64,000 nt of DNA from Stigmatella aurantiaca. Its GTDB lineage: Bacteria; Myxococcota; Myxococcia; Myxococcales; Myxococcaceae. This document shows positions 1 through 64,000 of the stretch, piece by piece. Where the stretch lies: contig NZ_FOAP01000010.1 in assembly GCF_900109545.1 (NCBI RefSeq), positions 124,001 to 188,000 of the forward strand, given 5' to 3'. The notes under the pieces were generated by a model. The model saw only the letters and a program-made list of their open reading frames with translations. It was not told where the DNA came from and did not search any database. A program made the translations under genes and the position numbers. Positions within the stretch are counted from its first letter, which is position 1, and every line of letters starts with the position of its first letter.

Positions 1-612
1 GGTTTCTCCACGCTGGCCTTCCTTCTGCTCGCCATCGGGCTCGTGCTGGATGTGCGCTACCGCAAGCCCGTCATCGGCGCCTTCATCACGCCCCTGGCGG
101 TGGCGGTGCTGCTGCCCGGGTTGCTGCTGCAGGAGGGGCGGGCCCCCTTGGACGCGCCGCTGCGCCAGCCGTTGCTGCCGGTGCATGTCGGCATCGCCCT
201 GCTGGGGCTGGCCGCCTTCGCCGTCGCGGCGGGCGTGGGGGTGATGTACCTGCTCATGGAACGGCAGGTGCGCGGCAAGCACTTCGGGCTGCTCTTCGCC
301 CGGCTTCCCTCGCTGGAGTTCCTGGACACCCTCAACCGCCGCCTGGTGGTGTGGGGGTTCGTCGCACTTTCCATCACCCTGGCCACCGGGGCCTTCTTCG
401 TGGCGGGCTCGCCGCGGGGGCTGACGTGGATGATGGATGCGAAGGTGGTGGCCACCTTCGTGGCCTGGGGGCTGTTTGCCTCGGTCGCGGGGGCGAGGGT
501 GCTCGTGGGGTGGCGGGGCCGGCGGGTCGCGCTGCTGACGATGGCGGGGTTCTGCCTGGTGCTGGTGTCGTTCCTGTCGTCGTATGACTTCTCTGCCGGG
601 GGGATGCGTTAG
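1..612 (+). CDS. HemX/CcsA-family cytochrome c assembly membrane protein (5' partial)
   Basis: The reading frame is open from base 1, so the true start lies left of the window; only the last 203 residues are seen. They are strongly hydrophobic, with about five membrane segments. The stretch HVGIALLGLAAFAV followed by the RLPSLEFLDTLNRRL loop is typical of the HemX/CcsA (ResC-like) family, membrane proteins involved in cytochrome c maturation or in controlling glutamyl-tRNA reductase. The gene ends 2 bp before hemA, the usual hemX-hemA arrangement. Whether it acts in haem delivery to cytochrome c or on HemA levels cannot be told from this fragment. Confidence 0.75.
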   Translation, partial: GFSTLAFLLLAIGLVLDVRYRKPVIGAFITPLAVAVLLPGLLLQEGRAPLDAPLRQPLLPVHVGIALLGLAAFAVAAGVGVMYLLMERQVRGKHFGLLFARLPSLEFLDTLNRRLVVWGFVALSITLATGAFFVAGSPRGLTWMMDAKVVATFVAWGLFASVAGARVLVGWRGRRVALLTMAGFCLVLVSFLSSYDFSAGGMR

Positions 613-614
613 CG

Positions 615-1940
615 ATGGAACTGCTCTGTCTGGGCGTGTCCCATCGGACCGCCCCCCTCAACGTCCGCGAGCGTCTGGCGTTGCCGGAGCCCCAGCAAGT
701 CGAGTTGCTGCGGCGGCTGGCGCAGGCGCCCTCCTCCGAGGTGCTGCTCGTCTCCACCTGCAACCGGGTGGAGGTGTACATGTGCGCCCCGGACCTGTTC
801 CAGGCGGACCAGCTCGTGCGCGAGGAGCTGAGCCGGCTGGGCGGGCCGGAGACGCTTCACCACCTCTATGCCCACCAGGGCGCCGGGGCGCTGGAGCACC
901 TGTTCCGCGTGGCCTCGAGCCTGGACTCCATGGTGCTGGGCGAGGCGCAGATTCTGGGCCAGGTGAAGGAGGCCTACGAGCTGGGCGTGAGCACTGGCTC
1001 GGTGCGCAGCGCGCTGATGCGGGTGTTCGCGGCGGCGTTCGGCTGCGCCAAGCGGGTGCGCACCGAGACGGCCATCGGCCGGGCCTCGACGTCCATGGCC
1101 TCGGCGGCGGTGTCGCTGGCCAGCAAGGTGTTCGACGATCTGAAGGACAAGACGGTGCTGGTGGTGGGGGCCGGCGAGATGGCGGAGCTGGCCGCCCGGC
1201 ACCTGCGGCAGGCCGGGCCGCACCGGCTGCTGGTGGCCAACCGCACCCTGGCGCGGGCCCAGGCCCTGGCCGCCGAGGTGGGCGGCGAGGCCCGTCCTTT
1301 CGAGGAGCTGCATGGGCTCCTGAAGGATGCGGACGTGGTGGTGTGCTCGACGGCCTCGCCGGTGCCGCTGTTCACCCGCGAGAGCGTGAGCGCGGTGGGC
1401 CGGTCCCGGCGGTTCCGGCCCCTGTTCATGGTGGATCTGGCGGTGCCCCGGGACATCGCGCCGGACGTGGCGGAGCTGGACTGGGTGCACGCCTACGACG
1501 TGGATGACATCCAGAAGTTCGTGGCGGAGAACGAGGCGGCGCGGGCCGAGGAGGCCCAGAAGGCCGGCGTGCTCGTCATCCAAGAGGTGTCCCGCTTCAT
1601 GCGGGAGCGGGCGCTCCGCGAGGGCATGCCCGTGCTGGCGCGGCTCCGGCAGCGGGCGGAGCAGATTGCCCGCGCGGAGGTGGAGAAGACCTTGAGTGCG
1701 ATGGGCGATGGACTGAACGACAAGCAGCGCAAGAGCATCGAGGCCATGGGCCGCGCCATCGTCAACAAGCTGCTGCACGAGCCTACCGCGCGCCTGCGTG
1801 CCGTGGGCCCCGAGCACGAGGGCAACCGGCTCGCGGGGGCCGCCGCCGAGCTGTTCGGACTGGAAGACGAGGCCGCCTCCCGCGCGGAGGCCCAGGCCGC
1901 CGCGCCTCCGGCCATCGCCGCCAGCGGGGGCAAGCGATGA
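615..1940 (+). CDS. hemA: Glutamyl-tRNA reductase
   Basis: First committed step of the C5 tetrapyrrole pathway: NADPH reduces glutamyl-tRNA(Glu) to glutamate-1-semialdehyde in the cytoplasm. The 441-residue length fits the family. The N-terminus has the signature [13 protein letters not shown] and the catalytic cysteine C49 in [10 protein letters not shown] Rossmann segment ([17 protein letters not shown], about residue 178) binds NADPH, and a helical dimerisation domain follows. The alanine-rich tail after about residue 410 looks like a lineage-specific extension. It starts 3 bp after the HemX-like gene and its stop overlaps the hemC start (ATGA), so it is translationally coupled in a hem operon. 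Confidence 0.96.
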
Positions 1941-2881
1941 GCGGCTCCGTGCGAATCGCCACCCGCCAGAGCCCGCTGGCGCTCTGGCAGGCCCGCCACG
2001 TGGGCGCGCTGCTCGCCGGGAGCCACCCGGGGCTGTCCGTGTCCCTGGTGGAGATGACCACCGAGGGAGACCGGTTTCTCTCGGCCCCGCTGTCCGCCGT
2101 GGGCGGCAAGGGGCTGTTCGTGAAGGAAATCGAGCAGGCGCTCCTGGAGGGCCGCGCGGACATCGCCGTGCACAGCCTCAAGGACATGACGTCCGTGATG
2201 CCCGAGGGGCTGATGCTCGCGGCGGTGCCGGTGCGCGAGGATCCGCGGGATGCCTTCTGCAGCCCCACGGGGCTGACGCTCGACAGGTTGCCCCAGGGCG
2301 CCCGGGTGGGCACCTCGTCGCTGCGCCGCAGCTGCATCCTGCGCTCCCGGCGGCCGGACCTGGAGATCGTCAGCCTGCGCGGCAACGTGCAGACGCGGCT
2401 CCAGAAGACGCGGGAGCTGGGGCTCGCGGGCGCGGTGCTGGCCCATGCCGGGCTCAAGCGCCTGGGGCTGGAGCGGGAAATCTCCGAGGTGCTGTCCCCC
2501 GAGGTGAGCCTGCCCGCGGTGGGGCAGGGGGTGCTGGCCATCCAGTGCCGCACGGAGGACGCCCGGGTGAGGGCGCTGCTGGCCCCCCTGGAGGACGAGA
2601 CGACGCGCATCGCGGTGACGGCCGAGCGGGCGCTGCTGGCCAAGCTGGAAGGCGGGTGCACGGTGCCGATGGCGGGCCATGCCACGCTGGTACAGGGCCG
2701 GGTGTACCTGAGGGGCTTCGTGGGCCGGCCGGATGGCACCCAGGTGGTGGCCGGTGAGGTGCGAGGCCTCATCCCGGAGGCCCACGCGCTGGGCGAGGCG
2801 CTCGCCGAGGAACTGTTGTCCCGCGGCGCGGGCGAGATTCTTCGCGATTTTGGCCGCGCGGGCCCGGGTCCGAAGTCCTAG
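1937..2881 (+). CDS. hemC: Porphobilinogen deaminase (hydroxymethylbilane synthase)
   Basis: Condenses four porphobilinogens to hydroxymethylbilane in the cytoplasm. The 314-residue protein begins with [18 protein letters not shown], carries the substrate-binding segment HSLKDM with D83 in the position of the catalytic aspartate, and has the dipyrromethane-cofactor cysteine C241 in LEGGCTVPM. All key residues are present. The ATG overlaps the hemA stop by 4 bp, and hemD follows after 11 bp. hemB is not in this window, so porphobilinogen must be supplied from a gene elsewhere. Confidence 0.97.
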
Positions 2882-2892
2882 AGTCCGCCGCC

Positions 2893-3654
2893 GTGGAACG
2901 GCGACTCGAAGGCAAGCGCGTGCTGGTCACGCGTCCGAAGGAACGGGTGGAGGAGCTGTGCTTCCTCCTGGAGGATGAGGGCGCGGAGGTGATGAGCCTT
3001 CCGGTGCTGGAGCTGCGGCCGCCGGAGGACGTGCGGCCGCTGGCCGCCGCCGCCGAGTCCATTCAGCGCTACCGGTGGGTCGTCTTCGCGAGCCCCTCCG
3101 CCGTGGAGGCGCTCATGGAGGCCCTGCGCGAGGCGGGCACGGCGGACCGCCTGGGCCACGTGCGAATCGCCGTGGTGGGCCCTCGCACCGCGCGGACGGC
3201 GGAAGGCTATGGCCTGACGGTGGCGGCGGAGCCCGCCGAGGCCACCGGCCTGGGCCTCTTCGAGGCGATCCGGGAGTCCCTGCACCCGGACGACGAGGTG
3301 CTGCTGCCCGCGGGCGAGGAGGGGCGCCGGGAGCTGGAGGTGGCCCTGCGCGAGCACGGGGTGCGTGTCACCCGCGTCACGGCCTACCGGTCCACCCCGG
3401 CGGAGCTGCCGCCCGAGGCCCACGAGGCCCTCGGGCAGACGCCGCCGGACGTGGTGCTCTTCGCCTCCCCGCGCACGGCGGAGCTCTTCCTGGAGGCCAT
3501 GGGCGCCGGAGGACTGGGCCAAGCCAAGGTGGTGGCCATTGGCCCCACGACGGCGGGGGCCCTGGCCCGGTTGGGCGTGGAGGTGGCGGCTGTGGCCGAG
3601 CGTCCCACCTCGGAGGGGCTGGTGGACGCCACAGTCCGTGCGGTTCACGGGTAG
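2893..3654 (+). CDS. hemD: Uroporphyrinogen-III synthase
   Basis: Closes and inverts ring D of hydroxymethylbilane. The 253-residue protein has the two-lobed HemD pattern: GKRVLVTRPKERVEEL at the start, WVVFASPSAVEALMEAL in the first lobe, VVLFASPRTAELFLEAM in the second, and a C-terminal VAAVAERPTSEGLVDA. HemD sequences diverge widely, so the call rests on this pattern plus position directly after hemC. A GTG start at 2893 is used. It is probably the last gene of the hem operon: a TAGAGT motif (3652-3657) just before the next start may be a new promoter. Confidence 0.93.
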   Translation: MERRLEGKRVLVTRPKERVEELCFLLEDEGAEVMSLPVLELRPPEDVRPLAAAAESIQRYRWVVFASPSAVEALMEALREAGTADRLGHVRIAVVGPRTARTAEGYGLTVAAEPAEATGLGLFEAIRESLHPDDEVLLPAGEEGRRELEVALREHGVRVTRVTAYRSTPAELPPEAHEALGQTPPDVVLFASPRTAELFLEAMGAGGLGQAKVVAIGPTTAGALARLGVEVAAVAERPTSEGLVDATVRAVHG

Positions 3655-3666
3655 AGTGCCGGCTGC

Positions 3667-4212
3667 ATGAATCTCCTTCGCCCCTGGGGGCTGCTCGCCG
3701 CGCTGTGTCTGTCTGGAGGGGCCCTGGCCACGCCGGGCACGCCGCAGTCCTTGGAGGCGCTCGTTCAGGCCTCGGACCGGGTGGTGCTCGCGCGGGTGAA
3801 GGGCTCCCACGTCCGCGTGCCCCAGGGCAACGTGCGGCAGATGACCACCGTGAGCCAGCTCGACGTGCTGGAGGAGTACCAGGGGAAGGGGCCCCGGGCG
3901 CTCGAGGTGGTGCAGTTGGGGGGCCGCAGTGGCCTGTGGGAGTCGCGCCTGGTGGGGGATGCCACGCTCACCGAGGGGGAGACGGCGCTGTTCTTCCTGC
4001 GCTGCCCGGATCCCCAGGTGGTGACGCGCTGCGGGCTGGTGGGGCTGGGCGCGGGCAAGAGCCCGGTGATGGCGGGGGAGAACGGCCAGCGGCAGGTGCA
4101 GCTCTCCGCGCAGGTGAAGGGGGGCCCCGCGTCGCGGCCGCTCTCCGAGGTGATTGAAGAGATCCGGCGGGCGGCTTCGCCCCCGGCGTCGCAGACGAGG
4201 GGCAAGCGATGA
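3667..4212 (+). CDS. Small secreted protein of unknown function, paralogue of 33270-33857
   Basis: 181 residues with an N-terminal signal peptide (hydrophobic LLAALCLSGGALA, cleavage probably near residue 22). I do not recognise a named family. The mature part aligns by eye with the protein at 33270-33857: both have an (A)SD-V segment near the start, a predicted beta-rich core, a (L/F)T-GE---FL segment and then a GLVGL motif. Both genes overlap, by 4 bp, a downstream MYXO-CTERM metzincin protease gene. The pairing suggests an exported partner of the protease (inhibitor, chaperone, substrate or pro-domain in trans), but no function can be read from the sequence. Confidence 0.85.
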   Translation: MNLLRPWGLLAALCLSGGALATPGTPQSLEALVQASDRVVLARVKGSHVRVPQGNVRQMTTVSQLDVLEEYQGKGPRALEVVQLGGRSGLWESRLVGDATLTEGETALFFLRCPDPQVVTRCGLVGLGAGKSPVMAGENGQRQVQLSAQVKGGPASRPLSEVIEEIRRAASPPASQTRGKR

Positions 4213-5987
4213 ACGGTAGATGGCACGGGTACGCAGCGCTGGTGATGCTGGCAGGGATCTTCGCGGGCTCGGCGGACGCGTACGTTCCCCTGGGCTACGA
4301 GATGCTCCACACGCGGGACAATCCGTTCCGCTACTACCTGGACGCCCGGGCCGGCTCGCCCGCGGGCATCGCGCTCTCGGAGGTGGAGAAGGCCACCAAC
4401 GCTGCCTTCCAGACCTGGGAAGACGTGCAGTGTGCCTATCCGGATTTCCAATACATGGGCCGGAGCACGGTCAACGCGGGCATCAACCCCAGCAAACTGG
4501 GGGACCCGTATGACACGTTCAACGTGAGCACCATCTGGGTCACCCAGACCACGGACCCGTACTACGAGACAGCGCTCAACTACGGCAACCGCCCCTCGGC
4601 CACCCTCGCGCTCACCTATGCGGGGTACCTCTACCAGTGCGACATCTTCGTCAACGCGGTGAAGTTCAAGTGGACCACGTTGCCGAACACCACCCCCAGC
4701 CAGGGGTTCATCGACCTGCAGACGGCCCTCACCCACGAGGTGGGCCACTGCCTGGGCTTCGATGACAACGCCAACCCGCTGACCTCGGTGATGAACCCGG
4801 AGCTGCCGGTGGGGGGCAACCGCCGCGCGCTCGACCCGGACGACGTGACGGGGTTGTGTGCGCGCTACCCCGAGAATGGCGATGTGGGCTCTCCGTGCTC
4901 CGCGAGCGACCCGTGTGCCAATGGGCTCACCTGCGTGACGCGCAGGACGGCGGAGGGCGCGTCGGCGCAGTACTGCACCAAGGGATGCATCGGGAACACG
5001 AATGGCGAGTGCCCGGACCCCTTCCTGTGCCGGCCCTCCACCGCCGTGGCGGGCTCCGCGCGCGCGTGCCTGGCCGTGCCCGATGAGTTCGTCACCCAGG
5101 TGGGCGCCCCGTGCGAGCAGTCCCCCCAGTGTGGCTCGCCCCGTGGCATCTGCCAGCCGCCCCTGCCGTTGCCCTCCACGGGGACGGCGTGGGTCGGCGG
5201 CTACTGCCAGCAGTCGTGCGTGGCGGGTGCCAGCCCCACGGTCTGCCCCACGGGCTCGCTGTGCGCCGAGCTGGGAGATGATGACCGTTGCTTCCAGCGC
5301 TGCGATGCCGTCTCCGGGGGCTGCCGGGAGGGCTACACCTGCGCCCCGCTGGCCCAGGGCTCTGCCTGCATTCCCAAGTGCTACGCCGATGCGGACTGCA
5401 ACTCGGGAGGGGGCACTGCCTTCGTCTGCCGGGTGTGTGACGGCGTCTGCGTACAGAATGATCAGTCGGCCCGCGGGGTGGGAGATCCCTGCGATGCCAG
5501 CAACGCGTGCGGGCCTGGGCTGGGCTGCACCTTCATTGGCACCCACCCCCAGGGCATCTGCTCACGGTCGTGCTCCACGGCGTGTGACTGCCCGGCGGGC
5601 TCGACCTGCCGCACGGTGGGCGCGGACAAGCTGTGCATGCGCGACTGCGCGGGCGGCACGTGTGCCGAGCCCATGCAGTGCAACCCGCTGGACACGGTCT
5701 ACGCGTGCCAGCCTCCCTGCCGCACCAACACGGACTGCCCGAACGGTTTCCTCTGCGGCGCCGACGGGTGCTATTCGGACCAGGCCCCCGATGGCGGCTG
5801 CTCGCTTTGCAATGATGGCGGCACCCCGCCGCCACCGCCCCCCACGGATGGAGGAAGCGGGGGAGGGGACAGCGAGAGTCCGGGGGGCTGCGGGTGTTCC
5901 TCGGGCACGGCCGCCTCCGCCCTGGCCCTCTTCGCGGTGTTCGCGCTGCTGAGGGTGGGAGGGCGCCGATCGTGGTCTCGCCGGTGA
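4209..5987 (+). CDS. Secreted metzincin-type metalloprotease with Cys-rich region and MYXO-CTERM tag
   Basis: 592 residues: signal peptide (about 1-25), a matrixin-like catalytic domain with the zinc motif HEVGHCLGFDD (H176, E177, H180) and a downstream Met-turn (SVMNP), a long cysteine-rich region (about 225-540) of short disulphide-type modules, a Pro/Gly linker, then GGCGCSSG, a hydrophobic helix and an Arg-rich end typical of MYXO-CTERM sorting tags. At the third zinc-ligand position there is Asp (D186) where matrixins usually have His. Expected location is the cell surface. ATGA overlap with the small secreted protein upstream; the last 16 bp overlap the GspE-type gene. Confidence 0.85.
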   Translation: MNGRWHGYAALVMLAGIFAGSADAYVPLGYEMLHTRDNPFRYYLDARAGSPAGIALSEVEKATNAAFQTWEDVQCAYPDFQYMGRSTVNAGINPSKLGDPYDTFNVSTIWVTQTTDPYYETALNYGNRPSATLALTYAGYLYQCDIFVNAVKFKWTTLPNTTPSQGFIDLQTALTHEVGHCLGFDDNANPLTSVMNPELPVGGNRRALDPDDVTGLCARYPENGDVGSPCSASDPCANGLTCVTRRTAEGASAQYCTKGCIGNTNGECPDPFLCRPSTAVAGSARACLAVPDEFVTQVGAPCEQSPQCGSPRGICQPPLPLPSTGTAWVGGYCQQSCVAGASPTVCPTGSLCAELGDDDRCFQRCDAVSGGCREGYTCAPLAQGSACIPKCYADADCNSGGGTAFVCRVCDGVCVQNDQSARGVGDPCDASNACGPGLGCTFIGTHPQGICSRSCSTACDCPAGSTCRTVGADKLCMRDCAGGTCAEPMQCNPLDTVYACQPPCRTNTDCPNGFLCGADGCYSDQAPDGGCSLCNDGGTPPPPPPTDGGSGGGDSESPGGCGCSSGTAASALALFAVFALLRVGGRRSWSRR

Positions 5988-7795
5988 ACGCCCCCAGCCG
6001 CGGCCAGGCGGACTTCAGCACGGCGTTCGTTCTGGAGGCGCTGGTGGCCCAGGGCCTGCTCTCGCCGCAGCAGGCTCAGGAGATTCTGGCCCGGGAGCCG
6101 GCGGCCCGGGCCCGGGTCCTCAAGTCCCGCTCCCAGGGCGGCTCCAAGGAGACGGCGCGCTACGATGTGTCCCCGGTCGAGGTGATCGCCGCCTTCCAGG
6201 TGCCGCTGCCGGAGGGCCGGGGCCCGCTGGACGAGGACCGGGTGACGGAGGCGGCGGCCCACGCCGCGGGCATGGCCTACCGGAAGATCGATCCCCTCAA
6301 GCTGGACATGGGGCTGGCCACCCGCACGGTGTCGCGCCCCTTTGCCCAGAAGCACGTGCTGCTGCCCCTGGAGCGCTCCCCGCAGGGGCGGCTCGTGGTG
6401 GCGGTCGCCAACCCGTTCGACCGGGAGCTGTTCGAGAACCTCTTCCGGCTCACGGGCCTGCCCATCGAGCCGGTGCTGTCGGCGAAGGTGGACATCCTCA
6501 AGTCCATCGCGGAGATCTACGGCTTCAAGAAGACACTGGCCCGGGCCGCGGATGACTTCGCCGCCGCGCCCCAGCTCTCCAACTTCGAGCAGCTCGTCTC
6601 GCTCAGCGGCACCCAGGAACTGGAGGCCTCCGACAAGCCCGTGGTGCAGGCGGTGGATTACCTGCTGCGCTACGCCTTCGACAACCGGGCCTCGGACATC
6701 CACATCGAGCCCAAGCGGTCCACCTCCCAGGTCCGCCTGCGCATCGATGGCGTGCTGCACACCGTGTACACGCTGCCCGCCGGGGTCCACCCGCCCATCG
6801 TCTCGCGCGTGAAGATGCTCTCGCGCATGGACATCTCCGAGAAGCGCAAGCCCCAGGATGGGCGCATCAAGACGGAGCGGGACAGCCGGGAGGTGGAGCT
6901 GCGCGTGTCCACGCTGCCCACCGCCTTCGGCGAGAAGGTGGTCATCCGCATCTTCGATCCGGAGACGCTGGTCCAGGACATCGCCCAGCTGGGCTTCGAG
7001 CCGGATGAGAAGGGCGCCTTCGAGTCCTGGATCGACCAGCCCCACGGGCTCATCCTCGTGACGGGCCCCACGGGCAGCGGCAAGACGACGACGCTCTACT
7101 CGGCGCTCAAGGCGGTGGCGGGGCCGGACGTCAACGTCACCACCGTGGAGGACCCCATCGAGATGGTGTGGGAGGGCTTCAACCAGGTGCAGGTCCAGCC
7201 CAAGGTGGGGCTCGACTTCGCGGGGGCCTTGCGCCACATCCTCCGGCAGGATCCAGACGTCATCATGGTCGGCGAGATTCGCGACGGGGAGACGGCGGAG
7301 AACGCCATCCAGTCCGCGCTCACCGGCCACCTGGTGCTCTCCACGCTGCACACCAACGACGCGATCGGCGCGGTGGCGCGCATGAAGGATCTCGGCGTGC
7401 CGCCCTTCCTGCTCTCCCAGAGCCTGGTGGGGCTGATGGCGCAGCGCCTGCTGCGCCGGGTCTGCGCGCACTGCGCGCAGGAGGCCACGCTGACGCCGGA
7501 CGAGCTGATCGCCCTCCAGGTGCCCCTGCCGTTGCTTCCCGGCGGCGTCCGCCTGCGCAAGGGGGCGGGGTGCGTGCGCTGCCGGGGGACGGGCTACCTG
7601 GGCCGCACGGGCGTGTTCGAGATCGTCAGCGTGGGCGCGGAGCTGAAAGAGCTCGTCACCCAGGCGGCGCCCTACCACACGCTGGTGGAGGCGTCCCGGC
7701 GCGCGGGCATGCGCACGCTGCGCGAGGCGGCGGTGCGCAAGCTGGCCCAGGGGCTCACCTCGTTCGAAGAGGTGGTGCGGATGACGTCCCGCTGA
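5972..7795 (+). CDS. gspE: GspE/PilB-family type II secretion ATPase
   Basis: Cytoplasmic hexameric ATPase that powers type II secretion (or pilus) assembly. The 607-residue protein has an N-terminal GspE-N/MshEN-like domain (LVAQGLLSPQQAQEIL), Walker A GPTGSGKT at 365-372, the Walker B segment DPDVIMVGEIRD near 427, the His box TGHLVLSTLHTND, and the zinc tetracysteine C498-x2-C501 ... C534-x2-C537, all intact. GTG 5972 was chosen because GGGAGGG lies 8 bp upstream; it overlaps the end of the protease gene by 16 bp. No other gsp gene is nearby, so PilB/MshE-like alternatives are not fully excluded. Confidence 0.85.
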   Translation: MVSPVNAPSRGQADFSTAFVLEALVAQGLLSPQQAQEILAREPAARARVLKSRSQGGSKETARYDVSPVEVIAAFQVPLPEGRGPLDEDRVTEAAAHAAGMAYRKIDPLKLDMGLATRTVSRPFAQKHVLLPLERSPQGRLVVAVANPFDRELFENLFRLTGLPIEPVLSAKVDILKSIAEIYGFKKTLARAADDFAAAPQLSNFEQLVSLSGTQELEASDKPVVQAVDYLLRYAFDNRASDIHIEPKRSTSQVRLRIDGVLHTVYTLPAGVHPPIVSRVKMLSRMDISEKRKPQDGRIKTERDSREVELRVSTLPTAFGEKVVIRIFDPETLVQDIAQLGFEPDEKGAFESWIDQPHGLILVTGPTGSGKTTTLYSALKAVAGPDVNVTTVEDPIEMVWEGFNQVQVQPKVGLDFAGALRHILRQDPDVIMVGEIRDGETAENAIQSALTGHLVLSTLHTNDAIGAVARMKDLGVPPFLLSQSLVGLMAQRLLRRVCAHCAQEATLTPDELIALQVPLPLLPGGVRLRKGAGCVRCRGTGYLGRTGVFEIVSVGAELKELVTQAAPYHTLVEASRRAGMRTLREAAVRKLAQGLTSFEEVVRMTSR

Positions 7796-7804
7796 GGAGG
7801 GCCC

Positions 7805-7844
7805 CGGGGCGCGGGGAGCGCCATCGCCGGGGCCCGCGGCCCCG
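7805..7844. terminator. GC-rich hairpin between convergent genes
   Basis: CGGGGC-GCGGG (7805-7815) pairs with CCCGC-G-GCCCCG (7833-7844) as an 11-bp stem with one bulged G. It lies in the 51-bp gap between the convergent gspE-type and outer-membrane protein genes, so it may stop transcription from both sides. No T-run follows on either strand. Confidence 0.5.
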
Positions 7845-7846
7845 CG

Positions 7847-9382
7847 TTAGAAGCGGGCCTGGAGCAGGGTGTTGAAGCCCAGCCCGTGCGGATCCTCGAA
7901 GCGGGGCTGGGCGACACCGGTGGTGTCGTCCCGGAACGTGGTCCGGTTCGAGTCGTACGTGTAATAGACCTCGCCCACCGCGGCGACCGTCTCCGAGAGA
8001 TCCCACCGGAAGGTGGCCTTGGCGGAGAGGATGGGCTCGGCCTCGCACACCTCCGAGGAGGAGCCGCACGTCTGGGGCAGGATGCTGAGCTGGTTCACGT
8101 CGCGCACCACCACGGTGCGCGTGCCGGACAGGCCCGGGGGCGGGTTGTTGCCACCGCCCAGGAACTGGGGGCTGCGGTAGGAGGCGGGCATCTGCACACC
8201 GGCGATGAAGCCCGGGGTGAGGTGCAGATCCTTCAGGTGGTAGTCCGCGCCCACGGCGATGAACATCTCGGGCTTGAGCTCCGTGCCATCCGGGAAGTCG
8301 CGGAAGGGCGGCAGGCCGGGCACGTCGAACTGGATGAAGGACAGGCTGCGGTAGAGGCCGAGCACGTGCAGGCGCAGGTAGTCGAGCTTCGCGCGGGCCT
8401 GGAGGGCGATCGCCGTGGCGCCCTGGGGCACGGTGCGCGCGCTCACGTCGGGATCCTCCAGCGACTGGGTGAGGTAGCTGCCCTCGAGCGAGATGGAGTA
8501 GGCAAGGCCGCCCGGGTACGACTCCGGCGCGAAGAACCGCTGATACACTTCAGGGTCATTCCGGTAGAGCCGGAAGTCCACGCTGGTGCCCACGGGGACG
8601 CCCACGTGGTAGACGGCCTGGCCCGAGACGCCCGCCGAGTTCACGGGCGCCCGGATGCCCTGGTTGGCCAGGCCCGGGATGATGCCCTTCTGGAAGTAGC
8701 CGCCGCCGACCTCCAGGCGCAGCGTCTCCAGGATGTCCACGCCCGCGCCGGCCATCGCGCCGTAGAGCGTCTCCTGCTCCAGGATGAGATCATTGAGCAC
8801 GAGCGCCGTCTTGCCGCCGACGTACGCGTACCAGCGGTCCCGGGTAATCTGCAGCTTGGCGCCCGGCACGCCCTGCGCGGTGGCGCGCGTGGTGAAGATG
8901 CTGCTGCCGCCCCACGAGATGCGGTAGGCGTAGCCGAGCCGGAAGCGGTCCGCGGACACCGGGAAGCCGGTGAGCGAGATACCCTCCTTCTCGCCCCAGC
9001 CCGGCGGGGTGTAGTTGAGCCGGATGTAGCTGGAGTTGTCCTGGAGCGTCACGCCGCCGGAGGGGCTCTCCAGCAAGAGCACGGTGAGGGCCGCCTCGGT
9101 CGTGAGGCCCTCGAAGAACGCGGGCATGCGCTTGTAGAGCGTCAGGTTCGACAGCGACTCGAAGCCCGAGAACCGGGTGTTGAAGTTGTCGTAGAACTGG
9201 GTGTTCTGGTTCCCCGCGCCGAAGCGCGCGTTGGGGCTGTTGGGCGTCGTCTCCCCGGCCCCGGCCAGGACGTTGTCATCCGCGAAGACGAAGGACAGAC
9301 GGGTATCGACGAAGTCACCGGCCCAGGCGGGCGCGGCAAGGGACAACAGCCCGGTCAGGGCCACGGTGCGCAACGTTTTCAA
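7847..9382 (-). CDS. Predicted outer-membrane beta-barrel protein, function unknown
   Basis: 511 residues with a clear signal peptide (LTGLLSLAAPAWAGDF, cleavage near residue 22). The mature protein shows many alternating hydrophobic/aromatic strands (for example FRLGYAYRISWG and LKPEMFIAVGADYHL) and ends in F (LLQARF), as barrel proteins usually do. No family is recognised. The start is TTG at 9382 with GGAGGG just upstream. It is the last gene of a minus-strand set with two lipoproteins upstream; a perfect hairpin (9425-9442) lies between it and its neighbour, so it may be transcribed separately. Confidence 0.8.
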   Translation of the reverse strand: MKTLRTVALTGLLSLAAPAWAGDFVDTRLSFVFADDNVLAGAGETTPNSPNARFGAGNQNTQFYDNFNTRFSGFESLSNLTLYKRMPAFFEGLTTEAALTVLLLESPSGGVTLQDNSSYIRLNYTPPGWGEKEGISLTGFPVSADRFRLGYAYRISWGGSSIFTTRATAQGVPGAKLQITRDRWYAYVGGKTALVLNDLILEQETLYGAMAGAGVDILETLRLEVGGGYFQKGIIPGLANQGIRAPVNSAGVSGQAVYHVGVPVGTSVDFRLYRNDPEVYQRFFAPESYPGGLAYSISLEGSYLTQSLEDPDVSARTVPQGATAIALQARAKLDYLRLHVLGLYRSLSFIQFDVPGLPPFRDFPDGTELKPEMFIAVGADYHLKDLHLTPGFIAGVQMPASYRSPQFLGGGNNPPPGLSGTRTVVVRDVNQLSILPQTCGSSSEVCEAEPILSAKATFRWDLSETVAAVGEVYYTYDSNRTTFRDDTTGVAQPRFEDPHGLGFNTLLQARF

Positions 9383-9424
9383 ATTCCCTCCACGGAGGAG
9401 CCCCTTCCGGCCCCTCTTCCCAGA

Positions 9425-9442
9425 AGCCCCGTGACCGGGGCT
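9425..9442 (-). terminator. Short perfect hairpin downstream of lipoprotein gene
   Basis: AGCCCCG (9425-9431) and CGGGGCT (9436-9442) form a perfect 7-bp stem with a TGAC loop. It sits 10 bp past the stop of the lipoprotein gene on the minus strand. There is no T-run, so it may be a processing or partial-termination site. Confidence 0.45.
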
Positions 9443-9451
9443 GGATGACTC

Positions 9452-11524
9452 TTACGGAACAGCGTTTTCGTCAGGACACGTCTTGATGGGGCTCGGGCAC
9501 TCGCCCTCGGGGCCCGGGAAGCAGCAGAGGTCATCCGCGTCGCGCGGGTTGATGACCCAGCGGGGCCGCGCGGCGTTCACCTGCTTCAGGTGTCCCGTGA
9601 TGTTGTAGGTGGCCGCGCGCAGCAGCCGGCACTGCCGGGCCTTCCCGGCGTCCGCGTCGCTCTCGTTGCAGTCCACCCGGAGCTCCGGAATGGCATCGCG
9701 CGTCATGATGTTGATGCGGGTACGGCTGTCGAGCGACACGTGGCACTCGCCCCGGCCGCTGATGGCACCGTCGGCGATGACGGCCACGTACTGCTCGGTG
9801 CTCGCCATCGTGTGAGCCAGGTTCGTGCGGGCCGCCAGGGCGGTGTCCCCCGCGGTGGCCGCCACGGTCCGGGCGCCGAACTTCACCTTCACGGGCGTGT
9901 CACACCAGACGTTGACCCGGGCAGGGCCGTTGGCCACGGTGGAGTTGAGCGCCGTGGTGGTGGCCGTGGACTGGGCCGAGACCTTGAGCACTTGGGTGCG
10001 CCCGCTCAGCGAGTTGTCCCGGCCCGCCTCGCGAGGACCCGGGTTCGCCATCTCCACCACGAACTGGCCATAGCTGTTGAGCGTGGTGCGCTCCGAGCAG
10101 ATCTGTCCGGCGAACTCGCCCGTGCCGGTGACGCACTCGGCGTTGCACTTGCGCTCGATGGCCTCCTCGGGGGGCTCCACGTCGGCGCAGGTCGTCCAGG
10201 CGCCATTGCCGGAACCGGGGCAGAAGAAGGTCACCGCGCCGTCGCCGTTGGCGTCACAGGTCTTGAAGACCTGGGGGAAGCGCACGCGCCGGACCTTGAC
10301 CAGCGAGGACTCCATGCTCTCCATCTTCATGTTGCCGTAGCTGTAACCGCACAGCGGGTCGGTGTTGTAGACCTCCGGCTTGTTGTCCAGGCCGCAGTAG
10401 CGCAGGGCGAGCTCGCGCACCTGCACCTGATCCAGATACTTCGTCCATTGGGCGGGCGGCAGGGTGTCGCGCACGCGCTCGCGGATGATCCACGAGGGGA
10501 AGGTGAGCTGGGTGGTGGCCGTGAAGTCCTGCACCGAGCCCGACAGGGACCAGAGCAGGTCTCCCGGGTACAGCCCCTCGGGGAAGGAGTAGTTGTAGAC
10601 ATAGACCGAGCCATAGGTGCCCGGCGTGAAGCCGTCTTCCTCGGGGGTTCGGACGTTGGAGCCCGTGCCGGTGTACTCGCGCACGCGGCAGGCGGTGATG
10701 TCGGTGACGAAGAAGCCGCCCGGATCCAGGCCGGTCACCACCATGGTGACGAGCTTGCCGTGGTTGGGGTCCTTCGCGTTCGGGTCTTGCAGGTTGTAGC
10801 CCAGGGGGCAGTTCTGCACGAGCGGCGCGCCGTTCTCGGGCGCCCGGCCCACGGTGAGGAACTGCCGGTCGAAGGGCGAGCCGCGGTTGTTGGTCTGCAG
10901 GTCCGGCTCCTGCATCCGGGAGATCGTCGGCTCCTCGAAGAGGATGGCCGGGGTGATGCCGGTGGCGAAGGTCGGCGGGGTGCCCGAATCCGGGGGAAGC
11001 TGGCTGGGGTCTCCCGACACGCCGCCGTCCAGGAAGTCCACCTGGGGTGGCTCATCCTGCACCCACACGCGGACGTCCCCGTAGAGGTGGGACACGCGCA
11101 CGGTGCCGGTGCCGGTGCCGTTCGTGAGGGTCGTCCACCGCGTCGCGTAGCCCCCGGACAGGTCTCCCGGGACCGCGCGGAAGGAGACGGGGCCATTGAA
11201 CGAGGTGAGGGGCTGGGACGCGGCGTCCAGCGCGGTGATCTCCAGCTCGATGTCCACCGGGTTCTTGGGGATGGCGTAGCGGCACTCCGGCGTCCCGCGC
11301 ACCTCGGCGGGCACCGCGTCCGTGCTCACGCCATAGCGGTAGATGCAGGAGGTCGTCACGGACAGGGGCGTGAGGGCCCCGTTGGAGGCCACGGCGGACA
11401 GCTTCTTCACCTTCACCTGGAAGGTGCTCAGCTGGCTGGCCGAGGACGGGTCCGGCGTGTCGCTCGAGTCGGTGTAACAGCCGGCCATCATCAGGGCCGT
11501 GCCCAGCAGCAGCCGCTTCATCAC
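9452..11524 (-). CDS. Large lipoprotein of unknown function
   Basis: 690 residues beginning MMKRLLLGTALMMAGC, a good lipobox with the lipidated cysteine at position 16. After it comes a Ser/Asp-rich linker and a long beta-rich region, including an Ig-like stretch (VDIELEITALDAASQPLTSF) that resembles adhesin or invasin-type repeats. Scattered cysteines (CDANGDGAVTFFCPG; DLCCFPG near the end) suggest a folded, oxidised extracytoplasmic protein. GTG 11524 overlaps the preceding stop as GTGA; the next codon ATG (11521) is an equally possible start. It is probably co-translated with the 5'-nucleotidase-like lipoprotein. No function is assigned. Confidence 0.8.
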   Translation of the reverse strand: MMKRLLLGTALMMAGCYTDSSDTPDPSSASQLSTFQVKVKKLSAVASNGALTPLSVTTSCIYRYGVSTDAVPAEVRGTPECRYAIPKNPVDIELEITALDAASQPLTSFNGPVSFRAVPGDLSGGYATRWTTLTNGTGTGTVRVSHLYGDVRVWVQDEPPQVDFLDGGVSGDPSQLPPDSGTPPTFATGITPAILFEEPTISRMQEPDLQTNNRGSPFDRQFLTVGRAPENGAPLVQNCPLGYNLQDPNAKDPNHGKLVTMVVTGLDPGGFFVTDITACRVREYTGTGSNVRTPEEDGFTPGTYGSVYVYNYSFPEGLYPGDLLWSLSGSVQDFTATTQLTFPSWIIRERVRDTLPPAQWTKYLDQVQVRELALRYCGLDNKPEVYNTDPLCGYSYGNMKMESMESSLVKVRRVRFPQVFKTCDANGDGAVTFFCPGSGNGAWTTCADVEPPEEAIERKCNAECVTGTGEFAGQICSERTTLNSYGQFVVEMANPGPREAGRDNSLSGRTQVLKVSAQSTATTTALNSTVANGPARVNVWCDTPVKVKFGARTVAATAGDTALAARTNLAHTMASTEQYVAVIADGAISGRGECHVSLDSRTRINIMTRDAIPELRVDCNESDADAGKARQCRLLRAATYNITGHLKQVNAARPRWVINPRDADDLCCFPGPEGECPSPIKTCPDENAVP

Positions 11525-13887
11525 TTCACCCTCCGGCCGATCCGGCCGTCTTCGATTTCGCCCGAGATGCCCATGGCGGTGGGGTTCTCACAGAAGTTCT
11601 TCAGCTGCGGGGTGATGGTGCCGCACATGGGGTTGGTCCCCGCCAGCGCCTCGCGGCAGCTGCACCGGCCCGTGAAGGGGCCCGGAGGGATGTTGCAGGT
11701 GGCCTGCAGGGCTTCGGGCGTCAGGTCCGGCACCCCGCACCGCTGCAGATCATCGGGCTTGCTCAGCAGCCCGCCGCAGGTGCAGCTGCCCACCTCTTTC
11801 TGCAGGGCGCTCTTGAAGTCCTGGGCCTGGCCGCAGAAGGAGCGGACCTGCTCGCTGACCGTCCACTGGCCATCGATCAGGGTGCCGCAGCGCTCGCCCG
11901 TCTTGGACGTCTCCCGGCCCTCGTTGATGTCCTCGCAGGTGCAGAAGCCCTGCATGTAGCCGATGAGCGAGTCGCGCAGGGAGATGCCCGTCTCGATGCG
12001 GGTGGTGTTGCTCTTGAGCACCCGGAAGCCCGAGCCGCCCTTGGCGATGTAGTCGTTGACGGCGATGCGGTAGGTGCCTCGGGGGTCCAGCGGCTTGCCG
12101 TTGATCTGGATGTCGGTGGCGGGGTTGGCCCAGCACCGGCCCTGGTTCTGATCCGCCAGGCACTGCCAGGGGGCATGGCCCGCCCGGTCCGTCTGGGGAC
12201 ACCATTTGGCGGCCCCCCCATCATCGGGATTGCAGGGAATGCTCAGGGCATTGAGCTGGGCCTGGGCACAGTCCATGGTGAAGCGGGCGCCGGAGACCTG
12301 GGCCTGGCTGACACAGCCGCGCTCCGCGGAGCGCTCGGTGACGAAGTCGAACAGCTCCTGCATCTCCACGCCGGACAGGTACATGATGTTGATGGTGTTC
12401 TCGAAGGGGAACACGTTGAACATCGCCTCCTGGGTGATGACGCCCGCGTAGAGGTTGTCGCGGATGCCCAGCGAGTTGGTGAGGGCCATCTCCGCCTCCA
12501 CCCGGCGGCGCTTGCGCATGGAGTCGGCGGTGAGGTTGCCCAGCGGGGAGTCGCCGCCCGTGGAGTTGTTGCGGCGCGCCACATCGCTCGGCGCGTAGGA
12601 GAAGATGGACGTGAGCTGGAGGTTGGTGTCCATGCCCAGGATGTAGGACTGCATCAGCCCCGTGGTCCAACGGTCCTCCAGGTTCTGGCACTCCTCGATG
12701 GCGGCACGCACCCGGGGGTTGGTGGCGAACTGGCCCGGGTTCCAGAAGCTGTCCTGGTAGTAGGCGCGCATGGCGTCGTTGCACCACAGCGCGTCGAGCG
12801 GCATGGCGCGGTAGTCGTGGCTCACCAGCTCCGCGCCATCCAGCGACGGCTCCTGTGGCACCTTCACCACCAGATCCAACCGGCCCACGTACTTGGCGAA
12901 CGCGCCCGAGTGGGACAGCAGCACCTTGCGGCCGCTCGGGTCGATAACGCTCTGCGGCGGGTTGAGCACCACGTGGAGGTGGCCGCCCATGATGACATCG
13001 ATGCCGCTCACGCCGGGGATCTGCACCCGGACCACGGACTTGAGGTTGCCCTCCTCGCCGCGCCACTCGAGGATCTTCCAGGGGTTGTTCTCGCGCAGGA
13101 TGAAGGGCCGGGCCGCCTCGTACTCGTAGTAGCCCTCGTAGCCGAGCACCAGGTCCTGGTCCTCGGTGAGGCCCAGGTGGCTGACGACGACGACCAGATC
13201 CGTCACCGGGCGCAGCAGGTCCACGTAGGCGCGCGCCGCCTCGTTCTGCTCCAGCGGGGTGGCCTGCAGCGAGTTGCCACCCTCGACGATGGAGTTGAGC
13301 GAGGAGATGTTGGCCATGCCGATGATGCCCACCCGCAGGCCTTTGATGCTTCGGATGGTGTAGGGCATGGTGACGGCCGAGGCGCCGTTGTTGCCGCTCT
13401 CGCGGGCGTCGTTCCAGAAGTAGTTGGCCGACAGCAGCGGGAACACGGCGTGGTCGCGCGCCTTCTGGACGAAGTTGGGGGCGCCCGCGTCGAACTCATG
13501 GTTGCCCACCACCGCCGCGTCCAGCCCCACACCGGACAAGAAGCGGAACTCCGCCTCGCCCTTGTTGGTGTTGAAGATGGGCGCGCCCTGGAAGCAGTCG
13601 CCTGAGTCCAGGTGGATGACGCGCTCACCGCGCTGGCGCTCGCGCTTGAGCAGCGCGGCCATGCGGGTCGCACCGCCGAAGGGGCCTGCCTCGGGGATGA
13701 GCCCCAGGTCCGTATCCGTCTTCAGCGGGGCGAAGTCGTACGGGATGAGCCGCGAGTGAATATCGGAGGTGTGAAGAATGGAGAGACGAACCTCTTGTCC
13801 CGCCAGGTTGTACTCCTCGCCATCCATCAACGGCATGCACGAGGCGGAGACCAGGAGACAAGAGAGGCCGAGCAAGGCACAGCGCAT
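11521..13887 (-). CDS. 5'-nucleotidase / 2',3'-cyclic phosphodiesterase-type lipoprotein (UshA-like)
   Basis: 788 residues. The N-terminus SCLLVSASC is a probable though weak lipobox. A calcineurin-like metallophosphatase domain follows with the metal motifs LHTSDIHSRL, LDSGDCFQG, GNHEFDAG and GGHLHVV, then a 5'-nucleotidase C-terminal domain (NSLGIRDNLYAGVIT, FPFENTINIMYLSG). Family members hydrolyse nucleotides or cyclic nucleotides outside the cytoplasm. After the catalytic part there is an unusual tail with three C-x-C ... CG ... C units. The start codon is ATG at 13887 with no strong Shine-Dalgarno; a 115-bp gap separates it from the divergent Nudix gene. Confidence 0.9.
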   Translation of the reverse strand: MRCALLGLSCLLVSASCMPLMDGEEYNLAGQEVRLSILHTSDIHSRLIPYDFAPLKTDTDLGLIPEAGPFGGATRMAALLKRERQRGERVIHLDSGDCFQGAPIFNTNKGEAEFRFLSGVGLDAAVVGNHEFDAGAPNFVQKARDHAVFPLLSANYFWNDARESGNNGASAVTMPYTIRSIKGLRVGIIGMANISSLNSIVEGGNSLQATPLEQNEAARAYVDLLRPVTDLVVVVSHLGLTEDQDLVLGYEGYYEYEAARPFILRENNPWKILEWRGEEGNLKSVVRVQIPGVSGIDVIMGGHLHVVLNPPQSVIDPSGRKVLLSHSGAFAKYVGRLDLVVKVPQEPSLDGAELVSHDYRAMPLDALWCNDAMRAYYQDSFWNPGQFATNPRVRAAIEECQNLEDRWTTGLMQSYILGMDTNLQLTSIFSYAPSDVARRNNSTGGDSPLGNLTADSMRKRRRVEAEMALTNSLGIRDNLYAGVITQEAMFNVFPFENTINIMYLSGVEMQELFDFVTERSAERGCVSQAQVSGARFTMDCAQAQLNALSIPCNPDDGGAAKWCPQTDRAGHAPWQCLADQNQGRCWANPATDIQINGKPLDPRGTYRIAVNDYIAKGGSGFRVLKSNTTRIETGISLRDSLIGYMQGFCTCEDINEGRETSKTGERCGTLIDGQWTVSEQVRSFCGQAQDFKSALQKEVGSCTCGGLLSKPDDLQRCGVPDLTPEALQATCNIPPGPFTGRCSCREALAGTNPMCGTITPQLKNFCENPTAMGISGEIEDGRIGRRVK

Positions 13888-14002
13888 CAGTGGGTCCGAA
13901 CGCTTGTCGAGGGGGGTGACGCGGGAGACGGCGCAAGGTACGAAATCAAACGGATTCGGGCAAGCAACGCCCCGATGACGGTTTTTCGCTCACGGAGCAG
14001 GC

Positions 14003-14674
14003 ATGCGGTCAAACAACACGTCTGTCACTGATATCGAGATCATCGAGGATTTCTCGCCTACCGCGAGATGCGACGAGGGCTTTCTGCGGGTGAGGCGCTT
14101 GCGCTGCCAGAACCGGCGCGCGGATGGCTCGGCCTCCAAGGTGTACCGGGTGGATGTGGTGGACCGGCCCCGCCTGGACGCGGTGGCGGTGCTCGTCTAC
14201 CGGCGCGGTGAAACAGGGCTGGAGGTGCTCACGCGGATGAACCTCCGGCCCGCGGCGTTCTTCCGCAAGGGCAAGGACATGGCGCTGCCGGACGGGCGCA
14301 GCTACCTGCGCGTGGAGGAGATCGTCGCGGGGCTGCTGGAACTGGAGGACAAGGGCGAGGAGGGGCTGCGGCACCGCGCGGCGGAGGAGGTGCGCGAGGA
14401 GGCGGGCTACGTGGTGTCGCCCGAGGAGATCCGCTTGCTGGGCGCGGGGTTCTTCGTGGCCCCGGGCATCCTGTCGGAGAAGGTGTTTCCGGCGGCGGTG
14501 GATGTGACGGGCAAGCAGCCACAGACACCGGAAGGAGATGGCTCGCCCCTGGAAGAGGGGACGGAGCTGCGCTGGCACCCCATCGAGGCGTTGCTCGCGG
14601 CGTGCCGGCGCGGCGAGGTGCCGGATGCGAAGACGGAGATCGCCATCACCCGGTTGCTGGCCGGGCAGCCGTAG
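14003..14674 (+). CDS. Nudix hydrolase, ADP-ribose pyrophosphatase-like
   Basis: 223 residues. The Nudix box is near residues 113-137: AGLLELEDKGEE then AAEEVREEAGY, matching G-x5-E-x7-REUxEExGU except that the first Arg of REU is Glu (EEVREEAGY). The upstream beta strands (LDAVAVLVYRR, LEVLTRMNLRPA) and an insertion before the box resemble NudF-type ADP-ribose/nucleoside-diphosphate-sugar hydrolases. Substrate cannot be stated. ATG 14003 is preceded by GGAG at a good distance. It is divergent from the nucleotidase-like lipoprotein and 77 bp upstream of a phosphate-ester antiporter, but no functional link is evident. Confidence 0.88.
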   Translation: MRSNNTSVTDIEIIEDFSPTARCDEGFLRVRRLRCQNRRADGSASKVYRVDVVDRPRLDAVAVLVYRRGETGLEVLTRMNLRPAAFFRKGKDMALPDGRSYLRVEEIVAGLLELEDKGEEGLRHRAAEEVREEAGYVVSPEEIRLLGAGFFVAPGILSEKVFPAAVDVTGKQPQTPEGDGSPLEEGTELRWHPIEALLAACRRGEVPDAKTEIAITRLLAGQP

Positions 14675-14686
14675 CGCCGCCGCGGG

Positions 14687-14715
14687 TTGGCCAGCACGGG
14701 GGGACCGGATAGGGT
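14687..14715 (+). promoter_or_regulatory. Possible sigma70-type promoter for the OPA transporter gene
   Basis: TTGGCC (14687-14692) and TAGGGT (14710-14715) are separated by 17 bp, matching 4 of 6 bases of the -35 consensus plus a TAGNNT-type -10. Transcription would start about 30 bp before the ATG at 14752. Predicted by eye only. Confidence 0.35.
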
Positions 14716-14751
14716 GCGCGGCGGTTCCCTTCCGGCCCTGAGGTCCCCCGC

Positions 14752-16212
14752 ATGTCGTCAATGCCCGAGTGGCTGCAAAAGCTGCTGCCCATTCTCATCC
14801 TGCTCGCGGCGATTGGCCTGGTCTTCGCGCGGCTGCCCAAGGTGGAACTGGGACACTCCGAGGCCTTCAAGCGCCGCCGGTTCTTCAACTGGTTCCCGCT
14901 GGGGATGACGTACGCGTTCCTGTACATGGGGCGCTACAACGTGAACATCGCCACCAGCGCGATGGGCAACCGGACGACGAACGCGGACTTCGGCACCATC
15001 TTCTTCTGGGGCACCATCGTCTACGGCGTCGCGTTCCTGCTCAACGGTCCGCTGACGGACCGGCTGGGCGGCCGCAAGACAATCCTCCTGTCCGCGGCCG
15101 GCTCCTCGGTCTGCAACGTGTTGATGGGCGCGGTGGTCTACGCGGTGTTGACCCAGGACTGGCAGCCGCCCGGGGGGCTCGTGGCGGTGCTGTCGGTCCT
15201 CTACGCGGCCAACATGTACTTCCAGAGCTTCGGGGCCGTCTCCATCGTCAAGGTGAACGCGGCCTGGTTCCACGTCCGCGAGCGCGGGCTGCTGGGCGGC
15301 GTGTTCGGCATCCTCATCTCGCTGGGCGTCTACTTCGCGTATGACTGGAGCGCGCTGATCGTCAAGGCGGCGCCCACCTACTGGGTGTTCTTCGTCCCGG
15401 CCGCCATCCTGCTGGCCTTCGTGGTGCTGGACTACTTCGTCATCCGGGACACGCCGGGGGACACGGGCCACCCGGACTTTGACACCGCGGATGCCTCCTC
15501 GGGGGACACGGGCCCCCGGCTGGGATTGAAGGCCGTGGTGTCGCGGATGCTCCGCAACCCCACCATTGTCGTCATCCTGCTCATCGAGTTCTGCAGCGGC
15601 TACATGCGCAACGCCATCATGCAGTGGTACCCCAAGTTCGCGAAGGCGACAGGCATTGGCGGAACGTTCGTCGCCTCCAACTGGGGCATGCTGCTGTGCG
15701 TGGCGGGCATCACTGGCGGCATGTTCGCGGGGGTCATCTCCGACCGGCTCTTCGACTCCCGGCGGGGGCCCGTCTCCGCGGTGCTCTACGCGGGCATGAG
15801 CGCGGGGGCCGTGGCCAGCCTCTTTCTCATCGACAGCATGATGCTGGGGTGGACGGTCATCTTCATGTCCCTGTGTGTCATTGGCGTGCACGGAATGCTC
15901 TCCGGCACGGCCAGCATGGACTTCGGGGGCAAGAAGAACGCGGGCGTCGCGGTGGGCATCATCGACGGCGCCGTCTACCTGGGCACCGCCGCGCAGTCGC
16001 TGCTGCTCGGGCGCATCCTGCCCTCGGGGGAGGCCGCCAAGAGCGCGGCCAACTGGGGCAACTGGCCCATTGCCCTGGTGCCGTTGTCCTTCGTGGGACT
16101 GCTGCTGGCCACGCGCGTGTGGAACGCCAGGCCCCAGCCGAAGGCGGCGCCCCTGCCCACGGCGGCGCCCGTGGAGACGCTTCCCTCGCCCCGGACGGGC
16201 ACGGGAGGGTAA
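14752..16212 (+). CDS. OPA-family organophosphate:phosphate antiporter (MFS)
   Basis: 486 residues, 12 predicted membrane segments in two halves separated by a cytoplasmic loop (VIRDTPGDTGHPDFDTADAS, about 225-245). YAFLYMGRYNVNIA in the first half, the MFS loop motif GPLTDRLGGRKT, and an STG/GMFAGVISDRLF segment in the second half are typical of GlpT/UhpT-type transporters that exchange glycerol-3-phosphate or hexose-phosphate for phosphate across the inner membrane. Substrate is not determined. GAGG lies 8 bp before ATG 14752; a second ATG at 14761 is possible. The C-terminal tail is Pro/Ala-rich. Confidence 0.9.
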   Translation: MSSMPEWLQKLLPILILLAAIGLVFARLPKVELGHSEAFKRRRFFNWFPLGMTYAFLYMGRYNVNIATSAMGNRTTNADFGTIFFWGTIVYGVAFLLNGPLTDRLGGRKTILLSAAGSSVCNVLMGAVVYAVLTQDWQPPGGLVAVLSVLYAANMYFQSFGAVSIVKVNAAWFHVRERGLLGGVFGILISLGVYFAYDWSALIVKAAPTYWVFFVPAAILLAFVVLDYFVIRDTPGDTGHPDFDTADASSGDTGPRLGLKAVVSRMLRNPTIVVILLIEFCSGYMRNAIMQWYPKFAKATGIGGTFVASNWGMLLCVAGITGGMFAGVISDRLFDSRRGPVSAVLYAGMSAGAVASLFLIDSMMLGWTVIFMSLCVIGVHGMLSGTASMDFGGKKNAGVAVGIIDGAVYLGTAAQSLLLGRILPSGEAAKSAANWGNWPIALVPLSFVGLLLATRVWNARPQPKAAPLPTAAPVETLPSPRTGTGG

Positions 16213-16327
16213 TTCCGGGCTCGTCCTGACAGCTCGCGGGCTGCTCAGGCCATTTCACTGCACAGGCAGAGCGTCTGGCTGCAGGACTCGCGCGGAACGT
16301 ATCTGGGGGGCTGTAGAGAGCCCGGCC

Positions 16328-19300
16328 ATGCGATCGATCACGAACGTCCCTTCTCGGAATGCGAGGAGGCGGATTCATGCCCTCTCGTTGTTGCTGCTCT
16401 GGGTGTATGGCTGTCAGCCGGTAACGCCCGAGGAGATCTCTGGACGCGGCGGGCCCGAGGCTCCCTCTATCGGCACCACCTCGGCTTCCCTCACCAGCCA
16501 GTTCCAGGATCCATCCTCGTACGACGCGACCTGGGGCCTGCCGTTGGAGCCCAGCGCCGCGAACCTGACGCTCGCGGGCCTGGCGGCCCGGCTTGGCGAA
16601 GAATCGGAAGCCATTGTCGCGTTGCGCAAGGTGCACGAGAACTCCGCGAAGGTGCGGTTCCTGGAGGCCTACGCGCGTGACTACCCCACGTTCCTGGTGG
16701 GCAATCAGGCACTGTTGCCCAAGGGGGATGGGGTTCACCTGGAACAGAATCCCCGGGTCACGAAGGAGACGGTGAACCCCGCGGTGCATTGCAACACCAC
16801 ACACCTGTGCGAGGAACTGTACAACCGCAAGTCCTCCTCCACCGAGGAGTCCTCGGCGACACAGCTCGCGGACATCATCGTGTTGCTGGGATGGGATGTG
16901 GAGGTGGCAGGGCCGGTCTTCACCGAGGGCCGGTCGCTCCTCATCATCGCCGAGAACTTCCGGGGCCATGGGAATGCCATCAGCACCCAGCCCCGCTTCT
17001 TCCGGATGGCCGAGAATGAGTCCTCTCCCACGAAAGCCTCCAATGGACGCCATGGCCACCCGGGTGGGGCATTCCTGCTCTATACCAACGTGCTCGACAA
17101 GCTGAGCGTGAATGCCTCGGGAATGAACGGGGAGCCGGGACACCCGGGCACCCCGTACGTGGGCGGACAAATCACAGGCACCGAGATGGGAGGTTCCGCA
17201 AGCAGCCCCCACCTGGTGTGTTTGGGAGTCAATCCGGACAAGGATGCGCAGGATGGCGGGGATGGCAGCAACGGGGGCCGCGGGGGCACTGTCCTCGTGC
17301 GCTACGCCACCTTGATCGGAACGGGCGCGCCCCGGAAGCCGGAGAAGACGGCGCCGGTCAGCGATTGGGAGTGCTTCAGCGATCCGGCGCTGGGGTGTGA
17401 ATCGGTCCGCTGCACGAACAACCCGTCCGTGTCCATCTGTGACGTTCTCACCGAGGCAGACAACAAGCAGTGCCTGGATGGGATCGACAACGATGGGGAC
17501 GGGCGCCTGGACTGCTCGGACCCAGACTGCTTCGACAATCCCTTTGTCACGGTCTGCCCCATGGACCCCACGGCCACCAGCCACATCGTGGAGGGAACGC
17601 CCGAGGCTTGCAGCGATGGCTTTGGCTCGGACTGTGCCAGCACCGGGTGCAGGTATCTGGAGCAATGCGGGGGCACGGAACCCATCGGTCCTCTCTATCC
17701 CTATACGTCGGGCTTCGAGGAATCCACCAATGCCTCGTGCAGCAATGGCCTGGATGACGATGGCGATGGCTACACGGACTGCAGGGACAATGAATGCAGG
17801 TACAACTCCCTGGTGACGGTGTGCACCCGGGAGAACTCCGTCGAGGCCTGCGCCGATGGGCTGGACAATGACGGCGATGGCTACGCCGACTGCAATGACT
17901 TTGATTGTTCGCGCAACCCGTACGTGAAGGTTTGCAATGCGAGCAGCTATCCGTTCCTGGCCGAGAGCTCCAACGCGACCTGCTCCGATGGGCTGGACAA
18001 TGACTCGGATCGCTACAAGGACTGCAGGGACTACCAGTGCTTGAACAACCCCCTGGTGACCGTGTGCGGGAACCAGGAGAACTCCATGGCCGAGTGTTCC
18101 GACGGGCTGGACAATGACGGCGATGGCGTGACCGATTGCTCCGAGGGGACCTGCCGCGAGAATCCCTTCTTCGGGACGTATGTGTGCACGGGGCGGATTC
18201 AGACGAACCACACCCAGGTGGTGCCGCCGCCCACCTACAACGGGGTCTACCTCTCGGCCGCCATCTCGATGAAGTCCGCCAAGGGAACGCGCGGGGCTCC
18301 AGGGGCCAAGGGCACGATGCTGACCCAGAGCCGGGTGGTCAACACCCCCCCGAGTGGGCCCATCGTCTATACCTGTCACCTCGGCCGGGAGTCCTTCAAT
18401 GGCGCCAACACGGGCCAGGATGGCCTGCCGGGGGGAACCGAGCTTCGCTTCACCCCCCGCCGGTCCACCGACATCCTGCGCTCGCAGCTGTCTCCCAACC
18501 AGTGGGTCGTGAATGCCGCGCTGGGCAATGCCCACTTCAAGAACGGCAATGCGCAGAAGGCCTCGTTCCTGTTCATGCTCACGTTGATGCGCCTGCGGGG
18601 CGTGTTGGCCGACGCGGACATCGCGTCATGCGAGGAGCTTCCCGCCACGGCGTCCCTGAGGCAGCGGCAGGTCGCCCAGAATGTGTGTCCCACCCTGGGC
18701 CGGGTCCAGCTCCACTTCTCGCGCCTGAAGGCGGGCCTGGATTTCTATGGCCAGTCGAGGGAGCCACGCATCAACCCCCGTAACCGCTACCAGGCATTGC
18801 GCGAGGACTTCGATGACCGCTTCGAGTTGCTGAAGGGCAACGTCGACCGGTACCTCACCCTGTCCATCAGCCAGGATCTGGCGGCTTGGTTCAGCATCGA
18901 GGGGAGCAAGCTCCAACTGGAACTCGACAAGACGGCGTTGGAGCTGGATGCCGCCAACTTGCGGATCGATGCCGCGGAGGCTGCCCTGGATGGGCTCCTG
19001 CAAAGCATCAACCGCCGCAAGAATGAGTACGAGAACACGACCGAAGCCCTACAGACCTATGACGCCTCGAAGCAGGTCAGCCTGGGCTCCTTCTTGCTGG
19101 GGCTGGGCAAGGCGGCGCTCTCGGCCTTTGGCTCCGAGTTTCTCACCAAGGCGGGCGAGCAAGCCTTCAGCTCCCTCACCGACGCGCTTGGAGGTTGGTT
19201 TGACCAGGAGTCCGGAAAGAAGCCCGCGACGGCCGAGGGCAAAGAGGAGTCCAAGGACTTCCTCGGCTCCCTCACGGACATTGCTGGAGCCACGGCCGGC

Positions 19301-20485
19301 AGCGCGCTGAAGAAGGCGTTCGCGCAGATGAAGCCGGACCTCTTCAAGGTTGTCGAAGGCCTCGAGCTGTTCCCGAGGGCGCGGAGCACCATCACCAACG
19401 AGGTGTCGGCCACGGTGGCGTCCGAATCTCAGCGCCGCACCATCAATGAGTATCTGGATCTGGTGGCCAGCCTGGAGAAGGCGAAGCTGGATCTGGAGGC
19501 GGCGAAGATGGATGCCTTCACCCTGCGCTCGCATCATGCGAGCGTGCAGCGGCTCAAGCAGCAGGTGTCCGATTATGTGGGTCAGCAGGCCGCGCTCAGC
19601 GCGTTGGACCGGTTGCTGCTCCTCAAGCAGACGTATGCCATGACGATGCTGCTGCTGGATGACCTGGGCATGCGCTACTGGAATGTGGTCCGTCAGGCGC
19701 AGTACGAGAAGCTGCCGTTCTCCAGCCAGACGGGACAAAGCCTCCTGAGCGGAGACGTCATCAAGGTAGAGGCCTTCACCTTCGTCAACTTCGAGCAGAT
19801 GAAGTTGCGGCTGATCGATCTGGATGCCCAGCTCAACCACTTCACGAGCGGCCAGCGCGCCCAGTACCGGCGTGTGACGGGCAATCCCTTCGTACAAGCG
19901 TCCACGGGTGAGAAGGAGGTGCTGACAGCCCTGGGGCTGGACTACCTGAACACGCCCTACCTCTTCCACGTCAACATCACCTACGACGGGCTGAACTCGA
20001 CGCTGCTCAAGCACCGCATCCGGGATGTGCGCGTCAATTTCCTGGGGACGAATGGGGGGACGGCGCGCCATTCCATCTTCCTGGTGCGGGACATGCTCGA
20101 CTCGTTCTATGTGGGCCGGAACGCCTCGACGGGCGAGCCGTGGATCATCGACTTCGAGCTCACGGACAAGGATCTCGCCTCCAATGGCTCGGTGCGCAGC
20201 CCCTTGCACTACCAGAGCTTCCTGGCCTGCACGGCGGTGCCTCCTTCGTGTGACTTGAGCCAGGCCTCCTGCCGCACGCCTTTCCAGGACGTGCCTACCG
20301 CGGATGCGTGCAGCATTTCCGGCCCTGTGCCGGACACGGCGGCCAACGTGACGTTCTATGACCGCAGCCTCGCGGGAAACTGGACCGTCGTCCTGCCCGC
20401 CAGCGACTACACCGCCCTTGAGACGGGCTTGGGTGGCATCCAGGGTGTCGAGGTGGTGTTCGACACGGTGGCGGTCGACCTCTAG
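16328..20485 (+). CDS. Very large lipoprotein with five Asp-rich Cys-flanked (MopE/thrombospondin-3-like) motifs
   Basis: 1385 residues. ATG 16328 gives a lipoprotein signal (LLLLWVYGC, C29). Regions in order: a Ser-rich linker, an Ala-rich helix, a Gly-rich collagen-like stretch with GxxG turns (about 240-330), five copies of C-x-(D/N)G-x-D-(N/D)-D-x-D-x4-DC-x4-C starting at C382, C471, C508, C552 and C590, a second Gly-rich patch (KGTRGAPGAKG), then a long helical part with heptad-like segments (about 870-910 and 1035-1090) and a beta-rich C-terminus. The Asp-rich motifs resemble calcium/metal-binding MopE or thrombospondin type-3 loops. Expected to be outer-membrane anchored and metal-stabilised; role unknown. 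A TAGAGA motif lies 8 bp upstream. Confidence 0.82.
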   Translation: MRSITNVPSRNARRRIHALSLLLLWVYGCQPVTPEEISGRGGPEAPSIGTTSASLTSQFQDPSSYDATWGLPLEPSAANLTLAGLAARLGEESEAIVALRKVHENSAKVRFLEAYARDYPTFLVGNQALLPKGDGVHLEQNPRVTKETVNPAVHCNTTHLCEELYNRKSSSTEESSATQLADIIVLLGWDVEVAGPVFTEGRSLLIIAENFRGHGNAISTQPRFFRMAENESSPTKASNGRHGHPGGAFLLYTNVLDKLSVNASGMNGEPGHPGTPYVGGQITGTEMGGSASSPHLVCLGVNPDKDAQDGGDGSNGGRGGTVLVRYATLIGTGAPRKPEKTAPVSDWECFSDPALGCESVRCTNNPSVSICDVLTEADNKQCLDGIDNDGDGRLDCSDPDCFDNPFVTVCPMDPTATSHIVEGTPEACSDGFGSDCASTGCRYLEQCGGTEPIGPLYPYTSGFEESTNASCSNGLDDDGDGYTDCRDNECRYNSLVTVCTRENSVEACADGLDNDGDGYADCNDFDCSRNPYVKVCNASSYPFLAESSNATCSDGLDNDSDRYKDCRDYQCLNNPLVTVCGNQENSMAECSDGLDNDGDGVTDCSEGTCRENPFFGTYVCTGRIQTNHTQVVPPPTYNGVYLSAAISMKSAKGTRGAPGAKGTMLTQSRVVNTPPSGPIVYTCHLGRESFNGANTGQDGLPGGTELRFTPRRSTDILRSQLSPNQWVVNAALGNAHFKNGNAQKASFLFMLTLMRLRGVLADADIASCEELPATASLRQRQVAQNVCPTLGRVQLHFSRLKAGLDFYGQSREPRINPRNRYQALREDFDDRFELLKGNVDRYLTLSISQDLAAWFSIEGSKLQLELDKTALELDAANLRIDAAEAALDGLLQSINRRKNEYENTTEALQTYDASKQVSLGSFLLGLGKAALSAFGSEFLTKAGEQAFSSLTDALGGWFDQESGKKPATAEGKEESKDFLGSLTDIAGATAGSALKKAFAQMKPDLFKVVEGLELFPRARSTITNEVSATVASESQRRTINEYLDLVASLEKAKLDLEAAKMDAFTLRSHHASVQRLKQQVSDYVGQQAALSALDRLLLLKQTYAMTMLLLDDLGMRYWNVVRQAQYEKLPFSSQTGQSLLSGDVIKVEAFTFVNFEQMKLRLIDLDAQLNHFTSGQRAQYRRVTGNPFVQASTGEKEVLTALGLDYLNTPYLFHVNITYDGLNSTLLKHRIRDVRVNFLGTNGGTARHSIFLVRDMLDSFYVGRNASTGEPWIIDFELTDKDLASNGSVRSPLHYQSFLACTAVPPSCDLSQASCRTPFQDVPTADACSISGPVPDTAANVTFYDRSLAGNWTVVLPASDYTALETGLGGIQGVEVVFDTVAVDL
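17471..18154 (+). repeat. Five-copy 60-bp coding repeat (Asp-rich Cys-flanked motif)
   Basis: Each unit encodes 20 residues of the type C-x-DGLDNDGDGxxDCxDxxC. Units start at 17471, 17738, 17849, 17981 and 18095. Units 1, 2, 3 and 5 keep DNDGDG or DDDGDG; unit 4 reads DNDSDR and has lost two of the loop positions. Linkers between the last four units share (Y/S)NSLVTVC or NNPLVTVC-type sequence, so the true repeat is longer than the motif itself. Confidence 0.85.
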
Positions 20486-20561
20486 GACGGGGAATTTGAG
20501 TGGCGGGGGAGGGGAGGACGCCGCATTTACGAAAGCCACTTTCACCTCAGGAGGCTTTCCC

Positions 20562-21626
20562 GTGCGTTTGGCCCTTCTCCCTGTCGCCGCCTTGCTGGCG
20601 GCCGGCTGTGCCCGGACTTCCACCCGCCCTGATGCTGCCGCGGGTTCACCGGAGGCCCGCGAGCCCGAACTGGAGCTGGTGGCCCGCTCTCCCCGGCAGT
20701 GGACGGGAATCGCCGTGTCGAACGAGGGGCGGATCTTCGTCAACTTCCCGCGCTGGTCCGAGGACGTGCCCACCTCCGTCGCGGAGGTGAAGGACGGCGC
20801 CATCGTTCCCTGGCCGGATGCGGCCTGGAACAGCTGGACCCCGGGCGGCAGCGCAGAGGGCCGCTTCGTCGCCGTGCAGAGCGTGGTGGTGGACCGCAGG
20901 AACCGGCTCTGGGTCCTGGACACCGGCAACCCGGGCTTCAAGGGCGTCATCGCTCCGCCCCGGCTTCACCGGTTCGAGCTGTCCGGGGGCCCGCCGGCGC
21001 GCACCTATGCCTTCCCGCCCGAGGTGTCCTCCGGGGACAGCTACCTCAACGACGTGAGCGTCGATATCGAGCGGGAGATCGCCTATCTCACCGACTCGCA
21101 AGCGGGCGGGTTGGTGGTGCTGGACCTGAACACGGGCAGCGCCCGCAAGGTGCTGGCCCAGCACCCCTCCACCCATGCCGAGTTCAGCCACCTGACCGTG
21201 ATGGGCCGGCCCATGAAGAAGGCGGTCCAGTCCGATGGCATCGCGGTCAGCCGGGATGGCCAGACGCTCTACTGGTCGGCCCTCACGGGCCACTCCCTGT
21301 GGCGCATCCCCACCGAGGCGCTGCGCGATGCCAGCCTCACGGACGAGGCGCTCGCGGGCCGGCTCGAACGCGTGCACACCATCGTCGCGCCGGATGGGAT
21401 TTTCTTTGACCGCAAAGGAGTGCTCTGGCTCGGCGGGCTGGAGAACAGCTCGGTCAACCGGTACGTCCCCGGTGGGCGCTATGAGCAGGTGATTCAGGAT
21501 GACCGGCTGCGCTGGCCCGACAGCCTGACCGAGGGGCCCGAGGGGAAAATCTACGTCACCACCTCTCAGATTCACCTGCCGCCCGCCGAGCGGGGACCCT
21601 ACGAAATCTATCGCTTCCAGCCCTGA
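20562..21626 (+). CDS. Major royal jelly / yellow-family lipoprotein (SMP-30-like propeller)
   Basis: 354 residues. GTG 20562 is chosen because CAGGAGG ends 7 bp upstream and it gives a clean lipoprotein signal (LLPVAALLAAGC). The mature protein reads as a six-bladed propeller of the MRJP/yellow type: RQWTGIAVSNEGRIFVNFPRW, VVDRRNRLWVLDTGNPG, SYLNDVSVDIEREIAYLTDS, SDGIAVSRDGQTLYWSALTG, WLGGLENSSVNRY and a last blade before the C-terminus. Bacterial members are poorly characterised; relatives include dopachrome-type and lactonase-type enzymes. It may be bound to the outer or inner membrane facing the periplasm. Confidence 0.85.
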   Translation: MRLALLPVAALLAAGCARTSTRPDAAAGSPEAREPELELVARSPRQWTGIAVSNEGRIFVNFPRWSEDVPTSVAEVKDGAIVPWPDAAWNSWTPGGSAEGRFVAVQSVVVDRRNRLWVLDTGNPGFKGVIAPPRLHRFELSGGPPARTYAFPPEVSSGDSYLNDVSVDIEREIAYLTDSQAGGLVVLDLNTGSARKVLAQHPSTHAEFSHLTVMGRPMKKAVQSDGIAVSRDGQTLYWSALTGHSLWRIPTEALRDASLTDEALAGRLERVHTIVAPDGIFFDRKGVLWLGGLENSSVNRYVPGGRYEQVIQDDRLRWPDSLTEGPEGKIYVTTSQIHLPPAERGPYEIYRFQP

Positions 21627-21761
21627 TTCCGGGGCGGGGCGCACAGGGAGTCATGGGGCGGTGCGTTGAAGAACCACCGCTTCCCTGGCACCCCGGGTCC
21701 CTATCGCCACGGCCTCGGGCGCCCGCGTTGAGCGCGCGACGCCGTCACGCCTGAGTGGCTT

Positions 21762-21788
21762 TTGTGTGACAGGGCTGTAACGTAGAAT
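21762..21788 (+). promoter_or_regulatory. Possible promoter giving a very short leader
   Basis: TAGAAT (21783-21788) lies 6 bp before the GTG start at 21795, with a weak TTGTGT (21762-21767) 15 bp upstream. If real, the transcript would begin at or next to the start codon. Weak prediction. Confidence 0.25.
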
Positions 21789-21794
21789 CGAGGC

Positions 21795-23360
21795 GTGCCC
21801 CAGGACAGTGTCCCCTTGCTTCAGAACCGGTTGGAGGTCCACGACCGGAAGCAGTTCGAGATCAAGCTCGAGTACCAGCCCTCCGGGGCGGACGACGAGA
21901 CGCGCTACCTCGTCGAGATGTTCCTGTTCCTGCCCTCGAGCCTGAACATCGATGCGGAGACCTACCGGCGGCCGGACTTCTACGGGGACATCCACAACTA
22001 CGTGCGCTTCATGACGCCGGTGATGAGCCTGGAGGAGCTGCTCGGCGCGGAGGGCTCACCGCTGGCGCGGCTGGAGACGTGGCTCCAGACGGGGCTGGCC
22101 ACCGAGGCGGAGGTGGTCTACCAGACGAAGCTCTTGTGCTGCATCTTCCGGGGGGCCTTGCGGCGCTTCGCCAAGGGCGTGGAGTCGCGGTGCGAGAAGG
22201 ACGCCACGAAGATGGGCGAGGCCGAGTGCACCGTGCTGCACCAGCACACGCTGGAGTCCCAGGCGGCGGTGTGCAGGCTCCTGAGCCGGTTCCGCGAGTG
22301 GTTGAAGGGCACCGCGCAGGTGCCGCTGCACGAGAAGACGCGCGTGGCGCTGCGGCTGGTGGACGAGTACATGAGCCTCACGGTGGAGCAGTACTTCCGC
22401 AAGGCCGTGGCGGACATGGACGCGCTGCCGCGCTCGGGCGTCTACATCGAGCCGCGCCGGGCGTTGATGACCACCGTCATCAGCGAGGAGCAGTACCGCA
22501 AGGACAACCAGCTGCGCAGCGTGCTGAGCCCCACCGGTGACAACGAGGAGTACATGCACCGGATTGGCTTCCTGAAGAAGTTCTGCATGAACATCCTCTT
22601 CCTCTCGGCGCGCCGGCGCCAGAAGCGCCAGGGCTGGGAAGAGGGGCTGTTCGCCGTCGCCGCGGGCCTGGCCATGGCGTTCGCCACCTCGGTGGCCTTC
22701 TGGGCCCAGCTCCGCTACACCCAGGTGAGCCTCAACTTCTTCCTCATCGCCGTGGTGGGCTACATGGTGAAGGACCGCATCAAGGAGGGCCTGCGCCGCA
22801 TCTTCAGCGAGGTGGCCTCGATGCACCTGTACGACCGGACGGCGGAGATCGTCGATCCGGTGACGAAGAAGCGCCTGGGCGTCTGCGAGGAGAAGGTGGA
22901 CTACGGCCGGGCGGTGAAGGTGCCCGAGGCCATCGCCGAGCTGCGCCGGCAGGATGACTTCATCATCGCGGCGCAGGGCGAGCTGGCCGAGACGGTCATC
23001 CGCTACCAGAAGGAGATCCTCCTCGACGCGGACCTGCTGCCGCGCACCCAGCGGGGGCTCACGGGCGTCACCGACATCATCCGCTTCAACGTCGAGCGCT
23101 TCCTGCGCGACATGGATGATCCGGAGCTGGCCCTGGAGTACGTGGACCTGGACACCTTCTCGGTGGGGCGCGTGCGCGGCGCCAAGAGCTACCAGGTGGA
23201 CATGGCGTTCCGCTTCACCACGGACGAGGCGGACCAGGAGAAGGTGTCCGTGCAGCTCGTCCGGCTCGTGCTGGATCGTAACGGTATCAAGCGGATGCTC
23301 CGCTTGAGTCCCAAGACCGACCTGCCGCCCCGCCCGGAACCTTACCGGACCGCCGCCTGA
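21795..23360 (+). CDS. Conserved-looking membrane protein of unknown function
   Basis: 521 residues; no family recognised. The first about 280 residues are soluble and rich in charged helices (LEVHDRKQFEIKLEYQPSG; QKRQGWEEG near the end of this part). Two adjacent membrane helices follow at about 287-326 (FAVAAGLAMAFATSVAFWAQL and LNFFLIAVVGYMV), then a second soluble domain of about 190 residues (DRIKEGLRRIFSEV onward). The layout, two cytoplasmic domains around a membrane hairpin, would fit a signalling or scaffold protein. GTG 21795 has GAGG only 1 bp away, so the start is not certain. Confidence 0.7.
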   Translation: MPQDSVPLLQNRLEVHDRKQFEIKLEYQPSGADDETRYLVEMFLFLPSSLNIDAETYRRPDFYGDIHNYVRFMTPVMSLEELLGAEGSPLARLETWLQTGLATEAEVVYQTKLLCCIFRGALRRFAKGVESRCEKDATKMGEAECTVLHQHTLESQAAVCRLLSRFREWLKGTAQVPLHEKTRVALRLVDEYMSLTVEQYFRKAVADMDALPRSGVYIEPRRALMTTVISEEQYRKDNQLRSVLSPTGDNEEYMHRIGFLKKFCMNILFLSARRRQKRQGWEEGLFAVAAGLAMAFATSVAFWAQLRYTQVSLNFFLIAVVGYMVKDRIKEGLRRIFSEVASMHLYDRTAEIVDPVTKKRLGVCEEKVDYGRAVKVPEAIAELRRQDDFIIAAQGELAETVIRYQKEILLDADLLPRTQRGLTGVTDIIRFNVERFLRDMDDPELALEYVDLDTFSVGRVRGAKSYQVDMAFRFTTDEADQEKVSVQLVRLVLDRNGIKRMLRLSPKTDLPPRPEPYRTAA

Positions 23361-23493
23361 GGGCACGCGCCCTTTGACGCAGTGCGGCGAGGCCATGTTT
23401 GGCTTTGAACTCCCGGCTGCGCGCGTTATGAGGCCCCCGGCGTTTGACGCTCCGTGGAGACCCTCGGAGCGGCCTGCACGGAGGCAAGTCGCG

Positions 23494-24615
23494 GTGGCAA
23501 GCCCGTACTCGAAAGAACTGCTGTTGACGATGTACCGGAAGATGTACCTCATCCGCCGCTTCGAGGAGCGCGCGGGGCAGCAGTACGGCCTGGGGAAGAT
23601 CGCCGGTTTCTGCCACCTCTACATCGGCCAGGAAGCCACGGCCGTGGGAGCCATCGAGGCCATCCGTCCGGATGACTACATGCTCTCGGCGTACCGGGAC
23701 CATGGCCAGCCGCTGGCCCGTGGCTCCGACCCGGGCATGGTGATGGCGGAGTTGTTCGGCCGGGGCACCGGCTACAGCAAGGGCAAGGGCGGCTCGATGC
23801 ACATCTTCGACATCGAGCACCACTTCTACGGCGGCTACGGCATCGTCGGCGGCCAGATCCCCCTGGCGGCGGGCATGGCCTTCGCCAGCCGCTACCGCAA
23901 CGAGGACCGCGTCACGGTGTGCTACTTCGGCGACGCCGCGGCCAACCAGGGCGCCTTCCACGAGACGCTCAACATGGCGTCCAAGTGGAAGCTGCCGGTC
24001 ATCTACATCTGCGAGAACAACCGCTACGGCATGGGCACGGCCGTGGGCCGCACCTCCGCGGTGCCGGAGATGTACAAGCGCGCGGTGGCCTACAACATGC
24101 GCGGCGAGCCGGTGGACGGCATGGACTGCCTGAAGATGTACGAGACGGTGAAGGACGCCGCCGAGTACTGCCGCGCCGGCAAGGGCCCCGTGCTGCTGGA
24201 GGCCAACACCTACCGCTTCCGCGGCCACTCCATGGCCGACCCCGCCAACTACCGCACCAAGCAAGAGGTGGAGGACGAGCGCAAGAACGACCCCATCCCG
24301 AAGATCAAGGACTTCACGCTCAAGAAGAAGCTGGCGAAGGAGGAGGAGTTCGACGCCATCGACGAAGAGGTGAAGGCGCAAGTGGATGCGGCGGTGAAGT
24401 TCGCCGACGAGTCGCCCGAGCCGAGCCTCGAGGAGCTGTGGCGCGACACCATCGTGGAGCCGGGCGAGGAGGATGTGCGCCCCCGCGAGCGCGTGCTGGG
24501 CATGAAGGTGAAGTGGCCCTCGTACCCCTCCGGCCAGGAGCTGAAGGTGACGTGGGATCTCGAGCCGCGTGAGCAGGCCGAGAAGGAAGACAAGAAGGCC
24601 GGCCTGGCGCGCTAA
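23494..24615 (+). CDS. pdhA: Pyruvate dehydrogenase E1 component, alpha subunit
   Basis: 373 residues. With the beta subunit it decarboxylates pyruvate and acetylates the E2 lipoyl group. The thiamine-diphosphate motif runs from GDAAANQGAF (G146-D147) to ENN (N175-N176); GKGGSMHIFD, a conserved loop in E1 alpha, and YRFRGHSMADP near the phosphorylation-loop region of eukaryotic homologues are present. GTG 23494 is preceded by GGAGG at 9 bp; the frame is open further upstream but that region has no good start. First gene of pdhA-pdhB-pdhC; 50 bp separate it from pdhB. Confidence 0.95.
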   Translation: MASPYSKELLLTMYRKMYLIRRFEERAGQQYGLGKIAGFCHLYIGQEATAVGAIEAIRPDDYMLSAYRDHGQPLARGSDPGMVMAELFGRGTGYSKGKGGSMHIFDIEHHFYGGYGIVGGQIPLAAGMAFASRYRNEDRVTVCYFGDAAANQGAFHETLNMASKWKLPVIYICENNRYGMGTAVGRTSAVPEMYKRAVAYNMRGEPVDGMDCLKMYETVKDAAEYCRAGKGPVLLEANTYRFRGHSMADPANYRTKQEVEDERKNDPIPKIKDFTLKKKLAKEEEFDAIDEEVKAQVDAAVKFADESPEPSLEELWRDTIVEPGEEDVRPRERVLGMKVKWPSYPSGQELKVTWDLEPREQAEKEDKKAGLAR

Positions 24616-24665
24616 CCCGCGCCTCGCATCCCAACCCCCCAGAGATTACGAGTCGGAGCCGAAAG

Positions 24666-25652
24666 ATGGCCGAGTTGATGTATCGCGAGGCGCTGAACCA
24701 GGCACTCGCCGAGGAGATGGAGCGCGACGCCAACGTCTTCCTGATTGGTGAGGAAGTGGGTCGCTACAACGGGGCCTTCAAGGTGTCCCAGGGGCTGCTG
24801 GACAAGTTCGGAAGCGCGCGCATCATCGACGCGCCCATCTCCGAGCTGGGCTTCACCGGCATGGCCGCGGGCGCGGCGATGGTGGGCCTCCGCCCGGTGG
24901 TGGAGATGATGACGTGGAACTTCGCCATCCTGGCGATGGACCAGATCGTCAACAACGCGGCCAAGCTGCGGCACATGTCCGGCGGCCAGCTGCGCTGCCC
25001 CATCGTGTTCCGCGGGCCGGGTGGCGCGGGTGGCCGCCTGTCCAGCCAGCACAGCCAGGCGCTGGAGGCCAACTACGCCCACTTCCCGGGCCTGAAGGTG
25101 ATTGCGCCGGCCACGCCCGCGGACGCCAAGGGCCTGCTCAAGGCGGCCATCCGGGACGAGAACCCGGTGGTGATGATCGAGGGCGAGCGCCTCTATGCCG
25201 TCAAGGGCGAGGTGCCCGAGGGCGAGCACGTGGTTCCCATCGGCAAGGCCGATGTGAAGCGCGAGGGCAAGGACGTCTCCATCATCACGTGGAGCCGCAT
25301 GTATTACTTCTGCGAGGAGGCCGCGAAGCAGCTCGAGCAGGAGGGCATCTCCGTGGAGATCCTCGACCTGCGCACGCTGCGTCCGCTGGACGAGGAGGCC
25401 ATCCTGGCCACCGTCCGGAAGACCAACCGCGTGGTCATCGTGGAAGAGGGCTGGGCGCTGGCCGGTGTGGGCGCCTCCGTGGTGGACATCATCCAGTCCA
25501 AGGCCTTCGATGACCTGGATGCGCCCGTCGCGCGCGTCACCGGCCTGGACGTGAACATGTCCTATGCGGCGAACCTGGAGAATGCGACCCAGCCGGACGC
25601 CGCGAAGATCGCCGCTGCCGTGAAGAAGGTCCTCTACCGAGAGGGAGCCTGA
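24666..25652 (+). CDS. pdhB: Pyruvate dehydrogenase E1 component, beta subunit
   Basis: 328 residues, the usual length. MAELMYREALNQALAEEM, VFLIGEEVGRYNGAFKVSQG and FGSARIIDAPISELGFTGMA are characteristic of the E1 beta N-terminal domain, and VEILDLRTLRPLDEEAI of the transketolase C-terminal domain. It forms the alpha2-beta2 E1 enzyme with PdhA in the cytoplasm. Five bp separate its stop from the pdhC start, so translation is coupled. Confidence 0.96.
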   Translation: MAELMYREALNQALAEEMERDANVFLIGEEVGRYNGAFKVSQGLLDKFGSARIIDAPISELGFTGMAAGAAMVGLRPVVEMMTWNFAILAMDQIVNNAAKLRHMSGGQLRCPIVFRGPGGAGGRLSSQHSQALEANYAHFPGLKVIAPATPADAKGLLKAAIRDENPVVMIEGERLYAVKGEVPEGEHVVPIGKADVKREGKDVSIITWSRMYYFCEEAAKQLEQEGISVEILDLRTLRPLDEEAILATVRKTNRVVIVEEGWALAGVGASVVDIIQSKAFDDLDAPVARVTGLDVNMSYAANLENATQPDAAKIAAAVKKVLYREGA

Positions 25653-25657
25653 GACGT

Positions 25658-27253
25658 ATGGCCAAGCCCATTCAGATGCCGGCGCTTTCCCCCACCATGA
25701 AGGAGGGGAAGCTCGTCAAGTGGCTGAAGAAGGTGGGGGACAAGGTCTCCTCCGGGGATGCCATCGCCGAGGTGGAGACGGACAAGTCCAACCTCGAGGT
25801 GGAGGCGTACGACGACGGGGTCCTGCTGCAGATCCTCGTGCCCGAGGGGGAGCTGGCCCAGGTGGGCGCCCCCATCGCGTATGTGGGGGCCAAGGGCGAG
25901 AAGGTCGAGGCGGGTGGCAAGCCCTCCGCGCCCGCGGCGCCCCCCAAGGCCGAGACCCCGGCGGCTCCCGCCGCGGCCCCGAAGGCTCCCGAGGCGGCTC
26001 CCGCCTCCGGGGGTGACGGCATCCCCGTGCTCATGCCCGCGCTCTCCCCGACGATGAAGGAGGGCAAGGTCGTCAAGTGGCTGAAGAAGGTGGGAGACAA
26101 GGTCTCCTCCGGAGACGCCATCGCCGAGGTGGAGACGGACAAGTCCAACCTCGAGGTGGAGGCCTACGACGACGGGACGCTCACGAAGATCCTCGTGGAC
26201 GCGGACCAGGTGGCGCAGGTGGGAGCCCCCATCGCGTACATCTCGGGCAAGGGCGGCAAGGCGGCGGCGGCACCGGCTCCCGCGGCGTCCAAGCCCGCGG
26301 CGCCCAGTGCGGCTCCTGCCGCGCCCGCTCCGAAGGCCGAGGCTCCGGCCCCGGCGGCGGCGCCTCGTCCGGCTCAGGCCGGAGGCCGCGTTCGCGCGAG
26401 CCCGCTGGCCCGGAAGATGGCGAGCACGCAGGGCGTGGATCTGGCCGCGGTTCACGGCTCGGGTCCGCTCGGACGCGTCGTGAAGCGGGACATCGAGGCC
26501 GCGCTGGCGCAGGGTCCTGCGGCGGCGAAGAAGGCTCCCGAGGCTCCGGCTCGCGCGGCGGCTCCGGGCAGCCGTCCGGCCCCGAAGACGATCCCCATCT
26601 CGAACATGCGCAAGGTCATCTCGCAGCGCATGAGCGAGGTGAAGCCGGGCGTGCCCCACTTCTACCTGACGGTGGACGTGGAGATGGACGCGGCGATGAA
26701 GATCCGCGACGAGGCCAAGGCGCTGGAGTCCAAGGTCTCCGTCAACGACATCATCGTGAAGGCGGTGGCCGTCGCCCTGCGCCGCTCTCCGAAGATGAAC
26801 GTGTCGCTGCAGGGCAACAACATCCTGCAGTTCGCCACGGCGGATGTGGGCATCGCGGTGGCCATCGAGGATGGCCTCATCACGCCCATCATCAAGGACG
26901 CGGATCAGAAGGGACTGCAGACCATCTCCGCCGAGGCGCGCGAGCTGGCCGAGCGGGCCCGGAAGAAGGCCCTGAAGCCGGAGGAGTACACCGGCGGGTC
27001 CATCACGGTGTCCAACCTGGGCATGTACGGCATCGACCAGTTCGTCGCCGTCATCAACCCGCCGCAGGCCGCCATCATCGCGGTCGGGGCCGTGGCGGAC
27101 AAGGCGGTGGTGCGTGACGGGCAGCTCGCGGTGAGGAAGATCCTCACGGTGACGCTCTCGGGCGACCACCGGGTCATCGACGGTGCCACGGGCGCCGAGT
27201 ACCTGCGCGAGCTGAAGAACCTGCTCGAGCACCCGATGCGGCTGCTGTTCTAG
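25658..27253 (+). CDS. pdhC: Dihydrolipoamide acetyltransferase (E2) with two lipoyl domains
   Basis: 531 residues forming the core of the pyruvate dehydrogenase complex. Two N-terminal lipoyl domains carry the lipoylated lysines K43 and K162 in ETDKSNLE; both are followed by Ala/Pro-rich flexible linkers. Next is the E1/E3-binding domain (RASPLARKMASTQGVDL, about 243-280) and the acetyltransferase domain with the catalytic SGDHRVIDG (H504). The lipoyl domains are almost identical at the DNA level (see repeat entry). No dihydrolipoamide dehydrogenase gene follows, so E3 is encoded elsewhere. A hairpin ends the operon at 27264-27299. Confidence 0.96.
   Translation: MAKPIQMPALSPTMKEGKLVKWLKKVGDKVSSGDAIAEVETDKSNLEVEAYDDGVLLQILVPEGELAQVGAPIAYVGAKGEKVEAGGKPSAPAAPPKAETPAAPAAAPKAPEAAPASGGDGIPVLMPALSPTMKEGKVVKWLKKVGDKVSSGDAIAEVETDKSNLEVEAYDDGTLTKILVDADQVAQVGAPIAYISGKGGKAAAAPAPAASKPAAPSAAPAAPAPKAEAPAPAAAPRPAQAGGRVRASPLARKMASTQGVDLAAVHGSGPLGRVVKRDIEAALAQGPAAAKKAPEAPARAAAPGSRPAPKTIPISNMRKVISQRMSEVKPGVPHFYLTVDVEMDAAMKIRDEAKALESKVSVNDIIVKAVAVALRRSPKMNVSLQGNNILQFATADVGIAVAIEDGLITPIIKDADQKGLQTISAEARELAERARKKALKPEEYTGGSITVSNLGMYGIDQFVAVINPPQAAIIAVGAVADKAVVRDGQLAVRKILTVTLSGDHRVIDGATGAEYLRELKNLLEHPMRLLF
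25697..26176 (+). repeat. Near-identical lipoyl-domain direct repeat in pdhC
   Basis: 25697-25819 and 26054-26176 (123 bp each, 357 bp apart) differ at only six bases by direct comparison, with one amino-acid change (L to V). Such similarity at the DNA level points to recent duplication or to gene conversion keeping the copies alike. Confidence 0.9.
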
Positions 27254-27263
27254 CCTCCGTGTG

Positions 27264-27299
27264 CACGCGGGCCGCCATGCGAGAACATGGCGGCCCGTG
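27264..27299. terminator. Hairpin at the end of the pdh operon
   Basis: GGGCCGCCATG (27269-27279) pairs perfectly with CATGGCGGCCC (27286-27296) around a 6-base loop; outer CAC/GTG pairs extend the stem past a 2-base bulge. It lies between convergent genes (pdhC and the small gene at 27329-27520) and probably serves both. No T-run follows. Confidence 0.65.
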
Positions 27300-27328
27300 G
27301 GCCCAGGGCCGCGGCGGTGTCGCGGCGG

Positions 27329-27520
27329 CTAGGTGTCTTCCATGTCCTTCTCCAGCTTGCGCTGGGCCTCGGTGACATCCGCCTGTGCCTCGCGCGGCGT
27401 CTCCGTGGGAAGGTCCTCCTCGTGCTCCTTCGAGCGGCCCTGAATGCCAGGCCAAGGCTCCGGCCGGGTCGCTTGGGGGTGCTTGATCTCCTCTGCGTAG
27501 CCCTTGTCCTTCTTCGCCAT
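27329..27520 (-). CDS. Small charged protein of unknown function
   Basis: 63 residues beginning MAKKDKGYAEEIKHPQATRP, rich in Lys, Glu, Asp and Arg and probably largely disordered or helical (EAQADVTEAQRKLEKDMED). ATG 27520 is chosen because AGGAGG sits 6 bp upstream, an almost ideal ribosome site; longer in-frame versions lack one. The strong ribosome site and the shared hairpin with pdhC support a real gene. No function is recognised. Confidence 0.7.
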   Translation of the reverse strand: MAKKDKGYAEEIKHPQATRPEPWPGIQGRSKEHEEDLPTETPREAQADVTEAQRKLEKDMEDT

Positions 27521-27673
27521 CCCATGCCTCCTGTGGGGTGTCCGCCCAACGAAGGTGGGGTGGGGGAATGAAAGTGACCAGGGGCGCATGGAGCCGGCGC
27601 TTGCTGCCTTGGCCGCTCTCCGGGCAGCAAAAAGTTCCCGCACGGCTCCTGTTCGCTGTTTAACTTAGGGCCA

Positions 27674-27973
27674 ATGAACGACGACATGACGCGAGCCCGT
27701 TCAACCGCCGAGGGACGTGGAGCCGATGCCCATGCCCCGGTGGAGTCCTCTCCCCCCGCTTCGCTCCGGAAGGCCCTGGAAGGCGCGGTGTTTCCGCTCT
27801 CGGCGGAGCAACTGGTTCATGTCGCCCGGGAGAACGGTGCCCCTGCCACCCTCCTCACCCTGCTCAGCGCGCTTCCCCGGAAGCCGTTCGCTTCGCTGGA
27901 GGTGGTGGAGTTCTCCTTGTTGGATCACACCCCGCGTGCGGCCCCGGTCGAGGAGCCTTCCTCGTCGGGCTAG
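27674..27973 (+). CDS. Small DUF2795-type protein
   Basis: 99 residues. The core SLRKALEGAVFPLSAEQLVHV plus ENGAPATLLTLLSALPRKPFASLEVVEFSL fits the DUF2795 pattern (an LEG-x2-FP start, a helix with E/N-GA, then L-x-x-LP and a final F/Y-x-S-x-x-(D/E)V strand). Proteins of this type are small, soluble and of unknown function. Both ends (N-terminal 30 and C-terminal 12 residues) look disordered. The ribosome site is weak (AGGG). A stand-alone gene with 119 bp before the next start. Confidence 0.75.
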   Translation: MNDDMTRARSTAEGRGADAHAPVESSPPASLRKALEGAVFPLSAEQLVHVARENGAPATLLTLLSALPRKPFASLEVVEFSLLDHTPRAAPVEEPSSSG

Positions 27974-28092
27974 GACGCGGTGCGTCAGGAGCCCAGGCGG
28001 GCCGCCTTCCGGTGCTTCACGCATGAAGGGCCAGGAGGGGCGATGCACGGAAGAGCGGTGGGGTTATTCTGTGAGGACCCGGTCCGGCTTCC

Positions 28093-29277
28093 ATGGAAGG
28101 ACAGGCCGGGCTGCACGCCATGACCCCCTCTGATCTTCCCGCGGTGCTCTACTGTGATGACGACGCCCTGAACCTCCGGGTGTTCGACGCCAACTTCGGG
28201 CAGCGCTTCCGCATCCTGCGTTGCTCGTCGCCCAATGAAGCGCTGACCGTGCTGGAGCAGCGGCGCGGCGACATCGGCGTCGTCATCTCCGACCAGCGGA
28301 TGCCGGGCATGAGTGGCGTGGAGCTGCTGGAGCGGGCGCGCACGCTGGCCCCGGATGCCAAGCGCATGCTCGTCACGGCCTATGCGGATCTCCAGGCCGT
28401 GGTGGACGCTGTCAACCGTGGGCAGGTGACGCGCTACTTCGTCAAGCCGTGGGACCGGGCGGAGATGCTCGCCGCGCTCGAGGACGCCCTGAAGATCGCC
28501 CGGCTGGAGCTGAAGATCCGCCAGGTGGAAGGCCGGATGATGAAGGCCGAGCGCCTGGCCACGCTGGGGCAGGTGACGGCCGGCATCGCCCACGAGCTGA
28601 TGGGGCCGGTGGGCTACCTCTCGCAGAACGTGGTCTCCCTGCGCCGGGACATGGAGTCCATCATCGCCTACGTGAACAAGCACCTGGAGGAGGACCCGCA
28701 TCCGGCCGTGGCGGAGACGGTGAAGGACTTGCCCGCGCTCATTGGGGACCTCGCCACGGGCACCGAGCACCTGCGGCAGGTGGCCAACGGGTTGAAGGCC
28801 CAGGCGCGGGGCGATGAGACGGAGCAGGCGGCGGAGGTGTCCGAGGTGGTGTCCTTCGCGGTGAAGCTCGCTCGCGCGGAGGTGCGGGACCGGGCCCGGC
28901 TCACCAGCAGTGGCGACGCGATGCGCGTGCTGTTCGGCCCGGTGAAGCTCTGCCAGGTGCTGCTCAACCTCATCGTGAACGCCGCGCAGGCCATGGAGGG
29001 CGTCCAGCGCACCGGCCGCATCGACGTGCGGTGGGCGCAGCAGGACCGCTGGGTCACCATCACCGTCGCGGACAACGGGTGCGGCATTCCGCTGGAGCTC
29101 CAGGAGAAGGTCTTCCAGCCGCTCTTCACCACCAAGCCCGTGGGCATTGGCACCGGGCTGGGGCTGTCCATCTGCAAGGAGCTGGTCACGCAGTACGGCG
29201 GCAAGCTCCAGCTCACCTCCGTGCCGGGCGAGGGCACGGAGATCAACATCACGGTCCTCCGGGCGCCGATGCCTTGA
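28093..29277 (+). CDS. Receiver-histidine kinase hybrid (REC at the N-terminus)
   Basis: 394 residues, no membrane segment. An N-terminal receiver (about 15-135) has acidic residues D22-D24, phospho-acceptor D67 in VVISDQRMPGMSG and lysine in FVKPW. A HisKA-like dimerisation helix has the phospho-accepting H167 in AGIAHELMGP, followed by a HATPase domain with N box LNLIVNAAQAMEG, G1 DNGCGIP and G2 GTGLGLSI. All catalytic motifs are intact, so this is a soluble kinase controlled by its own receiver. A second ATG at 28120 is a possible start. Its 3' end overlaps a convergent gene by 29 bp. Confidence 0.9.
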   Translation: MEGQAGLHAMTPSDLPAVLYCDDDALNLRVFDANFGQRFRILRCSSPNEALTVLEQRRGDIGVVISDQRMPGMSGVELLERARTLAPDAKRMLVTAYADLQAVVDAVNRGQVTRYFVKPWDRAEMLAALEDALKIARLELKIRQVEGRMMKAERLATLGQVTAGIAHELMGPVGYLSQNVVSLRRDMESIIAYVNKHLEEDPHPAVAETVKDLPALIGDLATGTEHLRQVANGLKAQARGDETEQAAEVSEVVSFAVKLARAEVRDRARLTSSGDAMRVLFGPVKLCQVLLNLIVNAAQAMEGVQRTGRIDVRWAQQDRWVTITVADNGCGIPLELQEKVFQPLFTTKPVGIGTGLGLSICKELVTQYGGKLQLTSVPGEGTEINITVLRAPMP

Positions 29278-29830
29278 GCCCAAAGGCATTGCGGAGCATC
29301 CGCCAGACGCGGCGGAGCGTCTCCTCCTCCGCGGGGAGGATGTGCTCCACCAGCACGGCCTGCCGCGGGGGTTGATCGGGCGCCTCGCGCCATTCCACGA
29401 CGATGGCCCGGAGGCCTGGGCCCCGGGGCACCACCTCCACCGAGGTGACGTCGTCAAAGGGGACAACGTGGGTACGTGTCGCCCCGGGGGCCCACGTCAG
29501 GTGCTCCACCCGGAGTGTCTCCGTGCGGAAGTGCAGGGCGAAGCGGCGCCGGGCCAGCCGGCCTTCGAGCCGGAGCCCCAGTCCCACCAGGGCGGCGGCC
29601 AGGAGCCCCCAGGCCACCGGGGGGGCCAGGTGGGAGGGGGCGCTCAGCAGGGTGCCCACGCTGCCCAGGCCACACAGGGCCGCCCCCAGCAGGCACAGCT
29701 CGGGCAGCAGGCGCCGCGTCCAAGAGGTGGGTCGGGATTCTCCCACCAGGCGCCCCTCGTCATAGCGCAGGTGGACGTCCCCGAGCCGGGGGGGGATGCG
29801 GTTTTCCACCAGGGCGTCGGCGAAACTCAC
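29249..29830 (-). CDS. Small membrane protein of unknown function
   Basis: 193 residues: a short N-terminal part with a beta strand (DVHLRYDEGRLVGES), two membrane helices (ELCLLGAALCGLGSVGTLL and VAWGLLAAALVGLGLRL, about 45-85), then a soluble domain that reads like a PH-type beta domain (FRTETLRVEHLTW, VVPFDDVTSVEVVPRG, RAIVVEWREA), as in bacterial bPH-type membrane proteins. Start is GTG 29830 with a poly-G stretch in place of a clean ribosome site. The 3' end overlaps the kinase gene by 29 bp; 68 bp separate its start from a divergent response regulator gene. Confidence 0.7.
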   Translation of the reverse strand: MSFADALVENRIPPRLGDVHLRYDEGRLVGESRPTSWTRRLLPELCLLGAALCGLGSVGTLLSAPSHLAPPVAWGLLAAALVGLGLRLEGRLARRRFALHFRTETLRVEHLTWAPGATRTHVVPFDDVTSVEVVPRGPGLRAIVVEWREAPDQPPRQAVLVEHILPAEEETLRRVWRMLRNAFGLKASAPGGP

Positions 29831-29898
29831 CCCCCCAGAATAGGACGTCTCGCCTCGCCGCTCGAAGTTGCTCGCAAGCTGTGAGATCCTGGGCCCGC

Positions 29899-30870
29899 AT
29901 GGATTTGCCGTTCGAAATCGAGGAGGAGGAGGAGCAAGGTGGCGGCGGGACGCTCGCTTCGACCGTTTTGCTGGTGGACGACGAGCTCGTGGTGCTGGAC
30001 ATCTGCACCCGGCTGCTGTCGCGCGAGCCGGACCTGCTGATCACCCAAGCCACCAGTGCCGAGGAAGCGCTGCCCCTGCTGCGGGCCCAGCGCTTCGATG
30101 TGCTGGTGACGGACAAGAACCTGCCCCAGATGAGCGGCATCGAGCTCATCGCCGCGGCCCGGCAGCTGCAGCCGTCCCTCGAGGCGATGATGATCACCGG
30201 CTACGCCAGCTCGGAGTCCGTCATCGCCGCCTTCGCCGCGGGGGCCAGCGACTACATTCTCAAGCCCTTCGATGACCTCCGGGTGCTGCGCGCCAAGGTG
30301 CGCGCCGCGCTGGAGCGCCGCACCGAGCGCATCCGCGGCCGGGAGCAGGCCCGTCACGTGGCCCGGCAGGCCTCGGCGCTCATCCTCGCCGGGAAGGATG
30401 CTCCGGAGCCGGCGCACCAGGCGCTGGAGGACGAGCTGCGCAACTACGAGCAGGCCGTGCAGAACGGCGCCATGAGCGGGCACGTGGCCGTGGTGGGCAG
30501 CACCGAGGCCGTGGAGTTGCTGCGCGCCGAAGGGTTCGAGGTGGCGAGCTTTCCGCCCACGCCCGCGGCCCTGGAGAGCGCCGACGTTGTCATCCTGGAG
30601 ACGGGCGAGCCCCAGTGGCGGGTGCTGGCCGAGCACCTCCAGTCCCGCACGCCGGACCTGCTGCTGCTCTCCAGCCCCCAGGCGGATCTCGCCGACCTGC
30701 TGGAGGCCATCAGCCTGCGGTTGGACCTGGTGGGCTTCGGCGCTTCCTCCACGACGCAGGGCCTGCCGGACCGGCTGCGGATGGTGCTGCTGCGCCGCTG
30801 CATCCAGCGCGCGCAGGACCGGCTCGCCACCGCCCTGGGCGCCTTTCACCAGAGCATTCCAGGCCGCTGA
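29899..30870 (+). CDS. Response regulator with a second, pseudo-receiver-like domain
   Basis: 323 residues. ATG 29899 opens with an acidic stretch, then a receiver (about 22-140) with D27-D28, phospho-acceptor D72 in VLVTDKNLPQMSG and lysine in YILKPFDD. A charged helix (about 140-200) leads to a C-terminal domain whose strand/helix order looks like another receiver (GHVAVVGSTEAVELLRAEGF, SADVVILETGEP) but without an aspartate at the phosphorylation site. No DNA-binding or enzymatic output domain is seen, so it may act by protein contact. Downstream is a hairpin shared with the tRNA genes. Confidence 0.85.
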   Translation: MDLPFEIEEEEEQGGGGTLASTVLLVDDELVVLDICTRLLSREPDLLITQATSAEEALPLLRAQRFDVLVTDKNLPQMSGIELIAAARQLQPSLEAMMITGYASSESVIAAFAAGASDYILKPFDDLRVLRAKVRAALERRTERIRGREQARHVARQASALILAGKDAPEPAHQALEDELRNYEQAVQNGAMSGHVAVVGSTEAVELLRAEGFEVASFPPTPAALESADVVILETGEPQWRVLAEHLQSRTPDLLLLSSPQADLADLLEAISLRLDLVGFGASSTTQGLPDRLRMVLLRRCIQRAQDRLATALGAFHQSIPGR

Positions 30871-30917
30871 GCCCTTCCGGGGGGAAGGGGCTCCGGCCGC
30901 TGTCGGCGCGGAGCCCG

Positions 30918-30957
30918 CAAAAGCGAAACGCCCGCCCTCCGTGAGGAGAGCGGGCGT
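30918..30957 (-). terminator. Intrinsic terminator for the tRNA genes
   Basis: On the minus strand, ACGCCCGC and GCGGGCGT (30950-30957 and 30928-30935) form a perfect 8-bp stem with an inner CTCC/GGAG helix and a 4-base loop, followed by TTTCGCTTTT. It lies just past tRNA-Glu. It can also fold on the plus strand behind the response regulator gene, though without a T-run there. Confidence 0.8.
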
Positions 30958-30962
30958 CTCAG

Positions 30963-31034
30963 TGACCCTGCCGGGATTCGAACCCGAGTTTGTGCCGTGA
31001 GAGGGCACCGTCCTAACCACTAGACGACAGGGCC
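30963..31034 (-). tRNA. tRNA-Glu (anticodon CTC)
   Basis: The minus strand folds as a full cloverleaf of 72 nt: acceptor GGCCCTG/CAGGGTC, D arm GTCTAGTGGTTAGGAC, anticodon stem GTGCC/GGCAC around CTCTCAC (anticodon CTC, reading GAG), T loop TTCGAAT, discriminator A. No CCA is encoded. Besides translation, tRNA-Glu supplies HemA. Confidence 0.97.
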
Positions 31035-31102
31035 GTCGTTGCTGCTGTTTCTGCGCCTTCAACTACCGCTTCGGCCACCTGACGTCAACCGAAGTTTTCA
31101 AG

Positions 31103-31173
31103 CTGGGGAACTAGGATTCGAACCTAGATAAGCAGAGTCAGAGTCTGCTGTCCTGCCGTTAGACGATTCCCCA
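31103..31173 (-). tRNA. tRNA-Gln (anticodon CTG)
   Basis: The minus strand folds as a 71-nt cloverleaf: acceptor TGGGGAA/TTCCCCA, D arm GTCTAACGGCAGGAC, anticodon stem GCAGA/TCTGC around CTCTGAC (anticodon CTG, reading CAG), T loop TTCGAAT, discriminator G. It is 68 bp upstream of tRNA-Glu and is probably on the same transcript. Confidence 0.97.
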
Positions 31174-31240
31174 AAAACTGCCGTGCTGCCTGCTGCGTCC
31201 TGCGAGGCCCTCACTACCACAACTTGCCGGGCCTCGTGAA

Positions 31241-31657
31241 CTACCGAGTTTTCTTTCCCGGCTTCGTCTCCGGCGCCTTCTTGGCGGGCTGCTTCGCCGA
31301 GGGCTGCGCCGGCACGATATAGATGCGAACTTCCTCGTTCGCCTCATAAATGTTCAGCCCCTCGAAATTCTTCCCCGAGGGGTTGACGATGTGAACCGCC
31401 TTCACGCCCGGCTGGTTGACGATCGATTTCCGCGAGAACGTCCCCGCGGGATAAACCGTCCGGTAGTACTTCAGGGTCTCCTCGAAGTCTCCAGGAGCCC
31501 GGTACCGGTTCTCGCCCACCTTCCGAGCGCCGTCAGGGAGCTGGGCTCCGTTGACGACCTCCGCCTCCGCCACCGTCACGCTCAGGGCCACGGCTGCGAC
31601 CCAAAGTGGGCGCGCCTTATAAAAACACCGGGTCAGCCTGTCAAGCGCTCGTGTCAT
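31241..31657 (-). CDS. Small exported protein of unknown function
   Basis: 138 residues. An N-terminal signal sequence (PLWVAAVALSVTVAEA, after a basic start) is followed by a compact domain (GAQLPDGARKVGENRYRAPG, then FEETLKYYRTVYP) and a Lys/Pro-rich, probably disordered tail (AKQPAKKAPETKPGKK). I recognise no family. It lies between gltX (63 bp upstream) and the two tRNA genes on the same strand. Start ATG 31657. Confidence 0.75.
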   Translation of the reverse strand: MTRALDRLTRCFYKARPLWVAAVALSVTVAEAEVVNGAQLPDGARKVGENRYRAPGDFEETLKYYRTVYPAGTFSRKSIVNQPGVKAVHIVNPSGKNFEGLNIYEANEEVRIYIVPAQPSAKQPAKKAPETKPGKKTR

Positions 31658-31720
31658 CGGGGGTCACCCTAGTGCCCCCCTCCCGCGGCGTCCACCGCGT
31701 TTCGGGGGCCCTCACATGGA

Positions 31721-33157
31721 TTATTGCGGGCCCCGGGCCAGTGCGGCATCCAGCCGCCGCAGCGCCTCGTCCTTCCCCAGCAACTGGAGCGTCTCGCCGA
31801 TGCCGGGGCTCGTGGTGTTGCCCGTCACCGCCACGCGGACGGGCTGGGCCACCTTGCCCATGCCCACGCCGGCCCGCTCGCTCACGGTCTTGATGACCGC
31901 GTCCAGGGCGGCCACCTCCCAGCCGGACAGGGAGGCAGCCTCCTCCCGGACCTGGCGCAGGAGCGCCAGCGAGTCGCCCGCGAGGTGCTTGGCGGCGGCC
32001 TTCTCGTCCAGCGTCACGCCCTGCTTGAGGTAGGGTAGGGCCATGGTGGCCATCTCCACCAGCGTCTTGGCGCGCTCGCGGAAGGCCAGCACGAACCGCT
32101 CCAGGCGCACGTCGTCGGCGGCGAGCGTCTGTCCCTGCTGGGCGAGGAAGGGCGCCAGCCGGGCGGCGATGTCCGAGGGGGGCAGCGTCTTCAGGTAGTG
32201 CTGGTTGAGCCACAGCAGCTTGTCCGGGTTCCACACGCCGGAGGTGGAGCCCACGTCCTTGAAGTCGAACCACTCGGTCATCTGCGGGCGCGAGATGACC
32301 TCCTCGTTGCCGTGGCTCCAGCCCAGGCGGATGACGAAGTTGAGCAGGGCCTCCGGCAGGATGCCGTTGGCCTTGTGCAACATCACGTCGGCCTCCTTGT
32401 GCTTGCGCTTGGAGAGCTTCTCGCGGTCCGGGCCCAGGATGAGCGGCAGGTGGGCGAAGCGGGGCGGCTCCCAGCCCAGCGCCTGGTAGAGCATCAGCTG
32501 CGGGAAGGTGGAGTTGACGTGCTCCTGCCCGCGCGACACCACGGTGATGTCCATCAGGTGGTCATCGATGACGCAGCCGTAGTTGTAGAGGGGGATGCCG
32601 TCCCCGCGCAGCATGACCCAGTCATCCAGGTCCGAGTACTCCTTGGTGATTTTCCCCAGCACCAGGTCGTCGAAGGACACGGAGCCCTCGGCCGAGGGCA
32701 TCTTGAAGCGCACGACGGAAGCGCGGCCCTCGGGGGCCTCCTTGCGGTCCCGGCAGGTGCCCTCATATTTGTAGGCGCGGCCTTCCTTCTCGGCCTGCGC
32801 GCGCCGCTCGCGGATCTCCTCCTGGGTGCAGTAGCAGCGGTAGGCCTTGCCCGCGGCGATGAGCTGATCCGCGTGGTCGCGGTAGGTGTCCAGGCGCTGC
32901 GTCTGGAAGTAGGGCGCGTGGGGGCCTTCCTTCTCGGGGCCCTCGTCCCAGCCGATGTCGAGCCACTTGAGGCCGTCCAGGATGGCCTTCAGCGACTCGG
33001 GCGTGGAGCGCTCCAGGTCCGTGTCCTCGATGCGCAGGATGAAGGTGCCACCGAAGCGGCGTGCGTAGAGGTAGTTGAAGAGCGCGGTCCGGGCACCACC
33101 GATGTGGAGGTAGCCGGTTGGCGAGGGAGCGAAGCGGACGCGAAGGGGGGAGGCCAT
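31721..33157 (-). CDS. gltX: Glutamyl-tRNA synthetase
   Basis: 478 residues from ATG 33157; a longer in-frame start adds 27 residues without family similarity. Class I synthetase: HIGG of the HIGH motif at 18-21 within VRFAPSPTGYLHIGGAR, and the KMSKS equivalent KLSKR near 247. Charges tRNA-Glu with glutamate; whether it also charges tRNA-Gln (non-discriminating type) cannot be decided here. tRNA-Gln and tRNA-Glu genes lie downstream on the same strand. The upstream gap to a divergent gene is 112 bp. Confidence 0.95.
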   Translation of the reverse strand: MASPLRVRFAPSPTGYLHIGGARTALFNYLYARRFGGTFILRIEDTDLERSTPESLKAILDGLKWLDIGWDEGPEKEGPHAPYFQTQRLDTYRDHADQLIAAGKAYRCYCTQEEIRERRAQAEKEGRAYKYEGTCRDRKEAPEGRASVVRFKMPSAEGSVSFDDLVLGKITKEYSDLDDWVMLRGDGIPLYNYGCVIDDHLMDITVVSRGQEHVNSTFPQLMLYQALGWEPPRFAHLPLILGPDREKLSKRKHKEADVMLHKANGILPEALLNFVIRLGWSHGNEEVISRPQMTEWFDFKDVGSTSGVWNPDKLLWLNQHYLKTLPPSDIAARLAPFLAQQGQTLAADDVRLERFVLAFRERAKTLVEMATMALPYLKQGVTLDEKAAAKHLAGDSLALLRQVREEAASLSGWEVAALDAVIKTVSERAGVGMGKVAQPVRVAVTGNTTSPGIGETLQLLGKDEALRRLDAALARGPQ

Positions 33158-33269
33158 AGGGAGCAGGCGCGGGATAGCAAGGGGACGCAGGGTGGTCAAC
33201 GCGGCTCCCTCATGGGCCGCGCACAACGCCGGATTCATGAGTTAGACTGAAGGGTACCGAGGTGCATCC

Positions 33270-33857
33270 ATGAAATTGCCTTTCGCGTTCCGAGCCCTGC
33301 TGGCCGTTGCCTGGTTGCTCGGGATGCCTGCGTCCGCGTCCACGATGCTCCAGTTGGAGCTCTCTGCCCTGTCGCACGCCTCCGATGCCGTCATTCATGG
33401 GACGGTCCGCCGGGTGGAGAGCCGGTGGAGCCGGGACCACCGCCGCATCCTCACGGACGTCGAGATTGAAGTCTCCGACGCCCTCAAGGGGCAGCCGGGC
33501 AGCACCGTGCTCCTCATTCAGCCGGGTGGGCGCGTGGGTGACATCGGGCAGGTGGTGAGCGGCATGGCCTCGTTCACGCAGGGCGAGGAAGTCGTTGTCT
33601 TCCTGGAGCGCCGGGGCCCCCGGGCCTTTGGCCTGGTGGGGCTGTCCCAGGGCAAGTACGAGGTGCTCCGGGCCGAGGACTCCCGGTCCGCGCTCGCCGT
33701 GCCCGCGGCCAAGGACGTGCGCCTGCTGGACCCGAAGACGCACCAGCCCTCGGCCTCCGCGCCCCGGACGATGGGGCTCGAGGAGCTGAAGGCCGCCATC
33801 CGCGCCGCCCTGCGGCAGCCCAAGCCAGAAGGGGCTGGCAAGGAGTCCCGCCCGTGA
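33270..33857 (+). CDS. Small secreted protein, paralogue of 3667-4212
   Basis: 195 residues with a signal peptide (LLAVAWLLGMPASAS, cleavage near residue 23). The mature part matches the protein at 3667-4212 by eye: LSHASDAVIHGTV corresponds to LVQASDRVVLARV, FTQGEEVVVFLER to LTEGETALFFLRC, and FGLVGLSQGKYEVL to CGLVGLGAGKSPVM. The C-terminus is charged and less conserved. A GAGG site lies 7 bp before ATG 33270. GTGA overlap with the following metzincin gene. The family is not one I can name; its constant linkage to MYXO-CTERM proteases is the only functional clue. Confidence 0.85.
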   Translation: MKLPFAFRALLAVAWLLGMPASASTMLQLELSALSHASDAVIHGTVRRVESRWSRDHRRILTDVEIEVSDALKGQPGSTVLLIQPGGRVGDIGQVVSGMASFTQGEEVVVFLERRGPRAFGLVGLSQGKYEVLRAEDSRSALAVPAAKDVRLLDPKTHQPSASAPRTMGLEELKAAIRAALRQPKPEGAGKESRP

Positions 33858-34759
33858 AGATCGCCGCGCTGCTGCTGAGCCTGTCGCTGGGGCAGAGCCT
33901 GGACCCCTACGTGCGCAGCCGGGTCGAGGCCGGAGACCGGTCGACCCAGTGCCTGTTCTGGTCGGTGCCCCGCATCACCTGGCACCAGAGCACCCCGGGC
34001 AACCCGGAGACGCTGCCCGCGGGCTCCGAGTTCGATGCGGTCCGCCGCTCGTTCCAGAGCTGGCAGGACGTCTTCTCCTCGTGCGGCAACATCGCCTTCG
34101 AGGAGGGGCCGCGGGTGGGAGATCGCGACGTCGGCTACGTGCTCCGGGGGGACAACCGCAACCTCGTGCTCTTCCGCGCGCGCCAGTGCACGGTGGGCAG
34201 CGTGGTGCCCGCGGATGACGGCTGCTGGGAGGACGACAGCTGCGGCAACGTCTACGACTGCTGGAGCAACGGCAACGAGACCATCGCCGTCACCTTGACG
34301 ACGTACGACGAGAACACCGGCATCATCTACGACTCGGACATCGAGCTGAACTCGGCCGCCTTCACCTTCACCACGGCCGATGGCCCCCGGTGCGCGCCGA
34401 ACGTGACGCAAGGCTGTGTGGCCACCGACATCCAGAACACCATGACGCACGAGATTGGCCACCTGGTGGGGCTGGACCACACGGATGCGCTCAACTCGAC
34501 CATGAACCCGCGGGCGCCTCCGGGGGAGACGTCCAAGCGCACCATCGATGCGGGCTCCCGCTCCTTCGTGTGTGAGGCGTACCCCAAGGGGGGCGTCAGC
34601 CAGAACTGCGTCCACCTCACCACGGACCCCACGCTGGGCCGCAAGGCGGCGGACGGGGCCGGGGGCTGTGCCAGCGCGGGCGCCGGGGCGTGGCTTCCCG
34701 CGCTCGCGGGGTGGGCCCTGATGCGCCGGGTTCGCCGCCGGAAGGACTTGCGCGCGTGA
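33854..34759 (+). CDS. Secreted metzincin-type metalloprotease with MYXO-CTERM-like tag
   Basis: 301 residues. A short signal peptide (IAALLLSLSLGQS) leads into a single catalytic domain with MTHEIGHLVGLDH (H199, E200, H203, H209: a complete metzincin zinc site) and a Met-turn in NSTMNP. Cysteines in the pattern SCG...C...C suggest disulphides. The C-terminus GGCASAGAG, a hydrophobic segment and RRVRRRK has the MYXO-CTERM layout. Compared with the protease at 4209 the Cys-rich region is absent. GTGA overlaps join it to the small secreted protein before and to the next protease after it. Confidence 0.85.
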   Translation: MKIAALLLSLSLGQSLDPYVRSRVEAGDRSTQCLFWSVPRITWHQSTPGNPETLPAGSEFDAVRRSFQSWQDVFSSCGNIAFEEGPRVGDRDVGYVLRGDNRNLVLFRARQCTVGSVVPADDGCWEDDSCGNVYDCWSNGNETIAVTLTTYDENTGIIYDSDIELNSAAFTFTTADGPRCAPNVTQGCVATDIQNTMTHEIGHLVGLDHTDALNSTMNPRAPPGETSKRTIDAGSRSFVCEAYPKGGVSQNCVHLTTDPTLGRKAADGAGGCASAGAGAWLPALAGWALMRRVRRRKDLRA

Positions 34760-35688
34760 GACGGGGCTTGTGGCTTGTGCTGGGCGTTCTGGCTGCCGCG
34801 CCCGCCGCGCGCGCCCAGTTCGACTACAAGCGCACCGGGGTCCCCGGCGAGCCCCTGTGCCTCGCGTGGCCCATCCGGGAGTACGTGTACCACCTGGATC
34901 CAGCGGGCAACCCCTGGACGCCGGGGGCCACCGAGCTCGCCGCCCTCGAAGCCTCCTTTGACTCCTGGCGGGCCCTGGCCGCCGGGTGCACGGATTACGT
35001 GTTCACGCGGGGGCCCGATGTCGCGAACCCCGCCGTGGGGTACGACCTGGCGCATCCGGACCAGAACCAGAACGTCGTCACCTTCCGGCAGAAGGCCTGC
35101 TACGAGGTCGTCCCCGAGAACGATGCCTGCCTGGAGGACGACAGCTGCGGCAACGCCTACGGGTGCTGGGAGCACGGCTTCGCCACCATCGCGCTGACCA
35201 CCACCACCTTCAGCTTCAAGACTGGCTATGCGCTCGATGCGGACATCGAGTTCAACGCGGCGCAGGGCGAGGGCATGCCGGGGTTTCTCTTCACCACGGT
35301 GAGCGGCCCGCCCTGCATGGGCGAGTTCTCCTCCGGGTGCGTCATCGCGGACATCCAGAACACGATGACCCACGAGATCGGCCACGTGGTGGGGCTGGAC
35401 CACGTGTACTCGGCGCTGTCCACCATGGAGGCAACGGCTCCCGCGGGCGAGACGCACAAGCGCATCATCGATGCGGGCACCGGGGCAGGCTTCTGCCGGA
35501 CGTACCCGCGCGGACTTCCCCCCGCCCCCTGTGGTGAGCCCACCGTGACGAGCAAGCACCTGTCCGCTCAGAGTGCCGGGACGGGCTGCGGGGCTGCTCC
35601 CGGGGGCTGGCTGGGCGGCCTGCTGCTGGCCGCATGGTGGGCGAAACCCCGCCGCCGGTGGGACGTCCCTGGAGAGGAGGACACATGA
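34756..35688 (+). CDS. Second secreted metzincin-type metalloprotease with MYXO-CTERM-like tag
   Basis: 310 residues from GTG 34756, which overlaps the preceding stop as GTGA and gives a signal peptide (LWLVLGVLAAAPAARAQ). It has MTHEIGHVVGLDH (H206, E207, H210, H216) and a Met in LSTMEA. It is a paralogue of its neighbour: both share DDSCGN-Y-CW and DIQNTMTHEIGH segments. The C-terminus GTGCGAAPGG, hydrophobic WLGGLLLAAWW and KPRRR fits a MYXO-CTERM tag. Probably a tandem duplication. The next gene, a HAD phosphatase, starts within its stop codon. Confidence 0.85.
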   Translation: MRRGLWLVLGVLAAAPAARAQFDYKRTGVPGEPLCLAWPIREYVYHLDPAGNPWTPGATELAALEASFDSWRALAAGCTDYVFTRGPDVANPAVGYDLAHPDQNQNVVTFRQKACYEVVPENDACLEDDSCGNAYGCWEHGFATIALTTTTFSFKTGYALDADIEFNAAQGEGMPGFLFTTVSGPPCMGEFSSGCVIADIQNTMTHEIGHVVGLDHVYSALSTMEATAPAGETHKRIIDAGTGAGFCRTYPRGLPPAPCGEPTVTSKHLSAQSAGTGCGAAPGGWLGGLLLAAWWAKPRRRWDVPGEEDT

Positions 35689-36362
35689 GTGTCGCGTTTT
35701 TCGATCTCGACAAGACGCTGCTCGCGGTGAACTCCGCCGCCTTGTGGATCCGCCACGAGCTGGCCCTGGGCCACATCTCCCGGTGGCAGGCCCTGGTGGC
35801 CAGCGTGTGGATGACCCGCTATCACCTGGGCTTCGTGTCCGTGCAGGACGCGCTGCTGGCGGCCATCGGCCACCTGGCGGGCACCGCCGTGGCGCCCATC
35901 CTGGAGCGCACCAACGCCTTCTACGAGGAGCAGCTTCGCCCGCTCTACCGCCCCGGGGCGCTTCGCGTGCTGGAAGAGCACCGCCAGGCCGGGGACCGGC
36001 TGGTGTTGCTGACCTCCTCCACGGGTTACCTCTCCGAGCTCGTCGCGCGGGACTTGCGCCTGGATGCGATCCTCTGCAACCGCTTCGAGGTGAACGCCGA
36101 GGGCCTGCACACCGGCAAGCCCCTGGGCACCGTCTGCTTCGGGGAGGGCAAGCGCACCTGTGCGGAGGACTACGCGCGGGAGGTGGGCGCGTCCCTGTCC
36201 GCATGCGCGTTCTACACGGACTCCTACTCGGACCTGCCCGTGATGGAGGTGGTGGGAAGGCCCGTGGCCGTGCACCCCGACCAGCGGCTGCGCCGGGAGG
36301 CGCTCCGCAGGGGGTGGCCGGTGGTGGACTGGGGCGTTCCCGCGGGCTCCGGCCCCAGGTGA
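35685..36362 (+). CDS. HAD-superfamily phosphatase (phosphoserine phosphatase-like, HAD-IB)
   Basis: 225 residues from ATG 35685, with GGAGAGGAGG upstream and ATGA overlap with the protease gene. Motif I FFDLDKTLL, motif II LLTSSTGYL, a lysine in TVCFGEGKRTC, and motif III FYTDSYSDLPVME identify a catalytically complete HAD phosphatase of the SerB-like subgroup (cytoplasmic, phosphomonoester substrate unknown). A C-terminal phospholipid or phosphoserine role cannot be told apart. The stop is 6 bp from the convergent kinase gene, with a small hairpin between them. Confidence 0.88.
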   Translation: MSVAFFDLDKTLLAVNSAALWIRHELALGHISRWQALVASVWMTRYHLGFVSVQDALLAAIGHLAGTAVAPILERTNAFYEEQLRPLYRPGALRVLEEHRQAGDRLVLLTSSTGYLSELVARDLRLDAILCNRFEVNAEGLHTGKPLGTVCFGEGKRTCAEDYAREVGASLSACAFYTDSYSDLPVMEVVGRPVAVHPDQRLRREALRRGWPVVDWGVPAGSGPR

Positions 36363-36363
36363 A

Positions 36364-36378
36364 CCGGCTCAGCGCCGG
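36364..36378. terminator. Small hairpin between convergent genes
   Basis: CCGGC (36364-36368) and GCCGG (36374-36378) pair around a 5-base loop at the junction of the HAD phosphatase and the kinase gene, overlapping the kinase stop codon. Weak candidate for a bidirectional stop. Confidence 0.3.
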
Positions 36379-38360
36379 GGCAGGGTCAGCCGCATGTTGA
36401 ACACGTAGTCCACCGCCACGGGCTGCCCCCGGTAGAGGATGGGCTTGTAGACGCGCGACCTCAGGGTCTCCAGGACCGTGGCCTCCATGTGGGGCAGCGT
36501 CTTGAGCACCCGGCAGTTCTCCACGCGGCCCTGGCGGGTGATGGTGCACTTCACCAGCATCACGCCCTCGACCTTCGCCGCGAGGGCCTCGCGGGAGTAG
36601 GAGAGGTCCTTGCCCTGGAGCAGCTCGGGGCGGCTCATCTGCTCGCTGTCGTAGGGGAGGGTGGCCTGAGAGGTCTTCATGGCGGCCAGCACGTTCGCGG
36701 GCAGCGTCTGTCCGGCCAGGCCGCCTGCCTCCGGGGCCGTCTTCGCGGAGGCCTCGGCCACAGGCGCCATGGGCTCCGCCGGGGCGAGCGAGGCGGGCAT
36801 CGCGGTGGCCTGCTTCTGGGAGCCGCCATGGGCGAACTCCACGCGCGAGCCGCCCGAGGCGCCTCCCCGGCGCCGCTGGAGCTTCTGGGAGAGCACCACG
36901 TCTCCCGAGCCGCCGGTGATGACGGTCTCGGTCTGGTACCCCTCCAGCGCGAAGGTGAGTTCGGCCGTGACGGTGCCGTCCGGGCCGGGGGGGATTTCCA
37001 GCACGAAGGGCGTCGTGCCGCGCTCCTTCCCCTTGTAATAGACGCGCGCCCCGGACGGCTCGGTCATCAGCCGCAGGCGGACCTTCTGGGGGGCCTCGGT
37101 CGGGTTCCCGGCGGACGCCGGCTGCGCGGGGGCCACCGGGGCCTCGGCCTTTACCTGGACCGTCTCGGCGGGCGGGGGCGTCATCTCGGAGGTGGGCGAG
37201 GGGCGGAGGAAGAAGAAGGCCGCGGCCCCCCCCGCCACGATGGCGGCCCCGATGCCCAGGCCCAGTAGCAACATCCGGCGCGGGCTGCGGAGGCGCACGG
37301 GCTCGGAAAGGTCCACGCTGATGTCCAGCGCCAGCGTGGAGGAGCCGGAGTCCGGCGCGGGCGGGTGCACGAAGGCCGGCGAGGGGTAGGGGCCCGTGGT
37401 CGACGCACCGCCCGGCCGCTTGAAGATGCCGCTGTGGCCGCCCGCGGACATGTTGGCCGTGCGCATCGCCTCCAGCAGCTCATCCATCGTCTGGTAGCGG
37501 CGCGCCGGGTCCTTCTCCAGGCACCGCATGACCACCGCTTCGATCTCCGCGGGGACCGGGATGTAGGGCCGCAGCGAGTTGAACGGCGGCGGCGCCTCCT
37601 TGCAGTGGGAGAAGATGAGCTCCAGGTGGTCGCGCGCGATGAACGGCGGGCGCCCCATCAGCATCTGGTAGAGCATGACGCCCAGCGAGTAGACGTCACT
37701 GCGGGCATCCGTCACGTTGCGCGCCTGCTCGGGCGCCATGTACTGCGGGGAGCCCAGGAACGTGCCGCTCTGGGTGATTTCCGGGCTCAGCGTGCCGTCG
37801 GTGACGGGCGCGATGGACTTGACGAGGCCGAAGTCCAGGACCTTCACCAGATCCTGATCCGACTCGTTGAGCAGCATGATGTTGGCGGGCTTGAGGTCCC
37901 GGTGGACGATGCCCATGCCGTGCGCCTCGCGCAGCGAGCGGCATACCTGCTGGCCAATGGAAATGACCCGGCTCCAGGGCAGGGGCCCCGTCTGGGAGAG
38001 CACCTGGGCCAGGGTGCGCCCCTCCATGTACTCCATGGCGATGAAGTAGATGTTGTCTTCGGTCTGCCCGTAGTCGATGACCGTGACGGTGTTGGGGTGG
38101 CGCAGCTTCGAGGTGAGGGAGGCCTCGCGCAGGAACCGCTGCTGGAAGCCGGGATCCTTGCTGCTGGGGAAGTTGGGGTTGAGGACCTTGAGCGCCACCA
38201 CCCGGTCCAGGGGCGTCTGGATGGCCCGGTAGACCTTGCCCATCCCTCCAATGCCCAGTGGCTCGGTGATGCGGAAGCGACCGTTGAGCGTGCGGCCAAT
38301 GAGCGGGTCCACCCCAAGCGCTTCTGGAGTCCCGACGGCCGGCGAATCACTCTTGATCAT
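36369..38360 (-). CDS. Membrane Ser/Thr protein kinase fused to PEGA and TonB-C domains
   Basis: 663 residues. Kinase domain about 30-290: glycine loop GIGGMGKV, K58, catalytic HRDLKPAN (D155) and DFG (D176) are all intact. A Pro/Ser-rich juxtamembrane part leads to one membrane helix (about 361-384, MLLLGLGIGAAIVAGGAAAFFF). Outside it are a PEGA-like beta domain (PSGARVYYKGKERGTTPFVL), a variable linker, and a C-terminal TonB-C-like domain (VMLVKCTITRQGRVENC, then MEATVLETLRSRVYKPILY). Such kinases (PknB type) signal across the membrane; the TonB-C end would lie in the periplasm. Divergent from the chemosensory operon across 248 bp. Confidence 0.9.
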   Translation of the reverse strand: MIKSDSPAVGTPEALGVDPLIGRTLNGRFRITEPLGIGGMGKVYRAIQTPLDRVVALKVLNPNFPSSKDPGFQQRFLREASLTSKLRHPNTVTVIDYGQTEDNIYFIAMEYMEGRTLAQVLSQTGPLPWSRVISIGQQVCRSLREAHGMGIVHRDLKPANIMLLNESDQDLVKVLDFGLVKSIAPVTDGTLSPEITQSGTFLGSPQYMAPEQARNVTDARSDVYSLGVMLYQMLMGRPPFIARDHLELIFSHCKEAPPPFNSLRPYIPVPAEIEAVVMRCLEKDPARRYQTMDELLEAMRTANMSAGGHSGIFKRPGGASTTGPYPSPAFVHPPAPDSGSSTLALDISVDLSEPVRLRSPRRMLLLGLGIGAAIVAGGAAAFFFLRPSPTSEMTPPPAETVQVKAEAPVAPAQPASAGNPTEAPQKVRLRLMTEPSGARVYYKGKERGTTPFVLEIPPGPDGTVTAELTFALEGYQTETVITGGSGDVVLSQKLQRRRGGASGGSRVEFAHGGSQKQATAMPASLAPAEPMAPVAEASAKTAPEAGGLAGQTLPANVLAAMKTSQATLPYDSEQMSRPELLQGKDLSYSREALAAKVEGVMLVKCTITRQGRVENCRVLKTLPHMEATVLETLRSRVYKPILYRGQPVAVDYVFNMRLTLPRR

Positions 38361-38608
38361 TCACTCTCCCCACCTGCACACGGCATAGGCCTCTTCATCC
38401 TCTTGCGTCCCACCGCGCATCGTGGATCTCATCAAACCACAACCCCGGGCCCACCGCGATGGAGCCTGGCCGCCTCCTCCTGGACGTTTGGGCCGCCTGG
38501 GAGCAGCCAAGGAAGCAGGAAGACTACACCGCCCGCATTGACGGTCCTGCTGGGACCGGATTACGTTCCGGACCTCCCGGATCGTCTCCACCGGGCCAGG
38601 GCTGCTCG

Positions 38609-39175
38609 ATGGCCGAAACCCCCACAACCCCCGCCGAAGCCCAAGCACGCCGCGCCTCCGTCCAGCAACGGCTGTCCCTGCTGGAGGGCGAGCTGCAGCA
38701 GTTGCGGCACGAGCTGACCCACCTCGACGGGGAGCTGCGGCTGCCGGGGCTCTACCTCACGCTGGAGGTGGCCGGCGCACAGGCGCTCTTGCCCACCGAG
38801 GTGGTCCAGGAAGTGGTCCGGCTGGTGGAGATTCAGCCGCTGCCCGGGGCACCTGCCCATGTGGCCGGCGCGTTCGTCTACCGGGGAACCTCCGCCATCG
38901 TGGTGGACCTGGCCGTGCTGCTGGGCGTCCGCCGGGAGCCGGAGATGGATGCGCACCTGGTGGTCTGCTCGGGGGTGCGCACCGTGGCGCTGCTGGTGGA
39001 CCGGGTGCGCGACATCGTCGACACGCCCGCCCTGGTGGAAGGCGATGCGGCCGGCGAGCACCGCTCGCCGTGGGACACGACGGGGCTGATGGGCGGTCTG
39101 TGCCGGCTTCCCGAGGGAGGGCTGCTGCCGCTGCTGCGGACCACGGGCCTGCTGGTCACTCCGGAGGGGACGTGA
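38609..39175 (+). CDS. CheW-like adaptor protein
   Basis: 188 residues from ATG 38609. A short coiled-coil (about 8-42, RRASVQQRLSLLEGELQQLR) precedes a CheW-like domain (LYLTLEVAGAQALLPTEVVQEVV, GAFVYRGTSAIVVDLAVLLG, VALLVDRVRDIVDTP). CheW couples chemoreceptors to CheA. First gene of the chemosensory operon; GTGA overlap with cheR. The operon has a second CheW at 42614. Confidence 0.9.
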   Translation: MAETPTTPAEAQARRASVQQRLSLLEGELQQLRHELTHLDGELRLPGLYLTLEVAGAQALLPTEVVQEVVRLVEIQPLPGAPAHVAGAFVYRGTSAIVVDLAVLLGVRREPEMDAHLVVCSGVRTVALLVDRVRDIVDTPALVEGDAAGEHRSPWDTTGLMGGLCRLPEGGLLPLLRTTGLLVTPEGT

Positions 39176-40536
39176 ACGAAGTCGTCCGGGCGGACGTGCT
39201 CGACGAGGCCACGCTCAGCCGGGTCGAGGATGTCCTGCGGGAGGCCAGTGGCCTGACCCTCACCTCCAGCGTGCGCCGCTCGCTGGGCACCGCGCTCGTG
39301 CGGGCCGCGGAGGCGCGCAAGCTCACCACCCCGGTGTTCCTCAAGGCGCTGCTGGCGCGCGAGCCCCTGGCGGTGGAGACCTTCATCGAATACGCGGTGA
39401 TCGGCGAGACGTACTTCTTCCGCCACCCCGAGCACCTGCGCGAGCTGACCCGGGTGGCCGCCGCGCGCGGTGGCCCCGTGCACATCTGGAGCGCCGGCTG
39501 CGCCACGGGCGAGGAGCCCTACAGCATCACCATGGCGCTGCTGGCGGCCAACGTCCCCGTGGACAACATCCACGTGCTGGCCACCGACATCTCGGCCCGC
39601 TCCCTGAGCCGGGCCCGCGTGGGCACCTACAGCCCCTGGTCCGTGCGGCGCGTCGAGCCCACCATGGAGAAGCGCTTCCTGACGGCCCATGCGGGCGGGA
39701 TGTCCGTGTGCACCCAGGCGCGGCAGCCGGTGGAGTTCCGCCGGCACAACCTCGTCTCGGACCTGGCGCCCGTGTCCAACCAGGACGCGGTCTTCTGCCG
39801 CAACGTGCTCATCTACTTTCCGCCGGAGCTGGTGCGCCAGGTGCTCGCCAAGCTCGTGGGGGCGCTGGCCCCCGGAGGGCTGCTGTTCCTGTCGCCCGCG
39901 GAGGTACCGCTGGCCAACGGGTTGGGCCTGGAGATGCTCGATGTGGAGGGCACCCCCGTGCTGCGCCGCCCGGTGGTTCCCCTGGAGCCGCCGAAGGAGC
40001 CGCCCGCCGCCCAGGCCCTGGCCCGCTGGAGGCTGGAGCCCCGGGTGGCGCGCATCACCCCACCGGCCCCCTGGACGCGCCTGCCCCTGGTCCAGAACGC
40101 GCTGAAGGTGGTGCCGCCCGCGCCGCCGCCACCCCGGGAGGAGGCGGCCGAGGATGACGCGATGCGTCAGGCCATCGCCGCCGCCCGGGAGGGCCAGTAC
40201 GAGCGGGCCGAGGCGCTGGCGCGGGACGCAGCGCGCAAGATGGTCCCGGAGGCCTACCTGCTCCTGGCCATGGTGGCCGAGACGCGGGGAGATCTGAACG
40301 GCGCAGTGGACTGTGTGCGAAAGGCGCTATACCTGGAGCCGCAACTGGCGCTCGGCCACGCTACGCTGGTCACGCTTTACACGCGGCTGGAGCGCCGGGA
40401 GGACGCGGAGCGGGCGCGGCAGAACGCGCTGAGGGCGTTGGACGGGTTGGATGATGAGCACCCCCTGCGCGGGGTGGAGGCAATGACCGTGGGCGGCCTG
40501 CGGCGGGCGCTCGCGGCGAGGGGCCGGGCGGGTTGA
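39172..40536 (+). CDS. cheR: CheR-type protein-glutamate methyltransferase with C-terminal TPR region
   Basis: 454 residues from GTG 39172. The N-terminal helical and the SAM-binding domain ([20 protein letters not shown], about 103-122; [14 protein letters not shown]) match CheR; the methylated target is normally the chemoreceptor. A proline-rich linker (about 290-330) is followed by a TPR-like helical domain ([38 protein letters not shown], about 335-440), as in the WspC/FrzF type of CheR. Overlaps the upstream cheW by 4 bp; 49 bp to the MCP gene. Confidence 0.93.
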
Positions 40537-40585
40537 CAGGGGGCGCGGTGGGCCGAGGCTGGCCGCGAGTACCAAGGGAGGTCAT

Positions 40586-42196
40586 GTGGAAGTCCAAGGC
40601 ATCAAGTTGTCCATGCCCGGCAGTCAGACGGTGGGACGGCTCAGCCTGCGCACCAAGATCCTTTGGATCACCGGCCTGTCCGGGGGCCTGGTGGCGGGCA
40701 TTCTGAGTGCGGTGTTCTTGATGCAGATGCGCGATGCGCTGCGCGCCGAGCTGGCCACGCGGGCGCGGGTCATCAGCATCCAGATGGGCAACCACCTGGC
40801 GCCGGACGTGGCGTCCGTGGACCAGGTGATGCTCCAGAAAGAGGTAGACGCCACCCTGCGCGACGTGCCGGACGTGGCGTACGTGCTGGTGCGCAACCAG
40901 GTGGGCACCATCCTGGCGATCGCCAACAAGAAGGAGTTCACCGGCGCCGAGCTGGTGAAGGCCACCCAGGGCGACGAGGCCATGGACCGGTGGGTGACGG
41001 TGGCGGAGAAGCCGGCGCTGGAGACCTCCACGCCCATCCACTACGCCATGCGCGGGGACGCGGTGCCCTCGCGGGTCGGCACGGTGCAGGTGGGCATCCA
41101 GCTCGACTCGCTCTCGGAATCCATCTCCTCCGTGGTGTGGCAGGCGCTGGGGCTGGGGTTGCTGGTGCTGGTGCTGTGCCTCATCGCCGCGGCGCTGCTG
41201 TCCCAACTGGTGACGGTGCCGCTGGAGCGGCTGGGCAAGGCGGCGGCGGGCATCGCCTCGGGCGACCTGCGCCAGCAGATCGCCGTCGGCGGCAATGACG
41301 AGATTGGCGAGCTGGCCCGGAGCTTCGCGAAGATGGCGGAGACGGTGACGCACATGCTGTCGGACCTGCGCAGCGCCGCGGCGGACATCGAGCGCGAGGC
41401 GACGAGCGTGCTCACCACCTCCACGCAGCAGTCCGCCATGGCCCACGAGCAGGCCTCCGCCATCAACGAGACGAGCACCACGGTGGCGGAGATCGCCCAG
41501 ACCTCCAAGCAGGCAACCACCTACGCCGACTCGGTGATCAGCGGCACGCAGCGCTCCGAGGCTCTGTCCAGCGAGGGCCAGAAGGTGGTGGCCGAGAGCG
41601 TGGCCGGTATGGAGAAGCTGGGGCAGCAGGTGCGCGCCATCGCGGTGGCCATCACCGAGCTGCACGAGCGCACGCTGCAGATCAGCGACATCATCACCAC
41701 GGTGCGGGACGTGGCCGAGCAGTCGAACCTGCTGGCGCTCAACGCCTCCATCGAGGCGGCCAAGGCGGGCGAGCACGGCCGGGGCTTCGCGGTGGTGGCC
41801 ATGGAGATGCGCACCCTGGCCGAGCAGTCCAAGGTGGCCGCCAACCAGGTGCGCGGCCTGCTCGGGGAGGTGCAGAAGGGGACCAAGGCGGCGGTGGCGG
41901 TCACCGAGGAGGGCAGCCGCCGCGCCCAGGCCGCCATGGCGCTGGCCCAAAGTGCGGGCTCGGCGATTCTGGGCCTGGCGGAAGTCATCCGCGAGTCCTC
42001 CTCGGCGGCACGGCAGATCGCCGGGAACACCCGGCAGCAGACCATTGGCGTGGAGCAGATCGCCACCGCCATGAGCGAGCTGTCCTCGGCCACGGCAGAC
42101 AGCGTCCTGGGCACCCGGCAAATCGAACAGGTGGCAGGCAATCTTTCCAATCTCTCCAAGCGCTTCTCGGAGCTTGTAGGTAGATACCAGCTATGA
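40586..42196 (+). CDS. Methyl-accepting chemotaxis protein (chemoreceptor)
   Basis: 536 residues. GTG 40586 with GGGAGG 4 bp upstream is chosen; an ATG two bases earlier is out of frame. Membrane helix about 24-45, a periplasmic part of about 130 residues (a small sensor region without a recognised fold), a second membrane helix about 183-210, a HAMP domain, and a long cytoplasmic coiled coil whose signalling tip contains [23 protein letters not shown]. Expected partners are the CheA and CheW proteins of this operon. ATGA overlap with the following cheY. Confidence 0.93.
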
Positions 42197-42606
42197 ACAC
42201 GGTCGGAACACGCGGTCCCATGAAGGTCCTGATCGTCGAAGACACCAAGACGATCACCAACTTGCTGCAGGTGTACCTGATGGGCTGGGGGCTCCAGTTC
42301 TTCGATGCCGGCAACGGCGTCCAAGGGCTGGCGCGGGCGCGCGAGATGAAGCCAGACCTCATCATCTCCGATGTGCAGATGCCGGAGATGGATGGCTTCG
42401 CGCTGTGCGCGGCCATCCGGGCGGACTCGGCGCTGCATGCCACCCCCTTCCTGCTGCTCACCTCCCTGAAGGACGACGCGAGCCGGCAGCGCGGGCGGCT
42501 GGTGGGCGCGAGCGCCTTCCTCAACAAGCCGGTCTCGGTGGATGAGCTGCGCGAGCGCGTCCGCGAGCTGCTGAAGCTGCCCATGAAGACCCCGGCAGGA
42601 CGCTAA
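42193..42606 (+). CDS. CheY-like single-domain response regulator
   Basis: 137 residues: one receiver domain with acidic residues in VLIVEDTK, phospho-acceptor D60 in [12 protein letters not shown] and K in [11 protein letters not shown] 42193 overlaps the MCP stop; ATG 42229 (MKVLIVEDT) is an alternative start closer to the domain. It would receive phosphate from the CheA at 43199. No output domain. Confidence 0.92.
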
Positions 42607-42613
42607 GCCAGCC

Positions 42614-43189
42614 ATGCCCCACGACGACGCCAGACAGGAGATCGACTACGCCGGGTTGAAGCGGCGTCTCGACGACTCGCGTGCGTTGGGGTTCGACGAG
42701 GACTTCAGTCCGGAGAAGCGCCGGGAGGTGCTGGCGGCCCGGGCGAAGATGCTGGCGAAGTCGCGCGAGGAGGAGCGCCCCTCGGTGCTCACGGTGCTCA
42801 CCTTCCACGTGGGAGGTGAGCGCTACGCGGTCCCCATCGAGCAGGTGGACCACGTGATGGAGTCGCGTGGCCTGTGCTCGCTGCCCGGGGCGCCGCGGCA
42901 CGTGCTGGGGGCCATCTTCTCGCGCTCGCGCGTGGTGCCCGTGCTGGACTTGCGGCAGATGCTGGGGCTGGAGGGCGGCGGCATGTCCGACTTGGGCAAG
43001 GTGGTGGTGGTGGACGTAGGGGGCGAGGCCTTCGGGGTCGCCGCGGAGCAGGTCGATGGGCGCCAGGAGCTGCTGCGCACCACGCTGTCCCAGCCGCCCC
43101 CGGGACCCTTCTTGTTCCTCACCCCGGACCGGCTGACGGTGCTCGACGTGGAGAAGCTCGGCAGTCCTGCCACGGCGAGACGAGGATAG
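42614..43189 (+). CDS. Second CheW-like adaptor protein
   Basis: 191 residues with a charged N-terminal extension (about 1-55, including DEDFSPEKRREVLAARAKM) before a CheW domain (VLTFHVGGERYAVPIEQVDHV, VLGAIFSRSRVVPVLDLRQ, VVVVDVGGEAFGVAAEQVDG). Two CheW proteins in one operon is the Wsp/Frz arrangement. Ten bp separate it from cheA. Confidence 0.9.
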   Translation: MPHDDARQEIDYAGLKRRLDDSRALGFDEDFSPEKRREVLAARAKMLAKSREEERPSVLTVLTFHVGGERYAVPIEQVDHVMESRGLCSLPGAPRHVLGAIFSRSRVVPVLDLRQMLGLEGGGMSDLGKVVVVDVGGEAFGVAAEQVDGRQELLRTTLSQPPPGPFLFLTPDRLTVLDVEKLGSPATARRG

Positions 43190-43198
43190 GCACGGCAC

Positions 43199-45730
43199 AT
43201 GGATCCGCAGGTGCTTCGCAGCATCTGGCCCATCTTCTCCGCGGAGACGCGAGAGCAGATCCAGGCCATCGGTACGAAAGTCCTCGGGCTGGAGCAGGAG
43301 CCGTCCGAGCGTGAGCCGGACCTGCTTCCGTCGCTGAAGCGGCTGGTGCACAGCCTCAAGGGCTCCGCCGCGAGCCTGGGCCTCATGGACATCGAGCAGG
43401 TGGTCCACGCCATCGAGGATGGCCTGGCGCGCCTGAGCCCCGGGGACCGGCTGGCGCGGGACTTGGTGGAGGCGACCCTGCGAGGGCTCTCCTCCATCGA
43501 GGTGGCGCTCGGCCGGGGTGACGTGGGGGAGACGCCCTCCATCGATGGCCTGCCGTCGCTGCTGACCGCCCTGGGCAAGGAGGCCGAGCCTCCCAGCCCC
43601 GCGGAGGGGTTCCAGCAGGACTCGCTCGAGTCGCTGGACAAGCTCGAGACGGCGTTGATTGCCCTGTGCTCGCCGAACGTGCCGGACCGCCTCTCCCTGG
43701 TGCAGTCGGCGGTGGCGACGGCGCAGGGGCTCCAGGATGGGGCCGAGTCCGCCCAGGATGGGCGCGTGGGGCCCATCGCGGAGCGGGTGGCCGCGAGCTT
43801 CGCGAAGATGGAGCAGCCCGGGGACGCCGCGAGCATCGCCGCCTCGGAGCTCGCGGGGCTGCTCGTCGAGCTGCGCACGGCGTTGACGCCCGCCACGCCC
43901 GAGCCTGCCGCCCCTTCGCCCGCCAAGCCCGCGGCCCCCGAGGTGGTGCCCGCCCGGGCTCCCGCCGAGGCGCCCTCCAGCGAGTCCGCTGCCGGGAGCG
44001 CGCCGAGGGGGCAGGTGGATCAGGCGATTCGCATCTCGGTGAAGACGCTGGATTCGCTGGCACTCCAGGTGGAGCACCTCATCGCGGGCCGCTTCCAGCA
44101 GGCGCGGCGCACCGAGTCCCAGCGGGAGCTGCTGGACCGGACGCACGATGTGGTGGTGGGCCTGGAGCGTGCCGCCTCGCAGCTGTCGCTGTCCGGGGGC
44201 GGGGCCGTGCTGGACTCGCTGCGCGCCAGCGCCAGCCACCTGCGGGACGTGCAGAAGAAGCTGGCGGACCTCCTCAAGGAGGCCACCCGGGACGGGGAGC
44301 AGCTCAACCTCGTGGCGCAGGTGGTGCGCGACGACCTGAGGGATCTGCGCATGGTGCCCTCCGCGCAGATGCTCGAGCCGCTGCGCCGCACGGTGCGCGA
44401 GCTGGGTGCGCGCCTGGGCAAGAAGGTGGAGCTCGTCCTCGCGGGGACGGAGGTCCGCCTGGACCGCCGCATCCTGGATGCCCTGAAGGATCCGCTGCTG
44501 CACCTGGTGCGCAACGCCATCGACCATGGCCTGGAGACGCCGGAGGTCCGGCGCGCCACGGGGAAGTCCGAGACGGGCCGGCTCTGGGTCCGCGTGGAGT
44601 CCCGGGGTACCCGCATCGCCGTGGTGGTGGAGGACAACGGCTCGGGCCTGTCGCCGGAGCGCGTGCGCGCCACGGCGGTGAAGCGCGGGCTGCTGTCCGC
44701 CGAGGCGGCGGCCCGGCTGCCGGATGATCAAGCCGCGCGGCTCATCTTCCAGCCTGGCTTCTCCACCCGGGACGAAGTGACGGCGACCTCCGGCCGAGGC
44801 GTGGGGTTGGACGTGGTGCATGCCACGGCCCAGCGCCTCCAGGGCGCGGTCGACGTGGCGTACACCGAAGGGCAGGGGACGCGCTTCACCATCGATCTGC
44901 CCCTGACGCTGGCGGCCGCCCTGGGATTGCTGGTGCGGGTGGGCACCAACGTCGTGGTCGTCCCCTCCGACGTCGTCAAGCGCGTGGTGCGGCTGGCACC
45001 GGAGGAGGTAGGCACGGTGGCGGGCCGGGTCGTGGCGCGGGTGGATGGCGAGCAGCTCGGGTTCCGTTCGCTCGCGGAGTCCATTGGCCTGCCCCGGCTT
45101 CCCATGGCGCTCGATTCGGGGAAGGTGCAGACGGCGATGCTGCTCACGCTGGGGCAGGATCGCGCCGTGTTTGCCATCGACGAGGTGGTGGGCCAGCAGG
45201 ACATCGTCGTCCGGTCGCTCGGCCGGCACCTGAAGGAAGTGACGCACCTGGCTGGCGCGGCGGTGCTGGACGATGGCCGCCTGGTGCCCGTCATCAACGC
45301 CCCGGAGCTGCTGCGCGCCGCCTCGCCCACGGCCCGTGTCACTGCGGAAGTCCGGCGCCCGCGCATCCTCGTCTGTGACGACGCGCTCACCACCCGCTTC
45401 GCCATGAAGGCGCTGCTGGAGATCGCCGGCTATCCGGTGGTCACCGCCGCGGACGGCCAGGAGGCCTGGGAGGTGCTGGAGCGGACCCAGTGCCAGCTCG
45501 TCGTCAGCGACTGGCAGATGCCCCGGCTGGATGGTGTGGGGCTCGCCCGGCGCATCCGGGCCCACCCGACGCTCAACCGCACGCCCATCATCCTCGTCAC
45601 CTCGCTCGACAGCCCCGAGGAGCGGGCCGCGGGACTTGAGGCAGGCGCGGATGGCTACATCGTCAAGCGCGAGGTCGAGCGCGGCAAGCTGCTGGAGCTC
45701 GTGCGCCAGCTCATGCCCGCCTCCGGGTAA
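43199..45730 (+). CDS. cheA: CheA-type histidine kinase with C-terminal receiver domain
   Basis: 843 residues. P1/HPt domain with phospho-accepting H51 in HSLKGSAASLG, an Ala/Pro-rich linker (about 225-275), a dimerisation region, a HATPase domain with N box HLVRNAIDHGLE, G1 VVEDNGSGLSP and G2 GRGVGLDVVHATA, a CheW-like domain (LGLLVRVGTNVVVVPSDVVKR), and a receiver (from about 720) with D in VVSDWQMPRLDG and K in YIVKRE. The receiver identifies the ACF-like hybrid class (as in WspE, FrzE) and may act as phosphate sink or as intramolecular target. Last gene of the operon; followed by a 7-bp hairpin. Confidence 0.94.
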   Translation: MDPQVLRSIWPIFSAETREQIQAIGTKVLGLEQEPSEREPDLLPSLKRLVHSLKGSAASLGLMDIEQVVHAIEDGLARLSPGDRLARDLVEATLRGLSSIEVALGRGDVGETPSIDGLPSLLTALGKEAEPPSPAEGFQQDSLESLDKLETALIALCSPNVPDRLSLVQSAVATAQGLQDGAESAQDGRVGPIAERVAASFAKMEQPGDAASIAASELAGLLVELRTALTPATPEPAAPSPAKPAAPEVVPARAPAEAPSSESAAGSAPRGQVDQAIRISVKTLDSLALQVEHLIAGRFQQARRTESQRELLDRTHDVVVGLERAASQLSLSGGGAVLDSLRASASHLRDVQKKLADLLKEATRDGEQLNLVAQVVRDDLRDLRMVPSAQMLEPLRRTVRELGARLGKKVELVLAGTEVRLDRRILDALKDPLLHLVRNAIDHGLETPEVRRATGKSETGRLWVRVESRGTRIAVVVEDNGSGLSPERVRATAVKRGLLSAEAAARLPDDQAARLIFQPGFSTRDEVTATSGRGVGLDVVHATAQRLQGAVDVAYTEGQGTRFTIDLPLTLAAALGLLVRVGTNVVVVPSDVVKRVVRLAPEEVGTVAGRVVARVDGEQLGFRSLAESIGLPRLPMALDSGKVQTAMLLTLGQDRAVFAIDEVVGQQDIVVRSLGRHLKEVTHLAGAAVLDDGRLVPVINAPELLRAASPTARVTAEVRRPRILVCDDALTTRFAMKALLEIAGYPVVTAADGQEAWEVLERTQCQLVVSDWQMPRLDGVGLARRIRAHPTLNRTPIILVTSLDSPEERAAGLEAGADGYIVKREVERGKLLELVRQLMPASG

Positions 45731-45740
45731 GCCGCCGGGA

Positions 45741-45764
45741 AGCGGCTTCCGGGAGGGAGCCGCT
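45741..45764. terminator. Hairpin between convergent cheA and histidine kinase genes
   Basis: AGCGGCT (45741-45747) and AGCCGCT (45758-45764) form a perfect 7-bp stem with a 10-base loop in the 33-bp gap between convergent genes, touching the stop of the minus-strand gene. No T-run. Confidence 0.5.
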
Positions 45765-46780
45765 CAGGCCGAGGGCAGGAGCAGGGTGAGCGCCAGCGGC
45801 TGCCCGGCGTCCATGGACAGGGTGCCCCCCAGCAGGTGAACGAGCGGCTCCAGCCGCTTCACCGTGGCCTTCGAGAGGGGGCGCTCCGCCGGGGCGCTCA
45901 GGTGCAGCCGCCACATCTTCAGGGACTCGCGCGCCTCGATGGTGGCCTTCACCTCCAGGGCCCCGGTGCCCTCCAGGCCCCGGGCCAACGTGCGCATCAA
46001 CAGGGCCCAGGAGGCCGGGGCTCCCTTCAGCGGCACGGCCGCCGCCGTGCACTGGAGGCTCAGGACCGGCTTCCGGGGCTGGCCGAAGGCGGTGCCCAGC
46101 AGGGCGCGCAGGTCCTCCGGGGCGTTGCCCGGGGCCAGCCGCTGGGAGATGAGGGTGTTCATGTCCTGGGTGGCGCTCATCATGCGCTCCAAGTAGCGCT
46201 CCAGGGTCGGCGTCATCTCGCCCACCATCCCCTTGCGCATCATGTCCAGGTAGCCGCGGATGACGAGCAGCGGGGTCCGCAGGTCATGCGAGGCCCGGGA
46301 GCGGTTGCGCTCGCGGACGCTCAGGGCCTTGGCCTGCTCGCGCAGCTCCCGGCCCATGCGGGCCTGCCGCGCCTGGGCGTCGAGCTCCCGCTTGCGCGCC
46401 GCCAGGAGGCTGCTGCCCAGCCGGGCGAACCGCTCCAGCACCGGCCGCTCCGCCGGGCCGATTCGCTCCGGGCTCACGGCGAGGGTGATCCGCCCATGCC
46501 GTACCAGGAAGCCCTGCGGGGCATGCCCGCGTCCGGGACGCGACACCCGGTGGCCCGCCTCGGCGATTCGATTCCTTCCTTCATAGAGGACGATGCTCGT
46601 CGCTCCAGTGAGCCTCATGACCTCCCGGGGGAGCACCTCCAGTCCGGCCTGCGCGCCTTTCTGAAGCGCCCGCTCGGAGATCGCCGCCAGCGTCCGTTCG
46701 ACGCCCACGGAGTCCTGTCCCTCACCAATGCCACGCCGCCCACTCAACGCTCCGGATTGCACGTTCACAGGAATGCGCAT
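45764..46780 (-). CDS. Histidine kinase-like protein with degenerate ATPase domain
   Basis: 338 residues from ATG 46780 (a TTG at 46798 is an alternative). No membrane segment. A GAF-like N-terminal part (LPREVMRLTGATSIVLYEG...HGRITLAVS) is followed by a HisKA segment with RASHDLRTPLLVIRGYLDMM. The C-terminal about 130 residues sit where the HATPase should be but lack an N box, a DxGxG G1 box and a G2 box; only the ending GGTLSMDAGQPLALTLLLP resembles the family. It may therefore be a pseudokinase that senses or binds rather than phosphorylates. It faces cheA tail to tail. Confidence 0.75.
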   Translation of the reverse strand: MRIPVNVQSGALSGRRGIGEGQDSVGVERTLAAISERALQKGAQAGLEVLPREVMRLTGATSIVLYEGRNRIAEAGHRVSRPGRGHAPQGFLVRHGRITLAVSPERIGPAERPVLERFARLGSSLLAARKRELDAQARQARMGRELREQAKALSVRERNRSRASHDLRTPLLVIRGYLDMMRKGMVGEMTPTLERYLERMMSATQDMNTLISQRLAPGNAPEDLRALLGTAFGQPRKPVLSLQCTAAAVPLKGAPASWALLMRTLARGLEGTGALEVKATIEARESLKMWRLHLSAPAERPLSKATVKRLEPLVHLLGGTLSMDAGQPLALTLLLPSA

Positions 46781-46979
46781 GGACCGCTCAGGGCGCAACG
46801 TTGCTCATTCTGGGAGCCCGGTCCCCCAGTCGTAGGAAGTTATTTTCACATTCTGCCCTGGGGGGCACCTGAAGTTTTACCGGCCTGCCTGCCAGGCCTG
46901 ATCCAAAACCCCAACAACATCAAGAGCTTCGCGCTGGCCGGTGGATTGCTACGGAGGGCTGGGTCGGCGGAAGGGACTG

Positions 46980-49055
46980 ATGAGTACTCTCGATTATTAC
47001 ACGACTCTCGTACGGCTCGCGCCCACGGCGGTGGCAAAGAGCGCGGTGCGGCGCGTTCAAGGCGCCGCCCGTCAGGCGCTCTACCGGCACCGTGAACGGG
47101 TGGACGAAGCGCGCCTCCTTCAGGCGTATGCGGCCGTGTCCGCCGATGAGCTGGTGAACAACCTGCTCGCCACGCGCCACACCGCCATCTGGTGTGAGAC
47201 GCGGCAGCGGGACTCGGTGCTGGAGGCGCTCGCGCAGCTGCCCGGCGCCACCGAGCGGGCGCTCGAGCGGGCCCGGGTGGCGCTCCGCCAGGAGTTCGAC
47301 GTCTTCGGAACGCGGATCGTCTTCGGCGAAGGCAAGCCCGTGGACTGGTCGAGGGATCCGGTGAGCGGCCACGCGTATCCTCTAGAGGATGTGGCGCAGC
47401 TGAAGCTGCTGCGGCCGGGCTCGGACCCGAAGTACCCCTGGGTGCTTGGGCGGCTCGACAGCCTCGTGGCGCTGGGACAGGGCTACTGGGTGGAGCAGGC
47501 GGCGCCGGAGCGCGCCCGCTTCGCGCAGGCCTTCGTCCTGCAGACCCTGGACTTCCTCCAGGCCAACCCGCTGGGCATGGGCGTCCACTGGACGTGCCCC
47601 ATGGAGATTTCGCTGCGCGCGGCCAACCTGGCGCAGGCGCTGGCCATGTTCGCGGATGCGCCGGAGGTGCAGCGCTCCGAGTTCCTCGTGCCCGTGCTGG
47701 GCGCGCTGGCCGAGCACACGGCCTGGGTGGAGGCCCATCTGGAGGACCAAGGGGCCGTTCCCAACAACCACCTCGTCTCCAATTACGTGGGCCTGCTGGT
47801 GACGGGGCTGCTGTTCCCCGAGCTGCCCGGCGCGCCGCGCCAGGTGTCCCTGGCGGTGAAGGGCCTGCGCGCGCAGATGGAGGCGCAGGTTCACCCGGAG
47901 GGCACGTCCTTCGAAGGCTCCATTCCCTACCACCGGCTCGCGGTGGAGCTGTTCACGCTGGCGCATGCCGTGGGGCTCTCCGCGGGGGTGTTGCTGGGCG
48001 AGGCGTACGAGGCGCGCCTGAGGGGCATGTTCGCGGCCGTGCGCGCGTGGTGCTCGGAGCAGGGTCTGGCGCCGCAGGTGGGCGACAACGACTCGGGCCG
48101 GATCTTCCCCTTCCGGGACCGCGCGGACCTGGAGCACGGCTATCTGGTGCCCCTGGGCGCGGCGCTGCTCGGGGACGAGACGCTGGCGGGGGGCGAGTTT
48201 CCGGATGAGGCGGCGTGGCTGCTGGGCCGGCCGGGCCTGGAGCGCTTCCAGGCGCTGCGTCCGGCGGCTGCGCCCACGTCGGTGAGCTTTCCGGCGGGTG
48301 GTTTTCACGTGTTGCGCGGTGCGGGCGCAGTGACCACTGTGAGCGCGGGCCCCCAGGGACAGGGCGGAGTGGGGGGCCACAACCACAACGACAAACTTTC
48401 GTTCGAGCTGCACCTGAAGGGTGTGCCCGTCATCGTGGATCCCGGAACGGGCACGTACACGCGGGAGCCCGCGCAGCGCAATGCCTTCCGGAGCACGGCC
48501 GCGCACAACACGCTGATGGTGGATGGCGTGGAGCAGGTGGCCATTGTTCCGGAGCGGCTCTTCGCGCTGCCCGAGGCGGCCCGCGCGCGGGTGGAGATGT
48601 TCCAGGCGGGGGCCGAGCTGGACCGGCTCACCGTGCGGCATGACGGATACAGGACGTTGACGTCACCGGTGGGCATCGAGCGAACCTTCCTGCTCGACAA
48701 GCGTGAGCGGGCGCTGGCGGTGGCGGACCGGCTGACGGGCACGGGCTCGCACCAAGTGGTGGGCCGGCTGCATTTGCCGGACACGCATGCCCGGTTGCGG
48801 ACGCCGGCGGCGGAAGAAATCGCGCGGGCCTTGCGCGTGCCGGAGGCACCGCGCACCTTCGAGCCGCTCGGTGTGGAGCTGGGCCCCGAGGGGGCCGCGC
48901 GCGCACTGGTTCTTTTCGGACTGGGGCTGGAGCCCCGATTGGATCCGGCGGGGTACTCGCCTGCGTATGGGCGGGTCGAACCGGCACGGGTGGTGACTTA
49001 CGGGGTGCGGCTGACGCCCCCGGCGTGGCTGCGGTGGGTGGTCGTCTTTTTGTGA
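46980..49055 (+). CDS. Heparinase II/III-family protein (polysaccharide lyase-like)
   Basis: 691 residues from ATG 46980 with GGAAGGG 4 bp upstream. The helical (alpha/alpha-toroid) region has YPWVLGRLDSLVALGQGYW and MGVHWTCPMEISLRAANL, and the C-terminal beta domain has GHNHNDKLSFELHLKG, VDPGTGTYT and AAHNTLMVDGVEQ, all typical of heparinase II/III-type proteins that depolymerise uronic-acid-containing polysaccharides. No signal peptide is seen, unlike many secreted lyases. The next gene makes a uronate-type nucleotide sugar, suggesting a polysaccharide assembly or tailoring locus. Confidence 0.9.
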   Translation: MSTLDYYTTLVRLAPTAVAKSAVRRVQGAARQALYRHRERVDEARLLQAYAAVSADELVNNLLATRHTAIWCETRQRDSVLEALAQLPGATERALERARVALRQEFDVFGTRIVFGEGKPVDWSRDPVSGHAYPLEDVAQLKLLRPGSDPKYPWVLGRLDSLVALGQGYWVEQAAPERARFAQAFVLQTLDFLQANPLGMGVHWTCPMEISLRAANLAQALAMFADAPEVQRSEFLVPVLGALAEHTAWVEAHLEDQGAVPNNHLVSNYVGLLVTGLLFPELPGAPRQVSLAVKGLRAQMEAQVHPEGTSFEGSIPYHRLAVELFTLAHAVGLSAGVLLGEAYEARLRGMFAAVRAWCSEQGLAPQVGDNDSGRIFPFRDRADLEHGYLVPLGAALLGDETLAGGEFPDEAAWLLGRPGLERFQALRPAAAPTSVSFPAGGFHVLRGAGAVTTVSAGPQGQGGVGGHNHNDKLSFELHLKGVPVIVDPGTGTYTREPAQRNAFRSTAAHNTLMVDGVEQVAIVPERLFALPEAARARVEMFQAGAELDRLTVRHDGYRTLTSPVGIERTFLLDKRERALAVADRLTGTGSHQVVGRLHLPDTHARLRTPAAEEIARALRVPEAPRTFEPLGVELGPEGAARALVLFGLGLEPRLDPAGYSPAYGRVEPARVVTYGVRLTPPAWLRWVVVFL

Positions 49056-49067
49056 GGCTGTTGGGAG

Positions 49068-49094
49068 GGGGCACCGCACACCGTGCGGAGCCCC
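49068..49094 (+). terminator. Strong hairpin between the heparinase-like and dehydrogenase genes
   Basis: GGGGC-A-CCGCAC (49068-49079) pairs with GTGCGG-A-GCCCC (49083-49094) around a 3-base loop; the A-A mismatch is the only break. It is followed by GTTTGG. It lies 13 bp after one stop and 17 bp before the next ATG, so it may be a terminator or attenuator. Confidence 0.5.
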
Positions 49095-49110
49095 GTTTGG
49101 GAGAGCGACG

Positions 49111-50436
49111 ATGCGACTGATGAAGAGCCCGTTGGTGGACATGATTCGCAAGCGGGAGGCGAAGGTGGGCGTGGTGGGGCTGGGCTACGTGGGTCTGCCC
49201 TTGGGCATGGCGTTCGCGGAGGCCGGTTTTCCGGTGACGGGGCTCGACATCGATACGCGCAAGATCGACAAGATCGACAAGGGGGAGAGCTACATCAAGC
49301 ACATCCCCAGTGAGCCGCTGAAGAAGCTCACCAGCGAGGGCAAGCTCAAGGCGACCACGGACTTCGCCAAAGCGAAGGACATGGACTGCATCGTCATCTG
49401 CGTGCCCACGCCGCTGACGGCCTCGCGCGAGCCGGACATGAGCTTCATCATCCAGACGGGTGAGGCGCTCGCGCCGTACGTGCGGCCCAACCAGCTGTTC
49501 GTGCTGGAGTCCACCACGTACCCGGGCACCACCGAGGAGGTGCTCAAGCCGCTGCTGGAGAAGGGCGGCCTGAAGGCGGGCGTAGACTTCCACCTGGCCT
49601 TCAGCCCCGAGCGTGAGGATCCGGGCAACAAGAGCTTCAACACGAAGACCATCCCGAAGATCGTCGGCGGCTTCACGCCCGCGTGCCTCGAGGTGGCCCA
49701 GGCCCTCTACGCCAGCGCGCTCAAGGAAATCGTTCCGGTGTCCTCCACGCGCGTGGCGGAGCTCTCCAAGCTGCTGGAGAACATCTTCCGCTGCGTGAAC
49801 ATCGCCATGGTCAACGAGATGAAGATGCTCTGCGACCGGATGAACATCGACGTGTGGGAGGTCATCCAGGCGGCCAGCACCAAGCCGTTCGGCTTCATGC
49901 CCTTCTACCCGGGCCCCGGCCTCGGCGGGCACTGCATCCCGATCGATCCCTTCTACCTGACGTGGAAGGCGCGCGAGTACGAGTTCCACACCAAGTTCAT
50001 CGAGCTCGCGGGCGAGGTGAACACGCAGATGCCCTACTACGTGGTGCAGCGCACCATGGAGGCGCTCAACAAGCACAAGAAGACGCTCAACGGCGCGAAG
50101 GTGCTCTGCCTGGGTGCGGCGTACAAGAAGGACATCGACGACATGCGCGAGAGCCCGAGCCTCCGCGTCATCTCGCTGCTCATCGAGAAGGGCGCCGAGG
50201 TCAGCTACCACGATCCGTACGTGCCGAAGCTGGAGAAGGGTCACGGCTTCCACCACGAGATGAAGTCCGTGCCGCTCACCCCCGAGACGTACGCGGAGTA
50301 CGACGCGGTGATCATCCTCACGGACCACTCCAACATCGACTACGCCATGGTGGTGCAGAAGTCCGAGTGCGTCGTCGACACGCGCAACGCCACCAAGCAG
50401 GTGGGCCCGGGGCGTGAGAAGGTCATGAAGGCCTAA
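49111..50436 (+). CDS. Nucleotide-sugar dehydrogenase (UDP-N-acetylglucosamine 6-dehydrogenase-like)
   Basis: 441 residues. NAD-binding VGVVGLGYVGLPLG at the N-terminus, a helical linker region, and the catalytic cysteine in PGLGGHCIPIDPFY define the UDP-sugar dehydrogenase superfamily. The context YLTWKAREYEFHTKFIELAGEV is typical of the WbpA/TviB class that oxidises UDP-GlcNAc (or UDP-ManNAc) to the uronic acid for surface polysaccharides. Substrate is inferred, not shown. GGGAG lies before ATG 49111. A long hairpin follows at 50465-50510. Confidence 0.93.
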   Translation: MRLMKSPLVDMIRKREAKVGVVGLGYVGLPLGMAFAEAGFPVTGLDIDTRKIDKIDKGESYIKHIPSEPLKKLTSEGKLKATTDFAKAKDMDCIVICVPTPLTASREPDMSFIIQTGEALAPYVRPNQLFVLESTTYPGTTEEVLKPLLEKGGLKAGVDFHLAFSPEREDPGNKSFNTKTIPKIVGGFTPACLEVAQALYASALKEIVPVSSTRVAELSKLLENIFRCVNIAMVNEMKMLCDRMNIDVWEVIQAASTKPFGFMPFYPGPGLGGHCIPIDPFYLTWKAREYEFHTKFIELAGEVNTQMPYYVVQRTMEALNKHKKTLNGAKVLCLGAAYKKDIDDMRESPSLRVISLLIEKGAEVSYHDPYVPKLEKGHGFHHEMKSVPLTPETYAEYDAVIILTDHSNIDYAMVVQKSECVVDTRNATKQVGPGREKVMKA

Positions 50437-50464
50437 GGCTCAGCCACCCGCTGGCCTTGCAGAC

Positions 50465-50510
50465 GAGGGTCCTTGTTCTCTGCCTTCCGGGGCAGGGGAT
50501 GAGGACCCTC
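50465..50510. terminator. Long stem-loop after the nucleotide-sugar dehydrogenase gene
   Basis: GAGGGTCCT (50465-50473) pairs perfectly with AGGACCCTC (50502-50510), and inside it CTGCC (50480-50484) pairs with GGCAG (50491-50495), extended by G-T pairs. No T-run follows. Probably a terminator; a structured regulatory leader for the next gene is the alternative. Confidence 0.55.
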
Positions 50511-50516
50511 AATGCA

Positions 50517-50544
50517 TTGCGGGGCAGGGTGGCTCAGGTACAGT
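50517..50544 (+). promoter_or_regulatory. Possible promoter of the TldD-like gene
   Basis: TTGCGG (50517-50522) and TACAGT (50539-50544) are 16 bp apart, just upstream of GTG 50551. Transcription would begin at the start codon, giving an almost leaderless transcript. Weak match, by eye. Confidence 0.3.
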
Positions 50545-50550
50545 GGCCGC

Positions 50551-52272
50551 GTGAGAACGTTCCGCTTGCCCGCCCTCCCGCTGCTGGCCTCCGCCGCCGC
50601 CTTCCTGCTGGCCGCCACCCCTGCGGCCGATCCGCGCCTGTCCTTGCTGGACGCCATGGCGACGGAGATGAACCGCAACCAGCAGCAGCTCAAGCTCCAG
50701 GGGCACGAGCCCCCGTACTTCATGAGCTATCAGCTCAAGGACTACGATCAGCAGGTCATCACCGCGCGCTATGGCGCCCTGTTCGTCAATGACGGCTACC
50801 GGGACCGCCGGATCACCGTGGACGTGCGCGTGGGCTCGTACGCGTTCGACAGCTCGGTGCCCGAGGAGCTGGACTTCGCCTTCACCACCAAGGGCACCAG
50901 CTACTTCGCCCGGCCCGAAGGCCCCATCGATGACTCGCCGATGGCGCTGCGCACCGCGCTGTGGCTGCTGACGGACGAGCGCTACAAGTCGGCGATCTTC
51001 CAGTTCCTCAAGAAGAAGGGTGAGGACGTCTACACGGTGGAGGACCCCAAGCGCCCGCCGTCCTTCTCGCGCGAGAAGCCGAACACCTACGTGCAGACGC
51101 CGGTGGCCTTCCCCTTCGACCGGGAGAAGTGGACGCGCGTGGCGCGTGAGATCTCCGGCCGGTTCAACGGCCGTCCGGAGATCTTCGACTCGGACGTGCG
51201 CATCACCGCCGACAAGGTGGTGCGCCTGTTCGTGTCCACGGAGGGCAGCCGCATCGTCACCGAGGAGACGCTGTACGGCCTGCACGTGACGGCCATGGCG
51301 CGGGCCGAGGACGGGCAGCTCCTGGACAACTCCCGGACGTTCTACGCGCCCACCGAAGCGGGCCTGCCGAGCGAGGCGGACCTGGCCAAGGCCGCGGACG
51401 TGGTCATCTCGGAGCTGCTCGCCCTGCGCCAGGCGCCCGCGATCGATCCCTACACGGGGCCGGCCATCCTCGCGCCCGAGGCCTCCGGCGTGCTCTTCCA
51501 TGAGACCGTGGGCCACCGGCTGGAAGGGAACCGGCAGGGCGATGACCGGGAGGGGAAGACGTTCCGGGGGCAGGAGGGCAAGCCGGTGCTGCCGGTCTTC
51601 CTGTCCATTCATGACGACCCGACCCTGCGCACGCTGGGCGGGGATCCGCTCAACGGCTACTACCTCTTCGACGAGGAGGGGGTGAAGGGGCAGCGGGTGA
51701 CGCTCGTGGAGAAGGGCGTGCTGAAGAACTACCTGCTGTCGCGCCAGCCGGTGGAAGGGTTCCTCCAGTCCAACGGCCACGGGCGAAGCCAGGGCACGCG
51801 CCGGCCGGTGGCGCGCATGGCCAACCTGCTCGTCGAGTCCACGAAGCAGGTGAGCGACGAGGAGCTGAAGCGGATGCTCATCGCGGAGGCGAAGCGGCAG
51901 GGCAAGCCCTACGGGCTCATCATCCGAGACATCACCGGCGGCAACACCAACACCTCCAGCTATGGCTACCAGGCCTTCAAGGGCGTCCCGCGGATGGTGT
52001 ACCGGGTGGATGTCCGCGACGGGAAGGAATCCCTGGTGCGTGGGGTGGAGATTGTCGGAACGCCGCTGTCATCGGTGAACCGCATCCTGGCCTCGGGCAA
52101 GAAGGCAGGGCTGTTCAACGGCTTCTGTGGCGCGGAGAGCGGCATGGTGCCCGTGTCCACCGTGGCGCCAGCAGTGTTGCTCCAGGAGATCGAGCTGCAG
52201 CGCTCGATGGAGGGCAAGGACCGCCCGCCCATCCTCCCCAGCCCCACGGCCCCTTCCGAGGCGAAGCCGTAA
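50551..52272 (+). CDS. TldD/PmbA-family metallopeptidase-like protein with signal peptide
   Basis: 573 residues from GTG 50551, giving a signal peptide (LPALPLLASAAAFLLAATPAADP). The catalytic-type domain has HETVGHRLEGN (H317, E318, H322: HExxxH zinc motif of TldD), GYYLFDEEGVKGQRVTLVEKGVL and IRDITGGNTNTSSYGYQAF. Classical TldD-TldE works in the cytoplasm as a heterodimer, in peptide maturation (microcins) and CcdA degradation. Here the protein appears exported and no TldE/PmbA partner is adjacent. An unrelated ATP-grasp gene follows after 17 bp. Confidence 0.88.
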   Translation: MRTFRLPALPLLASAAAFLLAATPAADPRLSLLDAMATEMNRNQQQLKLQGHEPPYFMSYQLKDYDQQVITARYGALFVNDGYRDRRITVDVRVGSYAFDSSVPEELDFAFTTKGTSYFARPEGPIDDSPMALRTALWLLTDERYKSAIFQFLKKKGEDVYTVEDPKRPPSFSREKPNTYVQTPVAFPFDREKWTRVAREISGRFNGRPEIFDSDVRITADKVVRLFVSTEGSRIVTEETLYGLHVTAMARAEDGQLLDNSRTFYAPTEAGLPSEADLAKAADVVISELLALRQAPAIDPYTGPAILAPEASGVLFHETVGHRLEGNRQGDDREGKTFRGQEGKPVLPVFLSIHDDPTLRTLGGDPLNGYYLFDEEGVKGQRVTLVEKGVLKNYLLSRQPVEGFLQSNGHGRSQGTRRPVARMANLLVESTKQVSDEELKRMLIAEAKRQGKPYGLIIRDITGGNTNTSSYGYQAFKGVPRMVYRVDVRDGKESLVRGVEIVGTPLSSVNRILASGKKAGLFNGFCGAESGMVPVSTVAPAVLLQEIELQRSMEGKDRPPILPSPTAPSEAKP

Positions 52273-52289
52273 CACCGGCCCATCCGCTC

Positions 52290-53264
52290 ATGCGCCTGTG
52301 TACCCTGTACTCCTCCTACGAAGGTTCCCAGTCTCCCTACAAGGACATCGATCCCCCCGTCGATCCCTCTCCCTGGCTGCCCGGCCACACCTGGTCCCGT
52401 CAGCCCCTGACGCGCGCCAACGCCCAGGAGACCCTTGAACGGCTCGCGGCCGAGGGGTTCGACGCGTTCATCAACCTCTGCGACGGTGCTCCGGAGGAGG
52501 ACCTCGCGGGAGCCGACGTCATCCACCACCTGGAGCGCTTGGGCCTGGCGTACACAGGGGCGGACGCGCGTTTCTACACGGCGTCACGGGAGCAGCTGAA
52601 GGAGGCCTGGCTCCGCCATGGCCTCGGTACGCCTGCCCACCTCTTCGCCGCGGATCTGACCCGCGTCGAGCAGGCGGCCGGGACGCTGCGCTTTCCCATG
52701 CTGGTCAAGCCCAGTTCCGGCTACGCCAGCGTGGGAATCGAGCTGGACTCCCGGGTGAATCACCGGGAGGCCCTGCTCGACCGCGCTACCCGGACGCTGT
52801 CCCAATTTGGGGGGCTGCTGATCGAGGAGTTCATCGACGGACGTGAGTTCACCGTGCTCGTCTCCGAGCCAAGGCGGGGAGAGCGCGACCCCTGGGTCCA
52901 TCCGCCGGTGGAGATCCATTTTCCCCCGGGAGAGACGTTCAAACACTTTGACCTCAAGTGGAAGAACCACAGCGCCATGGACACACGGCCGGTGCTGGAC
53001 GAGGGGCTCGTGGCGCGGTTGAGCGAGATGGCGCGGCGGACGTTCCTGGCCGTGAACGCCCGGGGCTACTGCCGCTGTGACATCCGCATGAACGCGGATG
53101 GCCACCTGTTCATGCTCGACTGCAATGCAAACCCGGGGGTGTTCTATCCACCGGACCAACCCGGGAGCGCGGACCTCATCCTGTCACTCCAACCGGACGG
53201 GCACCGGGATTTCCTTCTGCACATCATCGAGTGTGCCCGCCGCGCGGTGGGGACTCGCGCCTGA
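52290..53264 (+). CDS. ATP-grasp ligase, D-alanine-D-alanine ligase-like
   Basis: 324 residues. The ATP-grasp fold is visible: LVKPSSGYASVGIELDS (ATP lysine region), GGLLIEEFIDGREFTVLV, CRCDIRMNADGHLFMLDCNANPGV (metal-binding Asp/Glu/Asn). A D-Ala-D-Ala ligase would have a similar layout, but the N-terminus (LCTLYSSYEGSQSPYKDIDP) and a proline-rich entry are not typical Ddl, so it is better treated as a carboxylate-amine ligase of unknown substrate. It starts 17 bp after the TldD-like gene and is probably co-transcribed. Confidence 0.82.
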   Translation: MRLCTLYSSYEGSQSPYKDIDPPVDPSPWLPGHTWSRQPLTRANAQETLERLAAEGFDAFINLCDGAPEEDLAGADVIHHLERLGLAYTGADARFYTASREQLKEAWLRHGLGTPAHLFAADLTRVEQAAGTLRFPMLVKPSSGYASVGIELDSRVNHREALLDRATRTLSQFGGLLIEEFIDGREFTVLVSEPRRGERDPWVHPPVEIHFPPGETFKHFDLKWKNHSAMDTRPVLDEGLVARLSEMARRTFLAVNARGYCRCDIRMNADGHLFMLDCNANPGVFYPPDQPGSADLILSLQPDGHRDFLLHIIECARRAVGTRA

Positions 53265-53369
53265 TGCCGGTTCAGGGCACCGCCCCTTGCGCGAGTTCCA
53301 GCAGCTTGCGATCGTGGTTGCCGCGGTGGGCAGGCTGCCAATCACCGGGCGCTTCCTCCGGCCCCGCCG

Positions 53370-55151
53370 TTACAGCTCGACAGGGGTGCCATCCAGACGG
53401 GTAAAGGCGAACCCCCGGAAGACCTGCTCGGCGTAGGTGGGACGCTCCTCTCGGAGGAAGCGGATGGCCACCTCCTCGCCCAGGCGGAAGCCGGCGAGAT
53501 CATCTGCCCGGTAGTGGACGCCGTACGCATCCCGGCCGAGCGAGGTGTTGTGAGCAAGCTTGTTGAGCTCTCCGGCGACGGTGAGGGGGGGGCCGTCCAC
53601 ACCGGGCACATAGGGCTCAAGCGCCGTGCCCTCGCGGTTGGGTTTGACAGGGTTGGGCAGGACGAAGTCCTCCTTGAACCAGGCATTGAGGAGGGCAGCG
53701 CGGGAGCCCGCGGTGTAGGCGTGCCCCGCCGGGTGGGAAGGATCCGTCGGCGAGCCAATGGGCATCATGACTGGCAGCAGGAACGAGCCCTGGCCGTCGT
53801 TCAGCCCCCGCCGCCTGTTGACCAGCTCGTTGTAGGCGTGGATGCGCTCGAGCACGGGCGAGTCCAGCAACTCCGGGTGGATGGGGTAGTCCGCAGCGCC
53901 CCGCCGGCGGTTGTGCACGCGCCCGCCAAAGGCATCCGGCCTCAGGTAGCGGTGGATGAACCACTTGCCATAGAAGCCGTGGTGACTCACCCGGGTGAGG
54001 CAGCCCATCAGCGTGAGCAGGTGGGACGCCCCGAAGCTGGCGAATCCAGTTTGCGTCCTGCTCGCCTTGTAGGGGTTGCGGTCGCTCAAGGCCGCATCCC
54101 CCAGGCCCAGGAGGATGAGGGCCGCCCGGAGGTAGGGGGTGAAGTGCACGTCTGAGTTGGCGTTCTGGCCCAGGGAGCGCAAATCATGGATGTGCCGGGG
54201 GACCGGATCCATGCGCGGAGGGGTGATGGTGGTCCCCTCGGGGAAGCCGCGCTGTGCCGCCAGCCACTCGTCATAGGAGGTCATGAAGTCGATGCCCTCT
54301 CCCGTGGTGACGGACAGCGGGACCTGGAGCCGGGATTCGATGGCGATGCCATCGAACACCCAGGGCCGCAGCAGGAACTGGGAGACCATGGGGCCCTCCA
54401 GGACTCCGGGGCTGTCCATGCGGAAGATCGTCTGCGGGGTCAGGGGCTTGGGGCCCTTGTAGCCGGAGTAGCGGTTGAGATCCGCGATGGCCGCGGCGAT
54501 GGTGGGGTCGCTGGGGTAGTCGGTGAAGGGGATGTCACGGCAGAGCGCCATCCAGTAGAGCTCCGCCACCTGGGCTGCCGCTTCGGGGCTGGCCAGAGGG
54601 GGAGGGATGTCGAGACACACGGCGGCGGCATCCGGTCCCACCAGATCGTACGTCAGGCCCCCCAAGGGGTTGGTCAGCTTCAGCCGGCCGCCCAGGGGCA
54701 GGGCCTCGAAGTCCTCGAAGCGGCCGGTGGCGAGTGCGCGCAGCATCGCGTCGTAAGCAGAGGGGTCTACCTCGCCCAGCTCATTGTGGGGCAAGCCCTT
54801 GGAATAGTTGCCAATGCGGTTGGGATAGCGCTCTTCATCCTTGTTGGTCCGTTTGGGGAAGACGCCCCTCTTGAACTCGTTGAGAGCGGCCTGCTGGCGC
54901 AGTTGGTACGCACGGGTGCGCCGGGCCTGGGCCCTGCGCGTTTCTGGCCGCGCGGGGACCTCGGGCGGTTCGCAGGGAGGCTCGATCACCGGAGGAGCGC
55001 CCAGCGCCAGGGCGGCCAGTGCCGAGCCTCCCATCCCGCCCAGGAAGCTGCGGCGGCTGGGCCGTGCCGGTGGGTTCACCTCCTCGGGTGTTGCTTGGGC
55101 GTGACCCTCCGTGGACTCTTCCGGTGGAAGGTCCTCGTGTTGCTTTTCCAT
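53370..55151 (-). CDS. Tat-exported vanadium-dependent haloperoxidase-like protein
   Basis: 593 residues. After an acidic N-terminus there is a twin-arginine signal (SRRSFLGGMGGSALAALALG). The C-terminal half has the vanadate-binding pattern of haloperoxidases and PAP2 phosphatases: K-W-x5-L-R-P near 397 (KWFIHRYLRP), PAGHAYTAGSRAALL near 472 where the usual motif is SGH (here Ala precedes Gly), and GRDAYGVHYR near 540 with Arg and His in R-x5-H spacing. Likely to oxidise halides with hydrogen peroxide in the periplasm or outside. It stands alone, with 105 and 177 bp of non-coding flanks. Confidence 0.88.
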   Translation of the reverse strand: MEKQHEDLPPEESTEGHAQATPEEVNPPARPSRRSFLGGMGGSALAALALGAPPVIEPPCEPPEVPARPETRRAQARRTRAYQLRQQAALNEFKRGVFPKRTNKDEERYPNRIGNYSKGLPHNELGEVDPSAYDAMLRALATGRFEDFEALPLGGRLKLTNPLGGLTYDLVGPDAAAVCLDIPPPLASPEAAAQVAELYWMALCRDIPFTDYPSDPTIAAAIADLNRYSGYKGPKPLTPQTIFRMDSPGVLEGPMVSQFLLRPWVFDGIAIESRLQVPLSVTTGEGIDFMTSYDEWLAAQRGFPEGTTITPPRMDPVPRHIHDLRSLGQNANSDVHFTPYLRAALILLGLGDAALSDRNPYKASRTQTGFASFGASHLLTLMGCLTRVSHHGFYGKWFIHRYLRPDAFGGRVHNRRRGAADYPIHPELLDSPVLERIHAYNELVNRRRGLNDGQGSFLLPVMMPIGSPTDPSHPAGHAYTAGSRAALLNAWFKEDFVLPNPVKPNREGTALEPYVPGVDGPPLTVAGELNKLAHNTSLGRDAYGVHYRADDLAGFRLGEEVAIRFLREERPTYAEQVFRGFAFTRLDGTPVEL

Positions 55152-55328
55152 GTGTATCCCCCCCTGCTTTCGCGGCTCACTTCATGCCCGCCGCGGCCCT
55201 CCTCAATCACGCATCCGCTCTCTCTCGGTTGATTCGTCGACGCTCGTCAATGCCAGACTGTTGGCTCGCAGCCTGCGAAGACGCCTCCGGGTCCAATCCC
55301 GGCAGCCTGAACCGCCATGGAGAGCTGC

Positions 55329-57014
55329 TCAAGGGAAGCCTCCAGGCGGCTCTTCCTGCCGCAGTGGCCAGAGCAGGTGGGCCATGTTCATGTAGAGCGT
55401 TCCCAGGCTGTGCAGATCCTCTGAGCTCACCTCGGTCGCGATACGCAGGAAACTGCCGGCGGAGAGCTCGGAGGGGGAGGCGAGCCGGGTCCGGAAGCGT
55501 GTCTGCAACAATTCGGGAACCGCGCTGGAGATGTGCCGCTTGGTGAGCACGTCATCGTACCGCTGAGCCCACTCCAAGAGCTGCCGCTGGAGTTCCCTCC
55601 GGAGCTTCTCCCTTGGTCCGAAGACTTGCAGGCACATTTGAAAGAGTTCTGAGCCCGCTTCGGGCTGGGCGCTGGCAAAGAGGGGATCGCCTGCAGCTCT
55701 CCAGAGGATGTCCCAAGCCGGTGCTGCGTGCTCCTGTGCGAAGAGCCCGCAGGCGGTGAGGTAGCTCTGCATCGAGTCGTGGAAGAACCGGACCTCGCAA
55801 GGAACCTGTTCTGGGGTGGGCGCCGTGCCATCAGGGACGAGCACCCCGGCCTTCAGGAGCTTTTGCAGGTGCTCCTGCTCCGGTGCGTTCCGGTAGCGGA
55901 GGGAGCGGATGCCGTTGACCCAGTAGGTCCGGAGGCAGAACTGGCTGGTCCACGCCAGCAACTGCGAGTCCTCCTCACCAGTGGCCGTCCCTTGCTGCCG
56001 GAGCAGGCCGCGGAAGGCCGCCTCATAGAGTTCGGCGATGCCACGTACCCCTGGGTTCCCGCCGAATAAGAGGGCCAACCGGACCAGGATGGGCAGGTAG
56101 GTGCCATCGGCTCCCCGGCAGGCCCGCAGGATGTTCTGGTTCTGCGTGCCGGTGCTCTCGGGTTCATAGGCCGAGATGAACCGGCCAAGGGTCTGCTCAT
56201 CCATGCGATTGGGCTCCACGTGCAGCCAGCCCGGGGAGTGCTCGAGGGCATGCCGGAACCCAAGGTGGGGCCGGGACGTGAGCAGAAGCCTGACGGAGGC
56301 CCCATGCCTGGAGTCGATGAAGGCCTGGAGGGCTTCCGGGGTAAGCGCAGACTCCGTGAGCCCATCCATCACCAGAACGCAGTCTCCCCAGTGCAACAGC
56401 ATCTCGTGGAGTTCGCTCGTGAGAGGTGTGGCCTCCAGTGCCCGGGATGCGGCTGCCTCCAGGCTCGTGGCCCGGGAGTCACAGAGCACGGGGAGAGGTC
56501 TTGAAGGGTCTTCCTCGAAAGCGAGGAGCATCCTTCGCACCACCTCTCGCAGGAGCGCGCTCTTGCCACGCCCGCCGGGAGATTCGATGAGGACATTCCC
56601 GCTTTGCGCCCCAGGAGGTTGTACGAGGAACCGGCAGAGTTGCTCCTCTGGCTGCGAAAAGAGGAGGAGGGAACTCCCTCCTCCCTTGCGAAGGCTCACC
56701 GGCATGGAAACGAACCGCTCGTCATTGGCCTGGCTGCGCCACGTTTCCAGCTTCCGGCGGACATGCGAGACATAGTCACCGAAGACATGCCGGCGGGTGG
56801 CAGGCAGGGTGAGCGCCAGGGGCACCAGCCACTGGAACGGCTTGGTCGACGCCAGCAGGCGGAACATCGCCGGAGAGAAGGCGCCCACGAGCAGACAAAG
56901 AATCATCTCGGCGAAGAACACGCCCACGAAGGAGGGGAAGTGGATCCTCAAGTCGCGTGCCAGGCCGGCCATGGCGAGTCCGCTGCCCCCGATGATGTTC
57001 ACCAGCCAGGTCAC
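55329..57014 (-). CDS. Membrane-anchored NACHT-type (STAND) NTPase
   Basis: 561 residues. Two hydrophobic segments at the N-terminus (about 28-50 and 60-72), then an NTPase domain: Walker A ESPGGRGKSA near 144-153 (GGRGKS), Walker B CVLVMDGLTES near 213, and LLLTSRPH (sensor-like) after it. The region after about 265 is helical with a winged-helix-like part and no leucine-rich, ankyrin or TPR repeats that I can see. NACHT STAND proteins act as switch ATPases in defence and signalling. It is 20 bp downstream of the partner at 57035-59074. Start GTG 57014. Confidence 0.78.
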   Translation of the reverse strand: MTWLVNIIGGSGLAMAGLARDLRIHFPSFVGVFFAEMILCLLVGAFSPAMFRLLASTKPFQWLVPLALTLPATRRHVFGDYVSHVRRKLETWRSQANDERFVSMPVSLRKGGGSSLLLFSQPEEQLCRFLVQPPGAQSGNVLIESPGGRGKSALLREVVRRMLLAFEEDPSRPLPVLCDSRATSLEAAASRALEATPLTSELHEMLLHWGDCVLVMDGLTESALTPEALQAFIDSRHGASVRLLLTSRPHLGFRHALEHSPGWLHVEPNRMDEQTLGRFISAYEPESTGTQNQNILRACRGADGTYLPILVRLALLFGGNPGVRGIAELYEAAFRGLLRQQGTATGEEDSQLLAWTSQFCLRTYWVNGIRSLRYRNAPEQEHLQKLLKAGVLVPDGTAPTPEQVPCEVRFFHDSMQSYLTACGLFAQEHAAPAWDILWRAAGDPLFASAQPEAGSELFQMCLQVFGPREKLRRELQRQLLEWAQRYDDVLTKRHISSAVPELLQTRFRTRLASPSELSAGSFLRIATEVSSEDLHSLGTLYMNMAHLLWPLRQEEPPGGFP

Positions 57015-57034
57015 GAAGGGGCCCCAGCGCCGCG

Positions 57035-59074
57035 CTAGACGCTGGGGGGCAAGAACACCATGGGGAGGAGGAAGAGCAGCGTCGCCACGAGGCAGGCCAC
57101 CGCTGTCCGGAACCAGACCTGCTCCCGGAGCGGCGCATGGAAGGGAACGTTCCGGACGGTCAGTTGCGTTTCGGTCCCGAGATTGTCCTGGTATTTGAAG
57201 ACGATGTCGTAGGCCCGTCCCTGAAGCGAAGGGCCGGTGTCATACCAGTTGAGCCGGGGGCCCGGTGCGCTCGCTTCAAAACTCCGGGTGGCCGAAGCAA
57301 CCGGGCTCTGGGGAGTACGGGGATCCCAGAAGGTGACCTGCAGGAGTCCGCTGGTCTCGGCCGCGTGTGCCAGGCCCGGCCAGTCCAAGGTGATCCCTCC
57401 TGAGTGCTCTGTGCGGAGCGGGGCCCGGATGTTGAGCGTTCCTTGCAACGAGGCGTTCCTCCCTTTTTCGACTTTCAAGGTCCCCCCCTTGAGTGCCAGG
57501 GCCGCGCCTACGATCGAACGGTGGACATAGGCAAAGCTGGCGGAACTGGTCTGAATCCAACCGTTTTGTCTATTCGGGACAGGAAAGACGTAATTGAGGT
57601 CCGTGGCTTTCAGTACAAGGTGTGTCTCCAGGTACCGGTCCTTGCTCAGGAAGGTATAGTAAAGGTTGCCGTCAGTCTCAGATTGAATCCAAGCTCCCTC
57701 GCCATTCTCCTCCACGATGAGCTGGCTGATTCCCGGCTTCTCTGTGAGAGAAGTCATCCGGACTGAGCCATCCGCTGGCTGGAAGTGAAAAGCGCTGTTT
57801 GTCCAGACGAGGAGCCCGTCGCTGGAGCCGATGGGAAAAGTGTGAAGATAATCAAAGCCTCCTTCTGCCGATTCGGACAAGGGCAGGATGCCTTTGCTGC
57901 TAGCGAGGCGCTTTCCCTTGCCATCCAACAGATACGCGTCTCCCTCACGGGTCAACACCCAGACATGGCCAAGCCGGAGCACCGTGACAAGCACTCCCTG
58001 TTTGAGGAAGAGCGGTCCTTCCGGAAGCACTTGCCGTCCCCAAGGATCGATGAGGTAGAGCCCCCCAGACCCGCCTGTCTCGGGACGGGTGTCCCCCGCG
58101 ACCCATAAGTGCGTCCCCTCTGGCTCCGGGACGATCTGGCGGACCGCCGCCCCATTCAGCAGAAGAATGGGTTTGGTTCCTGGTTCAGCCGTGGCGGTGA
58201 CGGAATAGAGCCGCCGTGCTCTCTGGGTACCTGGCTGGGTGGAAGGTCTGGCCATTACCCAGGCATGTGTTCCGGCCGGGCTTGGTACGACCATCAACAG
58301 TTCTTCTGCTTGCAGCAGCGGCCCCCTGACGGGATCCGCTGCCTGGGCATCAATGAAGAAGAGGGAACTTCTTGTCTTGAGCCAGGCCCTCTGCCCATCT
58401 CTCAGCGGGACAACTTGCCAGGACGTGGCGTCCGTACCCCTGGGGATTCCCAGCCTGTCAAAGGAGACGATAGGCTTGAGGACCCCTTGGGGATCGGCAA
58501 GGCCGAGCACATCCGAGCCTGAATGACTGAAGACGACCCAAATGTAAGGATGGGCGTCCGAGTCCTGCGGCAAGACTGCGTTGGGATACACGTCGTAGGG
58601 CGAACGGGATGATTGTTCCCGCAGACGGGTAATCCGATCCGCCTGAAGAACGGTGCGGCCTTCGACCTGTCCGCGATGAGCTTCCACGAGCATGAGGTGG
58701 TTTTCCGCTCGAGTGCCTGCCTGATGAGGCGATTGTGTGGTGACCCATGCCCGGCCCATGCGATCGGTTTGGATCAACTCTGAGATCTGGTTTCCAGGAG
58801 CGAGCCAAGAACCTGGCTCGTGGGTGCGTCTTCCTTCTGCATCGACGACATAGATGCTCTCTGATTCCGTTACCCAGGTCTGCCACCCGTCACTGAAGGG
58901 GGTGAGACGCGCCTTGGTTCTGGCCACGGGAACCGGCCAGAGAGTGCTGCCCCTGACTTCCAGTTGCTTCTCCGCTGAATCCTGGCTGTATGTCATTAGG
59001 CCGCACAGGATCAATAGGCAAAAAAGCGCCAACCTCCAAGGTGCTCTCCCCGCTCTACCTGCATCCCTGAGCAC
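57035..59074 (-). CDS. Membrane protein with propeller-like repeats, partner of the NACHT gene
   Basis: 679 residues from GTG 59074, with AGAGGAG 6 bp upstream. N-terminal membrane helix (LALFCLLILCGLMTY), a long extracytoplasmic part, and a C-terminal helix (WFRTAVACLVATLLFLLPMVF) very near the end. The middle repeats a (A/I/V)W(V/L/I) strand at intervals: TWVTE, AWVTT, IWVVF, AWLKT, AWVMA, LWVAG, VWVLT, AWIQS, GWIQT, as in beta-propeller blades. I recognise no named family. The lower GC and lack of an obvious core function suggest an accessory sensor. It precedes the NACHT gene in the same operon. Confidence 0.75.
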   Translation of the reverse strand: MLRDAGRAGRAPWRLALFCLLILCGLMTYSQDSAEKQLEVRGSTLWPVPVARTKARLTPFSDGWQTWVTESESIYVVDAEGRRTHEPGSWLAPGNQISELIQTDRMGRAWVTTQSPHQAGTRAENHLMLVEAHRGQVEGRTVLQADRITRLREQSSRSPYDVYPNAVLPQDSDAHPYIWVVFSHSGSDVLGLADPQGVLKPIVSFDRLGIPRGTDATSWQVVPLRDGQRAWLKTRSSLFFIDAQAADPVRGPLLQAEELLMVVPSPAGTHAWVMARPSTQPGTQRARRLYSVTATAEPGTKPILLLNGAAVRQIVPEPEGTHLWVAGDTRPETGGSGGLYLIDPWGRQVLPEGPLFLKQGVLVTVLRLGHVWVLTREGDAYLLDGKGKRLASSKGILPLSESAEGGFDYLHTFPIGSSDGLLVWTNSAFHFQPADGSVRMTSLTEKPGISQLIVEENGEGAWIQSETDGNLYYTFLSKDRYLETHLVLKATDLNYVFPVPNRQNGWIQTSSASFAYVHRSIVGAALALKGGTLKVEKGRNASLQGTLNIRAPLRTEHSGGITLDWPGLAHAAETSGLLQVTFWDPRTPQSPVASATRSFEASAPGPRLNWYDTGPSLQGRAYDIVFKYQDNLGTETQLTVRNVPFHAPLREQVWFRTAVACLVATLLFLLPMVFLPPSV

Positions 59075-59285
59075 GAAGGTCTCCTCTCACCGACCCCCCC
59101 CCCGTTCAGGAGAAACATTCTCATTCCTGCTCTGTTGGACCAAGCCATGCATGCGCGATGTACACTGAGCGATAGCTTGGATGCACTCTGGACTTAGAAG
59201 TCAGCGCTTGTTGGCAAGCCACGAGATGACAATGTTCCTAGCTTTCAGTCTGGGATTCGAGTGAGGCTGGTTGAACGGGGGAAAC

Positions 59286-59879
59286 ATGCGTTTTCTGACC
59301 ACGATGGCATGGATCGCAGTGCCCATGATTGCCTTTTCGGCTTATGGCAGTGATCAACAGAGGGTGAGAAGCAACGCTGGGACGGGCCAACTCGCGGAAG
59401 CCAAAAACACGGCCGATCTTCGCAAGGGCGCTCCGGCGGAGAAGCTCTCAAAGGAGAATTGTTCCAATACGGAGGGGCAGATCGGCGATTGCTCCCGGTG
59501 CTACGTGGAGCTCTGGAACCTAAAGGATCCTACGGTTCGGTTCCGCTTCTGTGGAGTTCTTGGCACGGATGTCAAAAAGCCATGCTGTAATCCAGTGAAG
59601 AAGGCGCTGGAACCGAGGTCACCAGATGGGCCTACCCCTTGCTCGTTGTGTTCGAGTATTGCTGAATGGGGAGACATCAATAGGGTTAATTGGAGAGATT
59701 ACAAGGTTGAGGTGGGGGCAAACGCAACGGTGTTTTTCGGAGTGAAGGAGAACGGTGAGACGAATAAAGAGTCTCTACGAGGGCCTCATGCAGGGTCTTT
59801 GGAAAAAGCCATGGAAAGGTTGGGGCTGGCCTCCCCGTTTCCATTAGCGATCTCCTGTCAATCAGAACCGCGTGAATGA
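59286..59879 (+). CDS. Cysteine-rich exported protein of unknown function
   Basis: 197 residues from ATG 59286 (GGGGG upstream). A signal peptide (MAWIAVPMIAFSAYG) is followed by a Ser/Lys-rich stretch and a domain with nine cysteines, several in close pairs (CSRC, PCC, CSLC), suggesting disulphides or metal binding. No family recognised. Codon use is AT-richer than in the neighbours: 32 of 60 bases are G or C at 59701-59760, against 46 of 60 in the kinase gene at 28861-28920. This suggests recent acquisition. Confidence 0.7.
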   Translation: MRFLTTMAWIAVPMIAFSAYGSDQQRVRSNAGTGQLAEAKNTADLRKGAPAEKLSKENCSNTEGQIGDCSRCYVELWNLKDPTVRFRFCGVLGTDVKKPCCNPVKKALEPRSPDGPTPCSLCSSIAEWGDINRVNWRDYKVEVGANATVFFGVKENGETNKESLRGPHAGSLEKAMERLGLASPFPLAISCQSEPRE

Positions 59880-60212
59880 AGGAGTTCCCCCGTCTCGTCG
59901 CCCTCTCGGAAAGCGGCAGGGCGTTTCAGCGGAGAGCATGATCCAATGCGGTCTCGTGCCTGTACCTGGCAAAAGGATGTCAGTGGCGAAGCACACGGCC
60001 GAGTTCACCTGACGCTCTTGCAAGCGAAGGCAGTGGCAGCCACGGTCCAGGTGGAGTGGCGCTGCTACCGCGAGGACGTCGTGCGTGGAGACCGCCGGCG
60101 GCGCCATGACGTCCGCTTCGGGGCTGGTCCCTCCCTGAGCGCGCATGACGAGAAGCACGGTGTGCTCCTCCAACTCGCAGCCGTGTGGTGAGCCTCGCGC
60201 TCAGGCGCCGGG
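59880..60212. other. 333-bp stretch without a confident gene
   Basis: Between the Cys-rich orphan and tpx. It carries a short open frame on the plus strand (59946-60191, listed separately) and another on the minus strand, neither with a ribosome site or similarity I recognise. No hairpin with a T-run, repeat or tRNA was seen. It may be decayed coding sequence. Confidence 0.5.
59946..60191 (+). CDS. Short doubtful open frame, possibly remnant
   Basis: 81 codons from ATG 59946; no ribosome site close by and no recognised domain. A short segment (AKAVAATVQVEWRCYRED) looks protein-like, while the rest is Arg-rich. The overlapping minus-strand frame (59862-60173) is no better. It may be the remnant of a decayed gene or not coding at all. 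Confidence 0.2.
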   Translation: MRSRACTWQKDVSGEAHGRVHLTLLQAKAVAATVQVEWRCYREDVVRGDRRRRHDVRFGAGPSLSAHDEKHGVLLQLAAVW

Positions 60213-60704
60213 TTACAGCGCCGCGAGGGCCGCGTCGTAATTGGGCTCCTGGCCGATCTCCGGGACCTGCTCGGTGTGGAGGACCTTGCCGCTTTCATCG
60301 AGCACGATGACCGCGCGGGAATAGAGCCCGGCCAGGCCCCCTTCCAGGATGGTGACGCCGTATTGCTTGCCGAAGTCGCCCCGGAAGCCGGAGAAGCTCA
60401 GCGCCTTCTCGATGCCTTCGGCACCGCCGAAGCGCTTGAGCGCGAAGGGCAGGTCCATCGAGATGTTGATGACCGTGACGCCCGGCTTCTCCGTCGCATG
60501 CTGGTTGAAAGTGCGCACTGACGCCGCACAGACGCCGGTATCGATGCTCGGGAAGATGTTGAGCACGCGCTTGCCGGGGATCGACGAGAGCTTCTTGTCC
60601 GTCAGGTCAGTCCCGGTGAGCGTGGCATCCGGTGCGAGCGTTCCCACTGCGGGCAGTTGGCCCTGGGTCTGGATGGCGTTGCCCTTCAGCTTGATCGTGG
60701 CCAC
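60213..60704 (-). CDS. tpx: Thiol peroxidase (Tpx) lacking the resolving cysteine
   Basis: 163 residues, the family length. Atypical 2-Cys peroxiredoxin that reduces hydroperoxides. The peroxidatic cysteine C59 is intact in SIDTGVCAASVR. The resolving cysteine, expected in RFCGAEG (as in E. coli Tpx), is replaced by glycine (RFGGAEG, G93); C59 is the only cysteine in the protein. It should therefore need an external thiol partner. GTG 60704 has AAGGAG 7-8 bp upstream. Stand-alone gene 63 bp downstream of the hemerythrin-domain gene on the same strand. Confidence 0.93.
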   Translation of the reverse strand: MATIKLKGNAIQTQGQLPAVGTLAPDATLTGTDLTDKKLSSIPGKRVLNIFPSIDTGVCAASVRTFNQHATEKPGVTVINISMDLPFALKRFGGAEGIEKALSFSGFRGDFGKQYGVTILEGGLAGLYSRAVIVLDESGKVLHTEQVPEIGQEPNYDAALAAL

Positions 60705-60767
60705 GAACGTGTCTCCTTGAAAGTGGGAAACAGAGGGGGGGCGGTCCCCCCCTCGTCGGGCCCCGTC

Positions 60768-61421
60768 TTACATCGTGGCGTGGGAGTCCGCACTCAGGGA
60801 GGGAATGGGCAGAGCGCCCTTCGTGCCGCCCTTCGTGGAGGTCTTCCGGGTGGGCTTCTTGGAAGGGGTGGCCTTGCGGCGCACGGCCCGGACGGCATCC
60901 CGGCCCATGTCGAGCACGGTGGACACGGCTCCCACCACCACGTTGCCGGGCGGGGTGTCCGGAGCCCGCGGGTGCGGACGGGTGGGCGCGGCCTTCTTCG
61001 CCACCGTCAATGCATTCGCCATGTCCTTGAGTTCGCGGGGGCTGAAGGCCTTGCGGACCTTGGGAAACAGCTCTTCCTCTTCCTCTTTGACGTGGTGGCG
61101 GATGTTCTCCATCAGCACGCTCACCTTGGCGTCGAAGCGCTCGGCCTCGGGCGGCAGGGAGTCCAGCTCCGACAGCAGCCACTTGGCCACGTGGTGCTCC
61201 TCCAGCGCCTCGAGCACCTGGGGCTCGAGCTTCCCGGCCTTGGCCCGGATCGCGGGATAGAAGACCTGCTCCTCGATGACCGCGTGAACGGCCAGCTCGC
61301 GGATGATCTGATCGACCAGCTTGCGCTTCAGCTTCTTGGCGTTGTCGCCTGCTTTTTCAAACTTGCGGAAGAGCGTCTCCACCGTCTTGTGGTCCGCTTT
61401 CAAGAGCGCGATGGCGTCCAT
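60768..61421 (-). CDS. Hemerythrin HHE-domain protein
   Basis: 217 residues from ATG 61421 (AGGGAGGGA upstream); an extended in-frame start lacks this site. The helical HHE cation-binding pattern is present: LLKADHKTVETLFRKFE, HAVIEEQVFYPAI, LEEHHVAKWLLSEL and HHVKEEEEELFPKV supply the iron-ligand histidines and glutamates. The C-terminus is basic (RRKATPSKKPTRKTSTK) and may bind nucleic acid or be disordered. Members bind oxygen or sense redox state. It is near tpx, suggesting a shared oxidative role, but with no proof of an operon. Confidence 0.88.
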   Translation of the reverse strand: MDAIALLKADHKTVETLFRKFEKAGDNAKKLKRKLVDQIIRELAVHAVIEEQVFYPAIRAKAGKLEPQVLEALEEHHVAKWLLSELDSLPPEAERFDAKVSVLMENIRHHVKEEEEELFPKVRKAFSPRELKDMANALTVAKKAAPTRPHPRAPDTPPGNVVVGAVSTVLDMGRDAVRAVRRKATPSKKPTRKTSTKGGTKGALPIPSLSADSHATM

Positions 61422-61554
61422 CGTGTTCCCTCCCTTTCGTGGGGCATTCCCGTCCGTCGGGTGCCTGTTCGCTGGGGAAGGTGGCGATGCCTCACGCGAT
61501 ATGCCGGAAAACACGTGAAGGCCGCATACGCCAGGCCGGTGAGCAGCCAGGCGG

Positions 61555-62424
61555 TCAGGGCTCCTGGAGGGACTGCGCGGAGGGCAGGAGGCGGCCGCCT
61601 TTGAAGCCTCGCAGGCGGACGTACCGCGTGAAGTCGCGGACGAACGCCTCGGCGGGAAGTCCCACCGTGGTGGCGAAGGCCTCCTGGAAGTTGGGGCCCT
61701 GGCTCATCGCGTCGAGCAGCCGCTTCACCGTGTCCTGCCCGTAGCGGTTCACGAGGAAGACGAAGGCATGGTGGGAGGCGCCATAGGCCACCTCCATCTG
61801 CTGCTCGAAGAGTTCTTCGGGCTGGAGCAGGGGCTCCCAATCCGGGTGCTCCTCCAGCGTCCGGGCCAGTTGTTCCAGCGTGGGCCAGCGGTAGGCCTGT
61901 TCCGCCGTGTACGAGGCCATGCCCTCCCGGAACCAGGCGGGGATCTGCTTCTGGACCCAGTCGCTGGAGGACGCCGCGAGCTGGAACATCACGGTGTGGG
62001 TCAGCTCGTGGAGGAGCAGCTCGTCCAGGTCCCGCTGCGAGGCCTTCAGCGGCTCCCACGTCTCCGGTGACTGGACGTCCAGCAGATCGTAGCGGGCCCA
62101 GGCCCGGAGCCAGGTGTAGCCCGAGCGGCCGGTGACCCGCTCCAGGGCGCCATGGTCTGGCTGGAGGCGCACGGTCACCGGTTGGGTGAGCCGCCCCCAT
62201 CGCATGAGCGGGGGGGTGGCGTTCTGGATGGCCCTCTGGAGCATCGCCGCCGCGTCCGGCTTCTTGGGCGGAACCTGGAGCTGGAAGACGCCGAGCCCTG
62301 TTTCCAGCGGGGCTTTCTCGGCCACCAGCCGGGAGCGGGACCCCAGGCATCCGGTTCCCAGCAGCAGGCAGAGCACCGCCGTAAGTCCTGCCCGCCTGTG
62401 GCCCAGTCCTTCCGTCACGCGCAC
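61555..62424 (-). CDS. Peptidase MA-like zinc metalloprotease lipoprotein
   Basis: 289 residues from GTG 62424 (GTG 62418 also possible). A lipobox is seen in VLCLLLGTGC. The gluzincin motif LLLHELTHTVMFQL (HExxH) is followed by FREGMASYTAE with a third-ligand glutamate, as in peptidase MA-like proteins (PF13485 type), which resemble the M48/M61 fold. Substrate unknown; expected on the periplasmic face of a membrane. Its start is 1 bp from the stop of the upstream phosphatase-superfamily gene, so they are co-transcribed. Confidence 0.85.
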   Translation of the reverse strand: MRVTEGLGHRRAGLTAVLCLLLGTGCLGSRSRLVAEKAPLETGLGVFQLQVPPKKPDAAAMLQRAIQNATPPLMRWGRLTQPVTVRLQPDHGALERVTGRSGYTWLRAWARYDLLDVQSPETWEPLKASQRDLDELLLHELTHTVMFQLAASSSDWVQKQIPAWFREGMASYTAEQAYRWPTLEQLARTLEEHPDWEPLLQPEELFEQQMEVAYGASHHAFVFLVNRYGQDTVKRLLDAMSQGPNFQEAFATTVGLPAEAFVRDFTRYVRLRGFKGGRLLPSAQSLQEP

Positions 62425-62425
62425 C

Positions 62426-63400
62426 TCACTCCACGGCCAGCCACCGCAGCACCGTGCGGCCCACGTCGGCCACGGTGGCCAGGGCGTCCAGCTCGGGCGC
62501 CGGGGGGCCAAAGTAGAGCACGGGCACGGGGTTCAGGGTGTGGCTTCGCGTGGAGAGGTCCTCCACATTGCCGTGGTCGCTACAGATGAGGATCCGGGCA
62601 TCCTCCGGGCGGGTGGCGATCACCGCCCGGGCGAACTGGTCGAAGGTGTCCAGTGCTTCCAGGGCCGCGCCGAAGTCCTGGGCGTGTCCGGCCTCGTCCG
62701 CCAGGTAGTGCTCGAAGAAGGTGAAGTCCATGCCCTCGGCCACCCGCCAGAAGATGCGCGCGGCCTCCTCGGGCGTGCGCTGGGGCACGGAGAAGCCCCG
62801 GTGCTGGGCCCGCAGGCCGGTGATGTCGTGGGAGAGCCCCGCGCCCCCCCGGGCATCGTCCAGGGTGCGCAGGGGGACCTTCGCGGCGGCGAAGGCCAGG
62901 GTGGAGGCGGAGGCCTTCAGGCGGCGCAGCGTGGCGGGGGGGAAGGTGAACTCGGCGGGCTCGGCGGAGGCGCGGCGGGGCAGCTTCAGGGCGTCCAGGT
63001 AGGCGACAGGGTAGGTGTTGGCGAAGGTGGCCGAGCGTCCCGCGGCCACCAGGCGCTTCACCAGGGAGCGCTCGGCGAGCAGCGCCTGGAGGGGGGGATT
63101 GGGGTAGCCCAGCACGTGGCGCTGGATGAGGGCAGGGGCCGGGTCCCCCGTGAGGATGGCGGTCTGGTTGGAGGCCGACTGGGGGCGGCCTTCCACGCCA
63201 AACGTGGTGTCCACGGGGTGGTAGTGTCCACTCCCCGGGAGGGGGAGCCCGGACCCCTCGCCGAACCGGGAGAGCAGGTGCTCCCTCCGGGCCAGCGGGT
63301 TGACGGAGGGGTCCTTCCGGCCCACCCCCACACCATCGATGAAGAGGAGCGCGACGCGCACGGCCTCTGACTGTATCCTCGAATTCCCCGCTTCCGTCAT
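62426..63400 (-). CDS. Alkaline phosphatase-superfamily metalloenzyme (phosphoglycerate mutase-like)
   Basis: 324 residues. LLFIDGVGVG (metal Asp) near the start, SASNQTAILTG (the catalytic Ser/Thr region), FFEHYLADEAGH and ICSDHGNVEDLSTRSHTLNPVPV (metal ligands) match the phosphopentomutase/iPGM metalloenzyme domain. The exact reaction is not clear; phosphate transfer or hydrolysis on a small metabolite is expected. Start ATG 63400, 2 bp from the divergent ATG of the next gene; a GTG at 63361 would shorten it by 13 residues. Co-transcribed with the peptidase-like lipoprotein. Confidence 0.86.
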   Translation of the reverse strand: MTEAGNSRIQSEAVRVALLFIDGVGVGRKDPSVNPLARREHLLSRFGEGSGLPLPGSGHYHPVDTTFGVEGRPQSASNQTAILTGDPAPALIQRHVLGYPNPPLQALLAERSLVKRLVAAGRSATFANTYPVAYLDALKLPRRASAEPAEFTFPPATLRRLKASASTLAFAAAKVPLRTLDDARGGAGLSHDITGLRAQHRGFSVPQRTPEEAARIFWRVAEGMDFTFFEHYLADEAGHAQDFGAALEALDTFDQFARAVIATRPEDARILICSDHGNVEDLSTRSHTLNPVPVLYFGPPAPELDALATVADVGRTVLRWLAVE

Positions 63401-63402
63401 CT

Positions 63403-64000
63403 ATGGCCATCCAAGGCGATCTCTTTAGCTACCCCCTTCCTGAACTCCTCCAATGGCTGGACGGCTCCCGCAAGACGGGAACGTTGCAGCTCTCGTGGGA
63501 GGCGGGCGAGCGCAAGCTCTTTGTCCTCTCCGGCCAGGTGACCGCCATGTCCAGTGCCGGCCTGCGCGAGCGCGTGGCGCGGCTCTCGGAGCTGGCCCGG
63601 CTGTGCCGGGGCAACCGGGTGCTCGCGGCCTTCGACGAGCTGCAGCGCGACCCGGACGTGGAGGACGCCTTCCTGCGGCACGGCGTGGACGTGCGGATGG
63701 TGCGGGAGATGGGCCGCGAGGAGCTGGTCAGCTCGGTGATGGACCTGACCATGGCGGGCCGGGGCACCTTCCACTGGACGGAGGATGGGGACCGGACGGG
63801 CGAGGACTGGCTCCCCTCGGACATGAGCCTCCGGGAGCTGCTCTTCGAGTCGCTGCGGTGGGTGGACGAGCACGCGGACGTGGAGCGGGCGCTGCCCATC
63901 GACGCGATGAGCGTGCGCGCCCTGGCGCCGCCCAGCGCCAGCCAGCCGTTCCTGCACCGGGCCCTGCTCACGCTGTGCGCCCAGCCACAGAACCTGGGGC
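63403..64000 (+). CDS. DUF4388/PATAN-type protein, 3' truncated by the window edge
   Basis: The frame is open from ATG 63403 to the window end (199 codons seen). The N-terminus MAIQGDLFSYPLPELLQWLD and GTLQLSWEAGERKLFVLSGQ match the DUF4388 (PATAN) domain, which occurs in bacterial gliding/motility and signalling proteins; a second part (MSLRELLFESLRWVDEH) repeats an L-x-E-LL pattern. Such proteins often carry receivers or GTPase-linked domains further on. The ATG is 2 bp from the ATG of the divergent gene and no ribosome site is seen. Confidence 0.8.
   Translation, partial: MAIQGDLFSYPLPELLQWLDGSRKTGTLQLSWEAGERKLFVLSGQVTAMSSAGLRERVARLSELARLCRGNRVLAAFDELQRDPDVEDAFLRHGVDVRMVREMGREELVSSVMDLTMAGRGTFHWTEDGDRTGEDWLPSDMSLRELLFESLRWVDEHADVERALPIDAMSVRALAPPSASQPFLHRALLTLCAQPQNLG

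Follow-up and report, generated by a model that had tools for sequence, protein, structure and literature searches.

Hybrid two-component receptors combine Reg_prop and Y_Y_Y domains in the order propeller, strand-rich part, transmembrane (TM) segment and cytoplasmic output, and envelope sensors such as CpxA/CpxP come with accessory periplasmic proteins. Bacterial NACHT (bNACHT) anti-phage proteins are described in the accessible text of PMC12169576 as carrying the effector at the N-terminus, NACHT in the centre and the sensor at the C-terminus. STAND/NACHT and propeller parts recur in the conflict systems of multicellular bacteria, as presented in the accessible portions of PMC7159879, PMC8195603 and PMC10907252, and no exported propeller fused via TM helices to NACHT was found in these portions. 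For one Thiohalocapsa target the NACHT and lectin domains are predicted to be periplasmic in the accessible part of PMC10907252, and the layout given there differs from that of an exported propeller-TM-NACHT receptor.

Here we analyse a stretch of 64,000 nucleotides of Stigmatella aurantiaca (the window; contig NZ_FOAP01000010.1, positions 124,001 to 188,000). We lean towards reading one of its genes as encoding a transmembrane NACHT receptor with an extracytoplasmic propeller and strand-rich part, three TM helices and a cytoplasmic NACHT part. It shares the NACHT plus winged-helix fold with the metazoan NLRs NLRC4, NLRP3 and NOD2, which are the best structural matches (12-16% identity among the alignments listed). 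In contrast to these, it shows no LRR, CARD or PYD, is predicted to be membrane-embedded and has its sensor-like part at the N-terminus, apparently outside the cytoplasm. With the bNACHT proteins it has the NACHT switch in common, and the short part after NACHT resembles their short-C-terminal-domain clade as described in the accessible text of PMC12169576. However, compared with bNACHT and Avs proteins it has a propeller and three TM segments before NACHT, a short helical C-terminus and no effector domain; no defence-family model matched, and the order effector-NTPase-sensor is not followed. The modelled order of parts is the same as in the hybrid two-component receptors, but NACHT takes the place of the histidine kinase as output, there are three TM segments, and the Reg_prop match stays under its cut-off; no kinase family was listed for either half. 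Compared with the described bacterial NACHT proteins, the novelty would be a switch that is connected across the membrane with a propeller on the exported side. This layout was absent from the family libraries and the open-licence literature searched (bioRxiv preprints excluded). With the window proteins, none of the Pfam and NCBIfam families reached its cut-off and PADLOC gave no match, in agreement with the initial annotation, which could name no described system for them.

One gene broken by one missing base

Two open reading frames lie on the minus strand, one for the propeller half (57035-59074, 679 aa) and one for the NACHT half (55329-57014, 561 aa). Both start with GTG and they are separated by 20 bp, as initially annotated. 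Their description as a two-gene module did not hold, since both halves lie in a single frame in all 17 full-length homologues, which come from 13 genomes (including L040, where the match to the propeller half is limited to 205 residues), and the window copy is one base short relative to 7/7 relatives in the junction alignment. A paralogue in the same genome (contig C32) has both halves in one 1271-codon frame, with 86% identity to the window copy in the NACHT half and 74% in the propeller half. Further single-frame copies are L046 of Archangium lansinium, L049 of a Thermoanaerobaculia MAG and, as read from its printed sequence, L094. In a further search, for which only the 7 best candidates per genome were scored, 19 of the 21 matches belong to frames that are 1255-1713 codons long; the remaining two are the window copy itself and a truncated copy of 410 codons.

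The missing base maps to a run of six C on the minus strand (G6 on the plus strand) at 57044..57049, and a premature TAG at 57035-57037 (minus strand) ends the propeller half behind it. The other gaps inside the gene, in two pairwise alignments, comprise 6 and 42 bases, and none of them breaks the frame. The two closest relatives likewise have GTG at the position corresponding to 57014, as a codon inside the frame. Thus, the feature in the window is one gene broken by one missing base and not two genes.

A coupled pair of separate genes, whose propeller and NACHT products are synthesised independently and come together in the membrane, would agree with two open and closely spaced reading frames and a possible GTG start at 57014. 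Each product could insert, as TM1 lies on the propeller part and TM2 and TM3 on the NACHT part, and purifying selection persists on both. A Phycisphaerales copy (L050) likewise consists of two ORFs, but these flank undetermined bases, so that its split decides nothing on this question. No convincing ribosome-binding site is visible by eye before 57014, the split coincides with a one-base deficit in a homopolymer, and together with the fused homologues the junction alignment leads us to reject the pair as very improbable. A programmed frameshift was considered and appears unlikely: the frame would be restored only by a -1 shift at G-CCC-CCC-A, by eye a poor slippery site, and the relatives are read through without any shift.

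Both halves of the window copy are under purifying selection. The dN/dS values between the window copy and that of genome G004 are 0.27 (N half) and 0.175 (C half), and those between the intact copies of G004 and C32 are 0.30 and 0.20, respectively. The frameshift is therefore recent, tolerated or a sequence error. For a genuine change, either a recent loss of function or a frame switchable by slippage, with the C32 paralogue carrying the function, we see an even chance: the break sits at a C6 homopolymer, the second copy in the genome is intact, and the four neighbouring genes queried are open and contain no internal stops, but the observation comes from one assembly and is inseparable from a sequencing or assembly error. 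Such an error in this draft genome of 61 contigs, which would leave the strain with two intact receptors, appears somewhat below an even chance. It fits the single homopolymer indel, the two pairwise alignments that hold no second frame-breaking gap, and selection that is relaxed in neither half, but the assembly is 99.99% complete. In either case one missing base made the 'pair', which shows how a lone split copy can pass for a two-gene system.

Predicted architecture of the receptor

The propeller ORF begins with a hydrophobic segment (residues about 11-29, by model and hydropathy), followed by a beta-propeller (about 43-520), a strand-rich part (about 526-644) and the hydropathy-predicted TM1 (about 653-675), all encoded on the minus strand. 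The model of this half has a pLDDT of 66.5 and does not resolve the number of blades. In the fold search the propeller matched the WD40 domain of Sif2 (1r5m, Z 13.2, 296 aligned) and the RbBP5 beta-propeller (5ov3_B, Z 12.9, 271 aligned). A separate structure comparison of the model gave TM-scores of 0.15-0.33 among the matches listed. With moderate confidence the N-terminal half thus appears to have a propeller fold, and the annotated repeat blades are supported by model and fold search to the same degree. The strand-rich part may, with low confidence, be sandwich-like; its pLDDT is largely under 50-60 and it had no match in the fold search. Reg_prop reached 13.5 bits in the propeller half (cut-off 20.4), and Y_Y_Y was not among the family matches of this half or its relatives. 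In the family search with five propeller-half rows, Vgb_lyase (0.0021), SH3_16, DUF5818, DUF3565 and Reg_prop each appeared for a single member. Among the group I copies of the receptor, leaving aside the two closest, identity is 40-48% in the propeller half as compared to 56-63% in the NACHT half, as expected of a recognition part.

The NACHT ORF starts with TM2 (residues about 1-19) and TM3 (about 28-46), both from hydropathy; a linker helix, a NACHT NTPase with winged helix and a short helical C-terminus follow on the minus strand. Its sequence features comprise the P-loop GGRGKS, the Walker B motif DGLTES and FFHDSMQSYLTA. G147, G148, G150, K151 and S152, D217, G218 and E221 as well as the winged-helix H412 are invariant in 13 aligned rows from the phylum of the window, an Acidobacteriota MAG and a Planctomycetota MAG. 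The model of this half (pLDDT 79.3) gave VIA Z-scores of 13.2 to NLRC4 (rmsd 5.2, 373 aligned), 12.7 to NLRP3 (372 aligned) and 12.1 to NOD2 (390 aligned), to be read with the caution given by VIA that helical arrangements may often yield Z values under about 13. In the same fold search, the first hit whose title names an AAA+ protein other than an NLR (Cdc6/Orc1) scores Z 9.7. From the P-loop and Walker B motifs together with the modelled NACHT plus winged-helix fold, the protein is a predicted member of the STAND/NACHT class, and the annotation as a membrane-anchored NACHT-type NTPase is borne out by these motifs, the predicted NLR-like fold and the hydrophobic segments. Pfam PF05729 scored 14.1 bits in this half, under its gathering score of 26.7, and was not listed for any of 18 NACHT-half members at E 0.01; only AAA_35 and AAA_16 were listed for these homologues, with one member each (E 0.008-0.009). 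Of the profile searches against PDB, one returned two chance-level rows (E 0.049 and 0.52) and another returned none.

Three hydrophobic segments separate propeller and NACHT in the paralogue. The intact protein is accordingly modelled as a hydrophobic start, propeller, strand-rich part, three TM helices and NACHT with winged helix. The propeller is probably outside the cytoplasm and NACHT inside, a topology derived from hydropathy and models. The annotated combination of a sensor-like propeller and a STAND switch emerged stronger than originally claimed, as the relatives carry both on one polypeptide.

Distribution, neighbourhood and possible function

The receptor family is rare. It occurs in 15/195 genomes of the phylum of the window and in 1/396 and 1/392 genomes of two other phyla, in each case the genome already known; both samples represent part of a larger group, with scoring limited to the 3 best candidates per genome, so that absence there is no proof. 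Two weak matches of partial length, L024 (G013, E 1.6e-6) and L025 (G033, E 3.8e-4), with 31-32% identity over about 200 residues in frames of 2216 and 2218 codons, were left out of the homologue count; the region retrieved around L024 (L044) gave no blastp hit at 1e-5. L045 and L047 repeat L033 and L037, respectively, as they lie on the same contigs. The family is patchy in the genus of the window (3/7 genomes). A group II copy is present in 9/9 sampled genomes of genera g8 and g12 in a shared neighbourhood, and only for these copies does the initial concern of a system present in all relatives at the same place apply.

In the window the gene is part of an interval (53370..60740, only the right border mapped) that holds, with labels assigned by eye, a haloperoxidase-like gene, the receptor gene, its exported partner and a peroxiredoxin-like gene. 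Synteny with three relatives (G001, G004, G005) starts on the right at about 60737-60747, and no DNA similarity to the window was found in them left of about 60737. The distance from the tldD-like to the hemerythrin-like gene (both labelled by eye) is not the same in the three, which supports the earlier designation of this interval as an accessory block. Their interval ORFs look metabolic, secreted, kinase- and transposase-like in crude calls by eye, and the idea of a defence hotspot was rejected on this ground. The annotated drop in GC stands for the propeller half (0.606-0.607 at 57001-59000) and the region upstream of it (0.551 at 59001-60000), where a hand count of 31/60 bases at 57661-57720 agrees with the printed sequence, but not for the NACHT half, which at about 0.65 is hardly below its neighbours (0.65-0.72). 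A second dip, to 0.618, lies at 19001-20000.

The real second gene is, as predicted from its sequence, a small exported Cys-containing protein encoded divergently from the receptor (59271..59879, plus strand). Relatives of it are divergent beside the two closest receptor homologues, and weaker ones by several other group I copies (tblastn E 2.8e-36 for L027, 1.2e-27 for L005, 0.005 for L029 and 0.048 for L030, among the matches listed). The L031 partner was tied in through L029 and L030 (cluster cl13), and that of L028 was included on the basis of its location and a motif recognised by eye. A partner HMM was built from these six and the window protein, whose own scores are circular. Outside these seven, the best of 5212 ORFs is an L094 ORF (E 0.0028) divergently upstream of the receptor; an ORF in the same position at L032 scored E 0.35, amid chance-level rows. 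Beside L033 no partner was found by HMM, and the exported genes beside L049 were dismissed as partner relatives, as the HMM shows no kinship. Group II copies have a different divergent neighbour or none. For the partner, PADLOC likewise gave no family at E up to 1.

It is rather doubtful that this receptor is an NLR for anti-phage defence that kills the cell upon activation. Such a role would be in line with the NACHT fold near the NLRs, the patchiness in the genus and the anti-phage action known for bNACHT proteins (accessible text of PMC12169576). The Phycisphaerales cousin adjoins AbiEii/AbiEi-type genes (Pfam) and a protein of 1591 aa that matches Avs4 and PDC-M54A, and one gene near the G004 copy matches PDC-M05A over a short stretch (E 1.5e-6). 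However, the PADLOC check that had been proposed gave 0 families for both halves at E up to 1, the AbiE-type genes of the cousin are likewise without a PADLOC match, the variable interval of the relatives is by eye unlike a defence island, and the group II copies in g8 and g12 look more like a core trait there. A tblastn search of the NACHT half against plasmids and phages returned nothing, and none of 31 pattern stretches in viral contigs was confirmed. A physiological sensor of the envelope or of polysaccharides, in which NACHT replaces the kinase of the hybrid two-component layout, is a tentative alternative and marginally less doubtful. The similar order of parts in the model, the weak Reg_prop match and the settled place of the group II copies would suit it, and the divergent exported partner may by analogy resemble the accessory periplasmic proteins of envelope sensors; against it stand the sub-threshold Reg_prop, Y_Y_Y not being listed, and an output domain, e.g. 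a DNA-binding domain, not being found.

Our best reading, to which we give slight preference, is an outside-in NLR-like receptor, whose topology, nucleotide switching, ligand and output we infer. The propeller would recognise a periplasmic or envelope target, be it damage to the envelope, a molecule of foreign origin or the small exported product of the divergent gene. Recognition might open a closed, nucleotide-bound NACHT, whose oligomerisation could gather the TM helices, which may then permeabilise the inner membrane or recruit an unlinked effector. As no recognisable effector domain was found in the receptor, this output is a guess. The fuller version, in which the periplasmic propeller recognises, the TM helices serve as the effector once NACHT has brought them together, the sensor is exchangeable and the exported protein acts as ligand, co-receptor or brake, is speculative and rather unlikely as a whole. 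In the Phycisphaerales cousin the ORF ahead of the TM-NACHT part looks helical and not like a propeller.

If the wiring of propeller, membrane and NACHT is true, an NLR-type switch can also read the exterior of the cell, and inflammasome-like machinery would be joined to receptor-type signalling in myxobacteria.

Relationship of the two ORFs

The ORFs of the feature lie on the minus strand, 20 bp apart, as described in the initial annotation; the first (57035-59074, 679 aa) encodes the propeller half and the second (55329-57014, 561 aa) the NACHT half. They had been regarded as a two-gene module. As judged from sequence comparison, they are instead one gene. In a paralogue on another contig of the same genome (C32), both halves are contained within a single frame of 1271 codons, with 86% identity to the window copy in the NACHT half and 74% in the propeller half. 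Homologues were matched in 13 of 98 genomes, the own genome being counted among the 98. In stretches fetched from the matching genomes, one frame matches both halves in all 17 full-length homologues, the propeller-half match of one of these (L040) spanning only 205 residues; two weak partial matches in frames of 2216 and 2218 codons were left out of this count. A search of the phylum placed 19 of 21 matches in frames of 1255-1713 codons, the other two being the window copy and a remnant of 410 codons from Hyalangium versicolor, found besides the 17. This truncated copy (L043 7175-8404 / L048 9443-10672) is accompanied by an intact copy elsewhere in the Hyalangium versicolor genome.

Where the two halves meet, 7/7 relatives have one base more than the window, at a run of six C residues (plus-strand coordinates 57044-57049), and a TAG at 57035-57037 comes after this deficit. 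Two pairwise alignments showed other gaps of 6 and 42 bases inside the gene. The dN/dS values of the window copy versus the copy of the related genome G004 are 0.27 in the N-terminal and 0.175 in the C-terminal half, close to those of the intact pair G004/C32 (0.30 and 0.20, respectively). Taken together with the junction data, this suggests that the frame break, seen in one assembly, is recent, tolerated, or a sequence error. The lower local GC content that had been assigned to the whole block holds for the propeller half (0.61 across 57-59 kb) and for 59-60 kb (0.55), and does not extend to the NACHT half, which with about 0.65 is near its neighbours.

Predicted architecture

The N-terminal half comprises a hydrophobic start (residues 11-29), strands matching a beta-propeller (residues about 39-518), a strand-rich stretch of low confidence up to residue 644, and a transmembrane helix (TM1, residues 653-674); its model is of moderate quality (pLDDT 66.5). 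Two more hydrophobic helices (TM2 and TM3, residues 1-19 and 28-46 of the C-terminal half) precede the NTPase, for which the model is better (pLDDT 79.3). The closest structural neighbour of the C-half model is NLRC4 (Z 13.2, rmsd 5.2, 373 aligned), followed by NLRP3 (Z 12.7) and NOD2 (Z 12.1), and the first row whose title names an AAA+ protein other than an NLR reached Z 9.7, with values below about 13 being possibly common among helical arrangements. Despite this caveat, the motifs agree with the fold: 13 rows from three phyla conserve the P-loop, Walker B and a winged-helix stretch (FFHDSMQS). Because of the exported start and the three TM helices, the NACHT part is predicted to be cytoplasmic, and the arginine-rich stretches that separate TM1 from TM2 and that follow TM3 fit this prediction. 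Lipobox-like starts were seen by eye in three relatives (L045, L046 and L047) and not in the window copy.

With this predicted topology, an outside propeller joined to an inside NACHT is a receptor layout. It differs from that of the bacterial NACHT proteins described in the passages considered of PMC12169576, where the effector is N-terminal and the sensor C-terminal. Many combinations of STAND proteins with propellers are described for multicellular bacteria (PMC7159879, PMC8195603, PMC10907252); the relevant passages of these four papers do not contain the layout. In line with the earlier statement that no described system matches, no PADLOC, Pfam or NCBIfam family fits the window proteins, and the family matches of homologues are weak and limited to a single member each.

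Distribution and genomic neighbourhood

The receptor family is rare. Of 195 genomes searched in the phylum of the window, Myxococcota, 15 carry it (13/149 among high-quality ones), all of them from one taxonomic family. In two other phyla (396 and 392 genomes, few candidates being scored per genome), each search matched only the genome already known. A tree of the NACHT half (21 rows) yields two groups. Group I (10 rows, support 97/100) holds the window copy, C32, G004, L028-L033 and L094; L034-L042 make up group II (9 rows, support 100/100), and L049 and L050 are long branches of unsure placement. L049, from a Thermoanaerobaculia MAG, encodes a 1213-aa fusion with its parts in the same order as in the window family. 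This acidobacterial fusion lies within a same-strand gene row (L049 5507-13206), downstream of a large exported protein that is ice-binding-like by eye and upstream of two exported-looking proteins, the nearer of which overlaps its stop codon. In L050, from a Phycisphaerales MAG, the TM-NACHT part is set apart by undetermined bases from an ORF of 840 aa that looks helical by eye and has no Pfam match, and fusion of the two is therefore unproven.

The interval around the receptor gene is variable, and the presence of the gene itself, checked as had been proposed, varies as well, with a copy in 3/7 genomes of the genus. The tldD-like gene is present in all seven genomes and the hemerythrin-like gene was matched in six, five of them at 74% identity or more; these genes are about 8.5 kb apart in the window and 10, 20 and 45 kb apart in the related genomes G005, G001 and G004. 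DNA similarity to relatives ends at about 60740. A haloperoxidase-like gene (53370-55151, minus strand) occurs in one of the seven genomes; PAP2, its product's only Pfam match, and a TAT-signal match are both below cut-off. A peroxiredoxin-like gene (60213-60704, minus strand) occurs in two (E 1e-20), in G005 elsewhere on the chromosome. All four labels were given by eye, Pfam being run on the haloperoxidase-like protein only.

The immediate neighbour of the receptor gene, transcribed divergently from it, encodes a small exported Cys-containing protein (59271-59879, plus strand). Relatives occupy the same position at C32 (tblastn 1.2e-27) and G004 (2.8e-36). Weaker relatives were found at L029 (tblastn 0.005), L030 (0.048), L031 (linked via the former two) and L094 (HMM 0.0028), and by eye at L028 and L032; none was found beside the L033 receptor. 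Group II carries a different divergent gene, Pro-rich and exported, at 7 distinct loci out of ten, L046 from Archangium lansinium being counted among the ten (cluster cl3, printed as 8 loci, one a duplicate). A DUF4184-type gene, labelled from Pfam on one member of cluster cl2, lies downstream of the receptor at nine loci, namely L046 (11798-12565, DUF4184/zinc-phospholipase-C-like) and eight further group II loci. The group II copy looks settled in two other genera, g8 and g12, since it is present in 5/5 and 4/4 of their genomes in the 98-genome search. The gene that directly follows the intact paralogue is one that we take to be rlmN-like (L005 6195-7346).

Proposed function

The surroundings of the L050 copy (L050 1-7169) are of defence type, with a 1591-aa protein matching Avs4 and PDC-M54A and with AbiEii and AbiEi_2 genes above Pfam cut-offs, for which PADLOC gave no match. 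Near the G004 copy the defence context is faint (PDC-M05A match, E 1.5e-6). Within group I, leaving aside the two closest copies, identity is 40-48% in the propeller half and 56-63% in the NACHT half, and dN/dS is higher in the propeller half. Both features would be consistent with a recognition role of the propeller. The signal may come from a phage or a competitor, or may be damage or a self molecule. As the likeliest course of events, proposed from the anatomy as the part that is shown, a ligand or partner would bind outside, the TM bundle would move, and the NACHT would exchange nucleotide and oligomerise, with output through the gathered TM helices or via an unlinked effector.
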